Assembly (NCBI RefSeq): GCF_014127285.1
Contig: NZ_CP059901.1
Location: forward strand, 1,488,001-1,552,000
DNA length: 64,000 nt
Direction of reading: 5' to 3'
Source of the DNA: Mumia sp. ZJ1417
GTDB lineage: Bacteria; Actinomycetota; Actinomycetes; Propionibacteriales; Nocardioidaceae
Part shown: positions 1-64,000 of the stretch, in pieces
Layout of the letters: the number at the start of each line of letters is the position of its first letter
Position numbering within the stretch: position 1 is the first letter of the stretch
Position numbers and translations under genes: made by a program
The notes under the pieces: model-generated
Databases searched by the model: none
What the model saw: the letters and a program-made list of their open reading frames with translations, nothing else
What the model was told of the DNA's origin: nothing

Positions 1-243
1 ATCTGCCCGTGCCGTCGGCTGCGACCACAGCGTGGCATCACGCGTGACCGCGTCGGCCTGCGTGGGCCCGAGACCGAGCACGTCTGCGGCCTTGTCCGGA
101 TCGGTGGCGCACAGCTCGACGAGCACGTCCGCGATCCGCTGCCGGGTGGCGGTGAGCTCGGGGAACGACAGCGTCGCGAGGTCGAGCGGACGGCCGCGCC
201 GGAGGACGGACTTGCCTTCGGACGGGGGGAGGAGGACGAGCAC
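1..243 (-). CDS. yaaA: Peroxide stress protein YaaA (UPF0246), N-terminal part, truncated by the window edge
   Basis: The reverse strand from a GTG at 243 reads 81 codons without a stop to the window edge. The N-terminus VLVLLPPSEGKS is the family hallmark (usually MLILLSPAK/PPSEGKS). YaaA proteins are cytosolic DNA-binding proteins that limit iron-driven oxidative damage in E. coli; the actinobacterial role is less well known. The C-terminal two thirds lie outside the window. It is divergent from the RNB ribonuclease gene, with 66 bp between the two starts. Confidence 0.8.
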   Translation of the reverse strand, partial: MLVLLPPSEGKSVLRRGRPLDLATLSFPELTATRQRIADVLVELCATDPDKAADVLGLGPTQADAVTRDATLWSQPTARAD

Positions 244-309
244 GGAGCAAGCCTACGCAGCCGTCTTGGCAGCGAGTCGTCCGTCCTCGTGGTCGCTAGG
301 GTGAGCGGC

Positions 310-1749
310 ATGGCTCACGCGTACTACGCCGTCGCCCCCGAGGCCGTCCCCGCACTCGAAGGCCGCATCGACCTGCTCGCCGAGGAGCTCGGTGTCGACG
401 CGGCGTTCCCGCCGGAGGTGCTGACCGAGGCCGATGCTGCGGCCGGCGACGCCGCGCTGCCCGCGCTCGACCGCACGGACCTGCCGCTGCTCACGATTGA
501 CCCGCCGGGTGCACGGGACCTCGACCAGGCGATGTTCCTCGAGCGCCGTGACGACGGCTACACCGTGCACTACGCGATCGCGGACGTCGCCTCGTTCGTC
601 CGGCCCGGCGGCGCGATCGACCACGAGGCGCACCGCCGTGGCGAGACGTTGTACGCGCCGACGCGGCGGATCCCGCTCCACCCGCCGGCGCTGTCCGAGG
701 ACGCGGCGAGCCTGCTCCCCGGCGTCGTACGACCGGCACTGCTGTGGAGCATCGACCTCGACGCGCATGGCTCGCAGGTGGGAGCCCAGGTCGTGCGGGC
801 CCGCGTGCGGAGCACGGCGCAGCTGGACTACGAGGGGGTACAGCAGCAGGTCGACGCGGGCGAGGGTCCCGAGACGCTCGGCCTGCTCCGCGAGATCGGC
901 GAGCTGCGCCAACGGCTCGAGGCCGAGCGCGGCGGGGTCAGCCTGCCGCTGCCGACGCAGGAGATCGAGCCGGGCGCGGACGGGGCGTGGCGCCTGTCGT
1001 ATCGAGAGCCCGTGCCGTCGGAGGGGTGGAACGAGCAGATCTCGCTCCTCACGGGCATGGCGGCCGCGGCGATGATGATCGAGGCACGGGTCGGTCTCGT
1101 ACGGACGCTGCCGCCCGCTGACGAACGCGGCCTCGTCCGCTTGCGTCGGGCGGCGCGCGGTCTCGGCATCGCGTGGCCGGACGCGATGCCGTACCCGGAG
1201 TTCGTTCGTACGCTCGACCCTGCGCAGCCGCGGCACGTCGCGATGCTCGAAGCCTGCACGGGGCTCCTGCGCGGCGCCGGCTATGTGGCGTTCGACGGCG
1301 AGCTGCCCGCGCTCGTCGAGCACTCCGCGATCGCCGCCCCGTACGCGCACGCGACTGCCCCGCTGCGTCGGCTCGCCGACCGGTACGTGGGGGAGGTGTG
1401 CCTCGCGGTGAGTGCGGGCGAGCCCGTCCCCGACTGGGTGCGGCGCGCTCTCCCGGAGCTGCCGAAGGTGATGGCGGGCACCGGGAGGCTCGCGTCGTCG
1501 TTCGACCGGGCGGTGCTGGACCTGGTCGAGGCGGTGGTGCTCTCGGACTCCGTCGGCGAGATGTTCGAGGGCGTCGTCATCGACGCGGACGACAAGGATC
1601 CCGAGAAGGGCACCGTGCTGCTCGACGAGCCCGCGGTCGAGGGACGGGTCGTCGGGACGGCGCCGCTGCCGCTGGGCGAGCCCGTACAGGTCGTGCTCGA
1701 CGAGGCGGACGTGGACGCGCGCGTCGTACGGTTCCGGCTCGCGCGCTGA
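310..1749 (+). CDS. RNB-domain ribonuclease (RNase II/R family, short actinobacterial form)
   Basis: 479 residues from the ATG at 310; an in-frame GTG at 289 is a less likely start. The RNB catalytic signature is near residues 62-76 (TIDPPGARDLDQA), with Asp64, Asp70 and Asp72 in the metal-binding positions; the fourth classical Asp is Gln73. The central RNB barrel follows, ending in the HATAPLRRLADRY segment typical of RNase II (AHATAPLRRLADR near 345-358). There are no clear N-terminal cold-shock domains, so it is shorter than RNase R. Expected role is 3'-to-5' hydrolysis of single-stranded RNA in the cytosol. It converges on the GDT1-type gene with only 10 bp between stops. Confidence 0.88.
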   Translation: MAHAYYAVAPEAVPALEGRIDLLAEELGVDAAFPPEVLTEADAAAGDAALPALDRTDLPLLTIDPPGARDLDQAMFLERRDDGYTVHYAIADVASFVRPGGAIDHEAHRRGETLYAPTRRIPLHPPALSEDAASLLPGVVRPALLWSIDLDAHGSQVGAQVVRARVRSTAQLDYEGVQQQVDAGEGPETLGLLREIGELRQRLEAERGGVSLPLPTQEIEPGADGAWRLSYREPVPSEGWNEQISLLTGMAAAAMMIEARVGLVRTLPPADERGLVRLRRAARGLGIAWPDAMPYPEFVRTLDPAQPRHVAMLEACTGLLRGAGYVAFDGELPALVEHSAIAAPYAHATAPLRRLADRYVGEVCLAVSAGEPVPDWVRRALPELPKVMAGTGRLASSFDRAVLDLVEAVVLSDSVGEMFEGVVIDADDKDPEKGTVLLDEPAVEGRVVGTAPLPLGEPVQVVLDEADVDARVVRFRLAR

Positions 1750-1759
1750 CCCACGTGCA

Positions 1760-2341
1760 TCAGAGCGCGACGAGCCCCTCGATCAGCATCCACGCGCCGA
1801 ACAGCGCGAACAGCGCCGCCGCACCGTACTTGATCGCCTTCTCGGGCAGCTTCTTGCCGAGCCACGCGCCGAGCATGATCGCGAGCGCGTCGGCCAGCAC
1901 CATGCCGATCGTGCTGCCGATCCACGTGCCGAGCCAGTTCTCCTGCGTCGCGAGCGTGATGGTCGCGAGCATCGTCTTGTCGCCGAGCTCGGCGAGGAAG
2001 AACGCGCCGCCGACCGCCCAGACCGCGGCACCGCTGCTGCGCTGGGCCTTCTGCCGCTCCTCGGTGCTCAGCTGGTCACCACGCAACGTCCAGGCGGCGA
2101 AGACGAGGAACGCGACGCCGGCGGCGAGCGTGATCCAGTGCTGCGCGTCGGCGAACGTCTCGCCGATCCAGAAGCCGATGCCGACCGAGGCGAGGTGGAC
2201 CACCGCCGTCGCAATCGTGATGCCGAGAAGCACGTCGCGCGGGCGGTAGCGAGTGGCGAATGTCATCGCCATCAGCTGGCTCTTGTCACCAAGCTCGGCC
2301 ACGAAGATCACGGCGGTGCTCAGGAGCAGGGCGTACAGCAT
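1760..2341 (-). CDS. GDT1/TMEM165 family (UPF0016) membrane protein, probable Mn2+ exporter
   Basis: 193 residues, about six transmembrane helices in two homologous halves. Each half carries the family motif E-x-G-D-K-(S/T): VAELGDKSQLMAM near residue 15 and LAELGDKTMLATI near 120. Bacterial members (MneA, MntX) export manganese. The reading frame stays open far upstream, but the upstream part overlaps a riboswitch; the ATG at 2341 directly follows the expression platform and begins the first helix, so it is the start. The leader strongly suggests that manganese controls expression. Family call is secure; Mn specificity is inferred from the riboswitch. Confidence 0.9.
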   Translation of the reverse strand: MLYALLLSTAVIFVAELGDKSQLMAMTFATRYRPRDVLLGITIATAVVHLASVGIGFWIGETFADAQHWITLAAGVAFLVFAAWTLRGDQLSTEERQKAQRSSGAAVWAVGGAFFLAELGDKTMLATITLATQENWLGTWIGSTIGMVLADALAIMLGAWLGKKLPEKAIKYGAAALFALFGAWMLIEGLVAL

Positions 2342-2342
2342 G

Positions 2343-2375
2343 AAAAAGTCTCCTCGTCGCCTGGACGAGGAGACT
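2343..2375 (-). terminator. Riboswitch expression platform: intrinsic terminator that also buries the ribosome binding site
   Basis: In the leftward transcript, AGTCTCCTCGTC (2375-2364), a 5-nt loop, GACGAGGAGACT (2358-2347) and then UUUUU (2347-2343) form a perfect 12-bp stem with a U tract. It ends one base before the ATG at 2341. The 3' arm contains GAGGAG, the only Shine-Dalgarno-like sequence, so the hairpin could block both elongation and translation. The 3' side of the aptamer (GACGAGACT) can pair with parts of the 5' arm, a plausible antiterminator. Confidence 0.85.
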
Positions 2376-2425
2376 GCCTGGACGGCCCCTTCGACCAGGC
2401 ACGTCCATAGGGTCGTGTTGCTGGC

Positions 2426-2520
2426 CGAAAGTCTCGTCCGCGCCACCGAGGTGACGCCTTCCGTACCGGACCCCGGAGGGTCAGTGTGTCGACACGGACG
2501 TTGGGGACTACTCCCTTTCG
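2426..2520 (-). promoter_or_regulatory. yybP-ykoY manganese riboswitch aptamer
   Basis: On the reverse strand the leader starts CGAAAGGGAGTAGTCCCC, the conserved 5' strand of the yybP-ykoY family (GGGGAGUAG). It ends GGACGAGACTTTCG, the conserved 3' strand (GCGAGACCUUUG-like). CGAAAG (2520-2515) and CTTTCG (2431-2426) pair as the closing P1 helix. This class senses Mn2+ and is repeatedly found before UPF0016 genes, which is exactly the downstream gene here. Boundaries come from the P1 pairing; the internal loops were matched by eye, not with a covariance model. Confidence 0.85.
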
Positions 2521-2588
2521 CTGCGTCCATCGTACGCCCGGGTGGTGCGGCGACCAAACCGGGTGACAGGTGGGCTACTGTGACAGGC

Positions 2589-2998
2589 GCGGATGAGTCG
2601 GCCGGGCGGCCGCGTCGTCCTTGGTGCGCACCAAGGACGCCGAGGAAGGTCCGGACTCCACAGAGCAACGGTGGTGGGTAACGCCCACCCACGGTGACGT
2701 GCGGGACAGTGCCACAGAAAACAGACCGCCAGCGGCCTCACGCCTTGTGCGTGAGGTGCGGGTAAGGGTGAAACGGTGGTGTAAGAGACCACCAGCGCCT
2801 CGGGTGACCGAGGTGGCTCGGTAAACCCCACTGGGAGCAAGACCAAGAAGGGCCTCAGGGTCCGCGCAGGTGCTGACGCTGCTCGCCGAGCCTGCGGGTA
2901 GGTTGCTAGAGCGTCGCGGTGACGCGGCGCCGAGAGAGATGGTCGCCGGGGCGGGGAGACGTCCTGACAGAATCCGGCCTACAGGCCGACTCATCCGC
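2589..2998 (+). ncRNA. rnpB: RNase P RNA (bacterial type A)
   Basis: The conserved core is present in order: GAGGAAGGTCCGGACTCC (2640-2657), ACAGAGCA, then GTGAAACGGTG and GTAAACCCCAC, GGAGCAAGACCAAG, GGTTGCTAGAG, AGATGGTCGCC, and ACAGAATCCGGCCTACAGG near the 3' end. The ends GCGGATGAGTCGGCC (2589-2603) and GGCCGACTCATCCGC (2984-2998) pair perfectly as P1, which sets the boundaries and a length of about 410 nt. It is the catalytic RNA that matures tRNA 5' ends. Open reading frames across this stretch on both strands are artefacts. Confidence 0.97.
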
Positions 2999-3002
2999 CC
3001 TG

Positions 3003-3029
3003 ACGGGGTGACGCAAAGCGCCACCCCGT
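3003..3029 (+). terminator. Hairpin after rnpB
   Basis: ACGGGGTG (3003-3010) pairs with CACCCCGT (3022-3029), extended inward by CGC/GCG after one mismatch. It sits directly after P1 of rnpB and before the convergent DUF3817 gene, so it could terminate both. There is no U tract, as is common for GC-rich actinobacterial terminators. Confidence 0.6.
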
Positions 3030-3034
3030 GCCGC

Positions 3035-3376
3035 TCAGCGGCGGACGGCGGTGCCGAGCAGGCCGCGGCGGTCCGCCCAGACCTCGAAGAGCACCGTGAA
3101 GAACGGCGGGATGCTCGACGCGAGCGCGGCGACGGCGACCTTGAACGACCAGCCGAACGTACGCCAGGCGATCAGGCACATCACGACGTACGCGACGAAG
3201 ATGCCGCCGTGGATCGGGCCGAAGATCTGCACGCCGACCTCGGTCGTCTCGAGGATCCACTTGAAGAACATGCCGATCAGCAGCCCCGCCCACGAGACGG
3301 CCTCGGCGAAGGCCACGACGCGGAAGGCGAGGCGGGTACGGGGATGGGTCTGCGGGGGAGTGGCGGTGACGGTCAC
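3035..3376 (-). CDS. DUF3817 family small membrane protein
   Basis: 113 residues from a GTG. After a short polar N-terminus come three hydrophobic stretches (about residues 20-40, 50-68 and 75-95) with the family-typical text AEAVSWAGLLIGMFFKW and IHGGIFVAYVVMCL. DUF3817 proteins are widespread in Actinobacteria, sometimes fused to MFS transporters; no function is established. It stands alone between rnpB and map. Confidence 0.85.
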   Translation of the reverse strand: MTVTATPPQTHPRTRLAFRVVAFAEAVSWAGLLIGMFFKWILETTEVGVQIFGPIHGGIFVAYVVMCLIAWRTFGWSFKVAVAALASSIPPFFTVLFEVWADRRGLLGTAVRR

Positions 3377-3438
3377 GGCACCGACCGTACTGGGTGGGTC
3401 CGCACGACCCGAGCCTGGTTACGACGATGCGTCGTAGC

Positions 3439-4287
3439 TCACGGGAGCGTGAGGATCTCGGCGCCGCTGTCGGTGACGAGCAGCGTGTGCTCGAACTGCG
3501 CGGTGCGGGCCTTGTCGCGTGTCGTTGCCGTCCAGCCGTCGTCCCACATGTCCCACTCGATCGTGCCGAGGGTCAACATCGGCTCAATCGTGAAGGTCAT
3601 CCCCGGCTTGATCAAGGTGTCGTAACGCGGGTCGTCGTAGTGGGGGATGATCAGGCCGTCGTGGAACGCGGGCCCGACCCCGTGGCCGGTGAAGTCGCGC
3701 ACGACACCGTAGCCGAAGCGCTTGGCGTACGACTCGATGACGCGTCCGATGACGTTGATCTCGCGGCCGGGCCGGACGGCGCGGATCGCCCGCATCAGCG
3801 CCTCGTGCGTCCGCTCGACGAGCAGGCGCGCCTCCTCGTCGACATCGCCGACGAGGTAGGTCTTGTTGGTGTCACCGTGGACGCCGCCGACGTACGCGGT
3901 GATGTCGATGTTGACGATGTCGCCGTCCTCGAGCGCACGCGCGTCGGGGATGCCGTGGCAGATCACCTCGTTGACGCTCGAGCACAGCGACTTTGGATAG
4001 CCGCGGTAGCCGAGGGTCGACGGGTAGGCGCCCTGGCTCACGAGGAACTCGTGCCCGATCGCGTCGAGCTCGTCGGTCGTCACGCCAGGGGTGATCGCAG
4101 CCTCGACCGCGTCGAGCGCCTGCGCGGCGATGCGCCCGGCCACCCGCATCGCGGCGATCGTCTCGGCGGAACGGACCTCGGGTCCGTCGTACGACGCGGG
4201 CTTGGCCTTGCCGACGTACTCGGGCACGGCGATCGTCGAGGGCACCGTACGGCGCGGGGACTGGGCGTGGGGGGTCAGCACGGTCAC
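3439..4287 (-). CDS. map: Methionine aminopeptidase, type I
   Basis: 282 residues from the GTG at 4287; the frame extends to 4329, but that extension has no family similarity. It removes N-terminal Met from nascent proteins in the cytosol. The dinuclear metal site is complete: Asp128 (NIDITAY), Asp139 ([10 protein letters not shown]), His202 (FTGHGVG), Glu235 (FTIEPML) and Glu266 (AQFEHTL); His111 (VICHGIPD) is the substrate-side histidine. The N-terminal extension of about 40 residues, with a PxxP-like [15 protein letters not shown] segment, is typical of the longer actinobacterial MapB/type 1c enzyme. Confidence 0.95.
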
Positions 4288-4367
4288 GCGACGAGTGTAG
4301 GTGTGGCTCCCGCACGCGCCGGCGCGCACGTCGCCGCCGTCGGGCAGGATGGGGGAAGGAGGTCGCG

Positions 4368-4574
4368 ATGACGGACGAGAAGTTCTACTACTGCATCAAG
4401 CACCATGCGGTCGAGGGGGCCGACGGGTGTCGGGCGATCGATCGCCTCGGCCCGTACGACACGCGCGAGGAGGCCGAGCACGCGCTCGAGATCGCGCAGC
4501 AGCGCAACGAGCAGTGGGACAACGACCCCGACTGGAACGACGACGCCGAGGAGGGCCCGACCGCCTCAGCGTGA
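4368..4574 (+). CDS. Small conserved actinobacterial protein, SPOR-like
   Basis: 68 residues preceded by a strong Shine-Dalgarno (GAAGGAGG, 7 nt before ATG). It starts [20 protein letters not shown] and has a [20 protein letters not shown] helix and an acidic tail. The text resembles small uncharacterised actinobacterial proteins seen near map; the alpha-beta pattern ([11 protein letters not shown] ... [13 protein letters not shown]) hints at a SPOR-like fold. Function unknown. The strong ribosome binding site and regular codon use support it as real. Confidence 0.75.
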
Positions 4575-4635
4575 GGCCCCGGCCCGATCTGTCGGTGGCA
4601 GCCGCCATGATGGGCTCCTCGACAAGAGGAGCACC

Positions 4636-5445
4636 ATGACTGCGCGACCCCACCCCTTTCACGACGTGAGCGCCGTGCGCGCGACGACCGACGGCTTCGA
4701 GGCCGAGGTCGACCCGGAGTGGTGCGTCGGCGAGAAGCCCAACGGGGGCTATCTCCTCGCGATGCTCGCCCGCGCCGCGACGCTGAGCGCGGGGCACGCG
4801 CACGTGGTCACCGCGTCGGCGCACTATCTCCACTCGCCCGACCCAGGTCCGGTCGAGATCGAGACGACCGTGCTCCGCAAGGGGCGCAGTGCCGACCATG
4901 TGCGGGCGACGATGCGGCAGGACGGTCGGCCCTGCGTCGAGGCGGTCCTCATGATCGGGCAGCTCGACGTCGCGACGACGCCCTACTGGGACCGTGGCGC
5001 GCCGCCTCGTCCGACGGCCGACCGCGAGCACGGCGTCCGCGTGCCAGGGACGAGCCCGACCGGGGTGCGCATCCGGGTGATGGATCAGGTTGACCTTCGC
5101 CTCGATCCCGCCACGCTCGGGTTCGGAGCGGGCCGCCCGAGCGGCTCCGGTGAACTACGAGGGTGGCTCGCCTTCCTCGACGACGCGGCGTTCGAGCCGG
5201 TCTCGCTCCTCTATGCGGTCGACTCGTTCCCGCCGGCGACGTTCGAGATCGCGCCCACGGACTGGGTGCCGACGTTGGAGATGACCGCGTACGTCCGGGC
5301 GCTCCCCGTGCCGGGGCCGTTGACGATCCTCCACCGTGCCCAGCTCGTCGAGGCGCAGCGCGTCGACGAGTCCACGTTCGTGTGGGACCGCGCCGGTCGC
5401 CTCGTCGCACAGGCGACGCAGCTCGCGGGGGTCCGGCTGGGCTGA
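4636..5445 (+). CDS. Acyl-CoA thioesterase-like double hotdog protein (TesB-like)
   Basis: 269 residues; ATG at 4636 with AAGAGGAG upstream. The N-terminal half contains ECVGEKPNGGYLLAMLAR-like text (WCVGEKPNGGYLLAML near 30-45), typical of TesB-like thioesterases with two fused hotdog domains. The second half ends FVWDRAGRLVAQATQLAG, the usual last strand of the C-terminal hotdog (WDRDGRLVAQSRQLA). Expected reaction is hydrolysis of acyl-CoA; substrate unknown. It converges on panB with a 19-bp gap. Confidence 0.85.
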   Translation: MTARPHPFHDVSAVRATTDGFEAEVDPEWCVGEKPNGGYLLAMLARAATLSAGHAHVVTASAHYLHSPDPGPVEIETTVLRKGRSADHVRATMRQDGRPCVEAVLMIGQLDVATTPYWDRGAPPRPTADREHGVRVPGTSPTGVRIRVMDQVDLRLDPATLGFGAGRPSGSGELRGWLAFLDDAAFEPVSLLYAVDSFPPATFEIAPTDWVPTLEMTAYVRALPVPGPLTILHRAQLVEAQRVDESTFVWDRAGRLVAQATQLAGVRLG

Positions 5446-5464
5446 GCCCCGGCACAGCCCGTGG

Positions 5465-6361
5465 CTAGAAGGTGTGCTCCTCGCCGGGGAACGTGCCGCC
5501 CTCGACGTCGGCGACGTACGCCCGAGCGGCGTCGAGCATCGTCGTCCGCAGGTCGGCGTACTTCTTCACGAACCGCGGCAGGCGGCCTGCGTTGAGGCCC
5601 ATCATGTCCTGCCACACGAGCACCTGGGCGTCCGTGCCAGCACCGGCGCCGATGCCGATGGTCGGGATGTGGAGCTTGGCGGTGATCTCGGTGGCGACGT
5701 CGCCCGGCACCATCTCCATGACGACCGCGAACGCCCCGGCCTCCTGCACGGCGAGCGCGTCGGCGACGGTCTTCTGGGCGGCATCGCCACGCCCCTGGAC
5801 GCGGTAGCCGCCGAGCGCGTGCTCCGACTGCGGTGTGAAGCCGATGTGCGCGCAGACCGGCACCCCACCGTCGACGAGCCGTCGGATCTGCGGGGCCATC
5901 TCGGCGCCGCCCTCGAGCTTGACGCCGTGCGCGTGGCCTTCCTTCATGAAGCGCACCGCGGTGTCGTACGCCTGCTCCGGCGAGCCCTGGTACGACCCGA
6001 ACGGCAGGTCGGCGAGGACGAACGCGTACTTCGCGGAGCGCGAGACCGCACGCACGAGCGGGACGAGCTCGTCGACGCTCACAGGCAGCGACGACTCGTA
6101 CCCGTAGACGTTGTTGGCCGCGGAGTCACCGACGAGGAGGATGTGCACGCCCGCCTCGTCGAAGATCTGCGCGGAGTACTGGTCGTACGAGGTGAGCATC
6201 GTCCACTTCTCACCGCGCTCCTTCATCTGCGCGAGCGTGTACGTCCGGACGCGCTTGCGCGCCGCGGGAGCGGTCGCGGGCGTCTGGGTGGAGCCGGTGC
6301 CGTAGGGCGCGGGCTCTTCCTGCGGGGCGCCGCCGCTGGGGGCGGAGGTGTTCTCGGACAT
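5465..6361 (-). CDS. panB: 3-methyl-2-oxobutanoate hydroxymethyltransferase (ketopantoate hydroxymethyltransferase)
   Basis: 298 residues. It catalyses the first step of pantothenate synthesis, adding a hydroxymethyl group from methylene-tetrahydrofolate to ketoisovalerate. Motifs: [18 protein letters not shown] (family MLTAYDYPTA), [13 protein letters not shown] (Mg-binding Asp), the [12 protein letters not shown] loop, VKLEGG, and [19 protein letters not shown] Pro/Ala-rich N-terminal extension of about 40 residues precedes the barrel. ATG 6361 is preceded by AGGAT. PanB lies near glnA2 in M. tuberculosis as well, which supports conserved order here. Confidence 0.95.
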
Positions 6362-6564
6362 CGTGATCCTTCGTTCTCGCAGCTCCCGGTTGGAGTCCAC
6401 GGACGTCTTCAGACTGCCACGGGACCACCGGGTCGTCGTACCGGCTTCAGGTGACCTCTGATGTGTTTTGCGTTACATGACGGAAATCGTTTCGTCGCGC
6501 GCGAGAAGCCCGTCGCCGCCAGATTGAGTGCGCACGCATTTCATCGAGCGAAGAGGTGGAGTCG

Positions 6565-8313
6565 ATGACCGAACGACAGACGACGAGGGACCGGCCCGGT
6601 CGCAGAAGACGCGGGCGGATCGCCGCACCGCTCGGAGTGCTCGCCCTGACGATCGGCGCGCTGGCCCCGGGGTCCGCGGCGGCAGACGAGCCCAGCCCTT
6701 ACGAGCCGGGGCTGACGTCGATCGTCGAGGTGACGCTCGACGACCGCGGGGACTACGAGCGGCTCACCGCGCTCGGGCTGGACGAGATCAGTCACCACGG
6801 TGGTGGCGCGCAGGACGGCGGCGAGGTCGAGGTGATGCTGCACGCCGAGTCCGACGCGCGCACGCTGCGCAAGGCAGGCTTCGGGTGGGACGTCGTGGTC
6901 GAGGACGTGGACGCGGTCAATCGTGAGGCGCGCGCCGAGGAGAGCGCGGCCTCTGCAGCCGCCGCCGCCGACCCGAGCGAGCGCTCGGACCTGCCGACCG
7001 GCCGAGTCTCGTACCGGACGCTCCAGGAGGTCAGCGCGGAGCTGGCGAGCCTGGCGAAGCGCTATCCCAACACCGTCACGCTGTTCCGCCTGCCGCGCCC
7101 GTCGCTGCTCGGCACGCCCGTCTATGGCGTCGAGATCACGCACGACGTGAAGAAGGACAGCGGCAAGCCCGTCTTCCTGCTCACCGGTCTCACGCACTCG
7201 CGCGAGTGGCCGACGACCGAGCTCACGATGGAGTTCCTCTGGGACCTCGTCCAGAACGACCGCAGCGACGCACGCATCACGTCGATGCTCGAGCGGGGCC
7301 GCCTCGTCGCCGTGCCGGTCGTCAACCCCGACGGGTACGAGATGTCACGTGGGCTCGTCCACGAGCAGAAGCGCAAGAACTGCCGTGTCGTCGACGGCGA
7401 GGTCCCGACCCGCGCGCAGTGCGCGGCGGCGGAGTCCGCCAACGTGGGCGTCGACCTCAACCGCAACTACACGGCCTTCTGGGGCGGACCCGGATCGGGC
7501 GCGCGGACGACGGACAGCAACTATCGCGGTGCGGCCCCGGCGTCGGAGCCGGAGATCGCCAACATGATCGACCTCGTGAACGCCCACCAGGTCACGCTCG
7601 CGATCAGCAACCACACCCCGGACGAGCGGGTGCTGCGTGCCCCGAGCGCGCCGAACGAGCCCACCCCGGCTGAGGAAGCGATCTACCAGCAGATCGCCGA
7701 GATCCTCGGGCAGATCATGGGGTGGCCGGCCGGACCGTGGCCCGAGATCTACTACGACGCGAGCGGGACGGCCGAGCAGACATCGTTCTACACCAGCGGC
7801 ACGTTCGCGTTCACGTTCGAGAACACGCCGGGCCATCGCGACAACGATCGGTTCCACCCGCCGTACCCGTCGGTGATCGACCAGTACCTCGGGACCGGCG
7901 AGTATGAGGGGTCGACCGCACGCGAGGCGTTCCTCACCGCGTTCGGGCAGGCGAGCGATCCCACCTACCACGCGCTGATCTCGGGCTCGGCGAAGCCGGG
8001 GACGGAGCTCGCCTTGCGCAAGGACGTCACGGTGACCAGCTCGCCGGTGACGCTTCCGGGTGAGAGCCTGCCGCTGACCCTGCCGGTCGACGACCGCGTC
8101 GAGACGACCTTGACTGTCCCGTCCAGCGGTCGCTTCTCGTGGCACGTCAACCCGTCGGACCGCCCGAGCCAGGCGGCCACGGCGAACATACGAGAGTCGT
8201 GGAGTCTGAGCTGCCGTCGCGGCAAGGGGGAGTGGAAGGACGCCGGGATGGTACGGGTGACCCGCGGGACGGAGGTCACGCTCGACCGTCAGGCGCTGCC
8301 GCGCAGCTGCTGA
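6565..8313 (+). CDS. Secreted zinc carboxypeptidase, peptidase family M14
   Basis: 582 residues. The N-terminus is a signal peptide with a basic RRRRGR stretch and a hydrophobic core (about 19-40, ending SAAA). A propeptide-like region (about 45-145) precedes the M14 domain. Zn ligands and catalytic residues are visible: His211 and Glu214 (THSREW), Asn299-Arg300 (VDLNRNY), His350 (SNHTPD) and the general base Glu419 (FTFENTPGH). A C-terminal beta-rich extension of about 120 residues follows. It should trim C-terminal residues of extracellular peptides. ATG 6565 has AAGAGGTGGAG upstream; GTG 6556 is an alternative. Confidence 0.92.
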   Translation: MTERQTTRDRPGRRRRGRIAAPLGVLALTIGALAPGSAAADEPSPYEPGLTSIVEVTLDDRGDYERLTALGLDEISHHGGGAQDGGEVEVMLHAESDARTLRKAGFGWDVVVEDVDAVNREARAEESAASAAAAADPSERSDLPTGRVSYRTLQEVSAELASLAKRYPNTVTLFRLPRPSLLGTPVYGVEITHDVKKDSGKPVFLLTGLTHSREWPTTELTMEFLWDLVQNDRSDARITSMLERGRLVAVPVVNPDGYEMSRGLVHEQKRKNCRVVDGEVPTRAQCAAAESANVGVDLNRNYTAFWGGPGSGARTTDSNYRGAAPASEPEIANMIDLVNAHQVTLAISNHTPDERVLRAPSAPNEPTPAEEAIYQQIAEILGQIMGWPAGPWPEIYYDASGTAEQTSFYTSGTFAFTFENTPGHRDNDRFHPPYPSVIDQYLGTGEYEGSTAREAFLTAFGQASDPTYHALISGSAKPGTELALRKDVTVTSSPVTLPGESLPLTLPVDDRVETTLTVPSSGRFSWHVNPSDRPSQAATANIRESWSLSCRRGKGEWKDAGMVRVTRGTEVTLDRQALPRSC

Positions 8314-8328
8314 GCTGGCTGTACGCGT

Positions 8329-8358
8329 CCGGTGCCCGGGCGGTTGCTCGGGCACCGG
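8329..8358 (+). terminator. Rho-independent-like hairpin between convergent genes
   Basis: CCGGTGCCCG (8329-8338) and CGGGCACCGG (8349-8358) form a perfect 10-bp stem with a 10-nt loop. It lies between the stops of the carboxypeptidase gene (8313) and nadE (8371) and could serve both. No U tract. Confidence 0.7.
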
Positions 8359-8370
8359 AGGCGAACGGGC

Positions 8371-10131
8371 TCAGTCTGTGACGAGGTGCTCGCGCCAGCC
8401 ATGGGTGATCGGGACCCGGCGGTCGCGACCGAAGTTGCGCCGCGTGACCTTGGGGCCCGGCGGGTACTGGCGGCGCTTGTACTCGGCGCGGTCGACCAGC
8501 GTCACCACCCGCTCGACCAGCTCGGGGTCGTAGCCCTCCGCGACCACCGCGGCCGCCGGCAGGTCGCGCTCGACGTACGCGTCGAGGATGCCGTCGAGGA
8601 TCTCGTACGGGGGCAGCGAGTCGGTGTCGAGCTGGCCGGGACGCAACTCTGCCGACGGCGGCTTGCTGATCGCGTTCTCCGGGATCGGCGGCGTCTCGCC
8701 ACGCGCGTCGGCGTACGCGTTGCGCCAGCGGGCGAGCTCCCAGACGAGGGTCTTGCGGACGTCCTTGATCGGGGCGTAGCCGCCGACCGCGTCACCGTAG
8801 ATCGTCGAGTAGCCGGTCGCGACCTCGGACTTGTTGCCGCAGGCGAGCACGAGGTGGCCCTCCTGGTTGGACAGGCCCATCCAGACGACGGCACGCACGC
8901 GGGCCTGCAGGTTCTCCTCGGCGAGCCCGCTGAGGCCCAGCGCCTCCTGGAACGCGTCGACCATCGGCGCGATCGCGACTGTCCGCAGGTCGAGCCCCGT
9001 ACGGCGTGCGAGCTCGGCGGCGTCGGAGCGCGAGTGCTCGGTCGAATACGCGCTGGGGTTGGAGACGCCGAAGACCCGGTCGGCGCCGAGCGCGTCGACG
9101 GCGATCGCGGCGCACAGCGTGGAGTCGATGCCGCCGGACAGGCCGAGCAGCACGGAGCGGAAGCCGTTCTTCTCGACGTAGTCGCGCAGGCCGACGACGA
9201 GTGCGCGATAGATCTCCTCGAGGTCGTCGAGCCGCGGGAGCACCGGGGAAGTGACCGACTCGTACGGGGCGACGGGCTCGGCGGTGATGACCGTACGGAC
9301 GATGCGTAGCCCCGCGAACCGGGTGTCGGCCGGGGGCATCAGGCGCCGGGCCGCAGGCAGGTCCAGGTCGACGACGAGGAGCTCCTCGACGAACTGCGCC
9401 GTACGGGCGAGCAGCGTGCCTTCGGCATCGACCACGAGGGAGTCGCCGTCGAAGACGAGCTCGTCCTGGCCTCCGACCAGGTTGACGTAGGCGAGTGCGC
9501 AGTCGCCCTCGACCGCGCGTCGTCGGCACAGGTCGAGACGAACGTCGTCCTTGTTGGCCTCGTACGGGGAGCCGTTGGGGACGACGAGCAGGCCCGCACC
9601 GGACGCGCGGACGGCCGAGGCGATCCCGTCGCGCCAGAGGTCCTCGCAGATGAGCATCGCGACGTCCGTGCCGTTCACCTCGAGGACGTTGAGGATGTCA
9701 CCGGGGACGAAGGTGCGGATCTCGTCACCGACGCCGTAGTTCCAGAGGTGGATCTTGGCCTGGCGCGCGACGATCTCCCCGCCGTGCATGACAGCGAGCG
9801 CGTTCTGGGGGGCGTTCTTGGGGATGCCGGGTCCTTCGGCGACGCCCTCGGCCTGGTCGAGGAAGCCGACGACGGCGACGAGGTCGCCGAGGCCCTCGGC
9901 GGCGAGCGTACGGGCGAGCTCCTCGGCCTTGGCCCGCGACGCGCCGACCACCGAGGCGCGCATCGCGAGGTCTTCGAGCGGGTAGCCGGTGAGCACCATC
10001 TCGGGGAACACGATGAGGTGGGCGCCAGCCTCGTGAGCGTCTCGGCAGCGGCTCAGCACGAGCTCGGCGTTGTGGTCGAAATCCCCGACGCGGGCGTTGA
10101 CCTGGGCGAGAGCGACGCGAAGCTGAGGCAC
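8371..10131 (-). CDS. nadE: Glutamine-dependent NAD+ synthetase
   Basis: 586 residues from a GTG. An N-terminal nitrilase-type glutaminase domain (about 1-270) carries the Glu-Lys-Cys triad in VFPEMVLTGYP, RQAKIHLWNYG and LICEDLW. A C-terminal synthetase domain follows with the P-loop-like LGLSGGIDST. It converts deamido-NAD to NAD using ammonia channelled from glutamine. The two-domain form is normal for Actinobacteria but shorter than the roughly 680-residue M. tuberculosis enzyme. It diverges from glnA2, sharing a 103-bp intergenic region. Confidence 0.95.
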   Translation of the reverse strand: MPQLRVALAQVNARVGDFDHNAELVLSRCRDAHEAGAHLIVFPEMVLTGYPLEDLAMRASVVGASRAKAEELARTLAAEGLGDLVAVVGFLDQAEGVAEGPGIPKNAPQNALAVMHGGEIVARQAKIHLWNYGVGDEIRTFVPGDILNVLEVNGTDVAMLICEDLWRDGIASAVRASGAGLLVVPNGSPYEANKDDVRLDLCRRRAVEGDCALAYVNLVGGQDELVFDGDSLVVDAEGTLLARTAQFVEELLVVDLDLPAARRLMPPADTRFAGLRIVRTVITAEPVAPYESVTSPVLPRLDDLEEIYRALVVGLRDYVEKNGFRSVLLGLSGGIDSTLCAAIAVDALGADRVFGVSNPSAYSTEHSRSDAAELARRTGLDLRTVAIAPMVDAFQEALGLSGLAEENLQARVRAVVWMGLSNQEGHLVLACGNKSEVATGYSTIYGDAVGGYAPIKDVRKTLVWELARWRNAYADARGETPPIPENAISKPPSAELRPGQLDTDSLPPYEILDGILDAYVERDLPAAAVVAEGYDPELVERVVTLVDRAEYKRRQYPPGPKVTRRNFGRDRRVPITHGWREHLVTD

Positions 10132-10234
10132 GTGGCGAGCCTAGCGTCCCCGATCTGTGCCGTCGGCCGCCGAGCTGCCCCAGCGATTCGGACCCGTTCA
10201 CCCGGCCGTCACGAATCACGGGCACACTTGGCCC

Positions 10235-11572
10235 ATGGGTAAGCAGGAAGACTTCGTGCTGCGTGCGCTCGAGGAGCGCGACGTCCGCTTCGTACGGCTG
10301 TGGTTCACCGACGTCCTCGGGCATCTGAAGTCCGTGGCGGTCGCGCCCGCGGAGCTCGAAGGCGCCTTCGACGAGGGCATCGGCTTCGACGGCTCGGCGA
10401 TCGAGGGCTTCGCCCGCGTCCACGAGGCCGACATGCTCGCCAAGCCCGACCCGTCGACGTTCCAGATCCTTCCGTGGCGCGGCGAGACGCCGGCGACCGC
10501 GCGCATGTTCTGCGACATCCAGCTCCCCGACGGCAGCCCCTCGTACGCCGACCCGCGCTTCGTCCTCAAGCGGACGCTCGCGAAGGCCGCCGAGATGGGC
10601 TTCAGCTTCTACACGCACCCCGAGGTCGAGTTCTTCCTCTTCAAGGGCAAGCCCGAGAGCGGGACGCGCCCGGTCCCGGTCGACGACTCCGGCTACTTCG
10701 ACCACACCGCGCAGGGTGGCGGCCAGGACTTCCGCCGCGAGGTCATTACGATGCTCGAGGCGATGGGCATCTCCGTCGAGTACAGCCACCACGAGGGCGC
10801 TCCGGGCCAGCAGGAGATCGACCTGCGCTACGCCGACGCGCTGACGACGGCCGACAACATCATGACCTTCCGTACGGTCGTCCGTGAGGTCGCGCTGGGC
10901 CAGGGCCTGTGGGCGAGCTTCATGCCCAAGCCGTTCACCGACCACCCGGGCTCGGGCATGCACACCCACATGAGCCTGTTCGAGGGCGACGAGAACGCGT
11001 TCTACGAGGCCGGCTCCGAGTACCAGCTCTCGCGCACCGGGCGCTCGTTCATCGCCGGCATCCTCCAGCACACGTCGGAGATCACCGCGATCACCAACCA
11101 GTGGGTCAACTCGTACAAGCGCCTCATCTTCGGCGGTGAGGCCCCGTCGTACGTCTGCTGGGGCCACAACAACCGCTCGGCGCTTGTCCGGGTGCCGATG
11201 TACAAGCCGCACAAGGGCGGCTCGGCCCGCATCGAGCACCGCGCGATCGACGCCGGCTGCAACCCGTACCTCGCGTTCGCCGTGGTGCTCGCGGCTGGCC
11301 TGAAGGGTATCGAGGAGGGGTACGAGCTCCCGCCGGAGGCCGAGGACGACGTCTGGGCGCTGACCGAGACCGAGCGCCGTGCGCTGGGCATCGCGCCGCT
11401 GCCCCGCAACCTCGACGAGGCGATCCGTGAGATGGAGAGCAGCGAGCTGGTCGCCGAGACGCTGGGCGAGCACGTGTATGACTTCTTCCTGCGCAACAAG
11501 CGGGCGGAGTGGCACGAGTATCGCTCGCAGGTGACGCAGTTCGAGCTCGACCGGCTGGTGACTCGGGTCTGA
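10235..11572 (+). CDS. glnA2: Type I-alpha glutamine synthetase-like enzyme
   Basis: 445 residues from the ATG at 10235; the frame continues upstream into the nadE leader. GS signatures: GFDGSAIEGFARVHEADM, the metal-binding HPEVEFFLF, and the ATP-binding KPFTDHPGSGMHTHMS. It makes glutamine from glutamate and ammonia, although GlnA2-like paralogues can act on other substrates. At the usual adenylylation loop it reads EDDVWALTE, with no NLY-type Tyr, so GlnE probably does not modify it. glnE follows after 2 bp, the same pair as in M. tuberculosis Rv2222c-Rv2221c. Confidence 0.93.
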   Translation: MGKQEDFVLRALEERDVRFVRLWFTDVLGHLKSVAVAPAELEGAFDEGIGFDGSAIEGFARVHEADMLAKPDPSTFQILPWRGETPATARMFCDIQLPDGSPSYADPRFVLKRTLAKAAEMGFSFYTHPEVEFFLFKGKPESGTRPVPVDDSGYFDHTAQGGGQDFRREVITMLEAMGISVEYSHHEGAPGQQEIDLRYADALTTADNIMTFRTVVREVALGQGLWASFMPKPFTDHPGSGMHTHMSLFEGDENAFYEAGSEYQLSRTGRSFIAGILQHTSEITAITNQWVNSYKRLIFGGEAPSYVCWGHNNRSALVRVPMYKPHKGGSARIEHRAIDAGCNPYLAFAVVLAAGLKGIEEGYELPPEAEDDVWALTETERRALGIAPLPRNLDEAIREMESSELVAETLGEHVYDFFLRNKRAEWHEYRSQVTQFELDRLVTRV

Positions 11573-11574
11573 GC

Positions 11575-14517
11575 GTGTCGGAGGAGCGAAGACCGCAGCG
11601 CCTGCGGACGACGTCGGGCTGGCTCGCGCGGCTCGGGTTCACCGACGCCGACGCCGCGGCGTCGCTGCTCGACGACTGCGGCATCCGCTCCGCCGCGATC
11701 GTCGAGCGGGTCGCGCACGGCGCCGACCCCGACCTCGCGCTGCGGATGCTGTGCGCGATCGCGGCCGCGTTCGAGGGGGAGGCGACGCTCGAGGAGCACC
11801 TCGAGGCCGACGCCGAGCTGCTCACGCGGCTGGTCGCCGTGCTCGGCGCGAGCCAGGCGCTCGGCGAGTTCCTCGTCCGCCGGCCCGCGGTGGTGCTCGA
11901 CCTGCGGGCGACGACGATGCCGCTCGAGCCGCGCGACCAGGCGGCGTTCGAGTCCGTGCTCGGCGAGGTGGCCGACGGCGACGCGCTGCGCATCGCGTAC
12001 CGGCGCCAGCTGGTGCAGATCGCCGCGCGCGACCTGACCCGGCGCAGCAGCTACGAGCAGACCTCGGCCGAGCTCGCTGACCTGGCAGGTGCCACGCTCG
12101 CGTCGGCGCTGCGCCTGGCGCGCGAGCAGGTCGAGGGCGCCGAGCAGGCTCGCCTCGCGGTGATCGCGATGGGCAAGTGCGGCGGCCGCGAGCTCAACTA
12201 CGTCAGCGATGTCGACGTCGTCTTCGCGTACGCCCCTGTCGACGGCGTCGAGGAGCAGCGGGCCGCCCGGGTGGCCACCCAGCTCGCCTCGACACTCATG
12301 CGCCTGTGCAGCGACCACACCCGCGAGGGCACGATCTGGGAGGTCGACGCCAACCTCCGACCAGAGGGCAAGGACGGCCCGCTCGTCCGTACGGTCGCCA
12401 GCCACGTCGCTTACTACGAGCGCTGGGCGAGCACGTGGGAGTTTCAGGCGCTGCTCAAGGCGCGACCGGTCGCGGGCGACGCCGACCTCGGTCGGGAGTA
12501 CGTCGACGCACTGATGCCGAGGGTGTGGCAGGCCGCGACGCGCCCGCACTTCGTCGTCGACACGCGGGCGATGCGCCGCCGGGTGATCGACAACATCCCG
12601 CCTCAGCAGCTCGACCGGGAGCTCAAGCTCGGGCCGGGCGGCCTGCGTGACGTCGAGTTCGCCGTGCAGCTCCTCCAGCTCGTCCACGGGCGTACGGACG
12701 AACGCCTGCGGGTCCGCTCGACCACCGACGCGCTGCGGGCGCTCGTCGACGGCGGGTACGTCGGCCGCACGGACGGGGCCGCGATGACCGAGGCGTACAC
12801 GTTCCTCCGCACGTTCGAGCACCGCATCCAGCTCGACGGCCTGCGGCGTACGCACCTCGTCCCGACCGACCCGCGCACCTTGCGCATGATCGGGCGGACG
12901 CTGGCGTTCCGTACCGACCCTGCCGCGAACCTCCTTAAGGAGTGGCAGGCCCAGCGTCGTGAGGTCCTGCGGCTCCATCAGAAGCTTTTCTACCGCCCGC
13001 TGCTCGACGCGGTCGCGGCGATGCCGTCGGACGCCCTGCGGCTGACCCCGGAGGCGGCGCGGGCGCGGCTGGAGGCCCTCGGCTACGACGACCCGCGCGC
13101 GGCGCTCACGCACATCGCCGCGCTCACCACCGGCGTCCGGCGGTCGGCGGCGATCCAGCGCCAGCTCATGCCGGCGATGCTCGCGTGGTTCGCGGAGTCA
13201 CCCAACCCCGACGGAGGGCTGCTCGCGTTCCGCAAGGTCTCGGAGAGCCTCGGGGCGACGCACTGGTATCTCCGCAAGCTGCGCGACGAGGGCGAGGGCG
13301 CCGAGCAGCTCGCCAAGATTCTCGCCGGAAGCGCGTACGTCACCGACCTGATCCTGCGGGCGCCCGAGGCGGTCGCGATCCTCGGCGACGACGCCGAGCT
13401 CGCTCCACGCAGCCTGGAGCGCATCGCGACCGAGACTCGTTCGGCGGCGCGTCGCCACGACGACCCGAAGGAAGCGATCCGTACGGTGCGCCGGGTCCGT
13501 CGCCGCGAGCTGTCGCGCGTGGCGACCTCCGACGTCCTCGGTCGGCTCGACGTCGTCGACGTCGGTCACGCACTCAGCGACATCAGCGTCGCCACGCTGG
13601 AGGCGGCGCTCGAGGTCGCGACGCGCACCGTGGCGACGCAGCGCGGTGGTGAGGTGCCGACCCGGATCTCGGTCGTCCTCATGGGGCGCCTCGGTGGACG
13701 CGAGGCGGGGTACGGGTCCGACGCCGACGTGATGTTCGTGCACGACCCGCTGCCCGGCGCGGACGAGTCGGCTGCGAGCCAGTCGGCGATCGCCGTCGCG
13801 ACCGAGCTGCGGCGCATCCTCGCAGGGGCCGGACCCGACCCGGCGCTCGAGGTCGACGCCGACCTGCGCCCCGAGGGACGCTCGGGTCCGCTCGTGCGCA
13901 CGCTCGCCTCGTACCGTGCCTACTACGCGCGCTGGTCGATGGTGTGGGAGGCGCAGGCGCTGCTCCGTGCCGCCCCCGTCATCGGCGACGCCGCGCTCAA
14001 CGCGGCGTTCCGCGACCTCGTCGACCCGCTGCGCTGGCCCGCCGACGGTGTCTCGGAGCAGGACGTGCGAGAGATCCGCCGGATCAAGGCGCGCGTCGAC
14101 TCCGAGCGGCTGCCGAGGGGTGCCGACCCGGCCACCCACCTCAAGCTCGGGCGCGGAGGCATCGCCGATATCGAGTGGACCGTCCAGCTGATGCAGATGC
14201 AGTACGCCCACGAGATCGACGGTCTGAGGACCACCGAGACGCTGCCGGCGCTGCATGCGGCGGTGAGCGCGGGCCTGATCGCCGCCGACGATGCCGCGGT
14301 GCTGGAGGCCGCGTGGCGGCTCGCGGGCCGGATCCGCAACGGCTACGTGCTGCTGCGCAACCGTCCCGCGGCCTCGCTTCCCTCGAACGCCAACGACCGC
14401 GCAGGAATCGCGTGGTTGCTCGGCTACGGGATCGATGGCGGGGAGCACATGGTCGACGACTACCTACGGACGACGCGACGTGCGCGCCAGGTGGTCGAAC
14501 GCCTCTTCTGGGGCTAG
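11575..14517 (+). CDS. glnE: Bifunctional glutamine synthetase adenylyltransferase / adenylyl-removing enzyme
   Basis: 980 residues from the GTG at 11575. Two nucleotidyltransferase domains are visible: the N-terminal adenylyl-removing one with GKCGGRELNYVSDVDVVF (about 200-217) and the C-terminal adenylyltransferase with GRLGGREAGYGSDADVMF (about 703-720). It sets the activity of adenylylatable glutamine synthetase, here presumably GlnA1 at 49.1 kb. Translation is probably coupled to glnA2. In relatives it sits next to glnA1; here the two are about 34.5 kb apart. Confidence 0.96.
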   Translation: MSEERRPQRLRTTSGWLARLGFTDADAAASLLDDCGIRSAAIVERVAHGADPDLALRMLCAIAAAFEGEATLEEHLEADAELLTRLVAVLGASQALGEFLVRRPAVVLDLRATTMPLEPRDQAAFESVLGEVADGDALRIAYRRQLVQIAARDLTRRSSYEQTSAELADLAGATLASALRLAREQVEGAEQARLAVIAMGKCGGRELNYVSDVDVVFAYAPVDGVEEQRAARVATQLASTLMRLCSDHTREGTIWEVDANLRPEGKDGPLVRTVASHVAYYERWASTWEFQALLKARPVAGDADLGREYVDALMPRVWQAATRPHFVVDTRAMRRRVIDNIPPQQLDRELKLGPGGLRDVEFAVQLLQLVHGRTDERLRVRSTTDALRALVDGGYVGRTDGAAMTEAYTFLRTFEHRIQLDGLRRTHLVPTDPRTLRMIGRTLAFRTDPAANLLKEWQAQRREVLRLHQKLFYRPLLDAVAAMPSDALRLTPEAARARLEALGYDDPRAALTHIAALTTGVRRSAAIQRQLMPAMLAWFAESPNPDGGLLAFRKVSESLGATHWYLRKLRDEGEGAEQLAKILAGSAYVTDLILRAPEAVAILGDDAELAPRSLERIATETRSAARRHDDPKEAIRTVRRVRRRELSRVATSDVLGRLDVVDVGHALSDISVATLEAALEVATRTVATQRGGEVPTRISVVLMGRLGGREAGYGSDADVMFVHDPLPGADESAASQSAIAVATELRRILAGAGPDPALEVDADLRPEGRSGPLVRTLASYRAYYARWSMVWEAQALLRAAPVIGDAALNAAFRDLVDPLRWPADGVSEQDVREIRRIKARVDSERLPRGADPATHLKLGRGGIADIEWTVQLMQMQYAHEIDGLRTTETLPALHAAVSAGLIAADDAAVLEAAWRLAGRIRNGYVLLRNRPAASLPSNANDRAGIAWLLGYGIDGGEHMVDDYLRTTRRARQVVERLFWG

Positions 14518-14541
14518 CCGTAGCCAGCGCCCGGGCGGGTC

Positions 14542-14574
14542 ATGGCCGGCCGGTTGCGGGGACCGGCCGGCCAT
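14542..14574 (+). terminator. Strong hairpin between glnE and whiB
   Basis: ATGGCCGGCCGGT (14542-14554) and ACCGGCCGGCCAT (14562-14574) form a perfect 13-bp stem with a 7-nt loop. It lies in the gap between convergent stops and probably works in both directions. Confidence 0.75.
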
Positions 14575-14585
14575 CTCGTGTTGCT

Positions 14586-14873
14586 TTACCCTGCGGTGCG
14601 CTCGCCCGTGAGGAGAGCGGCACGTTCCCCTGTGGTGAGACCTCCCCAGACGCCATATGGCTCCTTCACCTTGAGCGCGTGCTGCAAGCACTGGTCACGG
14701 ACCACGCAACGCGCGCAGTACGTCTTGGCCAGGTGCTCACGAGCGTGCCGACGGGGGCCGCGCTCGGACTCAGGAGAGAAGAACGTCTCGGGGTCTGCCT
14801 CACGACAGGCTCCCTCGTACTGCCATTCGTACGCCTCCATCAGAGGCATTGGAAGGCGGGCAATGCTTGCCAT
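14586..14873 (-). CDS. WhiB-family iron-sulfur transcription factor, WhiB3/WhiD-like
   Basis: 95 residues. Four cysteines expected to bind a [4Fe-4S] cluster: one in EGACREADP, then the C-x2-C-x5-C set in YCARCVVRDQC. The turn GVWGG and the C-terminal TTGERAALL complete the family plan. The segments YEWQYEGAC and EPYGVWGG match WhiB3/WhiD better than WhiB1 or WhiB2. Members sense redox state or NO and act with the principal sigma factor. It is divergent from the MerR-like gene across 93 bp. Confidence 0.9.
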   Translation of the reverse strand: MASIARLPMPLMEAYEWQYEGACREADPETFFSPESERGPRRHAREHLAKTYCARCVVRDQCLQHALKVKEPYGVWGGLTTGERAALLTGERTAG

Positions 14874-14966
14874 GTTGGTACCCCCTATGAATCAACGCGG
14901 CATGCAACTGGTTCAGAACTTATCCAAATCTGATTCAGTGCACAAGATCCGTGTGGCGGGAGGCAC

Positions 14967-16028
14967 GTGCACACGCGACACTCGATGACGAGATACTCCT
15001 TCGAGGGCGAGAGTGGGGCGACTGCCCTGGACTCCGACGAACTACCGACCACCAAGCCGCTCGAGGCGGCGCTGGAGACGAGCATGGGCGACGAATCTGA
15101 GCTCCTCTGGGGTGTGGGTGCGGTCGCCGAGCGTGTGGGCATCGCGACGCCCACACTGCGGACGTGGGAGCGCCGGTACGGCATCGGGCCGAGCCAGCGC
15201 ACCGGCGGCGGGCACCGGCGCTACACCGAGACCGACATCCGTCGCGTCCAGCTGATGAACCGGATCGTCTCTAGCGGTGTCTCGGCGCAGTCGGCCGCTC
15301 GGGTCGCGCTCTCGCTCGACGCGGGCGGTCTCGTCGCCGCGCTCGCCTCGGACGACCCGCTCTACCACGCCCCTGGTCACGTCATCGCCACGCCGGACGA
15401 GTCGGTCACGCGGATCGTCGGCGGCGCCGCCGCCCTCGACGTCGTCGGACTGACCACGGTCCTCGCCGACGCCGTACGCGACTGGGGCGTCCTCGGGGCG
15501 TGGGTCAACGTCCTCGCGCCCGCGTTGCGCGAGGTCAGCGACGGAGTCGAGGCGGGCATCATCGGCGTGGAGTCGCAGCGCATCGCGCTGGAGCGGCTCG
15601 AGGTGGAGCTGCGCTCGGTCGCGAGGACGTACGCGCCGCGCTACGTCGGAGCGCGACCGCTCGTCCTGGCCTCCGTCGACGCCGAGGCCGAGTCGCTCGC
15701 GCTCCTCGCGCTCGAGGCGGCGCTGGCCGGCAAGGGCATCGCGGTGCTCTCGCTCGGGTTCGAGGTCACCGCCGACGCCGTCGCGGGTCTGCTGCGACGG
15801 GTGACACCTGCCGCGGTCTATCTGTGGGCAAGCCACGCTCCGGATTCGGGAGTCGTCGACGCCATCGCGACGTCGGCAGGCGAGGGGCCCGTGGTCCTCG
15901 TCGGGGGATCTGGGTGGTCCGAGTCGGCCGGGAGCGTCGGCGCCGCTCGCCTGGAGCCCGCGCCCGACCTGCTCGCGACGGCCGACCGGCTCGTCGGCCT
16001 GCTGCAGGGCACTCCCGCCACCCGCTGA
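14967..16028 (+). CDS. MerR-family regulator with a degenerate B12-binding-like C-terminal domain
   Basis: 353 residues from a GTG preceded by GGGAGG (close spacing); ATG 14985 is an alternative. A MerR winged helix lies at about 48-118 (VGAVAERVGIATPTLRTWE, YGIGPSQRTGGGHRRY). The C-terminal 200 residues follow the layout of CarH/LitR cobalamin photoreceptors (helical cap, then Rossmann-like domain). However, the cobalt-binding D-x-H-x-x-G is D238-A-E240-A-E-S243, so base-on B12 binding looks lost. Ligand unknown. It is divergent from whiB. Confidence 0.8.
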   Translation: MHTRHSMTRYSFEGESGATALDSDELPTTKPLEAALETSMGDESELLWGVGAVAERVGIATPTLRTWERRYGIGPSQRTGGGHRRYTETDIRRVQLMNRIVSSGVSAQSAARVALSLDAGGLVAALASDDPLYHAPGHVIATPDESVTRIVGGAAALDVVGLTTVLADAVRDWGVLGAWVNVLAPALREVSDGVEAGIIGVESQRIALERLEVELRSVARTYAPRYVGARPLVLASVDAEAESLALLALEAALAGKGIAVLSLGFEVTADAVAGLLRRVTPAAVYLWASHAPDSGVVDAIATSAGEGPVVLVGGSGWSESAGSVGAARLEPAPDLLATADRLVGLLQGTPATR

Positions 16029-16040
16029 GCCGCGGCGGGG

Positions 16041-16748
16041 TCAGCTGAGTCCGAGATCGCGCGCCAGGCGATCGATGAGGGCATCCATGTAGGCCGACGT
16101 GGGCAGCTCGGCGGGGTAGTGACCCCAGAGCTCGAACGACACCGTCCCGAAGATCGTCGTCCATGCCATCAGGGTGCGCATCGTCACCTCGCCAGGAAGG
16201 CTCGTGCCGGTGGCGTCCTCGACGAACACGTCGACCGGCTCGACGATCGCGCGGAGCGTGGTGCCCGTCGTCTCGCCAGCGGGCACCGCGCGTCCCCGCC
16301 ATGAGTCGGCGACGATCCGGACGAGCGTGGTCGTGACACGCTGTGCCGGCGTCACGGTGTCCTCTGGAGCGGCGTACCCCTGCACTGGGGTCCCGTAGAT
16401 CAGCGCGTAGTCGTTGGGATGGGCGAGGGACCAGTCGCGTATGGCATGGGTGAAGGCCGCGAGGCGCTTCGCGGTGCGCGAGCGGTCCTGCACCGCAGCA
16501 TCGGCGGCCTCGACGTGTGCGCCGAGCTCGTCGTAGACCTCGACGAGCAAGGCGGTCAGGAGGGCATCACGGCTGGGGAAGTAGCGGTAGACGGCCGACG
16601 ACACGAGGTCGAGCTCGCGGGCGATGGCGCGGAAGGACAGGGCGTCAGGAGGCGTCTGGGCGAGGTGGTCGCGGGCGATGCGGAGGATCGCGGCGACCGT
16701 CTCATCACGGCTGCGGCGCTTGCGTCCGGTTGGTTCGGTGGGCGGCAC
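16041..16748 (-). CDS. TetR-family repressor with WHG-type C-terminal domain
   Basis: 235 residues. The TetR helix-turn-helix occupies about 15-60 (FRAIARELDLVSSAVYRYF). The C-terminal region contains HPNDYALIYGTPVQGY, characteristic of the TetR_C WHG group. It is divergent from an NAD(P)-binding oxidoreductase gene. Two identical 15-bp palindromes lie symmetrically between the two starts, so it very likely represses both itself and the neighbour. Confidence 0.88.
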   Translation of the reverse strand: MPPTEPTGRKRRSRDETVAAILRIARDHLAQTPPDALSFRAIARELDLVSSAVYRYFPSRDALLTALLVEVYDELGAHVEAADAAVQDRSRTAKRLAAFTHAIRDWSLAHPNDYALIYGTPVQGYAAPEDTVTPAQRVTTTLVRIVADSWRGRAVPAGETTGTTLRAIVEPVDVFVEDATGTSLPGEVTMRTLMAWTTIFGTVSFELWGHYPAELPTSAYMDALIDRLARDLGLS

Positions 16749-16769
16749 GGACTCTAGGATGCCATAGAT

Positions 16770-16784
16770 GAGAGCAGTGCTCTC
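16770..16784. promoter_or_regulatory. TetR operator 1 (proximal to the tetR gene)
   Basis: GAGAGCAGTGCTCTC is a perfect odd-length palindrome, separated from the tetR start at 16748 by 21 bp. An identical copy lies 47 bp away at 16817. Confidence 0.85.
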
Positions 16785-16816
16785 GACAATCGGCCGCCGA
16801 GGTCGTACGGTGAGAC

Positions 16817-16831
16817 GAGAGCAGTGCTCTC
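16817..16831. promoter_or_regulatory. TetR operator 2 (proximal to the oxidoreductase gene)
   Basis: Second exact copy of GAGAGCAGTGCTCTC, separated from the oxidoreductase start at 16853 by 21 bp. The mirrored placement relative to operator 1 implies one operator per promoter. Confidence 0.85.
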
Positions 16832-16852
16832 CTCCATCGAAAGGACATCATC

Positions 16853-17764
16853 ATGCAGGACCACCACGTGATCGTCGGAGCCGGGGCAGTCGGCCGGGAG
16901 GTGGCGGCCCAGCTCGTCGAACGCGGCTCTCGGGTCACCGTCGTGACACGGCGCGGCACCGCCGTCCCTGGCGCGACAGCGGTCGCGGCGGACGCCTCGG
17001 ACGCGGCTGTGCTCCTGACCGCGGTCGACGGTGCCGACGCCCTCCACAACTGTGCAAACCCGTCGTACACGACCTGGACGACGGTCTGGCCGCCGCTCGC
17101 CGGATCGATGCTCGCGGCGACCGAGAAGTCGGGCGCCCTGCTCGTGATCACGGGCAACCTCTATCCGTACGGGCCGGTCGATGCGCCGATGACCGAGGGG
17201 ATGCCCGATGCCGCGACCGATCCCAAAGGCAAGGTGCGCGGCAGGATGTGGGCCGAGGCGCTCGCGGCGCACCAGGCCGGGCGCGTGCGCGCGGTGGAGG
17301 TGCGCGGCTCGGACTACGTCGGCAAGGACGTCGGCGCCAACGGCGTCCTCACCCGTCTGGTCCCGACCGCCTTGCGCGGGCGACCGGTGTGGACCCTCGG
17401 GCGCGCCGACCTCCCGCACTCGTGGACCGATGTGCGTGACGTGGCGCGGACGCAGATCGCCCTCTCCGACCGACCGGAGCTGGCCGGTCGGGTCTGGCAC
17501 GTGCCGAGCAATCCACCCCGGAGTCAGCAGGAGGCGCTCGACGACGTGATGGCGGCAGCCGGGCGACGATCGGTGCCGGTCCGGACGGTCCCTGACATCG
17601 GCGTACGCGCCATGGGGCGGTTCGTGCCGATGATGCGCGAGCTGGCCGAGACGAACTACCAGCGGACCCGCCCGTACCTGCTCGACTCCTCCGACGCCGA
17701 GCGCACCCTCGGGCTGGCTCCGACACCGTGGGACGAGGTCTGCCGTCGCACCGTGACGAACTGA
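16853..17764 (+). CDS. NAD(P)-binding epimerase/dehydratase-like oxidoreductase
   Basis: 303 residues. The N-terminal Rossmann motif is VIVGAGAVGREVA (GxGxxG). Further along, ITGNLYPYG and VDAPMTEG resemble extended short-chain dehydrogenases (NAD-dependent epimerase family, NmrA-like branch), and the usual YxxxK is not obvious. Substrate unknown. It is controlled together with the divergent TetR gene, which fits an inducible detoxification or catabolic enzyme. Confidence 0.82.
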   Translation: MQDHHVIVGAGAVGREVAAQLVERGSRVTVVTRRGTAVPGATAVAADASDAAVLLTAVDGADALHNCANPSYTTWTTVWPPLAGSMLAATEKSGALLVITGNLYPYGPVDAPMTEGMPDAATDPKGKVRGRMWAEALAAHQAGRVRAVEVRGSDYVGKDVGANGVLTRLVPTALRGRPVWTLGRADLPHSWTDVRDVARTQIALSDRPELAGRVWHVPSNPPRSQQEALDDVMAAAGRRSVPVRTVPDIGVRAMGRFVPMMRELAETNYQRTRPYLLDSSDAERTLGLAPTPWDEVCRRTVTN

Positions 17765-17786
17765 GCCGCCGTCTGCGGCCACTGCC

Positions 17787-18674
17787 TCAGCCCGCCATGA
17801 GCGCCTTCATCGGGTCGCCGTACCGCTCGAGCCGGTCGCCCACCTCGGAGTACAGCACCTGGCGCACCGACGGCGGGTCCTCCAGCTCGTCCCACGTCCG
17901 GGGTGCCGCGACCCACGGACGGGACCGACCGCGCAGCGAGTACGGCGTGACGGTCGTCTTGGCACGCACGTTCTGGCTCCAGTCCAAGAACACCTTGCCC
18001 GTACGGTCAGAGCGTCTCATCGCCGAGAGCACGCGATCAGGGTGCTCACCGGACAGCTCGTCGGCGATCGCGCGGGCGTAGTCGCGCAGCGCATCGGGCG
18101 ACGACTCGCGACCGTGCGACGCGTACAGGTGCAGCCCCTTGCTCCCGCTCGTGACCGGGACGGTCGTCCACCCGTCTGCCTCCAGGCGGTCGCGTACGAG
18201 ATGGCCGACGAGTACGGCTTCCTCCAGCCCGGCGGGTGCGCCCGGGTCGAGATCGATGACCAGGCGGTCAGCGTCGCGGATCCCGCCACGTGGCCCCACC
18301 GTCCACTGGGGCGTGTGCAGCTCCAGCGCCGCGAGGTTCGCGAGCCACACGAGGTCGGCCCGGTGCTCGACCACCGGGAAGACGAGCGAGTCGCGTCCCG
18401 TGGAGCTCCCAGGCGTGGCGACCTCGACCGTACGGACCCAGTCGGGCGTTCCGCGTGGGACGTTCTTCTCGAAGAACGCGTCGGCCTCGACCCCGTCGGG
18501 CCAGCGCTTGCGCGTGCACGGGCGGTCGGCGAGCTGGGCCAGGAGCTGCTCGGCCACGGACAGGACATACCGGATGACGTCGTACTTGGTCGTCTTGTCG
18601 TCGGGATAGAGCACTTTGTCGAGGTTGCTGACCTTCAACGACCGACCGTCGACGTCCAGGGTGCTCGAGCTCAT
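17787..18674 (-). CDS. Stand-alone LigD polymerase/primase domain protein (NHEJ-type PolDom)
   Basis: 295 residues, the usual size of the LigD polymerase domain alone. Recognisable segments: KVLYPDDKTTKYDVIRYY-like N-terminus, FFEKNVPRGTPDWV, the catalytic pair in LVIDLDPG, TSGSKGLHLYA, and VFLDWSQNVRAKT. Such archaeo-eukaryotic-primase-type domains fill gaps with ribonucleotides at double-strand breaks, normally with Ku and a ligase. Neither is next to it; the only ligase sequence in the window is a decayed fragment at 48.5 kb. Confidence 0.9.
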   Translation of the reverse strand: MSSSTLDVDGRSLKVSNLDKVLYPDDKTTKYDVIRYVLSVAEQLLAQLADRPCTRKRWPDGVEADAFFEKNVPRGTPDWVRTVEVATPGSSTGRDSLVFPVVEHRADLVWLANLAALELHTPQWTVGPRGGIRDADRLVIDLDPGAPAGLEEAVLVGHLVRDRLEADGWTTVPVTSGSKGLHLYASHGRESSPDALRDYARAIADELSGEHPDRVLSAMRRSDRTGKVFLDWSQNVRAKTTVTPYSLRGRSRPWVAAPRTWDELEDPPSVRQVLYSEVGDRLERYGDPMKALMAG

Positions 18675-18763
18675 GTCTCACGATGGCACGGGCGACACGG
18701 ACAAGCACGACTGGCGGGACCCTGCAGCGGGTCTAGATTGCGCGTGAGAAGGGGGTGGTCCGC

Positions 18764-21301
18764 GTGGGCGACACCGATGCCGGCCGTTGGGTCGAGCTGC
18801 GGGTGCACGGGGTCAGCGGGACGCCGCCGGGCTCGATGCTCGACCGCCCGCACGTCGTCCAGGTCGGCGGCGACGACGAGTCGCGCTACTTCCGTTCCAC
18901 CGATGCGACAGGTGCGGAGCTTCCGGGCGACGACGGGCAGGTTCTCGAGGCCTACCACTGGGGGCGTCTCACCTCGGGGAGCAAGGTCAAGGCGCTGTGG
19001 CTGGTGCTGCTGCCCTTCGGGATGGTCAACGCCGCGCAGTTCATGCTCCTGCCGGTGGGCAACCACCGTCTTGCCGCGTTCGCCCAGTGGCTGTGCCGAT
19101 GCCTGTTGCGCTTGCTCGCGATCCTGCTGACGTCGCTGTTCGCGTTCTCCGCGGGGCTCGTGCTCATCGACCTCCTCGCGTGGCGGTGGGCGCCGCAGGT
19201 GCGGCTCCTGGGCAACCTCGACCCCAACGTCGTCGTTGGCGCGGCTACCGCTTTCACCGGTGTCGTGATGTTCGTGCTGCCGATCCTCGGGCGCGGCTAC
19301 GAACGCGGACGCATGGGGCGTTGGTGGACCTTGGTGCGCTCGCCAAGCACGCGCACCCCACGGGTCGGCCCCACGCCGGCGGCCGCCGCGCCGACGCCGC
19401 TGGCAGACGACGCGTTCTACGCCGGTGACTCCGACGCGCCGATCCTCCGCGACCTGCACCTCGCCGCGGGCTGGCTGGTGGTGTGCGCGATGGGCGTGTG
19501 GGCCCCGCACCCGACCGCGTGGCGGCACGACGACGTACCGCTCCGCCTGGCGATCGTCTCGTGGGTCGTCGTGGTGGTGCTCGCGACGCTGCTCGGCGAG
19601 CCCGAGAGTGCACGCAGCGTCCGCCTTCCGGCGCCGCTCGTGCGCGCACGGCGGGCGTGGCACTGGCTGGTGGGCGTCGTGTCACCGTTGCTCGTGGTCG
19701 GGAGCGGCGCCCTGCTGGTCTACGTCGTCGCGACCACCAGCGGGATCAGCACGACCGAGTGGACCCAGGTCTTCGACCGGCCCGAGTCGTTCGACTACAT
19801 CGCCAACTGGCTGCTCGTCATCGGGGTCGTCGTCCTCGTCGCCCTGCTCCTCGCCAATGCACTCCTGGTGGCGACCCTGTGGAGGGAGCGCCCGCCGAAG
19901 GGGAGCTCGGCGCGCGCGTTCATGCCGTACGCCGGCGGCATGGCCGCATCGGTCGTCGCGACCATCGGGACATTCGTCGGCGTCGGGTTCGCCGCAGCGG
20001 TGACCACGGGCATCTCGTCGCTGCTCAACTTGTCGCAGTCGCCGTCGGATGAGCCTATGGCGGGCGACCTCAACGTCGGCACCACGCCGATGCTGGACCG
20101 AGTCGCGTACGCGTGGGGTCTGAACGTGGTCGTCTTCGTGCTGATCGCGCTGACGCTGTTCGTCTGGCGGATGTGGCCGAAGATCCGGCACGCCGTAGAC
20201 GATCGCGTCCAGGCCATGTACGGGGGAGCGGGCCATCCGCTCCTTGCGGAACGCTGGCAGAAGCGTGTCCGCAAGGCCGTGCACGTCGCGCGCCTCAAGA
20301 ACGCCATCGGACCCTCGTGCGTCGCGTTCGTCCTCTTCGGGATGGTGCTCGCCGGTGTGCTGGCCTGGGAGCTGTGGCCGTGCCGCAACGCCAGTGAGAT
20401 CGACCAGTGCCGCGAGGCCTGGGGTCTGTTCGACCTCGCGAGCCAGCCGAAGTTCGTGATCGCCGAGGGTGGTCTCGCCCGGTCCAACGTCGTCGCGCTC
20501 TTCGGTGCGTGGGTGCTGCTGGGCGCTGCGGGCGTGCTGCTCGCCGCGAGCCGGAAGGCCGTCGCGCAGGAAGGCAAGCGCCGCGGCCTCAACGTTGCGT
20601 GGGACGTGCTGGGCTTCTGGCCGCACGCGGTCCACCCGTTCGCGCCCCGTCCGTACTCGCAGCGCAGCATCGCCGACCTGCGGGCGCGGTTGCGTTGGCA
20701 CCTCGCGCGGCACCCGGCCCGCGACGACGAGCGTGCGATCGTGCTGTGCGGACACAGCCAGGGGAGCCTCCTGAGCTTCGCGACGCTGACCACGCTCTCG
20801 CAGGCCGAGCGCGAGCGGATCGCGCTGCTGACGTTCGGCTCGCAGCTGCGGGTGATCTTCCCGCGGGCCTTCCCCGAGTACGTGAGCTTCGCGTCGATCG
20901 CGTGGCTGTACGACCGGATGAACGGCGCGTGGATCAACCTCTACCGCGTCACCGACCAGCTCGCGGGGCCGGTGCTGTCGTGGCGGCGCGAGATCGACAC
21001 GAGCGGACACGAGGGCCGCCCGCCAGCCATGTCGTGGCACTTCCCGGCCCCGTACGACGGTGCTAGGCCCGATACGTACGCAGGCGAGCATCAGACCAGG
21101 CGGTGCGGTGCGGACTGGCGGCTCGCCGACCCGGTCGCGTACGACTCTGCGATGCAGGATGGTGCGGTCTCGGAGATTCTCGGACACTCCTGGTACGCGA
21201 GGAACCCGGACTGGATCGAGGCCCTGCGGACCGTCCGTGCGGTGCCCGTGGAACGGCGAACGACCCCGGATCGGGGGAAATCCGAGGCCGTTCAAGGCTG
21301 A
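18764..21301 (+). CDS. Large actinobacterial membrane protein with alpha/beta-hydrolase-like C-terminus
   Basis: 845 residues from the GTG at 18764 (AAGGGGG spaced 8 nt upstream; GTG 18755 overlaps that site). It starts with a short soluble segment, WVELRVHGVSGTPP, then has about eight to ten hydrophobic stretches between residues 75 and 610. The C-terminal cytosolic part has the nucleophile-elbow-like CGHSQGSLLSFATL. The VHGVSGTPP start resembles the oxyanion strand of lipases, so one hydrolase domain may be split around the membrane region. Function unknown. Its last 14 codons are made by a repeat element shared with 24.4 kb. Confidence 0.75.
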   Translation: MGDTDAGRWVELRVHGVSGTPPGSMLDRPHVVQVGGDDESRYFRSTDATGAELPGDDGQVLEAYHWGRLTSGSKVKALWLVLLPFGMVNAAQFMLLPVGNHRLAAFAQWLCRCLLRLLAILLTSLFAFSAGLVLIDLLAWRWAPQVRLLGNLDPNVVVGAATAFTGVVMFVLPILGRGYERGRMGRWWTLVRSPSTRTPRVGPTPAAAAPTPLADDAFYAGDSDAPILRDLHLAAGWLVVCAMGVWAPHPTAWRHDDVPLRLAIVSWVVVVVLATLLGEPESARSVRLPAPLVRARRAWHWLVGVVSPLLVVGSGALLVYVVATTSGISTTEWTQVFDRPESFDYIANWLLVIGVVVLVALLLANALLVATLWRERPPKGSSARAFMPYAGGMAASVVATIGTFVGVGFAAAVTTGISSLLNLSQSPSDEPMAGDLNVGTTPMLDRVAYAWGLNVVVFVLIALTLFVWRMWPKIRHAVDDRVQAMYGGAGHPLLAERWQKRVRKAVHVARLKNAIGPSCVAFVLFGMVLAGVLAWELWPCRNASEIDQCREAWGLFDLASQPKFVIAEGGLARSNVVALFGAWVLLGAAGVLLAASRKAVAQEGKRRGLNVAWDVLGFWPHAVHPFAPRPYSQRSIADLRARLRWHLARHPARDDERAIVLCGHSQGSLLSFATLTTLSQAERERIALLTFGSQLRVIFPRAFPEYVSFASIAWLYDRMNGAWINLYRVTDQLAGPVLSWRREIDTSGHEGRPPAMSWHFPAPYDGARPDTYAGEHQTRRCGADWRLADPVAYDSAMQDGAVSEILGHSWYARNPDWIEALRTVRAVPVERRTTPDRGKSEAVQG
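21258..21293. repeat. Degenerate copy of a hairpin repeat, overlapping the 3' end of a gene
   Basis: GAACGACCCCGGA (21258-21270) and TCCGAGGCCGTTC (21281-21293) are inverted repeats with two mismatches. Arms and loop (TCGGGGGA) match the perfect hairpin at 24368-24402, so this is one sequence family. It lies inside the last codons and just before the stop of the 845-residue protein gene, where it may also act as a terminator. Confidence 0.7.
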
Positions 21302-21400
21302 GGTGGGGCGGACCCTTCACTCAGCGACATGTCGTCGTTCTGGCTCTGAGGAAGCCTACCGGGCGGGCACGTCATCGCCTCGGCGGGGGTGCTCCTGTGG

Positions 21401-23617
21401 TCAGGCTGTCCCCACGGGCGAAGCACCTACCGGTGCCAAGGCGTCGCGCTCCTTGTCGCCGTCCTCGTCACGGCTGACCGGCTTCTGCTTGCTCCCGCGC
21501 TCAGGCGTGTACTTCGGGCCGAGGGGGGCTGGCGGCTGGGCATTCTTCCGGCTCAGCCACGGGTCGACGACGAGCAGGTTGAGCAGCAGACCGACGACGC
21601 CCCAGATCCCGAGGACCAACAGGTTGCCTCCGACCCCGGTGCCGTCGAGATAGACCACCGATCGGGCGAGGTCGACCGCGGCCGGCAGCGGCAGGATGTC
21701 TGCGAGGGGCCTGAAGAACTCAGGAACCATGTAGAGGGACAGACCGCCACCCGACGCGGGCACTCCGGCGAGCATCACCACGATCATCACCGGGATCAGT
21801 CCGAACAGCCCGAGCGTCCGCGTGAGCACGGCACTGGCCCATGCGACGGCGAACACGGTCAGTGAGCCGTAGCCGATCATCTCGAGGGCGTGTCCGTTGA
21901 CTGCTCCGATCAGGACGTCGAAGAGGAACCACAGCCAGACCGAGATGCCGACCGACCAGCCCGCGACGAGCGGGAGGAGCTGCCGGGTCCGAGTGAGGTC
22001 GGGTGCCCCGCCGCGCATGACGGCGAAGAAGAGGAACCCGGCCATGATCCAGCCCATGCCGACGTAGAGGCTGTTGCTGCCGTTGACGTCGTTCTCCGAG
22101 AGCGGTGCGACGTCCTCGAGCGCGAGCTCGCTGCCGCTGGCTGCGGCGATCGGGGTGAACATCTGGGTGACGACGGTCTGCTGGCTGGCGCCGGCGCCGC
22201 CGGCGGTGACGAGCGTGGGGCTCTCTCCGGCCGCCTGGGGCAGCACGTACGCGGCCACGATCTCCTGGCTGCGGAGGAGGTCGGCCGCCTCGTCGCGATC
22301 TTCGACGATGCTGAGGTCGACGTACTCGCCGAGCTCCGGCTCCAGTCCTGCCACGAGCTGCTCGGCCTGGGCATGCGCTGCGACCACCGCCACTGGGAGG
22401 TCGTTCACGTCCGGCTCGTGCATCGAGAAGCTCATCATCGTCACGACCGTCACGACGATCGTGAGGGGAAACATGAGGGCCGCGACGAGACGGGTGCGGT
22501 AGCGCGCGACGGGCCCTCCTGGCAGGGCAGGCAGTGGCGCGTCTGGAGCCGTGTAGAGCGGGCCGGCGATGATGAGCTCGCCGGATCGACGCTCCTTGAG
22601 CGCGGCAAGGAGGAGCGCGGCGACCAGCCACACGGCGAGGGTGACGACGTGCTTCCAGACTCCGGCGCCGCCGAAGTAGAGGACCGAGCGCAGTGCCTCC
22701 CCTGCAGCAGGCAGTGGGAGTACGCCGTGCAGCCACTGGAACATCTCGGGCATCGAGTGGATCGACATGGCCAGGTTGGACGCCGGCATCCCGAACACGA
22801 CCCAGAGCAGCATGCCGAGCAGGACCGCGAACGGACCGAGCACCTTGGTGAACATCAGCTGCGTGACGCCGACTGCGGTGACCGCCAGCGTGCCGATCCC
22901 GAGGAACAGCGGGTAGTGGCCGTCGACGGCACCGACGATCGGGCCGAGGATCAGCCAGATCAGGGAGCTGGTGAATGCGCCCCAGCCGAGCGCGAGGGGG
23001 AGGAACCGGCGCAGCCGCAGCAGGTTCGGCAGGCCGGACAGGAGCGTGCTCAGCGGAACGTATCCCGCCAGCATCATCCCCATCGCCGCGAAGAGCACGA
23101 GGGTGCCAGATCCGTCGCCGTCGGCCAGTGGCACCACGTCGACCGTCTCGACCTGCCAGCCCTCCGCGACCGCGGCGGGCGTCAGCGCCTTGTCGACGAG
23201 GCTCGCCTGGGACGCGCCGGCGGCCATGGCGCGATGGATGGTCGCACTCGCGCCGGCGACGGGGACCTCGATCGCCCCCGTGATCTCCTGGTCGCGGATG
23301 AGCTCCTGAGCCTCGGGCAGCGTGTCCACCGTGCGCACCTCGAGTGCGTCGCCGGAGCTCTCCTGGAGGTCGTCCGCGAACTGCTGGACGCCCGCGCCCA
23401 CGCCCACGACGGCGACCGGAAGGTCTCGGGCGTGCGGGCTGTGCATGGTGCCCATGTACGTCGCGTACATCATGGTCACGATCAGGAACGGCATCACGAA
23501 GAGCGCGACGAGCCGGCCCTTGCGCTCCGCCGGTGTCTCCGGCGGCGGGGGTGGGTACTTCGCCGCCGGATCAGTGGGAGCCGGGGGTGCTGGGTCGACG
23601 CTGGACGCCAAGGTCAT
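21401..23617 (-). CDS. YhgE/DUF3533-like membrane protein with internal tandem duplication
   Basis: 738 residues built from two similar halves of about 360 residues. Each has a first transmembrane helix, an extracytoplasmic domain with DLPVAVV near its start, and a five-to-six helix membrane unit (ABC-2/YhgE-Pip type). Matching landmarks include GPIVGAVDGHYPLFLGIG versus FDVLIGAVNGHALEMIGYG, and WLHGVLPLPAAGEALRSVLYF versus LADILPLPAAVDLARSVVYL. Relatives are linked to export or stress. GAGGAG abuts ATG 23617 but is 6 nt from the third codon TTG (23611), a possible true start. Divergent TetR gene. Confidence 0.82.
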   Translation of the reverse strand: MTLASSVDPAPPAPTDPAAKYPPPPPETPAERKGRLVALFVMPFLIVTMMYATYMGTMHSPHARDLPVAVVGVGAGVQQFADDLQESSGDALEVRTVDTLPEAQELIRDQEITGAIEVPVAGASATIHRAMAAGASQASLVDKALTPAAVAEGWQVETVDVVPLADGDGSGTLVLFAAMGMMLAGYVPLSTLLSGLPNLLRLRRFLPLALGWGAFTSSLIWLILGPIVGAVDGHYPLFLGIGTLAVTAVGVTQLMFTKVLGPFAVLLGMLLWVVFGMPASNLAMSIHSMPEMFQWLHGVLPLPAAGEALRSVLYFGGAGVWKHVVTLAVWLVAALLLAALKERRSGELIIAGPLYTAPDAPLPALPGGPVARYRTRLVAALMFPLTIVVTVVTMMSFSMHEPDVNDLPVAVVAAHAQAEQLVAGLEPELGEYVDLSIVEDRDEAADLLRSQEIVAAYVLPQAAGESPTLVTAGGAGASQQTVVTQMFTPIAAASGSELALEDVAPLSENDVNGSNSLYVGMGWIMAGFLFFAVMRGGAPDLTRTRQLLPLVAGWSVGISVWLWFLFDVLIGAVNGHALEMIGYGSLTVFAVAWASAVLTRTLGLFGLIPVMIVVMLAGVPASGGGLSLYMVPEFFRPLADILPLPAAVDLARSVVYLDGTGVGGNLLVLGIWGVVGLLLNLLVVDPWLSRKNAQPPAPLGPKYTPERGSKQKPVSRDEDGDKERDALAPVGASPVGTA

Positions 23618-23643
23618 CTCCTCGAGAGGCGGTCGGCCCGGAA

Positions 23644-23678
23644 GTAGGCCGTGGACCTACTTTAAGTCACATGGCTTA
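23644..23678. promoter_or_regulatory. Two imperfect palindromes, candidate operators for the divergent TetR
   Basis: GTAGGCC-GTG-GACCTAC (23644-23660) and TAAGTCACATGGCTTA (23663-23678) lie back to back between the YhgE-like gene start and the TetR gene. The second covers the AT-rich part of the gap, where a promoter is expected. Either could bind the regulator. Confidence 0.5.
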
Positions 23679-23734
23679 TTATGGTGAGGCGATACCGTGA
23701 GTCGCCCGTCACAAAGCTGAAGCGAAAGAGTGCG

Positions 23735-24334
23735 ATGCCACGTCCTGACGCCCGGAACCACCTCCTGGACGCCGCCGAACGCCTCTTCGCCGAGCACGGG
23801 GTCCACACCGTCTCCGACCGCCATGTCGCCGAAGCTGCGGGGAACAGCAACCACTCCGCGGTCCACTACTACTTCGGTGGTCGTACGGGGCTCCTCCAGG
23901 CGTTGCTGGATCGGCACCGTGCCGCCGTCGAGCCCGCCCAGCAGTCCATGTTCGCGAAGTCGGACTCGCTGCTCGGCGACATCCGAGCCCTGGTCATCCC
24001 GCTCACCGACGTGCTCGCCACGCTTCCCGCCCACTCGTGGCGGGCGCGGTTCCTGGACCAGGCCATCCACGACCCCACCGTTGGGTCCTTGGTGCGTACC
24101 AGTGCAGGCAGCTCCTCGCAGATCACCGCGTCGGCCGCCGACCGGCTGGCACATCTCGACCGGTCGATCGTCGACGCACGAGCGAAGCTGATGACCCACG
24201 TCGTCAGCACGGCCTGTGCCGATATCGAGGCCCGTGCGGCGACGTCTGACGTGCCGGCGCTCTGGGCGGAGGCCGGTACGTTCTTGTGCGACGCGATCGC
24301 TGGCATGCTCCAGGCTCCGATCACCACGCCGTAG
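23735..24334 (+). CDS. TetR-family transcriptional regulator
   Basis: 199 residues from the ATG at 23735; an in-frame ATG at 23681 would place the start right after the palindromes and without a ribosome binding site. The helix-turn-helix is at about 10-55 (LLDAAERLFAEHGVHTVSDR, SAVHYYFGGRTGLL). The C-terminal ligand domain is not assigned. It is divergent from the YhgE-like gene and probably represses it. Confidence 0.85.
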   Translation: MPRPDARNHLLDAAERLFAEHGVHTVSDRHVAEAAGNSNHSAVHYYFGGRTGLLQALLDRHRAAVEPAQQSMFAKSDSLLGDIRALVIPLTDVLATLPAHSWRARFLDQAIHDPTVGSLVRTSAGSSSQITASAADRLAHLDRSIVDARAKLMTHVVSTACADIEARAATSDVPALWAEAGTFLCDAIAGMLQAPITTP

Positions 24335-24367
24335 TCGTGCTGCCCCGCTGCACGCGCTGCACACGGA

Positions 24368-24402
24368 GAACGGCCCCGGATCGGGGGATTCCGGGGCCGT
24401 TC
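24368..24402 (+). terminator. Perfect hairpin repeat, probable terminator of the TetR gene
   Basis: GAACGGCCCCGGA (24368-24380) and TCCGGGGCCGTTC (24390-24402) form a perfect 13-bp stem with a 9-nt loop, 34 bp after the TetR stop. Sequence including the loop is almost the same as the element at 21258-21293. Confidence 0.75.
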
Positions 24403-24464
24403 GTGGCTGGGGAGCAAACGGGGGCGTTCCGCTCCTCAGCGTCTGTGTGCAGTTGTTCTGCATT

Positions 24465-24486
24465 GGCGGGACGTCGACGTCCCGCC
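24465..24486. promoter_or_regulatory. Perfect 22-bp palindrome upstream of the SnoaL-like gene
   Basis: GGCGGGACGTC is followed at once by its exact reverse complement, with no spacer. With no loop it is more like a protein-binding operator than a terminator. It lies 53 bp before the nearest ATG (24539). No regulator is assigned. Confidence 0.55.
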
Positions 24487-24538
24487 GGGGGGAGAATCGC
24501 CAACATGGTGACATCGCCGCGTTACAGACGTGTTTCGT

Positions 24539-24958
24539 ATGCGTGAGGACAGCCTTCCTGTGATCGAGATACCGACGTCCGAAGGCGTCGACCGCGCGGC
24601 CGCCCTCGCCCGCCGCTGGCTCCCCGCCTTCCTCGCCGGCCGCCGGGCGGACGACGACGTCTACGCCGCGGGGGTGAGCACGTGGCACAACATCGGGGAG
24701 CGGGAGGCGGAGATCGAGCAGACCCCCTCCCGGACGCGACAGGAGCAGGCAGGAGCGGACCTCCGCGTCGAGGACGTACGGGTGAAGGTCTTCGACGGCG
24801 GGTGGGTCCTGCAGTCGGTGGCGGTCGGGACGAACGCCGACGGTGCCCCGGTGCGCATCCCGTCCTGCCTCGTCGTCACGCTGCGCGAGGGCAAGATCGC
24901 GAGGTTCGAGGAGTACGCCGACTCCCGAGCAACGGAGCGGCTGTTCGGGGCGCGCTGA
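24539..24958 (+). CDS. SnoaL-like (NTF2-fold) small protein
   Basis: 139 residues from ATG 24539; GTG 24560 has a better upstream GAGG and is a possible start. An amphipathic first helix (RAAALARRWLPAFLAG), then the strand-rich text VKVFDGGWVLQSVAVG, RIPSCLVVTLREGKIARFEEYAD, which is the typical end of SnoaL-like proteins. These are small enzymes or ligand-binding proteins; no partner is evident. It is followed after 20 bp by another small gene in the same direction. Confidence 0.75.
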   Translation: MREDSLPVIEIPTSEGVDRAAALARRWLPAFLAGRRADDDVYAAGVSTWHNIGEREAEIEQTPSRTRQEQAGADLRVEDVRVKVFDGGWVLQSVAVGTNADGAPVRIPSCLVVTLREGKIARFEEYADSRATERLFGAR

Positions 24959-24978
24959 CGTCCGGGCATGATCTGTCC

Positions 24979-25374
24979 ATGAGGTTCACCGAGCACGAGC
25001 TGACCGCGGCTGTCACCGGGGTGGCGAAGACCGTGATGGCCGCACAGGACAAGGACGTGCGCAAGGGGCGGCGCGATGTCGACGAGGCGTGGAATGCGCT
25101 CTCGCGGTACGAGCGCTATCAGCTGATGAGCGGTCTCGGAGACCAGGTGCTGCCGGTGCTGATCAGCCTGCCGGACGTCGAGGTCGAGGCGGGCACCCGG
25201 CCGATGTTCACCGAGGAGCAGATCGTGGCGGCCGTCGAGGAGCGGCTCGGCGACGAGCGTGGGATTCGACGCAAGGCGTTGCTGAGGACCCGCACCGCGC
25301 TGGTGCAGGTCGCGCTCTCGTGCGTCCCGCCGCGCTCGGACCCCGATGCGCTGACGGTGCCGGATCACCTCTGA
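24979..25374 (+). CDS. Conserved hypothetical protein
   Basis: 131 residues from ATG 24979. Sequence is largely helical and charged (HELTAAVTGVAKTVMAAQDKD, RKGRRDVDEAWNALSRYERY), with FTEEQIVAAVEERLGDERGIRRK in the second half. No transmembrane or signal segments. I do not recognise a named domain. It may form a short transcription unit with the SnoaL-like gene. Confidence 0.7.
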   Translation: MRFTEHELTAAVTGVAKTVMAAQDKDVRKGRRDVDEAWNALSRYERYQLMSGLGDQVLPVLISLPDVEVEAGTRPMFTEEQIVAAVEERLGDERGIRRKALLRTRTALVQVALSCVPPRSDPDALTVPDHL

Positions 25375-25391
25375 CACTCCGGCGCGGGCTG

Positions 25392-25801
25392 TCACGCAGC
25401 GGCAGCCTGTCGCGACACCTGGAGCAGTGCCGTCGCCAACGCTCCGGACAGCGCGGCGAGAGGGGACTGGTCTCTGGTGGAGTGGTCGACCACCTCGAAG
25501 AGCGCGGCTGCACAGCCGAGATCGCCCGTGGGCCCTGCGTCCAGCAGCTGCCGGAACCGCCGGTCGCCGGTCTGGAGCAGCACCGACAGCTCGAGGGTGA
25601 GCCAGGGGCCGGCTGGCTCGGCACTGCCGAGGGTGACCTCTCGGGCGAGCTCGTCGATCAAGTCTGCGAGGTGGGCGCCTGCGGACCGGCGAGGACGGCG
25701 TCCGCGTGGTCCCGATCGGCGGTCAGGGCGGCGCGAACCGCGTCGTGGAAGGCGTGGCTGGTGCTGCGCAGGAGAGCATCGACATCGGCGTATCTGTTCA
25801 C
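25392..25801 (-). pseudogene. Frameshifted hypothetical gene
   Basis: Two reading frames join into one protein. From GTG 25801 the first frame reads VNRYADVDALLRSTSHAF through AVLAGPQ and then stops at 25658. The second frame continues AHLADLIDELAREVTLG and ends at 25392 with LLQVSRQAAAA. Both parts use GC-rich third positions as real genes do. The combined length is one base short of 137 codons, so a single-base deletion near 25674-25690 (in a GCGCCC run) explains it. Sequencing error is possible. Product unknown, mostly helical. Confidence 0.7.
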
Positions 25802-25973
25802 CTCCGTACCGTGCCTGCGTCCGCGGTCGGTTTCTGCCGTCCACACGACTTGCTGACGCGTACTGACGCATTCTTGACGCTGTCACCCGACGACGACACC
25901 GTCATCGGCGCAGCTGCGGACAACCCGTCCGTTATGTGGTCGGTGTGGTCGGCCAGGTGATTGACTGGGCGAC

Positions 25974-27197
25974 ATGGAACTGCTGCCGGGGCGTACGGGG
26001 CGGTACGCCGCCGGTGCCCACGCACCTTCGCAGGCCGCGGCCGCGCCGACGCGCCCGCGGAACCGGCGGCAGCTCATCATCGACGCCGCGGGCCGGGTCT
26101 TCAACGAGCGGGGCTACTACGCCGCGTCCATGGAGGAGATCGCCGACAGGGTCGGCATCACAGCACCCGCGCTCTATCGCCACTTCCCTAACAAGTACAC
26201 GCTGTTCGCCGAGTGCGTGACCTTCATGGCGGACGGACTGCTCGAGGCGCTCGAGGAGCTGTCGTCCGAGGCGAGCCTCGAGGAGCTGTTCACCGCCGCG
26301 ACCCGCGTGACGATTGCGCACCGGGCCACGGGTGGCGTGTATCGCTGGGAGGCGCGCTACCTGAATCCGGACGATCGACGGGTGCTCAGGCGAAAGTTCG
26401 CGTACGTCGTCGGCCGGGTCGCCGAGGAGGTGCGAGTCGAGTCGGGTGCCTCCGACGCGGACGTGCGCGCCGCCGCCGCGCTCGGCGCCATCGGCTCGAT
26501 CACCATGCACCGCACGCGCATCTCACCCTCGCGTGCAGAGGAGCTGCTCGTCGACGCTGCCTTGAGGGTGGTGGCGACCGAGCCGTCTCGCGCTGTCACC
26601 GAGTCGTCGGTCGGTGTTCCTGCGCAGCCGGTGCCCCGGACCCGGCGGGCCGAGATCTTGGCTGCTGCCATCCCGTTGTTCGAGCGCGACGGCTTTGCTC
26701 ACGTGACGCTGGGCCGGATCGCCGAGGTCGTCGGGATCGCACCCTCGGCGATCTACCGCCACTATCCCGGCAAGGTCGACATCCTGGCTGCGGCGTGCCT
26801 CCAGGCCGCCGGGCTGCTGTCCCAGGCCGTCGACCAGGCGCTGATGGGTTGCCCCGACCCGCACGATGCTGTGGTCGCCCTGGCAGCGACGTACGTGGCG
26901 TACAGCTTCGAGCACCGGGCGCTCACCAGCGTCGCCGAGGCCGAGCTCGCCGGCCTGCCCGCCGGGCTTCAGCGGCCGCTCGTCCTCGCACAGCGCGACC
27001 ACATCGCGATCTGGGAGCAGCAGCTGAGGGCCGTACGGCCAGATCTCAACGACAGGCAGGCCCGAGTGCTGGTCCACGCCGGGTTCGGGGTCGTGGTGGA
27101 GGCCGGACGCAGGCTGCGCTGGGAGGACACGCCAGACCACCGCAGCGCCGTCACCGCGCTGATGGTCAGTGCCCTGGGGTGGCGGCCCGAGGCGTAG
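25974..27197 (+). CDS. Tandem TetR regulator (two TetR units in one chain)
   Basis: 407 residues with two complete TetR units. The first DNA-binding domain is at about 30-80 (LIIDAAGRVFNERGYYAASM, TAPALYRHFPNKYTLF) and the second at about 222-270 (EILAAAIPLFERDGFAHVTL, APSAIYRHYPGKVDIL). Each is followed by its own helical ligand domain. Tandem TetRs can bind as monomers with a pseudo-dimer pair of helices. It converges on the rubber oxygenase gene, whose homologues in Gordonia and Rhodococcus are controlled by TetR (LcpR) proteins. Confidence 0.88.
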   Translation: MELLPGRTGRYAAGAHAPSQAAAAPTRPRNRRQLIIDAAGRVFNERGYYAASMEEIADRVGITAPALYRHFPNKYTLFAECVTFMADGLLEALEELSSEASLEELFTAATRVTIAHRATGGVYRWEARYLNPDDRRVLRRKFAYVVGRVAEEVRVESGASDADVRAAAALGAIGSITMHRTRISPSRAEELLVDAALRVVATEPSRAVTESSVGVPAQPVPRTRRAEILAAAIPLFERDGFAHVTLGRIAEVVGIAPSAIYRHYPGKVDILAAACLQAAGLLSQAVDQALMGCPDPHDAVVALAATYVAYSFEHRALTSVAEAELAGLPAGLQRPLVLAQRDHIAIWEQQLRAVRPDLNDRQARVLVHAGFGVVVEAGRRLRWEDTPDHRSAVTALMVSALGWRPEA

Positions 27198-27206
27198 CCG
27201 AGACAG

Positions 27207-27242
27207 ACAGGTGGGCCCGAGCGAGTGCTCGGACCCACCTGT
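27207..27242 (+). terminator. Hairpin between tandem tetR and lcp
   Basis: ACAGGTGGGCCCGAGC (27207-27222) and GCTCGGACCCACCTGT (27227-27242) form a 16-bp stem with one mismatch and a GAGT loop. It lies between convergent stops (27197 and 27252) and probably serves both genes. Confidence 0.8.
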
Positions 27243-27251
27243 CGGGGCGCC

Positions 27252-28469
27252 TCAGACGCCAGGTCGGTTCATGTCGGGAATGGTGATGGGCGTGGTGGTC
27301 CCGGACCCTCCGTTGTTGAGGAACGCCATGGCGATCGCCTTGATGAACTGGTCGAACACGCGGAACGTCGTCGGCATGATCGGGATCAGGCCCTCGCGGA
27401 AGGCGACGTACGCCGGCCAGCCGGCCTTGATCACTCCCGCCGAGACGTAGTCCCGCTTGAGCCCGAGCCAGTCGCCGATGTCGTTGCCGAGCTGATAGCG
27501 CGCGAACTCGTTGAGGAATCCGCGCGTGACCCCGAGATCGATCTGTGCCGTGAGGCCTAGGAGGACCTCGGCAAGCACCTTGCCCTCAGGGGTGGGTGCC
27601 AGGATCGGCGTGAGCACCTGCGCCGCCTGGGCGTGCGCGGCGGCCCACGTGGCCGGGATGTATTCGTCTCGCACGCCGAGCATGTGCAGGGCGACCTGCC
27701 AGGAGTGGAGGAAGGCCTCCTCGTCGGCGGCCGACATCCGGACGCCCCACTCCTTCATCTTCTTGTGGGCGAACGTGCCGGTGCTGTGGAAGGTGACGAG
27801 GATGTCGGCGTTGCTGATCGGGATCTGCTCGTCCGCAACGGCCTTCCAGTACGGCGACTGCGGGAGCATGTGGCGGACGGCCGCGTGCACCATCCGGGTC
27901 TTGTTCGAGGTGACCAGGAACTGGCCGCTCGGTTCGAAGGCGTTGAGGTCGCTCAGGTCGTACCCAAAGGTGAACGTCTTCGCCGCGCGGTCCTGCATGT
28001 CGGCGCCGCCCTTGGACCAGTAGACCGACCTGGCCTCTCGCGGGATGACGGTGCTCATGATGCCGCCGCCGATCCCGTAGATGAAGAACAGGTAGGAGTC
28101 CTTGCGGCGGTTGAAGTCGGCTGCGCGCCGCAGCTTCGTCATGTTGGCCCAGGTCGGGAGCTTTGCGGAGTCCGTCAGGAAGGCCGCGAGCTCCGGCGGG
28201 AGGCCGCTGGGGATCGGATGGTTGTTGTTGACCCAGGGGCCGATCGCGTTGTTGACCGCCGGGACCTGACCGTTGTCGATGACCGACGCCATGATCCGGT
28301 CGATGTCGTCGTCCCAGACCCACTGAGGATCGACGCCTGCCCCGGTGCCGGCGATGGACGCGGCTGGTGACCATGACCATGCCGCAGAGGGGTTGACGAC
28401 CGTTGCTAGTCCGAGCGCGGCTCCGAGAGTCAAGACGCCGCGTCTGTTGATGTCGACCACGTGCTCCAC
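27252..28469 (-). CDS. lcp: Latex clearing protein, rubber (poly-cis-1,4-isoprene) oxygenase
   Basis: 405 residues from GTG 28469 (GTG 28460 also fits). The N-terminus VVDINRRGVLTLGAALG is a twin-arginine signal, matching the exported family. Lcp (DUF2236/MpaB fold) binds one heme b and cleaves rubber to C20 and longer oligo-isoprenoids. The known active-site residues of LcpK30 line up here at a constant offset of three: Glu145 (E148), Arg161 (R164), Lys164 (K167), Thr165 (T168) and heme ligand His195 (H198), in PREARS, DRAAKT and MVHAAVRH. No oxiAB-type genes follow. Confidence 0.9.
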   Translation of the reverse strand: MEHVVDINRRGVLTLGAALGLATVVNPSAAWSWSPAASIAGTGAGVDPQWVWDDDIDRIMASVIDNGQVPAVNNAIGPWVNNNHPIPSGLPPELAAFLTDSAKLPTWANMTKLRRAADFNRRKDSYLFFIYGIGGGIMSTVIPREARSVYWSKGGADMQDRAAKTFTFGYDLSDLNAFEPSGQFLVTSNKTRMVHAAVRHMLPQSPYWKAVADEQIPISNADILVTFHSTGTFAHKKMKEWGVRMSAADEEAFLHSWQVALHMLGVRDEYIPATWAAAHAQAAQVLTPILAPTPEGKVLAEVLLGLTAQIDLGVTRGFLNEFARYQLGNDIGDWLGLKRDYVSAGVIKAGWPAYVAFREGLIPIMPTTFRVFDQFIKAIAMAFLNNGGSGTTTPITIPDMNRPGV

Positions 28470-28569
28470 CTGCTTCCGACGAGGATGGGCATCGCCGCGC
28501 CCGTGTTCGTACAGGCCACTTCGGCACCCGCAGCCATCCATCAGTGATGTGATTTCTCATTAACATAGG

Positions 28570-28584
28570 GATGTGAGGCACATC
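28570..28584. promoter_or_regulatory. Inverted repeat upstream of lcp, candidate operator
   Basis: GATGTG-AGG-CACATC, 6-bp arms, about 100 bp before the lcp start, next to an AT-rich stretch that could hold the promoter. A second GATGTGA lies at about 28545. It may be the tandem TetR target; this is inference. Confidence 0.4.
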
Positions 28585-28604
28585 ACGCAACCCTGTGTCA
28601 GCCC

Positions 28605-28966
28605 TTGATTTGCAGGGTGAGCCTGCGCCTTTGGTGTGCCGCTCCAGAATGGGAGAATCGAGAGAGGGTTCACTTGTCCGCCGCTTCGCGAGCCGGGTGC
28701 GGGAAAACCGGTGTCCGCGCGCTAGTTCCGGGCTGTGACCGCGAGCCTCGACTTCCCGTGGCTGCGCTCGTCAACGCCGTGAGTCCCTGGCTGACGACCG
28801 CCTTCTCGCGGGAGCCCTTCAGGCGAGGATGCGTACGGCGGTGTGGACCGGGCTCGTCGCGACGGCCCTGCAGGTCGTGGGCTCCTACACCGTCGCGGAG
28901 CTGCAGGTCTTTGACGCGTCCGACGCCGCGACGCTGCGCTGGTCCTCGGCCTGCTGGGCTAGGGCC
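28605..28966 (+). other. Gap with no intact gene; possible remnant of a small membrane protein gene at 28829-28960
   Basis: Between the lcp promoter and the DUF429-Rel stop there is no convincing gene. From ATG 28829, MRTAVWTGLVATALQVVGSY reads like a first transmembrane helix with good codon bias for about 38 codons. An ALVLGLLG end with a stop lies in another frame near 28950. This may be a frameshifted small membrane protein. The rest of the stretch (28605-28828) shows nothing I can name. Confidence 0.35.
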
Positions 28967-30763
28967 TCAGGTCGCCGTGCTTTCCAAGTGCGGCCCCGTG
29001 GCGCGCATCTTGGCGAGCCTGGCCCGCAGCGAGGGCACGCGGTGCGCGTTCGACTGCAGGGCGACGTACTGATCACCGTGGACCCACAACAGGGCGTCAT
29101 CGAGCCGTCGGACCGCACCGGGCGGATAGCGGTAGCCCATCCGCTCGGCGAGGGCGTCGGAGTCGACCGAGCGAAGGACCTCGCCGAGCTCGCGCAGCGA
29201 TGTGATCCCCAGCTCGAGGAGCAGCTCGGAGATCCAGTCGTAGTGGTCGGTCCGTGACCATCCGGCATCGGGATACTGGCCAGCCAGGAACGCTGCGAGC
29301 TCGCGCGGGGTGATGCGCGGGTCCTCGTGGGTCTCCTCAGACCCGCTGTCGCTGAGCGACCCGTGGAGTCTCTCCCGGATCGTCGAGAACTCCCGGTCGG
29401 CGAGCTCCAGCAGCCCCGCCGCGAGGGTGAACCTCCGGTCGAGGTCGGGGACGTGCTCGTCCGGGACGGTGCCCTTGTAGCGGATGTCGTGCTCGAACTC
29501 TGCCCAGGCGTGCTGCAGCACCGTACGGACCTGGACCTGCGCGCGCAGCCCGGCCAAGGCGGGATGCTGTGCCGTCCCCTCCTCGTCGAGGCCGATCAGC
29601 AGGTGCCGGCTGGCGTACCCGAAGCGGCCCTCGCTCGCCGTCTCCCGACCCATGTCACGGTCGTCGTGGACGACGACCTGGTCGTCCAGCAGGTCAACGA
29701 CGGCCTGGACGTCGCTCTGCACGTAAGTGATGACCCGGAGTCCGATCTGGTCGGTGATCTCCCGCAACGGGTCGGCATAGAAGGGCACCCCGTCCACCGT
29801 GCGCCCCGCCTTGTCGGCGAACGACGCGACCGACTTCGCCCGCCCGGTCACGGTCAGGTAGTTGATGCCGGCGTCGTCGAGGATCGACGTCACCAGGCGG
29901 ACGAACTCGTCAGCACTGGCCTGCAGCCGAGGCTGCCGCTCGGCGTACTCGCGCACCGCGGACTGTGGGTCGTGCGTCGGCGCCACGATCCGCTTCGCCC
30001 TAGGGGCTGGGACCAGCCCCTCAGGGAGGCTCGGGGTGACGATGTAGCCGGTCTCGAAGTCGCCGTACGTCGTGGCCTCGTCCGGGTGGCGGGTCGCGAA
30101 GAGTCCGACGTACGCGCACAGCACCGCATCGACCTGGTCCTCCACGACGCGCAGCTCGCTCTTGCGCTCAGCCGACTCCGCAGCCGTGCGTAGTGCACGC
30201 CACGCGCCGCCCGCCTCGGGGGTGTCGACGACCATGCGCGGGTCGGCGGCGCTCAGGCCCTCGACGAGTCCGAGCAGCACCACCAGCTCGGCGCGGAGCT
30301 GTTCGAGGTCGCGGCCGGGCTTGTTCTTGTACTTCAACGTCCGTCCGAGCCGGAACAGCGCCACCGTCGCGGGATGCGGGTAGACCTCGATCGCGCGACG
30401 CGGACGGCCTGAGCGGGGGTTCATGTCCAGTCCGAGGCGGGCCGCCAAGCGTGCGCCGCGGGGCTTCTCGGCGAACTCCGGCTTGCTCGTGTTGGAGGGA
30501 TGTGCGCCGGCGTCGAACCGGGCGAAGTCGCGGTTGAGCGCGGCCTCGGCGGGTCGGTTCCCCGTGAGGTTGGTGACGATGAGCGGCGCATCGATCGCGA
30601 CCAGGCAGTCGCCCTCGATGTACGGCTCCAGCGCCGTGGCGATCTCGTCGTCGGTCTTAGCGGCCGACACGTGCACGAGCCGGCCTTCGGGGTCGAGAAC
30701 TGCCAGGCCCGTGGGCTTGCGCTCACCCCACGCGAGATCGACGCCGACGAAGTACATGGGCAC
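28967..30763 (-). CDS. DUF429 - RelA/SpoT synthetase-like fusion protein
   Basis: 598 residues. Residues 1-245 are a DUF429 (RNase H-like fold) domain with acidic residues Asp9 (GVDLAWGE), Asp58 (VAIDAPL) and Asp209/Asp212 (EDQVDAVLCAY). Residues 265-470 are a (p)ppGpp synthetase-like domain: Arg308, Lys310, Ser314 and Lys318 (GRAKSVASFADK), Asp338 (ITDQIGLRVI), Tyr383 and His387 (GYASRHL). The catalytic Glu of the E-I-Q-x-R-T motif is Gln409 (QVQVRTVLQHAWAEFEHD). The tail (480-598) is helical and unassigned. No hydrolase domain. Alarmone synthesis is therefore uncertain. Confidence 0.88.
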   Translation of the reverse strand: MPMYFVGVDLAWGERKPTGLAVLDPEGRLVHVSAAKTDDEIATALEPYIEGDCLVAIDAPLIVTNLTGNRPAEAALNRDFARFDAGAHPSNTSKPEFAEKPRGARLAARLGLDMNPRSGRPRRAIEVYPHPATVALFRLGRTLKYKNKPGRDLEQLRAELVVLLGLVEGLSAADPRMVVDTPEAGGAWRALRTAAESAERKSELRVVEDQVDAVLCAYVGLFATRHPDEATTYGDFETGYIVTPSLPEGLVPAPRAKRIVAPTHDPQSAVREYAERQPRLQASADEFVRLVTSILDDAGINYLTVTGRAKSVASFADKAGRTVDGVPFYADPLREITDQIGLRVITYVQSDVQAVVDLLDDQVVVHDDRDMGRETASEGRFGYASRHLLIGLDEEGTAQHPALAGLRAQVQVRTVLQHAWAEFEHDIRYKGTVPDEHVPDLDRRFTLAAGLLELADREFSTIRERLHGSLSDSGSEETHEDPRITPRELAAFLAGQYPDAGWSRTDHYDWISELLLELGITSLRELGEVLRSVDSDALAERMGYRYPPGAVRRLDDALLWVHGDQYVALQSNAHRVPSLRARLAKMRATGPHLESTAT

Positions 30764-30786
30764 AGCCTGTCATGGCGGCTCCGCGG

Positions 30787-31053
30787 TCAGGTGGCTGCTG
30801 TCCTGACGACCGTCGCGAGCATGGCACCTGAGCCGTTCGGGCTCATCGCCCACGACTGGGACGACGCGCCGCGCACCGACTTCAGTGCGTCGCTGCGTCG
30901 CGCGACCTGCCAGCCGGCCAGGGTGTGGCCGCTGCGCTCGACGAGCGCTGCGGCGCCTTCGACGAGGGTGGCGGCGTCGGGGTGGCCGAGGTCGACCTGC
31001 ACATCCCGGCGCCGGTGAGGACGTCGGCGTGCCACGGCGAGGGAGACGGGCAC
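30787..31053 (-). CDS. Small hypothetical protein at the end of the dsbA-VKOR unit
   Basis: 88 residues; its GTG (31053) follows the VKOR stop without a gap (TGA-GTG), which suggests coupled translation. Codon use is GC3-rich, as in real genes. The middle reads DLGHPDAATLVEGAAALVER and the end SWAMSPNGSGAMLATVVRT. No domain recognised; the Arg-rich first 15 residues may mean that the true start is later or that the 5' end is lost. Confidence 0.5.
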   Translation of the reverse strand: MPVSLAVARRRPHRRRDVQVDLGHPDAATLVEGAAALVERSGHTLAGWQVARRSDALKSVRGASSQSWAMSPNGSGAMLATVVRTAAT

Positions 31054-31671
31054 TCAGGAGAACAATGCGTTGCCGTACTTCACGACGATCAGGAGAACGA
31101 GAGCCAACAGCCAAGCGATGACGACCATCACGTCGAGGTTCCACTGCACCGCAGAAGACAAGGTTTGCTGTATCCGAGGGGGCAGGTACAGGTTGTTGTC
31201 GCGGATGTTGACACGCGTCATCTCGAAGAAGACGAGCGTGGTGGCGACCGTGATCAGCAGGCACCACGGGCACAGGGCACCGATGTTGAACATCGCCTGG
31301 TAGAACAGCCAGTACGCCAGCGCGAGACCGAGGGTGTAGAAGAGCTGGGCGGCGAGCATGAACCAGCGTTTGAACCTCACGCCGGACAGGGCGGCGACCG
31401 CGATCGTGATGACGACTGGTTCCGCGATCAGCCCGAGAAAGGCGTTGGGGAAGCCGAACACTGAGGCTTGCCACGACGACGCGACGGTGCCGCAGCTGAG
31501 GACTGCGTTGATGTCGCAGCCAAGTTCGGCGCTCGGGTTCTCGGCGAGAGTGATCGCTTCGACGGCGAGCACGAACGAGGCGACGAGGCTGACGATCGAC
31601 GACAGCAGCATCACCACCCAGATGGCGGCGCCGCTGCGGCGCGTCCGATCGACCAGGACGGTAGCGGTCAT
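31054..31671 (-). CDS. Vitamin K epoxide reductase (VKOR) family membrane oxidoreductase
   Basis: 205 residues with four to five transmembrane helices. Active-site cysteines: Cys52 and Cys60 in the loop (GCDINAVLSCGTV) and the quinone-side pair Cys134-Pro-Trp-Cys137. VKOR reoxidises a periplasm-facing DsbA-type thiol oxidase using menaquinone. Its ATG overlaps the stop of the DsbA-like gene (TGATG), so the two are co-translated partners. Confidence 0.93.
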   Translation of the reverse strand: MTATVLVDRTRRSGAAIWVVMLLSSIVSLVASFVLAVEAITLAENPSAELGCDINAVLSCGTVASSWQASVFGFPNAFLGLIAEPVVITIAVAALSGVRFKRWFMLAAQLFYTLGLALAYWLFYQAMFNIGALCPWCLLITVATTLVFFEMTRVNIRDNNLYLPPRIQQTLSSAVQWNLDVMVVIAWLLALVLLIVVKYGNALFS

Positions 31672-32435
31672 CACCTAAGGCCAGAAGCCGCGGCGGTCTC
31701 GATGGCCTTGGTCAGCTCATCGGGGGCGGACCAGTCGCCTGTGAACATGTCCCCATTGAGCTTCACGGTCGGCGTGCTAGTGACGCCGGCGTCGAAGGCC
31801 TCCTGGGTGCTCTGCGCGACCCAGCCACGGTGAACGCCTTCGGTGAAGTTCTCCACCACGTCCGCGGGGACGCCTGCACGGAGGGCGATGCTCGCGATCT
31901 GGTCGTCGTTGAGGCCTTCGGTCCCCTCGTGCGGTTGGTTGGCGTACAGGCCATTGTGGAAAGCCCATACCCTGTCCGGAGCGGCGTCGACAACCGCCGC
32001 GTACGCATTACCGGCGCGGGTGGAGTACTCGGTTCCCTGCGACTGCTCGTCGAGGAAAGCCATCACATGCAGGTTGACACGAATCGTGCCCTGGTCAATG
32101 AGGCGGGAGAGGTCCTCGGCGTTTGTGGACTCGAATGCACCGCAGGCCGGGCACATGTAGTCGTAATACAGGTCGAGAGTCACCGGGGCGTCGGTGTCAC
32201 CAACCGAGAAGGCGCCTGTCTCGACGTTGGCGGGGACTACGACCTTCCCAGTGACGTCTCCGCTGTCGTCGCTGGCTAGGGATCGGCCTACGGCGATGGC
32301 GATCGCGGCCATCAGGCCAAGGATGACCAGGATGCCCACGATCTTGGCGACCTTGCGCTGGCGCGTCTTGCGAGCCAGTTCGGCGGCACGTGCCGCGCGC
32401 ATCTGGCGGGACTTATCTCGGGCCAAGGTGCTCAT
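31671..32435 (-). CDS. Membrane-anchored DsbA-like thioredoxin-fold protein
   Basis: 254 residues. A charged N-terminus, one transmembrane helix (about 31-50), then a thioredoxin-fold domain with Cys95-Pro-Ala-Cys98 (DYMCPACGAF) and the cis-Pro region TSTPTVKLNG. This is the DSBA/Thioredoxin_4 group that introduces disulfides into exported proteins. Codon use is less GC-biased at third positions than in core genes. It lies next to the cupredoxin-rich NirK-type gene, whose copper sites include exported cysteines. Confidence 0.92.
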   Translation of the reverse strand: MSTLARDKSRQMRAARAAELARKTRQRKVAKIVGILVILGLMAAIAIAVGRSLASDDSGDVTGKVVVPANVETGAFSVGDTDAPVTLDLYYDYMCPACGAFESTNAEDLSRLIDQGTIRVNLHVMAFLDEQSQGTEYSTRAGNAYAAVVDAAPDRVWAFHNGLYANQPHEGTEGLNDDQIASIALRAGVPADVVENFTEGVHRGWVAQSTQEAFDAGVTSTPTVKLNGDMFTGDWSAPDELTKAIETAAASGLR

Positions 32436-32516
32436 CGTTCACTGCTCCTCATCTGCGGGTCGTGGCTCTGGTCGGCCATGCTCAAACACAAGTCCCGGGC
32501 CGGCCCGTAGGTGCCT

Positions 32517-32533
32517 CCGGCCGGCTTGGCCGG
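32517..32533 (-). terminator. Short hairpin downstream of the NirK-type gene
   Basis: CCGGCC-GGCTT-GGCCGG, 6-bp arms, 22 bp past the stop at 32555 in the leftward direction. Weak candidate terminator separating the nirK-type operon from dsbA. Confidence 0.35.
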
Positions 32534-32554
32534 AATCGAGGGGCGGCGGCGATG

Positions 32555-35227
32555 TCATCGGGTCACTTCGAAGGTGCCGTGGGCGCCGCGTTCGGCGTCG
32601 ACCATGACGTGCGACACGAACGGGTAGGTTCCGGGCTCGGGGAAGGTGAGCTCGACGAAGCCACCCTGGGCAGGCCCCAGGCTGAGTGCCTGCGCACCTC
32701 CGTCGCCGTCATCGCGCCGGTCCAGCAGGTAGTCGCCTTCGGCGTACGTGGTGTCGAACTGGCCGCCGACCACATGGAACGAGATCGGCCGGTTGGGGCC
32801 AGCGTCCAAGACCCACACCCTGACCCGCTCCCCGACCTGGGCGCTCAGGGGTGCGTGGTCGTACTGGTTGGCGAAGCCGTTGAACACGACCAGGTCAGGT
32901 TCCTCGGCCGCGAGCTTGGCAACATCGACCTCCCCGCCTTGGTCGCCGAGGTAGAGCTCGGACTGCACCAGCAAGTAGCTGCGATCGACACGCGGCAGGT
33001 CCCGTGGCTCGATCACGACCGCGCCGAAGAGACCGTTGGCGATGTGTGCCGACATTGGCATCGTCGAGCAGTGGTACATCCACACCCCCGCGCGGGTGGC
33101 CCGGAACCGGTAGGTCAGGGACCCACCGGGTGCGATGGTGCGCATCGGACGCTGCGGGGCGAGTGCGCCGGCGTGGAAGTCGATCGAGTGACCGACCGAC
33201 CCGTCATTGGTCAGGGTGATCTCGAACCAGTCGCCAACCCGCCCGTGCAGCACCGGGCCGGGGGAGGTCCCGTCGTAGGTCCACAGACGTTGGGTGACCC
33301 CCGGCGCCACCTCGACCTCGACGTCGCGGACCACGAACGTGCGCCGGTGTACCCGGCTCTTCGACAATGCCGGCAACGCGGCGTCGCGTGCCGCCCAGCC
33401 CGGTGACGGATCGGCCATCAAGTCCAGTTTCTCCGTGGCCGGCGTGGGCTGCGCTTCCGGGTCGTCGTCTGGCGCAGGGGAATCGTCGTCGCTGTGCATA
33501 CCGCCGGGACCGTGCTGGCCGGAGGCGTGACCCTCGGACGTCGCCGCCGGCGCGGAGGGTGCGGTGCCGGAGACATGGACGGTGAGGACCATGCCCATCT
33601 GCTGGTGACCGATGACGGAGCACCATCCGTCGAGGTCGCGACCGACCACGCCGACGTCAACGCGTTTGGTCTGGCCGGGGGAGAGCCGACCGCTGTTTGC
33701 GCCGCTGTCGAGGACCAGGTCGTGGACGTCCTCGTCGTCGGTGTTGGTCAGCACGACCACCAGTCGGTTGCCGGCCGGGACCGAGATGGTGTCGGGGGTG
33801 AAGCGCATGTCGCGGGCCTCGACCTTCACGGTTGTGGTCTCGCCGGTGGCGGCGGCACCGGCCGCGGCGGAGACGGCGTCCCCGGCGCCAATGGCGGCCG
33901 GGTCGACCGCCACGCCCACGGCGACGGCTATCGCCACGGCGGCGAGTCCGGTCGCAGCGAGGCCTGACCTCTGGCCGCTCGGCCGACCCTGAGGCACTCG
34001 AGAGCCAGCCCCGGCAGAAGCCGGGTCGACCTTCGCGCGGCGAGATGCCTTCACGGCCAGGAGCAGCAGCGGCAGCGTGGAGGCCAGCGCACCCAGGACG
34101 AGGATCGAGGCGAGCACCCGGACGGTGCTGGGCACCGGAAGGGCGCAGAGAAGCAGGCCGGCGTTGGTCATCACCAGCCGTAGGGGTGCGCCCCGGTCGA
34201 GGACGGCGTTGGCGGCCCGGACGGGCGTCGGGCCTCCGCCGAGGGCGACCGGGACAAGGTAGGAGAGGGCGCCGAGCAGTACCTGGGCTGCGAAGCCCGC
34301 GGCCAGGAATGGCGTCGCCCAGTCGAACACCTCATCGACGCGCTGCCAGGAGGAGGCGGCACCGATGCCCACCGCGAGGGTGACCATGGTCCCTAGCAGC
34401 CAGGTCAGCCCGGCCAGGACCGACCAGGCCGGGAACGCGGTCGGCGGCTTGCGGCGCAGCGCGTCGACGAACGCGGGTGCGGTCAGGAGCAACCCGGTGA
34501 GGTATCCGGCGATCCCGAGCGCGATGACCGCACGCTGGCCGAGGGCGGCACCACCAGCGGTGAGGAGCACCGAGCCCACCAGCACGGGGAGCGCTCGCGA
34601 CGATGCCCGCTCGGCGCCCTCGGCGATCCGGGTGCGCAGCATGGTCGGCCACAAGGTGATCAGCGTGCCCACCACGGTGAGGCCGACCCAGCCAAGCAGG
34701 TTCACCGCCGCGTGCGCGACGACCAGCCGAGTGTGCCAGGGGTCGTCGAAGCCGCGAGCGAGTGCGGTGCCGAGGCCGGCGCCGACCGGCAGGGAGCACG
34801 CGGCCGCCACGTAGTACCGCACCGAGGGCCCGAACCTGGCAGGCAGCGCGGCACGCAGCTGGCGCAGGATCGTCCAGCCGTGCCAGAGGGCCGCGGAGCC
34901 GACGGCGGACGCACCAAGCAAGGTGAGCGGCCACACACCCGAGGGGACGCCAGCCACCACGAGGATCACGCCGCCGTTGAGCAGCATCAGCCGACGGTTC
35001 TGGCCGCGGCGGTCGTCGTCCGCGGAGTGCAGCAGGGCGTCGGTGAAGTATCTGCTCCAGACGAGGATGGCGTGGCTGACCGCGCCGAGCATGAGCAGGT
35101 GGATCATCAGCCAGCGCGGCGCGGGCACGAACGGGTGCACGACTGCGACCACCACGGTGGCCGCCAACCAGGCCAGCACCGGCAGGTCGCGCAGTGGCCA
35201 GAAGCCACGGCTGCCCCGCTTGGTCAC
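32555..35227 (-). CDS. NirK-type copper protein fused to an N-terminal polytopic membrane domain and an extra cupredoxin
   Basis: 890 residues from GTG 35227, overlapping the upstream stop by 4 bp. Residues 1-395 hold about ten helices with His-bearing segments (HLLMLGAVSHAILVW; VAHAAVNLLGWVGL). Residues 465-552 form a plastocyanin-like type 1 copper site: His502, Cys536, His541, Met546. Residues 620-890 are a two-domain copper nitrite reductase: type 1 ligands His680, Cys720, His728; type 2 ligands His685, His719, His873; active-site Asp683 and His818. The expected axial Met is Leu733. Probable nitrite-to-NO reductase facing outward; the start chosen avoids an upstream shadow frame. Confidence 0.88.
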   Translation of the reverse strand: MTKRGSRGFWPLRDLPVLAWLAATVVVAVVHPFVPAPRWLMIHLLMLGAVSHAILVWSRYFTDALLHSADDDRRGQNRRLMLLNGGVILVVAGVPSGVWPLTLLGASAVGSAALWHGWTILRQLRAALPARFGPSVRYYVAAACSLPVGAGLGTALARGFDDPWHTRLVVAHAAVNLLGWVGLTVVGTLITLWPTMLRTRIAEGAERASSRALPVLVGSVLLTAGGAALGQRAVIALGIAGYLTGLLLTAPAFVDALRRKPPTAFPAWSVLAGLTWLLGTMVTLAVGIGAASSWQRVDEVFDWATPFLAAGFAAQVLLGALSYLVPVALGGGPTPVRAANAVLDRGAPLRLVMTNAGLLLCALPVPSTVRVLASILVLGALASTLPLLLLAVKASRRAKVDPASAGAGSRVPQGRPSGQRSGLAATGLAAVAIAVAVGVAVDPAAIGAGDAVSAAAGAAATGETTTVKVEARDMRFTPDTISVPAGNRLVVVLTNTDDEDVHDLVLDSGANSGRLSPGQTKRVDVGVVGRDLDGWCSVIGHQQMGMVLTVHVSGTAPSAPAATSEGHASGQHGPGGMHSDDDSPAPDDDPEAQPTPATEKLDLMADPSPGWAARDAALPALSKSRVHRRTFVVRDVEVEVAPGVTQRLWTYDGTSPGPVLHGRVGDWFEITLTNDGSVGHSIDFHAGALAPQRPMRTIAPGGSLTYRFRATRAGVWMYHCSTMPMSAHIANGLFGAVVIEPRDLPRVDRSYLLVQSELYLGDQGGEVDVAKLAAEEPDLVVFNGFANQYDHAPLSAQVGERVRVWVLDAGPNRPISFHVVGGQFDTTYAEGDYLLDRRDDGDGGAQALSLGPAQGGFVELTFPEPGTYPFVSHVMVDAERGAHGTFEVTR

Positions 35228-36405
35228 CACGGCCTGCTCATGACCGCTGCTCCCGCCGGGCTCCGTCCGCCGCGGACCGTGCATCCGATAGCGACGGCGA
35301 GGAACGACAGCACGGCCACGATGTTGAGGACCCCCCCGGTGACCCAGGCGCCGTGGCTGCCAAGGGCGTCGCCCACCCAGAGCCGCAACACCAGCGAGGC
35401 GTGCAGAAGCGTGGCTGGCACGATCAGTGCCGGGTGGTAGGGCAGCGGCCGGCGCAGCACCGCGGGGAGGATCACCGGGGCGTGGGCCATGACCATCGAC
35501 AGCGTGAACCCAAGGAACACCGCGTGCAGGACGGCGTCGTAGCGCACGCCCTCCAGGGCCGGACCGCCGAGCAGCCAAATGGCGCCGGCGACGCCCAGCC
35601 AGCAGTACCCGGCCAGCATGCAGCCGGCCATGTAACGGGTCAGGCCCGCAGTGTGGATGGTGCGTCGAGCGACGTCGTGAGCGGCGAGCCAGCCGGTCAG
35701 GGCGATCAGTCCGGCCCCGAGCAGGGCCGTGCCCGGACGCGGCCACAGCAACGCCGCCATCACCGCGGTCACCAGCCCGGAAGCGAGGAGCACCAGCATG
35801 CTGCCCGCCCAGGGGCCCATCGCGATCCGGGCCAGCTCGAGCCGCTCACCGGCGATGGTCAGCACGACGAACCCGACCAGCCACGGTGCCAGGACCGGTA
35901 GAGCGGCGCCGCCCAGCCACAGCACCGCAGACCCGAGGGCGAGCACCGCCCCGAGGGCCTGGACCAGGACCGCGTCGTCGCGCTGACGACGCCACAGCGG
36001 CAGGTACAGACCGACCAGCGCGGCGGAGCCAGCTGCGAGCAGACCTTGCCCGACCACGAGCGGCGCTGGTGAAAGCAGCACCAGGGCGCCGAGGCCGAGC
36101 AGGGCGGGGGCGACGACGCCAAGGGAGCGCCGCAGCGCGACTGCACGCTCCAGGGCGATCAGGGTGCCCACGAAACCGAGGACCATCAGCATGCCGTGTA
36201 CCACGGGCAGCCGGTCGATCTGCACCGGCGCGGGAAGATCGAGGAGCATCAGGGCGGCGTCCAGCCCGGCTAGCAGGGCGATCCCGGCGGAAGCCAGCAA
36301 TGCCGCCCGGGTCACCAGCGAGGCCCGAACCCGGGGAGCGCTGGCGGCGCTTGGGAACCCGGGGGAACTACTTCTGCTGCGAGGGCGGCTGGTGGCGGTG
36401 CTCAT
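35224..36405 (-). CDS. NnrS-like polytopic membrane protein
   Basis: 393 residues, about twelve hydrophobic helices. Recognisable NnrS-like text includes PVVHGMLMVLGFVGTLIALE near 70-90 and HAVFLGFTLSMVMAHAPVIL near 300-320, with conserved histidines that could bind heme or copper. NnrS proteins protect against nitrosative stress in denitrifiers. The ATG overlaps the stop of the regulator gene and the gene's own stop overlaps the NirK-type start, so the three form one tight leftward operon. Confidence 0.85.
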   Translation of the reverse strand: MSTATSRPRSRSSSPGFPSAASAPRVRASLVTRAALLASAGIALLAGLDAALMLLDLPAPVQIDRLPVVHGMLMVLGFVGTLIALERAVALRRSLGVVAPALLGLGALVLLSPAPLVVGQGLLAAGSAALVGLYLPLWRRQRDDAVLVQALGAVLALGSAVLWLGGAALPVLAPWLVGFVVLTIAGERLELARIAMGPWAGSMLVLLASGLVTAVMAALLWPRPGTALLGAGLIALTGWLAAHDVARRTIHTAGLTRYMAGCMLAGYCWLGVAGAIWLLGGPALEGVRYDAVLHAVFLGFTLSMVMAHAPVILPAVLRRPLPYHPALIVPATLLHASLVLRLWVGDALGSHGAWVTGGVLNIVAVLSFLAVAIGCTVRGGRSPAGAAVMSRPW

Positions 36406-37115
36406 CTGTTCCGTCGCATCAGGTGCAAGCGGCACGCGCCGGGCTCAGCGAACGGCAGCAGGTCGGTGCCCTCGGGGTCCGCGCCGTACTCCTCCAGCGC
36501 GCCCTGGGCGAGCCCGAGGTGCACGCCGCAGACGACATCGGGATACTTGTGGGCCGCCTCCAGCAGCGGGCAGCGGGTGAGCCGAACCACCGAGCTGCGG
36601 GCGTCGGCCTGCGGCCCGAAGCCGATCTCGTCGAGCAGGGAGACCACCTCACGCCTAGCCGCAACCGCACTCGGGGACGGTCCGCCGCCCCGCTCGCGTG
36701 CGAGCTCGTGCCCCCACTCCCGTCCGGCGGCGAGCGCGTCGTCGGACGGTGAGGTGCTAGTCGAATGGATCGACGCCGCCAGCGCCGCAGCGAGCCCCGC
36801 GTACTCATGGTCGGCGGCGGCGTCGCTGCCCGTGGCCTCGTACAGCCAGGCCGGACGGCCGCGGCCGTCCGGCTCCGCCGGATAGCGGTGGGCGAGACCC
36901 TGGCGCACCAGTGCGTCGAGGTGTTCGCGGACCGTGTTGGCATGCAGCCTGGAGATGGCGACGAGCGCCGCGAGCGTCGTGGGCTCGGTTTGGGACCGCA
37001 GCGTCTCCAAGAGCGCGGCCCGCGACCTGGACAGCGGCGCACGCTCTCGTCCAGCGCCAGGTCGGGGTCCGTAGCCCGGTGCCGGTCTCGACGGGAGAGG
37101 CCCATTATTTTCCAC
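36402..37115 (-). CDS. Helix-turn-helix regulator with three C-terminal cysteines, possible Fe-S/NO sensor
   Basis: 237 residues from GTG 37115; the frame extends far upstream only as a shadow of the divergent gene. The winged helix is at about 30-95 (LAALVAISRLHANTVREHLD, GLAHRYPAEPDGRGRPAWLY). The C-terminal part has Cys182 (TRCPLLEAA), Cys196 (DVVCGVHLG) and Cys228 (GACRLHL), resembling SufR-type Fe-S regulators. No Shine-Dalgarno precedes the start, so the message may be leaderless. As first gene of the nirK operon and divergent from hemerythrin, it is the likely local controller. Confidence 0.8.
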   Translation of the reverse strand: MENNGPLPSRPAPGYGPRPGAGRERAPLSRSRAALLETLRSQTEPTTLAALVAISRLHANTVREHLDALVRQGLAHRYPAEPDGRGRPAWLYEATGSDAAADHEYAGLAAALAASIHSTSTSPSDDALAAGREWGHELARERGGGPSPSAVAARREVVSLLDEIGFGPQADARSSVVRLTRCPLLEAAHKYPDVVCGVHLGLAQGALEEYGADPEGTDLLPFAEPGACRLHLMRRNR

Positions 37116-37139
37116 GGAGTGCAGTGTAATAAAATTATG
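37103..37139. promoter_or_regulatory. AT-rich dyad between the regulator and hemerythrin genes
   Basis: CATTATTTT (37103-37111) and AAAATTATG (37131-37139) are inverted repeats (8 of 9 match) around 19 nt. This is the most AT-rich spot in the neighbourhood and overlaps the regulator's start codon. TAAAAT (37130-37135) could be a -10 box for the rightward genes. Binding of the Cys-rich regulator here would control both directions. Confidence 0.5.
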
Positions 37140-37178
37140 TCGAGGTTGCCAAACCAGGCCACTGAAGGAGACACGAAC

Positions 37179-37982
37179 ATGTCCGAACTCGTCATCGCCT
37201 CGAGCGAGGCCGACGCCCACGCCGCCGAGGCGATCAAGCAACACCACGCCGCCCTGGCCGGCGCCCTGAGCCTGCGCACCGAGGCGCTGTTGACGGCCGC
37301 CACCCGATGCGATGCCTCCGCGGCCGAAGAGGCTCGCCGGGACCTGGTGGACTGGGGCCGGCACGAACTGATGCCCCATGCCCTGGCCGAGGAGCAGGCG
37401 ATGTACCCGGCCGCGCACGCGACGGTCGAGGGGCACCTGCTGGTCGAGGCGATGCTCGGTGAGCACCAGGTCCTCTCTGGGCTGTTGCGCGAGGTAGCCG
37501 ACTCGGACGACCTGTTGCGTGCCGCCGCGACGGCCACGGCGCTGCGTGCGGTCTTCGACTCCCACCTGACCAAGGAGAACGACCTGGTGGTACCGCTGCT
37601 GGCCGCGACCCCCGAGGTCTCGCTGCATGACCTGCTCGGTGGCATGCATCAACTCCTCGGCGATGCGGCAGAGACCTCGAGCACTGATGCGCTCGACCTC
37701 GACAGCGGCTGCGGTGGCCACACCTGCTCGTGCGGTGAGGTCGACGGCCCCGGGTACCCCGAACTCGATGTGCGGCCCGTCCCGCATGCGATCCGGCACG
37801 CAACGATCTTCGGGGCATTGGAGTCGGTCCAGCCGGGCAACGGCCTGACGCTGATCGCTCCCCACGACCCACTCCCGCTGTTGGACCAGGTGAACCAGCG
37901 CTGGCCAGGGATCTTCTCAGTGGCCTATACCGAACGGGGCCCTGAGGCATGGCGGCTCAACCTGGTTCGTGCCAATGCATGA
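37179..37982 (+). CDS. Hemerythrin-like protein fused to DUF2249
   Basis: 267 residues; AAGGAG 8 nt before ATG. Residues 15-150 form a hemerythrin HHE four-helix bundle with iron-ligand-like His and Glu residues (IKQHHAALAGAL, WGRHELMPHALAEEQ, EHQVLSGLL, SHLTKENDLVVPLL). Residues 190-267 are a DUF2249 domain (ELDVRPVPHAIRHATIF, LTLIAPHDPLPLLDQVN). Proteins of this type are linked to NO and denitrification regulation (RIC/YtfE- and NorV-like contexts). A likely NO or oxygen buffering protein upstream of narK. Confidence 0.88.
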   Translation: MSELVIASSEADAHAAEAIKQHHAALAGALSLRTEALLTAATRCDASAAEEARRDLVDWGRHELMPHALAEEQAMYPAAHATVEGHLLVEAMLGEHQVLSGLLREVADSDDLLRAAATATALRAVFDSHLTKENDLVVPLLAATPEVSLHDLLGGMHQLLGDAAETSSTDALDLDSGCGGHTCSCGEVDGPGYPELDVRPVPHAIRHATIFGALESVQPGNGLTLIAPHDPLPLLDQVNQRWPGIFSVAYTERGPEAWRLNLVRANA

Positions 37983-38055
37983 GAGTGTCCCTGGCGGCAT
38001 TGAGAACAACATCGACCATGGTGGAGATCGAGACGATCTCGGGAGGACGACGACG

Positions 38056-39321
38056 ATGACAACACCCGCCCATGCCGACCGTGTCCGCGAGGGCGTTGGT
38101 TCGCCGTGGCTGATGCTCGCGATGGCCACTCTGGGCTTTGCGGTCAACTTCTGGGCCTGGGCGCTGATCAGCCCGCTCGGACCATTGTTCCGCGACACCG
38201 GCGCCCTCGGCTCGCTCAGCGAGTCCGACGTGGCCCTGTTGGTCGCGGTGCCTGTGATCGTGGGCTCGCTGGGCCGGATCGTGGTTGGCGCGCTGACCGA
38301 CCGGCTCGGCGGCCGGGTGATGTTCCCGATCATCTCGGGCGTGACGATCGTTCCCATCCTGTTCATCGCCTTTTTCGCGCTCGACTCCTACGCGCTGCTG
38401 TTGGTGGGCGGATTCTTCCTGGGCATAGCCGGCACCGCGTTCGCAGTCGGAGTGCCGTTCGTGAACTCCTGGTTTCCCCCTGAGCGCCGGGGCCTGGCGA
38501 TCGGAATCTTCGGCGCCGGCATGGGCGGCACCGCGATCAGCGCCTTGACCACGGTCAAGCTGTTCAACAACGTGAGTTCCAAGGCGCCGTTCTTGATCAC
38601 CGCGGGCGTCTTGGCCCTCTACGCGGTCGCCGCATGGCTGGTCCTGCGCGACGCACCCGGCCGAACCACCCCCACCACCTCGCTGGCCAGCCGACTCGCG
38701 GCCAACGCCAAGCTGCCCATCTCCTGGCAGGCCTGCGTGCTGTACGCCGTCGCCTTCGGCGGGTACGTCGCGTTCTCGGTGTACCTGCCCGCCTACCTCA
38801 AGACCGCCCATGGGCTGACACCGGCAGACGCCGCGAACCGGATGGCCGGCTTCGTCGTGGTCGCCGTGATCATGCGCCCGGTCGGCGGCTGGCTCTCCGA
38901 CCGGTTCGGCTCCATCCCGGTGCTCGCGACCGGCTACGGCGTGGTGGTCGTCTGTGCCGCGGTCTCGGCCGGCACGCCGCCGCTCGACGGTGTCGGCACG
39001 GTGGTCTTCCTCGCCATGGCCGCGGCGCTGGGCAGCGGAAGCGGGGCGACGTTCGCTCTGATCGCCCAGGTGACCGACCCGTCGCGGGTCGGCGGCGTGA
39101 CCGGACTGGTGGGCGCCGCAGGCGGTCTCGGCGGCTTCGTGCCGCCGCTGCTCATGGGCTACGTCTATGGCCGCACCGACTCCTACGCGATCGGCCTCTG
39201 GCTGCTCTCGATCACCGCGGCACTGACTTTGGTCCTGACCCTGACGCTCGTCCGACGCACAGCACGCACCCACGGAGCCACCAACGAGCACACAGTCCCA
39301 GCGACGCCTGCACCTCAGTGA
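38056..39321 (+). CDS. narK: Nitrate/nitrite MFS transporter, NarK type
   Basis: 421 residues, twelve transmembrane helices. The two nitrate-signature Gly-rich helices are present: GGFFLGIAGTAFAVGVPFVN with SWFPPERRGLAIGIFGAG, and GGVTGLVGAAGGLGGFVPPL. Also the MFS loop GALTDRLGGR. It imports nitrate and/or exports nitrite for NarGHI. A weak GGGAGG lies upstream. It starts 73 bp after the hemerythrin gene and is followed by narG after a 51-bp gap, so all may share one message. Confidence 0.93.
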   Translation: MTTPAHADRVREGVGSPWLMLAMATLGFAVNFWAWALISPLGPLFRDTGALGSLSESDVALLVAVPVIVGSLGRIVVGALTDRLGGRVMFPIISGVTIVPILFIAFFALDSYALLLVGGFFLGIAGTAFAVGVPFVNSWFPPERRGLAIGIFGAGMGGTAISALTTVKLFNNVSSKAPFLITAGVLALYAVAAWLVLRDAPGRTTPTTSLASRLAANAKLPISWQACVLYAVAFGGYVAFSVYLPAYLKTAHGLTPADAANRMAGFVVVAVIMRPVGGWLSDRFGSIPVLATGYGVVVVCAAVSAGTPPLDGVGTVVFLAMAAALGSGSGATFALIAQVTDPSRVGGVTGLVGAAGGLGGFVPPLLMGYVYGRTDSYAIGLWLLSITAALTLVLTLTLVRRTARTHGATNEHTVPATPAPQ

Positions 39322-39372
39322 CGACGCACAGAACCACGACAGAATCAGCAGCCCCCACCGTAAGGACGAGAC

Positions 39373-42300
39373 GTGAGCAATGAGACCCACCCCGACGCTC
39401 GGAACGGTCGCGAGATCGGTATGGACGGAGGGCTCAGTGATGCGCTGGTACGCAGCCGACGCTACTTCACCAGGGGGACGGTCTCCGACGACCTACGAGC
39501 GCTGGTCAAGACCGGCGGCCGGGACGCGGACTCGTTCTACCGGGACCGCTGGAGCCACGACAAGGTCGTGCGTTCGACCCACGGCGTGAACTGCACGGGG
39601 TCGTGCTCGTGGAAGGTCTACGTCAAGGACGGGATCATCACCTGGGAGACCCAGCAGACCGACTACCCCTCGGTCGGGCCGGACTCCCCGGAGTACGAGC
39701 CCCGTGGTTGTCCCCGTGGTGCGGCGTTCTCCTGGTACACCTATTCGCCCACGCGGGTGCGCTACCCCTACGTCCGCGGCGTGCTGCTCCAGATGTACCG
39801 CGAGGCCAAGTCCCAGCACGGCGGCGACCCCGTCAAGGCCTGGGCGCACATCGTCGATAACCCCCAGCGCGCCAAGGCCTACAAGTCCGCCCGCGGCAAG
39901 GGCGGCCTGGTCCGGGCCACCTGGGACGAGGCCACCGAGATGGTCGCCGCCGCCTACGTGCACACGATCCAGAAGTGGGGCCCCGACCGGGTCGCCGGCT
40001 TCTCGCCGATCCCGGCGATGTCGATGGTCTCGCACGCCTCCGGCGCGCGGTTCACGTCATTGGTCGGCGGGTCGATGCTGAGCTTCTACGACTGGTATGC
40101 CGACCTGCCGGTGGCCTCTCCTCAGGTCTTCGGTGACCAGACGGACGTCCCGGAGTCTGGAGACTGGTGGGACGCGGGTTATCTGATCATGTGGGGCTCC
40201 AACGTCCCGGTCACCCGCACGCCCGACGCGCACTGGATGGCCGAGGCCCGCTACCGCGGCCAGAAGGTCGTCGTGGTCGCGCCTGACTACGCCGACAACG
40301 TGAAGTTCGCCGACGAGTGGCTGGCCATCGCCCCCGGCACCGACGGCGCCCTGGCGATGTCGATGGGCCACGTCATCCTCAAGGAGTTCTTTGTCGACCG
40401 GCAGACGCCCTACTTCACCGACTACACGAAGAAGTTCACCGACCTGCCCTACCTCGTCTCCCTCGACGAAGTGGCCGACGCGGCGGGCACCTACCGGGCT
40501 GGCAAGTTCCTTACCGCCGCCGACCTGCCCGCGCACGCCGCCGAGGAGAACGCGCATTTCAAGACCGTCCTCCTCGACGCCCGGACCAACCAGCCGGTGG
40601 TGCCCAACGGCTCTCTCGGCGACCGCTACGGAGATGCCGGCGTCGGCAAGTGGAACCTCGACCTCGGAGACGTCGACCCGCGGCTGAGCGTGCTGGAGCC
40701 CGGCTGCGAGACCGTCTCGCTCGAGTTGCCGCGCTTCGACGACGTCGACGGGACACCTGGCTCGCTGCCACGTGACGTCCCGGTGCGCCGCATCGGCGAC
40801 CGCCTGGTCACCACCGTCTTCGACCTGATGCTCGCCCAGTACGGCGTGGGCCGCGACGGCCTCGCCGGCTACGCCACGTCCTACGACGACGCGACGGCGC
40901 CCTACACGCCCGCGTGGCAGGAGTCGATCACCAACGTCCCCGCCTCGGCCGCCGCTCGGATCGCCCGCGAGTTCGCACAGAACGCCGAGGACTCCAAGGG
41001 TCGCTCGATGATCCTGATGGGCGCCGGCACCAACCACTGGTTCCACTCCGACACGATCTACCGCGGCTTCCTCGGGCTGACCACGCTCACCGGCTGCCAG
41101 GGCGTCAACGGCGGCGGCTGGGCGCACTACGTCGGCCAGGAGAAGTGCCGCCCGGTGACCGGCTGGGCCCAACTCGCCTTCGGCCTCGACTGGAACCGTC
41201 CGCCGCGGCAGATGATCCACACCGCCTACTGGTACCTCCACACCGACCAGTTCCGCTACGACACCTTCGGCGCCGACACCGTCGCCGCCAAGACCGGCAG
41301 CGGACTGCTGGCCGGGATGAGCACCGCCGACGTGATCGCCAAGAGCGCGCGCATGGGCTGGATGCCGTCCTACCCGACGTTCAACCGCAACCCGCTCGAC
41401 GTCGCCGACGAGGCGGCCGCAGCCGAGCGGCCGGTCGCCGAGCATGTCGTCGACCAGCTCAAGTCCGGCGACCTGCGGTTCGCCGCCGAAGACCCGGACT
41501 CGCCCGAGAACTTCCCGAGGGTGCTCGCGATCTGGCGAGCCAACCTGCTCGGTTCGTCGGGCAAGGGCAACGAGTACTTCCTCAAGCACCTCCTCGGCAC
41601 CGACAGCTCACTGCGAGCCGGCGAGGCCTCGGAGGGCCAGCGGCCGCAGGAGGTGGAGTGGCACGACGGCGCTCCTGAGGGCAAGCTCGACCTGCTGCTC
41701 ACCCTCGACTTCCGCCAGACCAGCACGACGATCTTCAGCGACGTCGTGCTGCCGGCGGCCACGTGGTACGAGAAGCACGACCTCAACACCACCGACATGC
41801 ACCCGTTCATCCACTCGTTCAACCCCGCGATCGCGCCGCCTTGGCAGACCCGCACCGACTGGGACGCCTGGCAGACGATCGCGACCAAGTTCAGCGAGCT
41901 CGCGGCCGGGCGCCTCGACACTCGCACGGACGTCGTCGCGGTCCCGCTGCTGCACGACACCCCTGACGCGATGGCCAACCCGCACGGCGTGGTACGCGAC
42001 TGGAAGCACGGCGAGTGCGAGCCGATTCCTGGCGTCACGATGCCCAAGATCGTCGAGGTCGAGCGCGACTACACCGCGGTCGGCGACAAGATGCAGGCCC
42101 TCGGGCCGCTGCTCGAGAAGCTCGGCACCACCACCAAGGGCGTCACCTACGACGTCACGAAATCGGTCGACTACCTGCTCCACAAGAACGGAGCCGTCCG
42201 CGGTGGCGCGGCCGACGGTCGTCCCTCCCTGGTCAAGGATGTGCACGCCTGCGAGGCGATCCTGGCCCTGTCGGGAACCACCAACGGCCACCTGGCCACC

Positions 42301-43098
42301 CAGGGCTTCAAGACCCTGGAGAAGCGCACCGGCCACCTGCTGCACGACCTGGCCGCCGAGCACGAGGGCAAGCAGATCACCTTCGCCGACACGGTCGCCG
42401 CGCCGGTGCCGGTGATCACCTCACCGGAGTGGTCCGGGTCGGAGACCGGCGGGCGGCGCTACTCGCCGTTCACGATCAACGTCGAGCGCCTCAAGCCATG
42501 GCACACGCTGACCGGGCGCCAGCACTTCTACCTCGACCACGACTGGATGACCGAGCTCGGCGAGGGCCTGCCGGTCTACCGGCCACCGCTCAACATGGGT
42601 GCGCTGTTCAGCGAGCCGGAGATCGGCGACGTCGGCGAGCTGGGGGTCACGGTCCGTTACCTGACACCGCACAACAAGTGGTCGATCCACTCGGAGTACC
42701 AGGACAACCTGTTCATGCTTTCGCTCTCCCGCGGTGGCCAGACGATCTGGATGAGCGATCAGGACGCCGCCAAGGTCGGCGTCGTCGACAACGACTGGAT
42801 CGAGGCGGTCAACCGTAACGGCGTCGTCGTCGCCCGCGCGATCGTCTCCCACCGCATGCCCGAAGGGACCGTCTACATGCACCACGCCCAGGACCGGTTG
42901 ATCGACGTACCCATCGCGGAAACGTCGGGGAAGCGGGGCGGCGTCCACAACTCGCTGACCCGGATCCTGGTCAAGCCCAGCCACGTCATTGGTGGCTACG
43001 CCCAGCTGGCATTCGCGTTCAACTACCTCGGCCCCACAGGCAACCAGCGCGACGAGGTCACTGTCATCCGCAAGCGCAACCAGGAGGTGACCTACTGA
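39373..43098 (+). CDS. narG: Respiratory nitrate reductase, alpha subunit
   Basis: 1241 residues from GTG 39373 (AAGGACGAG upstream). It holds the Mo-bisMGD active site reducing nitrate to nitrite on the cytosolic face. The FS0 cluster ligands are His70, Cys74, Cys78 and Cys113, with the same spacing as E. coli His49/Cys53/Cys57/Cys92. The Mo ligand is Asp240 (SFYDWYADLP; E. coli Asp222). No Tat signal is present, as usual for cytosolic-side Nar. Full length; stop overlaps narH start (TGATG). Confidence 0.97.
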   Translation: MSNETHPDARNGREIGMDGGLSDALVRSRRYFTRGTVSDDLRALVKTGGRDADSFYRDRWSHDKVVRSTHGVNCTGSCSWKVYVKDGIITWETQQTDYPSVGPDSPEYEPRGCPRGAAFSWYTYSPTRVRYPYVRGVLLQMYREAKSQHGGDPVKAWAHIVDNPQRAKAYKSARGKGGLVRATWDEATEMVAAAYVHTIQKWGPDRVAGFSPIPAMSMVSHASGARFTSLVGGSMLSFYDWYADLPVASPQVFGDQTDVPESGDWWDAGYLIMWGSNVPVTRTPDAHWMAEARYRGQKVVVVAPDYADNVKFADEWLAIAPGTDGALAMSMGHVILKEFFVDRQTPYFTDYTKKFTDLPYLVSLDEVADAAGTYRAGKFLTAADLPAHAAEENAHFKTVLLDARTNQPVVPNGSLGDRYGDAGVGKWNLDLGDVDPRLSVLEPGCETVSLELPRFDDVDGTPGSLPRDVPVRRIGDRLVTTVFDLMLAQYGVGRDGLAGYATSYDDATAPYTPAWQESITNVPASAAARIAREFAQNAEDSKGRSMILMGAGTNHWFHSDTIYRGFLGLTTLTGCQGVNGGGWAHYVGQEKCRPVTGWAQLAFGLDWNRPPRQMIHTAYWYLHTDQFRYDTFGADTVAAKTGSGLLAGMSTADVIAKSARMGWMPSYPTFNRNPLDVADEAAAAERPVAEHVVDQLKSGDLRFAAEDPDSPENFPRVLAIWRANLLGSSGKGNEYFLKHLLGTDSSLRAGEASEGQRPQEVEWHDGAPEGKLDLLLTLDFRQTSTTIFSDVVLPAATWYEKHDLNTTDMHPFIHSFNPAIAPPWQTRTDWDAWQTIATKFSELAAGRLDTRTDVVAVPLLHDTPDAMANPHGVVRDWKHGECEPIPGVTMPKIVEVERDYTAVGDKMQALGPLLEKLGTTTKGVTYDVTKSVDYLLHKNGAVRGGAADGRPSLVKDVHACEAILALSGTTNGHLATQGFKTLEKRTGHLLHDLAAEHEGKQITFADTVAAPVPVITSPEWSGSETGGRRYSPFTINVERLKPWHTLTGRQHFYLDHDWMTELGEGLPVYRPPLNMGALFSEPEIGDVGELGVTVRYLTPHNKWSIHSEYQDNLFMLSLSRGGQTIWMSDQDAAKVGVVDNDWIEAVNRNGVVVARAIVSHRMPEGTVYMHHAQDRLIDVPIAETSGKRGGVHNSLTRILVKPSHVIGGYAQLAFAFNYLGPTGNQRDEVTVIRKRNQEVTY

Positions 43099-44843
43099 TG
43101 AAGGTCATGGCGCAGATGGCGATGGTGATGAACCTCGACAAGTGCATCGGCTGCCACACCTGCTCGGTCACGTGCAAGCAGGCGTGGACCAACCGCACCG
43201 GCACCGAGTACGTCTGGTTCAACAACGTCGAGACCCGGCCCGGGCAGGGCTATCCCCGCACCTACGAGGACCAGGAGCGGTGGAAGGGCGGCTGGGAGCT
43301 CAACAAGCGCGGCCGGCTCAAGCTGAAGGCCGGCGGGCGGTTCAAGAAGCTCGCCACGATCTTCTCCAACCCGAAGATGCCCTCGATCCAGGACTACTAC
43401 GAGCCCTGGACCTACGACTACGCCACGCTGACCGACGCCCCGGCCCAGGAGCACACACCGGTCGCCCGGCCCAAGTCCCTGCTCACCGGCAAGGACATGA
43501 AGATCACCTGGTCGTCGAACTGGGACGACAACCTCGGCGGCTCCGCGGCCACGCTCGAGCACGACCCGATGCTCAAGAAGATCGCCGACAAGGTGAAGTT
43601 CGAGTTCGAGCAGACCTTCATGTTCTACCTGCCACGGATCTGCGAGCACTGCCTCAACCCCTCGTGCGCCGCGTCCTGCCCCAGCGGAGCGATCTACAAA
43701 CGAGAGGAGGACGGCATCGTCCTCGTCGACCAGGACCGCTGCCGCGGCTGGCGCATGTGCATCTCCGGCTGCCCGTACAAGAAGATCTACTTCAACCACA
43801 AGACCGGCAAGGCCGAGAAGTGCACGTTCTGCTTCCCGCGGATCGAGGTCGGCCTGCCCACCGTCTGCGCCGAGACCTGCGTCGGTCGGCTGCGCTACAT
43901 CGGCCTGATGCTCTACGACGCCGACAAGGTGCTCGAGGCAGCGACCACGACCGACGAGCACGGGCTCTACGAGGCTCAGCGCGAGGTCTTCCTCGATCCC
44001 AACGACCCCGAGGTCCAGCGGGAGGCCGAGAGGGCCGGGATCCCGCGGGACTGGGTGCAGGCCGCCCAGCGGTCGCCGATCTACGCGCTGATCAGCCGGT
44101 TCAAGGTGGCACTGCCGCTGCACCCGGAGTACCGCACGATGCCGATGGTCTGGTACATCCCACCGCTCTCGCCGGTCGTCGACGTGGTCAAGGACACCGG
44201 CTACGACGCCGAGGACAAAGGCAACCTGTTCGCCGCCATCGACGCGCTCCGGATCCCGATCGAGTACCTCGCCGAGCTCTTCACCGCCGGCGACGTCGCT
44301 CCCGTCGACGGGGTGCTGAAGAAGCTGGCCGCCATGCGCTCCTACATGCGTGACATCAACATGGGTCGCGAGTCCGACGCCTCGATCCCGGCGGCCGTCG
44401 GGATGACCGAGGAGGAGATGTACGACATGTACCGCCTACTCGCCATCGCCAAGTACGACGAGCGCTACGTGATCCCCCCGGCGCACGCCGAGCAGGCGCA
44501 CTCCCTGGAGGAGTTGGGCACCGAGTGCTCGGTCTCCCAGTACGGCGGCGGACAGCAGGGCCTCTTCGGTGAGGGCTCAGGCTCCCCGGTGCCGATCGCC
44601 GTGGAGAACTTCCAGATGCTCCAGGACCGGCAGACCGCCGACACGGTCGCCTCGCCGGCCGACAAGACCGCCCGGGTGAACCTGCTCAACTGGGACGGCA
44701 AGGGCGCACCCAGCGGCCTGTTCCCGCCCGGACCCGACGGACCGGGGCCTGACCCGGACACCTCGCCGCCGGACACGGGAAGTGACGGGGCAACGGGTCC
44801 CGGCGGCAGTGCTGGTCTCACCGGAGGGGCTGACCACCGATGA
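43098..44843 (+). CDS. narH: Respiratory nitrate reductase, beta (iron-sulfur) subunit
   Basis: 581 residues. Four ferredoxin-type motifs carry electrons from NarI to NarG: Cys16, Cys19, Cys22 and Cys26 at exactly the E. coli positions (CIGCHTCSVTC), CEHCLNPSCAASCP, CRGWRMCISGCP (Trp in place of Cys, giving the [3Fe-4S] cluster) and CTFC...C...C. The C-terminus has a Pro/Gly/Asp-rich tail of about 40 residues that looks disordered. ATG/TGA overlaps on both sides show translational coupling with narG and narJ. Confidence 0.97.
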   Translation: MKVMAQMAMVMNLDKCIGCHTCSVTCKQAWTNRTGTEYVWFNNVETRPGQGYPRTYEDQERWKGGWELNKRGRLKLKAGGRFKKLATIFSNPKMPSIQDYYEPWTYDYATLTDAPAQEHTPVARPKSLLTGKDMKITWSSNWDDNLGGSAATLEHDPMLKKIADKVKFEFEQTFMFYLPRICEHCLNPSCAASCPSGAIYKREEDGIVLVDQDRCRGWRMCISGCPYKKIYFNHKTGKAEKCTFCFPRIEVGLPTVCAETCVGRLRYIGLMLYDADKVLEAATTTDEHGLYEAQREVFLDPNDPEVQREAERAGIPRDWVQAAQRSPIYALISRFKVALPLHPEYRTMPMVWYIPPLSPVVDVVKDTGYDAEDKGNLFAAIDALRIPIEYLAELFTAGDVAPVDGVLKKLAAMRSYMRDINMGRESDASIPAAVGMTEEEMYDMYRLLAIAKYDERYVIPPAHAEQAHSLEELGTECSVSQYGGGQQGLFGEGSGSPVPIAVENFQMLQDRQTADTVASPADKTARVNLLNWDGKGAPSGLFPPGPDGPGPDPDTSPPDTGSDGATGPGGSAGLTGGADHR

Positions 44844-45553
44844 GAACCCGCAGTCGAACCGGGCTAGGCCCCCGAGAGCAAACCGTCGCCTGGCAGGCGA
44901 CGTCCCTGCTGCTCGGCTACCCCGACGAAGAGCTCCTTGGCCGGCTCGACCTGGTCCGAGGGGCCTCGCACGAGCTTCCCGACCGGGTGGGGGAGCCGCT
45001 GCGGGCCTGCGTCACCAGCCTCGAAGGGGTGCCGCTGACCGAGCTGGAGAGCGACTACGTCGAGACCTTCGACACCCGGCGTCGGCACAACCTGTTCCTC
45101 ACCTACTTCGCCCACGGCGACACTCGCAAGCGCGGGATGGCGTTGCTCCGGTTCAAGCAGACCTATCTCGCATCCGGCTTCGAACTGACCGACACCGAGC
45201 TGCCCGACCACCTGTGCGTCGTGCTGGAGTACGCCGCCACCATCGACCACGAGCAGGGTCGCCAGCTGCTGCTCGACCACCGGGCCGGTCTCGAGCTGCT
45301 GCGCATCGCGCTCGGCGATTCCGGCTCTCGCTGGGCCGGCGCCGTCGAGGCGGTCACCGCCACGCTGCCGCCGCTGCAGGGCGACGAGTGGGACGCCGTA
45401 CGACGGCTCGCGGCCGAGGGGCCGCCCGACGAGGAGGTCGGCCTCACGCCGTACGAGACTCCCGCCTTCGATCCGGGCCCGGCCCGACCCGACGGACCGG
45501 TCTCGCTGCCGATGCCGGCCTTCCGCGCACCGACCACCCGAGGAGCACGCTGA
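44840..45553 (+). CDS. narJ: Nitrate reductase molybdenum cofactor assembly chaperone
   Basis: 237 residues of the NarJ/TorD all-helical fold. Signature segments: ATSLLLGYPDEELL (about 20-34), ELESDYVETFDTRRRHNLFL and YFAHGDTRKRGMALL (about 75-115), and DHLCVVLEYAA. It binds apo-NarGH and promotes cofactor insertion and membrane attachment. The Pro-rich C-terminal 40 residues are probably unstructured. Starts within the narH stop (ATGA) and ends within the narI start (TGATG). Confidence 0.95.
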   Translation: MRTRSRTGLGPREQTVAWQATSLLLGYPDEELLGRLDLVRGASHELPDRVGEPLRACVTSLEGVPLTELESDYVETFDTRRRHNLFLTYFAHGDTRKRGMALLRFKQTYLASGFELTDTELPDHLCVVLEYAATIDHEQGRQLLLDHRAGLELLRIALGDSGSRWAGAVEAVTATLPPLQGDEWDAVRRLAAEGPPDEEVGLTPYETPAFDPGPARPDGPVSLPMPAFRAPTTRGAR

Positions 45554-46284
45554 TGGATGTCTTCCTGTGGGTGATCGTGCCCTACCTGTGCCTTGCGACG
45601 TTCGTGGTCGGCCACTTCTGGCGCTACCGCTACGACAAGTTCGGCTGGACCACACGGTCCTCGCAGCTCTACGAGGACCGGCTGCTGCGCATCGGAAGCC
45701 CGCTGTTCCACTTCGGGATGCTCGGCGTCGTCGGCGGCCACGTCATCGGCCTGCTAGTGCCACGGTCGTGGACCGCCGCAGTCGGCATCGACGACCACCT
45801 CTACCACTACGTCGCCGTCGTCGGCGGCCTGATCGCCGGCGTCCTCGCTTTGGTCGGGATGGTCATCCTGATCTACCGCCGACGCACGGTGGGACCCGTC
45901 TTCTCCGCGACAACGGTGATGGACAAGGTGATGTACCTCTTCCTGGCCGTCGTGATCGCGCTGGGCATGTGGAACACGATCGCCGGATCCATCTTCACCA
46001 TCGGCGGGGAGTACAACTACCGCGAGGGAGTCTCCGTCTGGTACCGCTCGTTCCTCGCGTTCCAGCCCGACGCCGAACTCATGGCCGAAGCGCCCATCGG
46101 CTTCCAGCTGCACGCCCTGACGGCCTTCGGACTGTTCGCGCTGTGGCCCTTCACCCGGCTGGTGCACGTGTTCAGCGCCCCGGTCGGGTACCTCACCCGC
46201 CCCTACATCGTTTACCGCACCCGAGACGACGCCACGCTCGGTAGCCATGCGCCCCGACGAGGCTGGGACCGGATCTCGAAATGA
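45553..46284 (+). CDS. narI: Respiratory nitrate reductase, gamma (cytochrome b) subunit
   Basis: 243 residues, five transmembrane helices. The four heme b ligands are at His53 and His63 (SPLFHFGMLGVVGGHVIG) and His187 and His205 (GFQLHALTAF; RLVHVFSAP). The last two share the E. coli numbering exactly. It oxidises menaquinol and feeds NarH. The ATG of the next gene overlaps its stop, so the CBS-cupin protein belongs to this operon. Confidence 0.96.
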   Translation: MDVFLWVIVPYLCLATFVVGHFWRYRYDKFGWTTRSSQLYEDRLLRIGSPLFHFGMLGVVGGHVIGLLVPRSWTAAVGIDDHLYHYVAVVGGLIAGVLALVGMVILIYRRRTVGPVFSATTVMDKVMYLFLAVVIALGMWNTIAGSIFTIGGEYNYREGVSVWYRSFLAFQPDAELMAEAPIGFQLHALTAFGLFALWPFTRLVHVFSAPVGYLTRPYIVYRTRDDATLGSHAPRRGWDRISK

Positions 46285-47117
46285 GTCGGCTGAGTGCCAT
46301 CGGCCACCGCCCTGGCGAGCTTGAGCCCGAGGAGGCTGATTGGCCTTCGCGCCGCGTCCACCAGGCTGTTGACGTCATGATCAGCACCCCCAAGACGTTG
46401 CCTGCCCGAGCCTCGGTCGACGACGCCCGAGCCGTCATGGCCGACGACCATGTGCACATGGTGCTCTTGACCCACGGCGACAAGCTCTGTGGAACGTTGG
46501 TTCGCACGGACCTGCCCCCTGCAGGATCCGGCCACGAGCCCGCGCTCCGCTGGGCGGTTCTGCCTGGCCGAACCGTGCCCCCGGAAGCCCCAGCCGCTCT
46601 CGTTCAGGCGAGGCTGATCCGCCACAAGATGCGCCGACTGGCTGTGATCGATGCCGACCACACCCTCCTTGGCCTGGTTTGCCTCAAGCGCTCCCGGTCG
46701 GGCTTCTGCTCCGACGCCGGCGTCGCCGCACGAGCAAGTGCAACTGCCGCGCACACGATGATGGAGATCCACATGAACGACACCTCTCTGACCGCCCTCG
46801 CTGAGGAACACCTCGCTACCGCGCACGAGCACAGCGCCGGTCGCAGCGCGCACACCGTGTACGGCGGGCAGGGCCGCGCGCTGCGCCAAACCCTGATCGC
46901 GCTCGTCGCGGGTCGCCGTCTCGGCGAGCACGAGAGCCCGGGTGAGGCCACGCTGCAGGTACTTCGCGGCTCGGTCAGGCTGCACGCCGGTGAGGACACA
47001 TGGGACGGCAGCGCGGGCGACCACCTCGTGATCCCGCCCGCGCGCCACGACTTGGAGGCCCTTGAAGATGCAGTGGTACTGCTGACCGTCGCCCTGCACG
47101 GCGTGCCGGGAAACTGA
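46281..47117 (+). CDS. CBS-pair and cupin fusion protein in the nar operon
   Basis: 278 residues, starting in the narI stop (ATGA). Residues 25-150 contain two CBS-like motifs (AVDVMISTPKTLPARASVDD; ALVQARLIRHKMRRLAVID). Residues 165-278 are a cupin barrel (LVAGRRLGEHESPGEATLQV, GDHLVIPPARHDLEAL). An internal ATG at 46773 with GGAG 6 nt upstream could also make a free 114-residue cupin. CBS pairs often bind adenosyl nucleotides; cupins of this sort bind metal or small ligands. A sensory or stress role tied to nitrate respiration is inferred. Confidence 0.8.
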   Translation: MSRLSAIGHRPGELEPEEADWPSRRVHQAVDVMISTPKTLPARASVDDARAVMADDHVHMVLLTHGDKLCGTLVRTDLPPAGSGHEPALRWAVLPGRTVPPEAPAALVQARLIRHKMRRLAVIDADHTLLGLVCLKRSRSGFCSDAGVAARASATAAHTMMEIHMNDTSLTALAEEHLATAHEHSAGRSAHTVYGGQGRALRQTLIALVAGRRLGEHESPGEATLQVLRGSVRLHAGEDTWDGSAGDHLVIPPARHDLEALEDAVVLLTVALHGVPGN

Positions 47118-47137
47118 CTCGGTCCGGAGGCAGACCA

Positions 47138-48283
47138 ATGGGAGACCCGACAGAGATCGACACCGGCGAGAGCTGGGAGGACCAAAGGTCCAGCTACGAC
47201 GCTCTCCGCGAGGATTGCCCGGTGGCTCGCGAGGACAACCGCTGGGTGGTGCTGCGCCACGCCGAGGTCGTCGCCGCTGCCACCGACCCTGGGACCTTCT
47301 CCAGCAGAGTCACCACCAGGCGTGCCATCCCCAACAGTCTCGACGGTCTCGAGCACGCCGCCTACCGCAGCGTCGTCGACCGCTACCTCACCGACGAGCG
47401 AGTTGCGGTCGAAGAAACCCAGTGCCGGCGTCACGCGGCCGCGATCATCGACGCCCTGCCTCGCGGAATCACAGTCAAGACCATCGCCAGCATCGGCATC
47501 CCTTACGCGGTGCGCTCACAGTCGACCTGGCTCGGCTGGCCCCGCGACCTGGAGGACCAGCTGGTCGCCTGGATCGGTGACAACCACGCCGCGACTCGAT
47601 CAGGCAGCCGCGAGCGCATGCGGGATGTTGCTGAACGGTTCGACCACATCATCCGGCAACTTCTCGACGAGCGCCGGGGCAGGCCGGCCGCAGATGTCAC
47701 CGGTGAGCTGCTGGAGGACTCGGTGGACGGTCGGCCGCTGACGGACGAAGAGATCGTCTCGATCTTGCGGAACTGGACAGCAGGCGACCTCGGATCATTG
47801 GCCACCTCGGTCGGTGTGATCGTTCACTTCCTGGCCGCCAGGCAGCAGGTCCAGCATGAGATGCGCACCCTCGTGGAAGCCGGCGCCGTAGCAGAGCTCA
47901 CCGCCGCGGTCGAAGAAATTCTTCGCATCGACGACCCATTCGTGTCCAACCGCCGTGTCACGACCCGGACCACCGAACTGGGCGACACAACGATCGCGCG
48001 GGGTGAGCCGGTCCTGTTGAACTGGACTGCGGCGAACCGGGATCCCCGAGTGTTCGGCGACCCCGATCGATTCGACCCCACCCCTAACGCTGCCGCGAAC
48101 CTTGTGTTCGGGACCGGGCCGCACGTGTGTCCCGGCCGAGCGTTGACACTCATGGAGCTTCGGGTGCTCCTAGAAGAACTTCTCGGCCGCACCGCCACGA
48201 TCGAACTGGCGACGGATCGTCCCGCAGTGCGCGAGACCCCGCCCGTCGGTGGCTGGGCGCGGGTGCCCATCGTCCTCCGCTGA
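47138..48283 (+). CDS. Cytochrome P450 (class I bacterial type) following the nar operon
   Basis: 381 residues; GGAGG spaced 8 nt before ATG, 20 bp after the CBS-cupin gene. Heme thiolate Cys331 in FGTGPHVCPGRALTLME; K-helix Glu260/Arg263 (EEILRID); PERF-like DPDRFDPT. The I helix reads NWTAGDLGSLATS (about 212-224), without the usual acid-Thr oxygen-activation pair. Redox partners are not nearby. Its place behind narGHJI and opposite a NirK-type gene suggests a role in NO handling, perhaps like P450nor, rather than ordinary hydroxylation; that is a hypothesis. Confidence 0.9.
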   Translation: MGDPTEIDTGESWEDQRSSYDALREDCPVAREDNRWVVLRHAEVVAAATDPGTFSSRVTTRRAIPNSLDGLEHAAYRSVVDRYLTDERVAVEETQCRRHAAAIIDALPRGITVKTIASIGIPYAVRSQSTWLGWPRDLEDQLVAWIGDNHAATRSGSRERMRDVAERFDHIIRQLLDERRGRPAADVTGELLEDSVDGRPLTDEEIVSILRNWTAGDLGSLATSVGVIVHFLAARQQVQHEMRTLVEAGAVAELTAAVEEILRIDDPFVSNRRVTTRTTELGDTTIARGEPVLLNWTAANRDPRVFGDPDRFDPTPNAAANLVFGTGPHVCPGRALTLMELRVLLEELLGRTATIELATDRPAVRETPPVGGWARVPIVLR

Positions 48284-48460
48284 GCTGGGCGACCACTGAC
48301 CGTCGCGGCAGGAGGCGAGTCACTGCGGAGGAGGGTGTGTGAGCGGCCAGTCCCGTGAGAGGGAAGACCACAGGTGGCCGGCGCGCCGCCCGGCTGCGCT
48401 CGCCGTCGGCGCTGGCTCCTGGTGGACGCCTCGGTCGACGCGCAGCGGTCCTTCACGGGG

Positions 48461-48855
48461 ATGCCCGCCCCGCGCCCGTAGCCGCCGTCCGCCACGCTGC
48501 CAGCGGTCGGCGGCCTGCTGGGCGGCACCGTCCACGAACCGAAGTGGGATGGTTATCGGGCCAGCACGAGCGCACGAGCGCCGGGTGCCGCGTGTGGTCA
48601 CGCAAGGGCGCCAACCTAGCGGCAGGGTTCCCCGAGATCGTCCAACCCGCCCTCGAGCAGCTGGAGCCGGGCACGATGATCGGCGGTGAACTCGTCGTGT
48701 GGCGGGACGGCCGACTCGACTTCGGGGCACTGGCCCCGCGGCTGGCATACCGCGACCGCCGCGGGCCGCGGGTGGACCTCCCACCTGCCTCCTTCCTGGC
48801 TTTCGACGTCTTGGCTGCAAGCGGCCTGGTCGCTAAGGGCGGAGGTTCGGTCTAC
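48461..48855 (+). pseudogene. Decayed ATP-dependent DNA ligase fragment
   Basis: From ATG 48461 the text is MPAPRP, then an in-frame TAG (48479-48481), then PPSATLPAVGGLLGGTVHEP leading into KWDGYRA, the adenylation motif of ATP-dependent ligases with catalytic Lys. After a frameshift near 48565-48590 it continues VWSRKGANLAAGFPEIVQP, then GGELVVWRDGRLDFGAL and PPASFLAFDVLAASGL (motifs III/IIIa). The OB-fold half is missing. A premature stop, a frameshift and a truncation show it is not functional. The stretch 48284-48460 before it has no recognisable gene. Confidence 0.85.
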
Positions 48856-48987
48856 AGGCACCTGTGTCCGACGGGGGCACCGGAGCGATCACGCAGACGC
48901 AAGTGATGTGGCAGCGAGCTGACGCGGGACTCGCGGTGGTGGTCGCCGAACCGGATTTGTCACAGACGAGCGGCCACCAACAGCAAA

Positions 48988-49020
48988 CGCCACCGAGCGG
49001 CCAAAGGTCGCTCGGCGGCG
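48988..49020 (-). terminator. Hairpin downstream of glnA1
   Basis: CGCCACCGAGCG (48988-48999) and CGCTCGGCGGCG (49009-49020) form a 12-bp stem with one mismatch; TTT follows on the plus strand and GTTTG on the minus strand. It is placed to end the leftward glnA1 message and also any read-through from the island. Confidence 0.75.
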
Positions 49021-49089
49021 TTTCTGCAGGTCAGCGGCTGTTCTTCGTGGTTGTTCGGCGTTGTTGAACGACCACAGCCAGAGGCCCGG

Positions 49090-50508
49090 TCAGATGTCGT
49101 AGTACAGCTCGAACTCGTGCGGGTGCGGACGCTGCTGGATTGGGGCGATCTCGTGCTCGCGCTTGAACTCGATCCACGTCTCGATCAGGTCCGGCGTGAA
49201 GACGTCGCCCTGGGTCAGGAACTCGTGGTCGGCCTCGAGCGAGTTGAGGACGGCGTCGAGCGACGTCGGGACCGACTCGATCTGGTTGTACTCGTCCGGC
49301 GGCAGCTCGTAGATGTTCTTGTCGACCGGCTCCGGCGGCTCGATCTTGTTCTTGATGCCGTCGATGCCGGCGAGCAGAAGCGCGGAGAACGCGAGGTACG
49401 GGTTCGCCGACGGGTCGGGGCAGCGGAACTCGATGCGCTTGGCCTTCGGGTTCGAGCCGGTGATCGGGATGCGGACACACGCCGAGCGGTTGCGCGAGCT
49501 GTAGACGAGGGCGATCGGCGCCTCGAAGCCCGGAACCAGACGGTGGTACGAGTTCACCGTGGGGTTGGTGAACGCGAGCAGCGACGGCGCGTGCTTGAGG
49601 ATGCCGCCGATGTAGTGGCGCGCCATGTCGGACAGGCCGCCGTAGCCGGCCTCGTCGTAGAAGAGCGGCTCGCCGTCCTTCCAGATCGACTGGTGGCAGT
49701 GCATGCCCGAGCCGTTGTCGCCGAAGATCGGCTTCGGCATGAAGGTCGCCGTCTTGCCGGCGGCCCACGCGGTGTTGCGGATGATGTATTTGAACTTCAT
49801 GACATCGTCCGCCGCCTTGAGCAGCGTGTCGAAGCGGTAGTTGATCTCCGCCTGACCGGCCGTACCGACCTCGTGGTGCGCGCGCTCGACCTGCAGCCCC
49901 GCGTCCTCGAGGTGGATGACCATGTCGTTGCGCAGGTCCGCGAAGTGGTCGGTGGGGGAGACGGGGAAGTAGCCGCCCTTGTAGCGGACCTTGTAGCCGC
50001 GGGCCTCCTCCTCAGCACCCGTGTTCCACGCGCCGGCGATCGAGTCGATCTCGTAGAAGCCGCGGTTGGCGCTGGTCTCGAAGCGCGCCTTGTCGAAGAC
50101 GTAGAACTCCGCCTCCGGCGCGAAGAACGCCGTGTCACCGATGCCGGTGCTCGCGAGGTAGGCCTCGGCCTTGCGGGCGATGTTGCGCGGGTCGCGCGAG
50201 TACGCCTCGCCGGTCAGCGGGTCGTGGATGAAGAACTCGAGCGCGAGGGTCTTCTCCGGGCGGAACGGATCGATGTAGGCGGTCGACGGGTCCGGGAACA
50301 GCGCCATGTCGGACTCGTGGATCGCCTGGAAGCCGCGCACCGAGGAGCCGTCGAACATCAGGCCGTCTTCGAACACCGACTCGTCGAACGACGACACCGG
50401 CACCGTGAAGTGCTGCTGGATGCCGGGAAGATCGGTGAAGCGGACGTCGACGAACTTGACGCCCTCGTTCCTGATATAGGCCAAGAGCTCGTCGCGGTTA
50501 GAGAACAT
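49090..50508 (-). CDS. glnA: Glutamine synthetase type I-beta, adenylylation-regulated
   Basis: 472 residues from ATG 50508 with GAGGAGG upstream; a longer frame to 50622 has no family match. Signatures: [27 protein letters not shown], the ATP motif [16 protein letters not shown], and NRSACVRIP. The adenylylation Tyr is Tyr400 in [10 protein letters not shown]. It is the main ammonia-assimilating enzyme (GlnA1), and the target of GlnE at 11.6-14.5 kb. The neighbours RDD, DUF4191, lipA and lipB are those of M. tuberculosis glnA1. Confidence 0.97.
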
Positions 50509-50701
50509 GAAGCCTCCTCGGCCGAGCGCACTGCACGCAGACCGGCCGTCGTATACGGGGGGTCGAACTGGGGCACATCGATGTGTCTCCCCGAACGTAG
50601 GCAGGGTCAGTTTCCCAGCCATGACCCGAATGTTTCACCCATGTTACGAAGTCCTCGGGGTGCTCCGAAACCCGGGATGCGGCGCCACGTACCCTGGTCG
50701 C

Positions 50702-51115
50702 GTGTCCCAGAACTCCCCGCAAGCAGCCACGTCGATGCCCGAGATCGCAGGGTTCGGGCGCCGGCTCGCCGCCTTGGTGCTCGACTGGGTCGTCGCGATG
50801 CTGACCGTCTCCATCGTGACCTCGACCCCCGTCTACGGGCCGGACGCGACCGCCTCAGCGTGGGTGCTGTTCGCGTTCTGGATCGAGGTGTCGCTCCTCG
50901 ACGGAACCCTCGGGTTCTCGATCGGCAAGCGGGTGACCGGGATCTGCGTCGTCGGCCCGAACGGGCGTCCGATCGGCCTGCGCGCCTTCGTCCGTACTGC
51001 GCTCCTGTGCCTGGTCGTGCCGCCGCTCCTCCAGAACAAGGAGGGTCGGGGCCTGCACGACGTGGTCGCGGGCTCGGTGATCACCTACATTCGTCCGCGC
51101 ACCACCGCCGAGTAG
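50702..51115 (+). CDS. RDD family membrane protein
   Basis: 137 residues from GTG 50702 (or ATG 50735). The RDD hallmark is FGRRLAALVLDWVVAM near the N-terminus, followed by a second helix (ASAWVLFAFWIEVSLL), a GFSIGKRVTGICVV loop and a third helix. RDD proteins are small transporters or antiporter-like proteins of uncertain substrate. The homologue lies beside glnA1 in M. tuberculosis (Rv2219A), so the position is conserved. Confidence 0.88.
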   Translation: MSQNSPQAATSMPEIAGFGRRLAALVLDWVVAMLTVSIVTSTPVYGPDATASAWVLFAFWIEVSLLDGTLGFSIGKRVTGICVVGPNGRPIGLRAFVRTALLCLVVPPLLQNKEGRGLHDVVAGSVITYIRPRTTAE

Positions 51116-51149
51116 GGCCCGCTGGCGCGCCCTTGCCCGACCGCCGAGA

Positions 51150-51866
51150 TCAGCGGCCCTGCATCATCCGGCGTGCGCCCTTGCCGCTGGTCGGCACGGG
51201 ACCGCGAGGCAGCGGCGCCTGCGGACGCATCGCGTCGAGCGCTTTGAGCTTGTTGAGGATCGGCGTGATCTGCGCCGGCTTGAGCACACGCTTGGACTTG
51301 CGCAGCTTGTTGACCAGTTTGGGGAGGGGAACCTCGCCTTTGTCGGTGTCCTTGCCCACGACGATCAGCGTGATCGGCACCTCCTCGCCGACGATGCGCG
51401 CGGTCTTCTTGCGCTCAGTCGTCAGGAGGTTGCGGACGCGACCGGGGTTGCCCTCGCCCACAAGGACGATGCCGGGCGGGCCGACGACGCGGTGGACGAC
51501 GTCCTGGCTCTTGGTGAAGGCGACCGCCTGGTCGACCTTCCATCCACGCTTGAGCATGCCGAGCGCGCCGGCAGCAGCGCCGACCTGGCCCTCGACCTGA
51601 GCGTACGCGGCCTTTTCGGCGCGGCGCCCGAAGACGATCAGGGCGGCGAGCACACCGGTGAGGACCGACAGCAGCGAGGTGAGGACGATCCCGAGCAGTC
51701 CACCGCCGCCGCCGAGGAACCAGCCGAGCGCGAACACGGCGCCGCCGACGACGAGGAACCACGCCAGCAGGCGCAGTCCGATCGTACGGTCGGCGCGCTT
51801 GGTGATCTTGTAGGCGGCCCGGATCTGGGCGATGCGGCCCTCCGGCTGCGACTCAGGAGTGGACAT
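51150..51866 (-). CDS. DUF4191 family membrane protein
   Basis: 238 residues from ATG 51866. Two adjacent transmembrane helices (about 32-52 and 57-77) after a basic N-terminus, then a soluble part with KAAYAQVEGQVGAAAGAL, the conserved RGWKVDQAVAFTKSQDVVHR and VVGPPGIVLVGEG. It ends in a basic tail. DUF4191 (Rv2219-like) is of unknown function and is nearly always next to lipA in Actinobacteria, as here (23-bp gap). Confidence 0.92.
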   Translation of the reverse strand: MSTPESQPEGRIAQIRAAYKITKRADRTIGLRLLAWFLVVGGAVFALGWFLGGGGGLLGIVLTSLLSVLTGVLAALIVFGRRAEKAAYAQVEGQVGAAAGALGMLKRGWKVDQAVAFTKSQDVVHRVVGPPGIVLVGEGNPGRVRNLLTTERKKTARIVGEEVPITLIVVGKDTDKGEVPLPKLVNKLRKSKRVLKPAQITPILNKLKALDAMRPQAPLPRGPVPTSGKGARRMMQGR

Positions 51867-51889
51867 GCGCCCAGGATACCGGTCGGGCG

Positions 51890-52834
51890 TCAGCGCGATA
51901 CGGCGGAGCGGGCCTCGATCGCCTGGTGGTACAGACGCCCGGCGCGGTACGAGGAACGGACCAGCGGGCCGGAGAGCACACCCGCGAAGCCGATCTCCTC
52001 GGCCTCGGCTCCCATTTCGACGAACTCCTCCGGCTTCACCCAGCGCTCGACGGGGTGGTGCAGGGGAGAGGGGCGGAGGTACTGGGTGATCGTCAGCAGC
52101 TCGCAGCCGGCGTCGTGCAGGTCGCGCATGGCCTGCGACACCTCGTCGCGGGTCTCGCCCATCCCGAGGATGAGGTTGGACTTCGTGACGAGCCCGTACG
52201 CCCGCGCCTGCGTCAGCACGTCGAGCGAGCGCTCGTAGCGGAACGCCGGACGGATCCGCTTGAAGATCCGTGGGACGGTCTCGACGTTGTGCGCCAGCAC
52301 CTCGGGGCGGGACGCGAAGACCTCCTCGAGCAGCTCCGGCGTGCCGTTGAAGTCGGGGATGAGGTTCTCGACGCCCGTGTCCGGGTTGAGCTCGTGGATC
52401 TTGCGGACGGTCTCGGCGTAGAGCCACGCGCCGCCGTCGGGCAGGTCATCGCGCGCGACTCCGGTGATCGTGGCGTAGCGCAGGCCCATGGTGCGGACGC
52501 TCTCGGCGACCCGGCGGGGCTCGTCGCGGTCGAGCGGCGCCGGCTTGCCGGTGGCGATCTGGCAGAAGTCGCAGCGTCGCGTGCACTCCTCGCCGCCGAT
52601 GAGGAAGGTGGCCTCGCGGTCTTCCCAGCACTCGTAGATGTTGGGACAGCCCGCCTCCTGGCAGACCGTGTGCAGTCCCTCGGACTTCACGAGCTGTTTG
52701 AGCTCGGTGTACTCGGGGCCCATCTTGGCCCGGGTCTTGATCCAAGCCGGCTTCTTCTCGATCGGGGTCTCGGCGTTGCGAGCCTCCAGCCGGAGCAGCT
52801 TGCGTCCTTCGGGTGCGAGCGTCACGTGACTCAC
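51890..52834 (-). CDS. lipA: Lipoyl synthase
   Basis: 314 residues from a GTG. A radical-SAM enzyme that inserts two sulfurs into octanoyl groups on lipoyl domains. The auxiliary cluster motif is [12 protein letters not shown] and the SAM cluster motif CTRRCDFC; the C-terminal RSSYRAG supplies the conserved Ser. It works after LipB and serves the SucB lipoyl domains encoded 4 kb away. DUF4191 follows closely in the same direction. Confidence 0.97.
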
Positions 52835-52867
52835 CCTACGCGCCGTCCGGTGATCGCAAGGGGGCGG

Positions 52868-53590
52868 TCAGGCGAGGTGCGACGCGAGCCCGTACGAGAC
52901 AGCTCCTGAGATGGCGACGTGCGCGAGATCGGGGCTTGGCGTGTACGGCTGCCACGACAGCAGCTCGCGCAGGTGCGGTTCGAGAGCGTCGGCGACCTCG
53001 GTCGTGGTGACCGTACGGGCGAGCTCGAGGCTCAGCGACGTGACTCCGGCGTCGGCGATGCCGCACGGCACGATCTTGTCGAACCACCTCATGTCGACGC
53101 ACGCGTTGAGAGCGAGCCCGTGCATGGTCACGCCACCGGCGACGCGGATGCCGATCTGGCCGAGCTTGCGCTCGGGTCCACGCTCGTCGGCGGCGACCCA
53201 CACTCCGGACCGCCCCTCGACGCGCCCGCAAGTGACGCCGAGGTCGGCGACGGTACGGATCATCGCCTCCTCCACGCGGCGGACGTAGTCGACGACGAGG
53301 ACGTGCGGGGGGAGCTTCACGATCGGGTAGCCGACGAGCTGCCCGGGGCCGTGGAAGGTGATGTTGCCGCCGCGGTCGATGTCGACGACGAGGCTGCCGT
53401 CGCGGGGACGTTCCCAGTCTTCGGTGCGCTTGCCGGCGGTGAAGACCGGGGCGTGCTCGAGGAAGAGCGCGATGTCGCCGCCCGTGTCGGCGACGCGGTC
53501 GGCGTGCAGTGCGCGCTGCAGCGCCCACATCTCCTCGTAGTCGGTCTCCTCGGACCCGAGCCCGATCCTGCGGACCTCCAGCGCACTCAC
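52868..53590 (-). CDS. lipB: Octanoyl-ACP:protein octanoyltransferase
   Basis: 240 residues from a GTG. It moves the octanoyl group from ACP onto lipoyl domains. The catalytic pair is visible: Lys in RKLGQIGIRV and Cys in DKIVPCGIAD. Other conserved parts: EHAPVFTAGKR, GGNITFHGPGQLVGYP, and MHGLALN. lipA follows after a 33-bp gap, forming the standard lipBA unit. Confidence 0.96.
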   Translation of the reverse strand: MSALEVRRIGLGSEETDYEEMWALQRALHADRVADTGGDIALFLEHAPVFTAGKRTEDWERPRDGSLVVDIDRGGNITFHGPGQLVGYPIVKLPPHVLVVDYVRRVEEAMIRTVADLGVTCGRVEGRSGVWVAADERGPERKLGQIGIRVAGGVTMHGLALNACVDMRWFDKIVPCGIADAGVTSLSLELARTVTTTEVADALEPHLRELLSWQPYTPSPDLAHVAISGAVSYGLASHLA

Positions 53591-53674
53591 GCAGTCACCC
53601 TAACGCGGCGCGCTCGTCGCCTGGCCTGTGGACGACGGGCGCGGACAGGTGCACGATCGCGCGATGCTGGCGCG

Positions 53675-54115
53675 ATGGATCCCGTGAGCCTGGTGTGCGC
53701 GGTGGTGATCGCCGCCGGCGCGGTCACGCAGAGCGCCGGCTGGATGGAGCGGTTGGCGGTGCTCGACGACGGGCGGTCGGCCGCGTTCGTCCGCGCCGAC
53801 CCGAGCCTCCTCGACGACGTGTACGCGCCGGGCAGCCGGCTCCGGGACGACGACGAGCGTCTCGTACGGGGCTACGCCGCCCGCGGCCTCGAGATCGCCG
53901 ACGTGCGGTTCGAGGTGCTGCGGTTCGGCGTCGAGAGCGAGTCGCCGACCCGTACGGTCCTGCGGGTGGTCGACCGCCTCCAGCCCGTCCGCGTCCGGCA
54001 CCCGGGCGGTGCCTGGCGGACGCTGCCGAGCGACGGCGCGACGGACCGCCGCATCGTGCTCGTCCGTACGCCCGCAGGCTGGCGCATCTCGGCGACGGAG
54101 CGACTGGCCGGGTGA
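53675..54115 (+). CDS. Hypothetical protein, probably exported
   Basis: 146 residues from ATG 53675. A hydrophobic N-terminal segment (SLVCAVVIAAGAVTQSAGW) may be a signal anchor. Then comes an NTF2-like pattern: FVRADPSLLDDVYAPGSRLR, ERLVRGYAARGLEIADVRFE, VLRVVDRLQPVRV. No named family assigned. The start is uncertain because of the crowded upstream sequence; it is divergent from lipB. Confidence 0.65.
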   Translation: MDPVSLVCAVVIAAGAVTQSAGWMERLAVLDDGRSAAFVRADPSLLDDVYAPGSRLRDDDERLVRGYAARGLEIADVRFEVLRFGVESESPTRTVLRVVDRLQPVRVRHPGGAWRTLPSDGATDRRIVLVRTPAGWRISATERLAG

Positions 54116-54220
54116 CCAGCGGCGATGCGACGGAATGCGTTGAGACGTGACACCCGACGACGTTAGGGTGTGGCGGGGTGAGACGCCCCTGATCGCGCCC
54201 CACACCGACGGAGGACCCCT

Positions 54221-54769
54221 GTGACGAGCCGACGACCCCGGTGGTTCGCCGCTGTCGCCCTGGCCGCAGCCCTGACTCTCAGCGCGTGCGGCTCCGACGA
54301 CGAGGGCTCGGGCCTCGAGGCGGCGGCGTCGGCCAGTCCGTCCGCCGAGGCGAGCGAGGACGCGGACGGCTTCACCGCTGAGGAGCGCGAGGTCGTCGAC
54401 GCGGTGCACGCCTATGCGTCCGCCATCTTCGCGCGCGGCGCGGAGCCGGTCGCCGAGTCCCTCAAGGGCAAGGTCACCGACCAGCTCTACGCACAGGTCG
54501 TGCGGGACGAGCAGGGTCTGACGGAGAAGGTGGGCAAGCACCGCATCGGCGAGGCCGTGTTCACCCCCTCCGCCGTGACGATCACCGCAGGAACGGCCGA
54601 AGCGCAAGGGTGCCTGGACGCGACCAACGCCTTCATCGTCGACAAGGGCCAGTCGGAGGCAGGCGCAGGCGCGATCGGCGGAGCGCGCAGCCCCCTCACC
54701 ATCCAGCTCGAGCGAGTCGACGATGCATGGTTGGTCGCCACACCGAAGGTCAAGGAGGGGTCGTGCTGA
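54221..54769 (+). CDS. Lipoprotein of unknown function
   Basis: 182 residues from GTG with GGAGG 6 nt upstream. The lipobox LSAC follows a hydrophobic stretch (AAVALAAALTLSAC), so the mature protein is attached at about Cys23. A Ser/Ala/Glu-rich linker is followed by an alpha-beta domain (VDAVHAYASAIFARG; AFIVDKGQSEAG). Probably a small extracytoplasmic binding or sensory domain. The downstream gene begins inside its stop, so the two are co-expressed. Confidence 0.85.
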   Translation: MTSRRPRWFAAVALAAALTLSACGSDDEGSGLEAAASASPSAEASEDADGFTAEEREVVDAVHAYASAIFARGAEPVAESLKGKVTDQLYAQVVRDEQGLTEKVGKHRIGEAVFTPSAVTITAGTAEAQGCLDATNAFIVDKGQSEAGAGAIGGARSPLTIQLERVDDAWLVATPKVKEGSC

Positions 54770-55698
54770 ATCTCGTGTCACGAACGATCATCGCGTTGGT
54801 CGTGTCGGCGGCCGCCACGATCGGCGTCTCGGTCCTCTCATCCGCGCCGGCATGGAGTGCCGAGCCTGTCTGCACCCCTCCGGCTGTTGCAGAGTGGACC
54901 GGGCTCGGCTACAAGTGCGTGATCCCCGGGGGCGGGGGGCCAGGGCAGCCAGGTGACCCAGGTGACGGCGGCACGCCGGCCGAGCCGACGTGCGACGTCA
55001 GCGGCATGAGTCCGGACGACTGGGCCGGCCGGAAGCCGAGTGCGGTCTACTGCGTGGGCGCGAATCCGTGCATCGACGTCGTCGCCCTTCCACCCGTCGC
55101 CCTTCCCGACGGCGAGAAGCCGAACGAGGAGTCCGAGGCGCGCGTGCAGGTCTGCCTGATCAACGGGATGCACCAGTGGGGTGCGGCCTACTGGTCTGAC
55201 GATGAGCCCGAGGTGCCGTCGTTGCTCGAGCAGGCCCTGGAGGCGGTCGGCAACATCGACCTCGCGACACCGGTCATCCAGATCAGCCCCCAGAACCGCA
55301 CGATCGTCAACCTCGACACGTGGTTCTGGGCCACCGGTCAGCAGCAGAACCAGACGGGGTCGTCGGCGTTCGGGCTCGTCGCCATCGCGACGTTCGAGCA
55401 CCTGGTGGTGACCACGGGGGACGGGACCACCCTCACGTGTGAGGCCGCCTCGACGCGTGAGGAGGCGCAGACGAACTGCCGCCACGCCTACAACCGCGCG
55501 TCCGTCGGTGGGAGCGAGAGTGTCGATGGCCGCCCCGCCTACGCCGTGACGGCTGAGTCCGTCTACAGCCTGAGCTTCGAGGTCAACGGCACACCCGTCG
55601 CGAACATCGAGGGCGCGCCTGCCACGCTCACGAGCCCGACCGCGACCGCCGCGCTGCGGGTCGACGAGGTGCAGTCGGTCGTCACCCCGGGCGACTGA
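54763..55698 (+). CDS. Secreted hypothetical protein
   Basis: 311 residues from GTG 54763, overlapping the lipoprotein stop (GTGCTGA) and preceded by AAGGAGGGG. A Sec signal peptide ends near AWSA (about residue 29). A Gly/Pro-rich linker (GGGGPGQPGDPGDGG) follows, then a Cys-containing domain (VYCVGANPCIDVVALP, RVQVCLINGMHQWGAAYW) and a later ITCE-like region (DGTTLTCEAAST). No known fold. Probably works with the preceding lipoprotein at the cell surface. Confidence 0.85.
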   Translation: MLNLVSRTIIALVVSAAATIGVSVLSSAPAWSAEPVCTPPAVAEWTGLGYKCVIPGGGGPGQPGDPGDGGTPAEPTCDVSGMSPDDWAGRKPSAVYCVGANPCIDVVALPPVALPDGEKPNEESEARVQVCLINGMHQWGAAYWSDDEPEVPSLLEQALEAVGNIDLATPVIQISPQNRTIVNLDTWFWATGQQQNQTGSSAFGLVAIATFEHLVVTTGDGTTLTCEAASTREEAQTNCRHAYNRASVGGSESVDGRPAYAVTAESVYSLSFEVNGTPVANIEGAPATLTSPTATAALRVDEVQSVVTPGD

Positions 55699-55710
55699 CG
55701 AGCGAGGCTC

Positions 55711-56622
55711 TCAAGCGGCCGATTGCCCCTTCGCATCGAGGGCGGTCGCGACGACGTCGCGTACGTCCCGGTCGGCGAAGGTAAAGCCCCCCTCCTCGAG
55801 CTTGCGCGGCGTCGCCCGCAGCGACCCGAGGGCGAGAGCCGAGAGCCCTCCGAGCGCGAGGCGCATCGCGAGGGACGGGAGAGGGATCATCGAAGGCCGG
55901 TGGAGCGCTCCGGCCAGCACACGGGTGAACTCGGCGTTGGTCGCGGGCTCTGGGGCGACGAGGTTGTACGGGCCCGAGGCGTCGGCGTCCTCAGCGAGGA
56001 ACGTGACGGCCCCGAGCCAGTCGCGCAGGCTGATCATGGGGAAGTACTGCTGCCCAGAACCGAGCCGTCCGCCCACGCCGAGCCGGAACGGCAGCGCGAC
56101 CACCCGCAGGAGGCCGCCCGAGCGGTCGAGGACCGGCGCCGTACGGAGGAAGCACACCCGCGCGCCTGCCGCGATCGCCGGAGCTGCTGACGCCTCCCAG
56201 GCCTCGACGACGTCGGCGAGAAAACCTGGACCGCGGGGCGTCCCCTCGACGAGAAGCGTGTCGCCACGGTCCTCCCCGTACGCGTTGATGCCGCTCCCGG
56301 ACAGCAGGGCCGGCGGCTGAGGCGCGCGGGCGACCGCCTCGGCGATCGTGGTCGTGGTGCTCACCCGCGAGTCGAGGAGCTCACGTCGGTACGAGGGCGT
56401 CCACGGCCAGTGCGCGATCGCGGCGCCGGACAGGTTCACGACGACGTCGGAGGCATCGATCACCGCCTGGTCGACCTCTCCGACATCAGGGTCCCAGTGT
56501 GACTCGTCGGGACCGTCGGGCTCGCGGCGGACGTGACTGACGACCGTGTGGCCCTGCGCTCGAAGCCGCGCTGCCAGCGCGTTGCCGAGAAAGCCGGATG
56601 CCCCGCACACACAGAACCGCAT
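55711..56622 (-). CDS. TIGR01777 family epimerase (YfcH/SulA-like)
   Basis: 303 residues. Rossmann motif CGASGFLGNALAARL at the N-terminus; LLSGSGINAYGEDRGD holds the family-typical Tyr region; the DUF1731 C-terminal domain ends PRKLEEGGFTFADRDV. An extended SDR of unknown substrate. In M. tuberculosis the homologue Rv2216 also lies between sucB and lipB. Its start codon lies inside a 17-bp hairpin after sucB. Confidence 0.92.
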   Translation of the reverse strand: MRFCVCGASGFLGNALAARLRAQGHTVVSHVRREPDGPDESHWDPDVGEVDQAVIDASDVVVNLSGAAIAHWPWTPSYRRELLDSRVSTTTTIAEAVARAPQPPALLSGSGINAYGEDRGDTLLVEGTPRGPGFLADVVEAWEASAAPAIAAGARVCFLRTAPVLDRSGGLLRVVALPFRLGVGGRLGSGQQYFPMISLRDWLGAVTFLAEDADASGPYNLVAPEPATNAEFTRVLAGALHRPSMIPLPSLAMRLALGGLSALALGSLRATPRKLEEGGFTFADRDVRDVVATALDAKGQSAA

Positions 56623-56654
56623 GCCCCCATCTTGGCCGGGGCATGCGGTTCTGT
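56611..56654 (-). terminator. 17-bp hairpin between sucB and the epimerase gene, covering the epimerase start codon
   Basis: ACAGAACCGCATGCCCC (56611-56627) and GGGGCATGCGGTTCTGT (56638-56654) form a perfect 17-bp stem with a 10-nt loop, 25 bp after the sucB stop. The downstream arm contains the epimerase ATG and its first codons (ATGCGGTTCTGT). It may end the sucB message, or hide the start of the next gene in read-through RNA. Confidence 0.8.
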
Positions 56655-56678
56655 CCGTTTGGTGGCGGACGCCGGGCG

Positions 56679-58547
56679 TCAGCCCAGCTCGTCCTCGAAG
56701 GCACCGGCCTCGAGGCGCTTCTTGACCGTCGTCACGAAGCGGCCGGCGTCGGCACCGTCGACGAGACGGTGGTCGTACGTCAGCGGGAGGTAGGCCATCG
56801 CACGGATCGAGAGCGTGTCGTTGCCGTCGACGTCGCTCACCACGACCGGCCGCTTGACGACCGCGCCGGTCGCCAGCATCGCTGCCTGCGGCTGCACGAT
56901 GATCGGCGTGTCGAACAGACCGCCGAACGAGCCGATGTTGGTGACGGTGAACGTGCCACCCGAGAGCTCGTGCGGCTTGATGTTGCCGCTGCGTGCCCGG
57001 GTGGCGAGGTCGTTGATCCGCTGTGCGAGGCCCGCGAGGCTCAGGTCACCGGCGTCGTGGACGACGACCGACAGCAGACCGCGCTCGGTGTCGACGGCGA
57101 TGCCGAGGTTGATCGCCGCGTGGTAGGTGATCTCCTTGGCGTCCTCGTCGTACGAGGCGTTGATGTTCGGGTGCGCCTTGAGCGCCTCGACCGTCGCCTT
57201 GGCGATGAACGGGAGGTAGGTCAGCTTGACACCCTCGCGCTCGAGGAACGACGCCTTGTGCCTCGCGCGCAGCGCCGCGATCCGGGTGAGGTCGACCTCG
57301 TGGACCTGCGTGAGCTGCGCCGCGACCTGGAGGGACTCCTTGGTCTTGATCGCGGTGAGCTGACGGATGCGGTTCGCCTTCTGGACCGTACCGGCGAGAC
57401 CGGACAGGTCGCGGTCGGCGGCGGCGGGTGCAGCAGCGGCGGCGGGAGCGGGAGCTGCCTCCTCCTCCTTGGCCTTCGCGGCAGCGGCGGCAGCCTCCTT
57501 GGCCTTGGCCGAGGCGTCGAGCACGTCCTGCTTGCGGATACGACCGCCGACGCCGGTGCCCTCGACGTCGTCGAGTGCGACACCTTCGCGCTCAGCGAGC
57601 TTGCGGACGATCGGCGTCACGTACTGACGGCCGTCAGGCTTGACGGCGCTCGGTGCGCTCGGTGCGCTCGTCGGTGCGGCGGGCTCGGACTGTGCCGGAG
57701 CGGCCGGAGCGGCGGGCTGAGCCTGTACGGAGGCCGCGGGCTCGGGCTCGGGCTCAGCGGCGGGCTCGGGCTCAGCGGCGGGCTCGGGCTCAGCGGCGGG
57801 CTCGGGCTCAGCGGCGGGCTCGGGCTGCGATGCCGGGGCCGACGGCGCGCTCGCGGCCTGCGGGGCAGCACCTGCCGCGCCGATGAGCGCGAGCTGGGCG
57901 CCGACCTCGATGGTCTCGTCCTCGGCAGCGGAGATCTCCAGGAGCGTCCCTGCGACGGGCGACGGGATCTCGGTGTCGACCTTGTCGGTAGAGACCTCGA
58001 GCAGCGGCTCGTCGACGGCGACCTCGTCGCCGACCTGCTTCAGCCAGCGCGTGACCGTACCCTCGGTGACGCTCTCGCCGAGCTCGGGGAGGGTGACCGG
58101 CGTGGCGTCGCCCGAGTCGGCCGGCGCGGCCTCGGCGGCGGGCGCCTCCTGCTCCTGCTCAGCGGCCACCGCGGGGGTCGCCTCGGTCTGCGGGGGAGTG
58201 CTGGCCTCGCCGGCGGGCTCCTCGGGGGCCTGATCTTCCGCGGCAGGCTCCTCGGGCGTCTCCTCTGCGGGGGCCTCGCTGGCCGGAGCGGCGTCGCCCG
58301 TGGACTCGCCCTCCTCACCGATCGTCGCGAGCACGGCGCCGACCTCGACGGTCTCGTCCTCGGCGGCGGCGATCTCGAGGAGGACGCCGGCGACCGGCGA
58401 CGGGATCTCGGTGTCGACCTTGTCAGTGGACACCTCCAGCAGCGGCTCGTCGACAGCGACCGTCTCGCCGACCTGCTTCAGCCAGCGCGTGACGGTCCCT
58501 TCGGTGACGCTCTCTCCGAGCTCTGGAAGCGTGACGGGCGTTGCCAT
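56679..58547 (-). CDS. sucB: Dihydrolipoamide acyltransferase (2-oxoglutarate/pyruvate dehydrogenase E2), two lipoyl domains
   Basis: 622 residues from ATG 58547. Two lipoyl domains (about 1-80 and 150-230), each with [11 protein letters not shown] (lipoylated Lys43 in the first), separated by Ala/Pro/Glu linkers. A peripheral-subunit-binding domain follows ([20 protein letters not shown]), then the catalytic domain with [11 protein letters not shown] near the C-terminus. In Actinobacteria this protein (DlaT-like) serves pyruvate and, where present, branched-chain or oxoglutarate complexes. lpd lies 20 bp upstream in the same direction. Confidence 0.96.
57745..57816. repeat. Four tandem 18-bp units in the sucB linker
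   Basis: GGCTCGGGCTCAGCGGCG is repeated exactly four times without gaps, with partial units on both sides. On the coding strand it encodes the linker PAAEPE repeats. Exact identity at DNA level suggests recent slippage and probable length variation between strains. Confidence 0.9.
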
Positions 58548-58567
58548 GGGTGACCCCTGTCTTGATC

Positions 58568-59953
58568 TCAGGCGTGTGCGTGGAGTGGTGACCCGGCGAG
58601 CGCCAGTGCGGCTTCGCCGAGAGCTTCGTTCTGGGTGGGGTGGGCGTGCATGTAGGCGGCGACGTCCTCGGGGAACGCGTCCCAGTTCACCCACAAGGAT
58701 GCCTCGCCGACCTGCTCGCCGATCCGGGACCCGATCATGTGGACCCCGAGGATGGGGCCGTCGGCCTCACGGACGACCTTGACGAGGCCGGCCGAGCGGA
58801 GGATCTGCGTCTTGCCGTTGCCGGCGAGGTTGTACTCGTACGTGGTGACCGCGTCGTCACCGTACGCCGCGCGAGCCTGCTCCTCGGTGAGTCCGACCGA
58901 GGCCAGCTCAGGCTCGCAGTAGGTCACGCGGGGGATGCCCGCGTCGACCACCGGCCGCGGTGCGCGCCCCGCGATCTCCTCGGCGACGAAGAGGCCGTGG
59001 GCGAACCCCCGGTGGGCGAGCTGGAGCCCCGGGACGACGTCGCCGACGGCGTACACGCCCTCGACCGAGGTCCGGAGCCGCTCGTCGGTGACGACGAAGC
59101 CGCGCTCGAGCGTGATGCCGTGGTCGGCGAGCCCGAGCCCCTCCGTACGGGGACCGCGGCCGACGGCGACCAGGACGAGATCGGCCTCGAGGACGTCCCC
59201 GCCCTCGAGAGTCACGAACGCGGAGGACTCGTCCTGCTTGACGCCGGTGATCGACGTGCCCGTCCGGAAGGCGATGCCGCGCTTGCGGAACGCGCGCTCG
59301 AGCTGCGTCGACAGGGTCGCGTCCTCCGCCGGCACGAGCCGGGAGAGTGCCTCGACGATGGTGACGTCGGCGCCGAACGAGCGCCAGACCGACGCGAGCT
59401 CGACACCGATGACGCTCCCGCCGACCACGACCACGCTGCGCGGCACCTCGGTTAGCGCGAGCGCCCCGTCAGACGTGACGACACGGCCGCCGATCTCGAC
59501 GTCAGGAAGTGTGCGGGCGTACGAGCCGGTGGCGACCACGAGGTTCTTGCCGGTCACGACGGTGTCGCCGACGGCGACCGATCGCGGGCCGACCAGTCGT
59601 CCCGTGCCCGTGACGACGTCGACCTCGGCACCACGGATCAGACCTTGCAGGCCGCGGTAGAGGCGGTCGACCACACCGGTGCGGTACGCGTTGACTGCGG
59701 GCATGTCGACGCCCTCGAACGTGGCCCGGACACCGAAGGCGGCCGAGTCGCGGGCCGCGTCGGCGACCTCGGCGGCGTGCAGCAGCGCCTTGGTCGGGAT
59801 GCAGCCCTGGTGGAGGCACGTGCCGCCGAGCTTGTCCTGCTCGACGAGTGCGACGCTCAGCCCGAGCTGGCGGGCACGGAGCGCCGTCGCATAACCGCCG
59901 CTACCGCCACCGAGCACGACAACGTCGTGCTCATGAGGGGCGGGCTGGGTCAC
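58568..59953 (-). CDS. lpdA: Dihydrolipoyl dehydrogenase (E3)
   Basis: 461 residues from GTG 59953 (GGAGGCC upstream); a longer frame to 60118 lacks similarity. FAD motif [17 protein letters not shown], redox disulfide [16 protein letters not shown] motif [17 protein letters not shown], second FAD motif [10 protein letters not shown], and the His-Glu pair [10 protein letters not shown]. It reoxidises lipoyl groups on SucB. The gene is directly upstream of sucB and probably in one transcript. Confidence 0.96.
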
Positions 59954-60123
59954 GAAAGGCCTCCGGATGGTGTCGCCGGCGAGGTCATCGCCGCTTCTGA
60001 CGCCCCTCATCTTGTCACTGCGCACAAGGGGGTGCACACGTGGGGGCGCTACCCGCCGGTACGGCAGACTGGAGGTAAGAGCACGCCGCAGCAGCGCCGT
60101 CCCGACCTGCAGGAGCACACCCG

Positions 60124-60486
60124 ATGGGCCTCTTCCGCCGCAAGAAGCAAAGCCGTACCGGCGGTGGCGCCGTGGTGTCCGACAGGGCTGCCGACGCGAC
60201 CGATCGCGCGCACCTCGAGAAGTTCATCGCGTCACGGGCGGGAGTCGAGGGGTTCGTCGAGCCGCCGACCGCGGTCTCGCAGGTCACGCTGCTGCTGGTC
60301 TCCAAGGACGGTGAGTGGACGCGGCGTCGCGTCCCCTCGGCCGCGTGGGCCCATGACTTCGGCAACAAGCACCAGGTGCCGACGTACGACGCTGCCGTCG
60401 TCGGCTATCCGCAGCGCATGCGTGAGTACAACCGCCGGGTCGCCGCCCAGCGCAAGCGCCGCGACCGCGAGGCCTCCGAGGGCTGA
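60124..60486 (+). CDS. Conserved hypothetical actinobacterial protein
   Basis: 120 residues. Starts MGLFRRKKQSRTGG, then a compact alpha-beta part with AHLEKFIASRAGVEGFVEPP, TLLLVSKDGEWTRRRVPSAA and FGNKHQVPTYDAAVVGYPQR, and a basic helical tail. I recognise it as a small family found near lpd/pepA in Actinobacteria, with no known function. It is divergent from lpdA across 170 bp. Confidence 0.82.
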   Translation: MGLFRRKKQSRTGGGAVVSDRAADATDRAHLEKFIASRAGVEGFVEPPTAVSQVTLLLVSKDGEWTRRRVPSAAWAHDFGNKHQVPTYDAAVVGYPQRMREYNRRVAAQRKRRDREASEG

Positions 60487-60501
60487 CCCGGCGGGTCGCA
60501 C

Positions 60502-62016
60502 TCAGTCGATCTTCTTGGCGAGGCTCTCTGCCAGGCCGACGAGGGTACGGACGCTGGCGCCTGTGCCGCCCTTCGGCACCTCGTCGTACGCGCCCGCGTC
60601 ATTGAACGCCGGGCCCGCGATGTCGAGGTGTGCCCACGTCGTCTCGCCGACGAACTGCTGAAGGAACGCCGCGGCGAACAGTGCGCCGCCGGCCGGCTTC
60701 GGGTTGTGCTGGCGGAGGTCGGCGATGTCGGAGCTCTTGACGCGGCTCTTCACCTCGTCAGTGATCGGGAGCGGCCAGAAGGCCTCGCCGACCGACTCGC
60801 CGATCTCGACGACCTGACCACGCAGCGCGTCGTCGTTGCCGAGGACACCGGCGGTGCGCTCGCCGAGCGCGACGATGCACGCCCCGGTGAGGGTCGCGAC
60901 GTCGACGAGGACGTCCGGCTCGGCCTCGTTCGCGAGGACGAGCGCGTCGGCGAGGACGAGCCGGCCCTCGGCGTCGGTGTTGTGCACCTCGACCGTCGTC
61001 CCGCCTCGGATCTCCAGCACGTCACCGGGGCGCAGCGCGGAGCCGCTGGGCATGTTCTCGGCCATCGGCGCGACGCACGTGACACGGACCGGCAGCTCGA
61101 GCGCGGCGATGGCGAGCGTCGCCGCGATCACCGAAGCGGCTCCGGCCATGTCGCACTTCATCGTCATCATGCTCGCGCCGGGCTTGAGGCTGAGGCCGCC
61201 GGAGTCGAACGTGATGCCCTTGCCGACCAGCGCCAGGTGGGCGGCGGGATTCTTGGGCTTGTACGTGAGCTGGACGATCCGTGGCGGGTGGGTCGAGCCT
61301 TGGCCGACGCCGAGGACGCCTCCGCAGCTCTCCTTGGCCAGACGTGCCTCGTCCCAGACGGTGACCTTGACCCCGGGAACGTCCTTGGCCGCCTCGGTGA
61401 CCGCGTCGGCGAACGCGGCGGGCGTGAGGTCGCCCGGCCCGGTGTTGACCCAGTCGCGCGTCAGGTTGACGGACGCGGCCGTCGTGACGCCGGCGTCGAG
61501 CGCGGCGATCGCGTCGGCGTCGCGTGACAGGCGGGTCAGGATCACGATCGCGTTGGGGCGGTCGGCCGCCTCCTCGCGGTCTTCGTCCCGTGTCCGGTAG
61601 CGGTCGAACCGGTATCCGCCCAGCAGCGCTCCCTCGGCGATCGCCCGTACGGCACCGGCGTCCGCGGTCGGCAGCGCGAAGGTCACGGTCGAGGCGTTGT
61701 GGACTGCCTTGACCGCCTTCGCGGAGGCCTTGCGCAGGACGGTCGGGGTGGGGTCGTCCCCGAGCCCGACGGCGATCACCGTCGCGGCCTTGATCACGCC
61801 GGCGGTCGGGATCACCGCCAGGTCGCCTGTCTTGCCGCGGAATCCGAGCGCGGTCAGCGTCGGCTTGAAGGACCGGCCGAAGGCGAGCGCCACCGAGTCT
61901 GCGGGTGCGACCGCCTTGAGGTCTGGGCCGACTCCGATGACGACCACGTCCGCGCGGGTCGAGGCGGGGGAGGCGGAGCTGAGGGTGAACGAGGGCTCTG
62001 CATGCTTCGAGGCCAT
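60502..62016 (-). CDS. pepA: Leucyl aminopeptidase, family M17
   Basis: 504 residues from ATG 62016 (GTG 62025 also possible). The C-terminal catalytic domain has the two-metal signatures LVGKGITFDSGGLSLKP and NTDAEGRLVLADAL, with the Lys, Asp, Asp, Asp and Glu ligands in place. It removes N-terminal residues from peptides in the cytosol. It is divergent from gcvT, as in M. tuberculosis (Rv2213 region), across 38 bp. Confidence 0.95.
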   Translation of the reverse strand: MASKHAEPSFTLSSASPASTRADVVVIGVGPDLKAVAPADSVALAFGRSFKPTLTALGFRGKTGDLAVIPTAGVIKAATVIAVGLGDDPTPTVLRKASAKAVKAVHNASTVTFALPTADAGAVRAIAEGALLGGYRFDRYRTRDEDREEAADRPNAIVILTRLSRDADAIAALDAGVTTAASVNLTRDWVNTGPGDLTPAAFADAVTEAAKDVPGVKVTVWDEARLAKESCGGVLGVGQGSTHPPRIVQLTYKPKNPAAHLALVGKGITFDSGGLSLKPGASMMTMKCDMAGAASVIAATLAIAALELPVRVTCVAPMAENMPSGSALRPGDVLEIRGGTTVEVHNTDAEGRLVLADALVLANEAEPDVLVDVATLTGACIVALGERTAGVLGNDDALRGQVVEIGESVGEAFWPLPITDEVKSRVKSSDIADLRQHNPKPAGGALFAAAFLQQFVGETTWAHLDIAGPAFNDAGAYDEVPKGGTGASVRTLVGLAESLAKKID

Positions 62017-62054
62017 GCCCGCCACCCTACCGAGGGTCGGGATAGGTTCTGGGC

Positions 62055-63146
62055 ATGACGCTTGCCCAGTCGCCCCTGCACCGCCGCCACCTCGATCTCG
62101 GAGCGAAGCTCGCGGAGTTCGGAGGGTGGGAGATGCCGCTGGAGTACGCGGGCGGGGGAGTCCTCGCTGAGCACAAGGCCGTACGGGAGGCCGTGGGCGT
62201 GTTCGACGTCAGCCACCTCGGCAAGGTCACCGTGCAGGGTTCCGGTGCCGTCGACTACCTCGACGGGTGCTTCACGAACGCGCTAGGGCGGATCGGTGCG
62301 GGGCAGGCGCAGTACACGCTGTGCTGCGACGACGACGGGGGTGTCGTCGACGACCTCATCGTCTACCGGCGCGCAGACGACGACGTGCTGCTGATCCCGA
62401 ACGCCGCGAACACGGCCGAGGTCGTGCGCCGCCTCCGCGAGGGTGCGCCCGAGGGCCTGACGATCACCGATCGGCACCACGACTTCGCCGTCCTCGCCGT
62501 CCAGGGACCGCACAGCGACGAGACGCTGGCCGCGATCGGACTCCCCGTCTCGCACGACTACATGTCGTACGCGGAGGCCGAGCTCGGCGGCGAGGCGGTC
62601 ACGGTCTGCCGTACGGGCTACACCGGCGAGCGCGGGTACGAGCTCGTGGTCCCCGCCGCAGCCGCGCTTGCCGCCTGGGACGCGATCATGGCTGCCGGCG
62701 AGGCGTACGACATCCGTGCGTGCGGGCTCGGCGCCCGCGACACCCTCCGTACGGAGATGGGATATCCGCTGCACGGGCAGGACCTCTCGCGCGACATCTC
62801 GCCCGTGATGGGCCGAGTCGGGTGGGCCGTCGGCTGGGACAAGCCGCAGTTCTGGGGCCGCGACACGCTGCTCGCGCAGCGGGCGGCCGGCGAGGTGCCG
62901 CTGCTGCGGGGGCTGGTCGCCGCCGGGCGTGGCATCGCCCGACCCGGGATGGCCGTCGCGGCGGGCGGTGCCGAGATCGGCCGCGTGACGTCGGGGACGT
63001 TCTCGCCGACCCTTCGCAAAGGTGTCGCGCTCGCGCTGCTCGACCGACGTGTCGCGGTGGGCGACGAGGTGACGGTCGACGTGCGCGGCCGTACGGAGAC
63101 CTTCGTCGTGACCGCGCCCCCGTTCGTGGAGTCCTCGACCCGCTGA
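62055..63146 (+). CDS. gcvT: Glycine cleavage system T protein (aminomethyltransferase)
   Basis: 363 residues. Typical start LHRRHLDLGAKLAEFGGWEM, folate-site region AVGVFDVSHLGKV, catalytic Asp in GVVDDLIVYR, and GYTGERGYEL. It releases ammonia and passes the methylene group to tetrahydrofolate. No glycine riboswitch fits in the 38-bp upstream gap, and gcvH/gcvP are not here. Confidence 0.95.
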   Translation: MTLAQSPLHRRHLDLGAKLAEFGGWEMPLEYAGGGVLAEHKAVREAVGVFDVSHLGKVTVQGSGAVDYLDGCFTNALGRIGAGQAQYTLCCDDDGGVVDDLIVYRRADDDVLLIPNAANTAEVVRRLREGAPEGLTITDRHHDFAVLAVQGPHSDETLAAIGLPVSHDYMSYAEAELGGEAVTVCRTGYTGERGYELVVPAAAALAAWDAIMAAGEAYDIRACGLGARDTLRTEMGYPLHGQDLSRDISPVMGRVGWAVGWDKPQFWGRDTLLAQRAAGEVPLLRGLVAAGRGIARPGMAVAAGGAEIGRVTSGTFSPTLRKGVALALLDRRVAVGDEVTVDVRGRTETFVVTAPPFVESSTR

Positions 63147-63202
63147 GCGACGTACCACCGCCCGTGCCGCGGCGCGGACGCCGTACGCCCTAGGCTGCGG
63201 GC

Positions 63203-63403
63203 ATGGTGTGGACCTGGCGCTTCGAGACCGCTGACGGAACTCCCGTGACCCCGGAGGACGACGGCGGCACGTTCGCCAGCCGTGGCGACGCCGAGTCGTG
63301 GGTGGGTGAGGTCTACGCGGACCTGGCCGACCACGGGATCGACCAGGTCACGCTCTTCGAGGACGGCCGCCGGGTGTTCGGACCGATGTCACTCCACCCG
63401 TAG
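63203..63403 (+). CDS. Small conserved actinobacterial protein
   Basis: 66 residues, MVWTWRFETADGTPVTP onward, with FASRGDAESWVGEVYADLAD and a TLFEDGRRVFGPMSLHP end. The alternating pattern suggests a small alpha-beta domain. It resembles uncharacterised proteins in Nocardioidaceae and relatives; function unknown. It converges on the DUF3043 gene with an 8-bp gap. Confidence 0.75.
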   Translation: MVWTWRFETADGTPVTPEDDGGTFASRGDAESWVGEVYADLADHGIDQVTLFEDGRRVFGPMSLHP

Positions 63404-63411
63404 GGCGAGCC

Positions 63412-63987
63412 TCAGTACGACTCGCCGTGTGAGACCTGCGGCTTCGGCAGCCGCAGGCGACGGATCTGGGTGCTGCGCATGATCGCGTACGTGGTGAGCC
63501 CGCGCGTGCTCGCGTCGGGGAACTTCGCGGCGACCTCGCGCTTGACGCGGCGCACCAGGAGGAACGAGTCGACGATCGTGCCGAGGATGACCGTGACCCA
63601 CAAGACGTAGATCGCGAGGATCGCCCACGGGGCGCGGACGAGGCTCACGAGCAAGATGATGACGAGGATCGGCATGAGGTACTCACCGACGTTGCGGCGC
63701 GAGTCGACGACGTTGCGGACGAGCCTGCGGACCGGCCCCTTGTCGCGCGGCGGCAGGTAGCGGTCGTCGCCGGTCGTCATCGCCTCGCGGATCTTGACGC
63801 GGTCCTTGGAACGGCGCTCCCGCTCGGCGCGAGCGGTGTCCTTGCGTGACGCGGGCGTCTTCAGCGCCGCCTTGCGGGCCGCCTCCGCCTCCTTGCGGGT
63901 GGGGGTCGGGCGTCCCTTGCCGTCCGGCTTCGGCTCGGGGGCGGGCTGCTCGTGGCTGGCGTCGTACTCGTTCTTGCGTCGGAACAC
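63412..63987 (-). CDS. DUF3043 family membrane protein
   Basis: 191 residues from a GTG. A highly charged, Lys/Arg/Glu-rich N-terminal 75 residues (RPTPTRKEAEAARKAAL), then RYLPPRDKGPVRRLVRNVVD, two transmembrane helices (about 102-120 and 124-145) and a basic C-terminus. DUF3043 is conserved in Actinobacteria near gcvT/pepA and has no known function. Confidence 0.92.
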   Translation of the reverse strand: MFRRKNEYDASHEQPAPEPKPDGKGRPTPTRKEAEAARKAALKTPASRKDTARAERERRSKDRVKIREAMTTGDDRYLPPRDKGPVRRLVRNVVDSRRNVGEYLMPILVIILLVSLVRAPWAILAIYVLWVTVILGTIVDSFLLVRRVKREVAAKFPDASTRGLTTYAIMRSTQIRRLRLPKPQVSHGESY

Positions 63988-64000
63988 TGGTGCCTCGGGT

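Follow-up and report, generated by a model that had tools for sequence, protein, structure and literature searches.

The 64,000-nucleotide stretch of Mumia sp. ZJ1417 DNA analysed here (the window) carries a fused nirK gene whose 890-residue product is, judging from its sequence and predicted structure, very probably a membrane-bound nitrite reductase with a built-in cupredoxin. Its N-terminal membrane domain is a relative of the heme-copper oxidases by predicted fold, and not an oxidase or NO reductase by its ligands. The explanation we favour, and regard as fairly probable, is that the chain works as a copper nitrite reductase anchored in the membrane, facing outward and fed through an internal cupredoxin relay. 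The genome comprises one contig of 4.19 Mb, on which the gene, its parts and its neighbours are arranged as follows.

31054-32435, minus strand: VKOR-family protein and DsbA-like thioredoxin, just downstream of nirK
32555..35227, minus strand: nirK fusion gene encoding 890 aa, putative GTG start at 35227, stop codon 32555-32557
32558..33388, minus strand: NirK module (residues 614-890), two cupredoxin domains, type 1 and type 2 copper
33029..33031, minus strand: Leu733, axial to the type 1 copper of the NirK module
33428..33562, minus strand: linker (residues 556-600), low confidence (pLDDT < 50)
33569..33838, minus strand: cupredoxin (residues 464-553), type 1 site H502/C536/H541/M546 (Cupredoxin_1, E 3e-11)
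33905..33979, minus strand: 13th helix (residues 417-441), predicted anchor carrying the chain outside
34031..35218, minus strand: 12-helix membrane domain (residues 4-399), predicted heme-copper oxidase subunit I fold
34712..34714, minus strand: His172, helix 6 of the membrane domain, invariant in fused and standalone members
35099..35101, minus strand: His43, helix 2 of the membrane domain, invariant in fused and standalone members
35224..36435, minus strand: partner gene encoding a polytopic protein (about 400 aa, no Pfam family), stop overlapping the nirK start
36765..37982, plus strand: ORF with hemerythrin and DUF2249 domains
37969..39321, plus strand: NarK-like nitrate/nitrite transporter (TIGR00886, 183.8 bits, under the cut-off of 311.7)
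39373..46284, plus strand: narGHJI, respiratory nitrate reductase (TIGR01580, 1652.9 bits; Pfam for narH, narJ and narI)
46281-47117, plus strand: CBS-domain and cupin protein, overlapping the end of narI
47138-48283, plus strand: cytochrome P450 (72.7 bits to Pfam p450; no match above an NCBIfam cut-off)

The GTG of nirK and the stop of the gene upstream share the four bases GTGA; the reading frame stays open further 5′ of it, and the start is therefore inferred.

Copper ligands were counted in 108 family ORFs of at least 780 aa (111 sequences, from 110 loci and the window, less three short ones; near-duplicates included). The two-cupredoxin fold of NirK is present, with a type 1 site formed by H680, C720 (107/108 each, one gap) and H728 (108/108) and a type 2 site formed by H685, H719 (107/108 each, one gap) and H873 (106/108, two gaps), accompanied by AspCAT D683 (107/108, one gap) and HisCAT H818 (106/108, one Asp, one gap). 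H719 and C720 are adjacent, and the His-Cys bridge toward the type 2 copper is thus in place. The NCBIfam model for copper nitrite reductase, TIGR02376, matches residues 628-888 with 163.7 bits (E 6.8e-48), short of its curated cut-off of 296.3 bits, which is an annotation threshold and not a biochemical criterion, and AniA gives a match at E 6.7e-45. That the chain is instead a laccase-like small two-domain multicopper oxidase resembling NirK by coincidence is extremely improbable, since AspCAT, HisCAT and the three type 2 histidines are kept and Met outnumbers Leu at the axial position across the family; the laccase-type trinuclear HxH/HCH motifs were not found in the chain, which reads HSIDFH and has HCS in place of HCH. 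The preliminary description of this DNA had likewise proposed a NirK-type enzyme, and the residues it named for both copper sites stand as stated. The plastocyanin-type site that it placed in the extra cupredoxin is also real, all four ligands being kept in 108/108 ORFs; Pfam found Cupredoxin_1 at residues 456-525 of the whole chain, together with Cu-oxidase_3/2. In agreement with the same description, the copper domains are predicted by the positive-inside rule to lie outside the membrane.

A search of 196 other genomes from the same family gave near full-length matches to the fused protein in 22, and comparison of the gene with two close relatives gave Ka/Ks values of 0.21 and 0.26; taken with the TIGR02376 score and the AniA match, these results exclude chance. 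None of the five same-genus genomes listed among the family genomes searched gave such a match, and the closest named relative among the matches listed was that of Nocardioides guangzhouensis (L031, 83% identity). A full fusion with its upstream partner was also seen on a contig filed under Bacillota (L088, Sporosarcina beigongshangi, 54% identity), where it falls inside the actinobacterial tree, reflecting either cross-phylum transfer or contamination. Intrasporangium chromatireducens Q5-1 (L058) has the full fusion as well (54% identity), and this species is credited with no known dissimilatory nitrogen genes in the available part of PMC6349771. Judging from this strain, the fused NirK may have been overlooked in annotation.

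The membrane domain had been described preliminarily as a ten-helix unit, to be compared with the NnrS and heme-copper oxidase families. The helix count was wrong, as the predicted structure comprises a 12-helix domain followed by a 13th, anchoring helix, and of the two families the oxidases are supported as relatives at the level of fold and NnrS is not. The domain has the 12-helix subunit I fold of heme-copper oxidases in the predicted structure and was matched at 9% identity to the cbb3 oxidase chains 3mk7_A, 8smr_E and 9g6b_A (catalytic subunit), in a VIA-align list made up mostly of NirK-type chains and comparing few other folds for residues 1-450. In contrast to these chains, it lacks a conserved His in helix 7 and in helix 10 and is fused to copper domains. 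By sequence, residues 1-400 of the window protein matched nothing in Pfam or NCBIfam, and the membrane-domain profile gave one chance-level match to the PDB (E 0.51). PF00115 did not match the window protein; it gave a match below its cut-off to a single member out of 24 (E 3.9e-5) and matched two out of 43 (best E 0.0014). NnrS identity was rejected on the lack of a PF05940 or other Pfam match and an hhalign probability of 0.4% against nine NnrS sequences; NnrS was found neither in the Mumia genome nor in the control genomes, and across the phylum in one of 198 genomes (E 1.5e-4, under cut-off). Also rejected was cNorB by sequence (hhalign 0.3%, against two sequences only), and matches to SCO2097_fam (found for 17 of 43 members but not for the window protein, best E 1.5e-4) and 7TMR-DISM_7TM (one of 24 members, E 8.7e-4) were taken as compositional. 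For direct homology between the membrane domain and the partner protein, hhalign gave 24%.

In the oxidases, the low-spin heme is ligated by histidines of helices 2 and 10, and the CuB/FeB ligands lie in helices 6 (CuB) and 7 (HH), with a heme ligand in helix 10 (HxH). Eight residues of the membrane domain (W20, W39, H43, W57, H116, H172, W276 and R350) are invariant in 96/96 fused members, and His43 and His172 are so in 24/24 sequences of an alignment holding 20 standalone members; His31 and Gln315, the latter in helix 10, are each kept in 95/96 fused members. Matched by helix number, His43 would be the counterpart of the oxidases' low-spin heme ligand and His172 that of one of their CuB ligands. 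No conserved HH in helix 7 or HxH in helix 10 was found in the 96 fused members or the 24-sequence alignment. With helix equivalence taken from the numbering, H43 represents the helix-2/helix-10 heme pair with no conserved helix-10 His to complete it, and of the CuB/FeB set and helix-10 heme ligand only H172 of helix 6 is present. The absence of both motifs therefore predicts neither an ordinary low-spin heme nor a dinuclear site.

The membrane-domain profile matched 54 of the 396 genomes of the phylum. Eight of its nine best matches were fusions including that of the window (L112-L116, L118-L120), the ninth (L117) being a membrane domain alone, and many weaker matches were separate frames of 400-650 codons. 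Among 20 separate-gene loci, an unfused nirK adjoins the standalone gene in four (L127, L132, L135, L141), one (L125) holds a multicopper-type protein matching the NirK profile without NirK motifs, and 15 have no NirK-profile match in the fetched flank, a few of them with a cupredoxin match. Ten neighbouring proteins from nine standalone loci showed no pattern, three matching nothing and seven belonging to mixed families, one of which was COX1 (L131, E 3.7e-19). A distant relative (hhalign 76%) is a 450-aa hypothetical membrane protein without a Pfam family on a Rhizobium phaseoli plasmid (L146:8050-9402), which sits between two DUF2249 genes in a cluster with nirK, nnrS, a cbb3-type subunit, and NorQ-like and VWA genes. 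This supports, without fixing it, a role near nitrite/NO metabolism.

By tblastn, the partner gene lies directly upstream of nirK in 68 of 80 named loci, which are the best 80 of at least 572 relatives, so that its share may drop further out. No partner match was found in the other 12, three of which have less than 1.2 kb of upstream sequence, and a profile search detected no diverged partner in these 12 loci. Across 69 aligned partners, H80, E96, R97, R150, E197, R198, E200, D254, H304, M314, H318 and R351 are conserved to rounding; two of the stretches translated contain an in-frame stop. Nitrate reductase is an inconstant neighbour (NarG in 9/80 and NarK in 4/80 loci, up to 10 kb each way), and homologues of the VKOR-family and DsbA-like proteins accompany nirK in just 1 and 2 of the 80, respectively. 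PF00115 has a single match in the host genome, and thus recognises no second oxidase-type NO reductase. The cytochrome P450 gene comes after narGHJI and the CBS/cupin gene, in a genome without a recognised oxidase-type NO reductase.

The window protein has Leu733 in place of the axial Met, which is usual in NirK and not defining. Position 733 holds Met in 72, Leu in 35 and a gap in one of the 108 family ORFs; among the 96 non-redundant members, 69 have Met and 27 have Leu. A quick LG+G4 tree, made with column 733 removed and with SH-aLRT support only, requires a minimum of 10 Met/Leu switches, 7 of them forced by well-supported branches alone. No alignment column covaries with the axial Leu (the runner-up reached a total variation of 0.72 vs 1.0 and differs in 1/9 contrasted pairs). 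The four unfused NirKs adjoining standalone membrane genes all have Met, which is thus probably ancestral. The preliminary expectation that Leu733 should raise the type 1 potential is backed by engineered AxNiR Met144Leu, in which, according to PMC13324648, the potential rose by 96 mV, reaching +336 mV, and the enzyme was ~70% more active with azurin. The same source reports 40-70% lower activity with an artificial reductant for heme-tethered RpNiR Met148Leu. These opposite changes indicate that the effect of an axial Leu depends on the donor.

Under the favoured explanation, NarGHI, encoded nearby, would make the nitrite that the enzyme reduces to NO. The N-terminal cupredoxin would pass electrons on to the type 1 copper of NirK, whose potential Leu733 would raise, favouring this transfer, and the membrane domain with its oxidase fold, probably together with the partner, would keep the cupredoxin donor at the membrane. 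The preliminary description had suggested an internal path of this kind, starting from membrane quinol or heme, that would replace a soluble donor. This domain may feed the cupredoxin from menaquinol via a non-canonical heme on the helix-2/helix-6 histidines; alternatively, a cytochrome bc complex would load the cupredoxin. We consider the relay from cupredoxin to type 1 copper reasonably likely, and direct quinol feeding of NirK rather unlikely. Similarly unlikely is a wider proposal in which an oxidase fold stripped of oxygen/NO chemistry would be reused as an electron-entry module. Together with the partner it would make up a menaquinol:nitrite oxidoreductase whose new heme site lies at His43/His172 (and His31/His116 in the fused lineage); NirK would then draw directly on the quinol pool, without the bc complex or soluble carriers, and repeated Met/Leu switching would tune the type 1 potential up or down. 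Against the favoured explanation count the absent helix-7 and helix-10 ligands, the low pTM of the predicted structure (only 0.60) and the nearest solved case, Hyphomicrobium NirK, whose N-terminal copper is ~24 A away (available part of PMC7201279) and of which a mutant more active than wild type is cited in PMC4770552 (portion accessible to us). The RpNiR activity loss, the loci lacking the partner, the inconstant NarG and NarK and the standalone loci without NirK weigh against it too.

The membrane domain might instead have lost all cofactors and merely hold NirK at the outer membrane face, with the bc complex supplying the built-in cupredoxin; Neisseria AniA is held at the membrane by a lipid anchor. 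We judge this possible and on the unlikely side. The missing helix-7 and helix-10 histidines favour it, as do, in the accessible texts, actinobacterial NirKs of ~500 aa without a membrane domain (Decleyre 2016, PMC4770552), for which the domain is evidently dispensable, and the placement of NirK downstream of the bc1 complex by the authors of the I. calvum study (PMC6349771); however, the eight invariant residues would be needless in a passive anchor, and the 12-helix fold and the partner are conserved. Much less probable is a nitrite reductase and NO reductase in one chain, whose oxidase-fold domain would reduce or buffer the NO made by NirK, like NorB. The fold itself, the single PF00115 match, the resemblance to the rhizobial protein of a denitrification cluster and the many genomes without Nor in NirK clades 2-4, to which the actinobacterial ones belong (PMC10999283, available part), speak for it, but the domain lacks both histidine motifs, and hence a catalytic dinuclear site by the known scheme, and has no profile similarity to two cNorB sequences.

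The overall architecture is already known, whereas the oxidase fold, the partner, the standalone form and the recurrent Leu look new. Actinobacterial NirK of ~900 aa with a ~400-aa membrane domain and an N-terminal cupredoxin (Propionibacterium acnes type) had been published by 2016 (PMC4770552), and the window protein agrees with the published description, in the part accessible to us, in size, part order, CX4HX4M cupredoxin motif and NirK module. That part of the survey left the membrane domain as one of unknown function, a gap that the fold assignment addresses, and mentions no partner gene. It also states that the axial Met was verified in every sequence used, so Leu members should be missing from that set, and surveys demanding the axial Met would lose 27/96 of these sequences; a literature search returned no natural Leu-axial NirK, which is weak evidence of absence. 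Most actinobacterial NirKs belong to one large clade, prevalent in all biomes but geysers (PMC10999283, same part). The three-domain NirK of Hyphomicrobium denitrificans (2dv6, 6tfo, 6tfd) shares the N-terminal cupredoxin-NirK fusion and aligns over residues 461/462-890, but is a hexamer without a membrane domain, and our model superposes on it at 27 A rmsd only, so that the domain arrangement may differ. TsNirK of Thermus scotoductus, as described in the accessible part of PMC6400189, shares an extra cupredoxin and, at the type 1 copper of its core, an axial ligand that is naturally not Met, but the ligand is Gln and the cupredoxin C-terminal. The engineered AxNiR and RpNiR variants carry the same substitution at the same site, laboratory-made there and natural and recurrent here, so that the natural Met/Leu pairs repeat in nature what has until now been tried through mutagenesis and, together with the oxidase-fold assignment, the two candidate heme ligands and the conserved partner, make the donor question directly testable.
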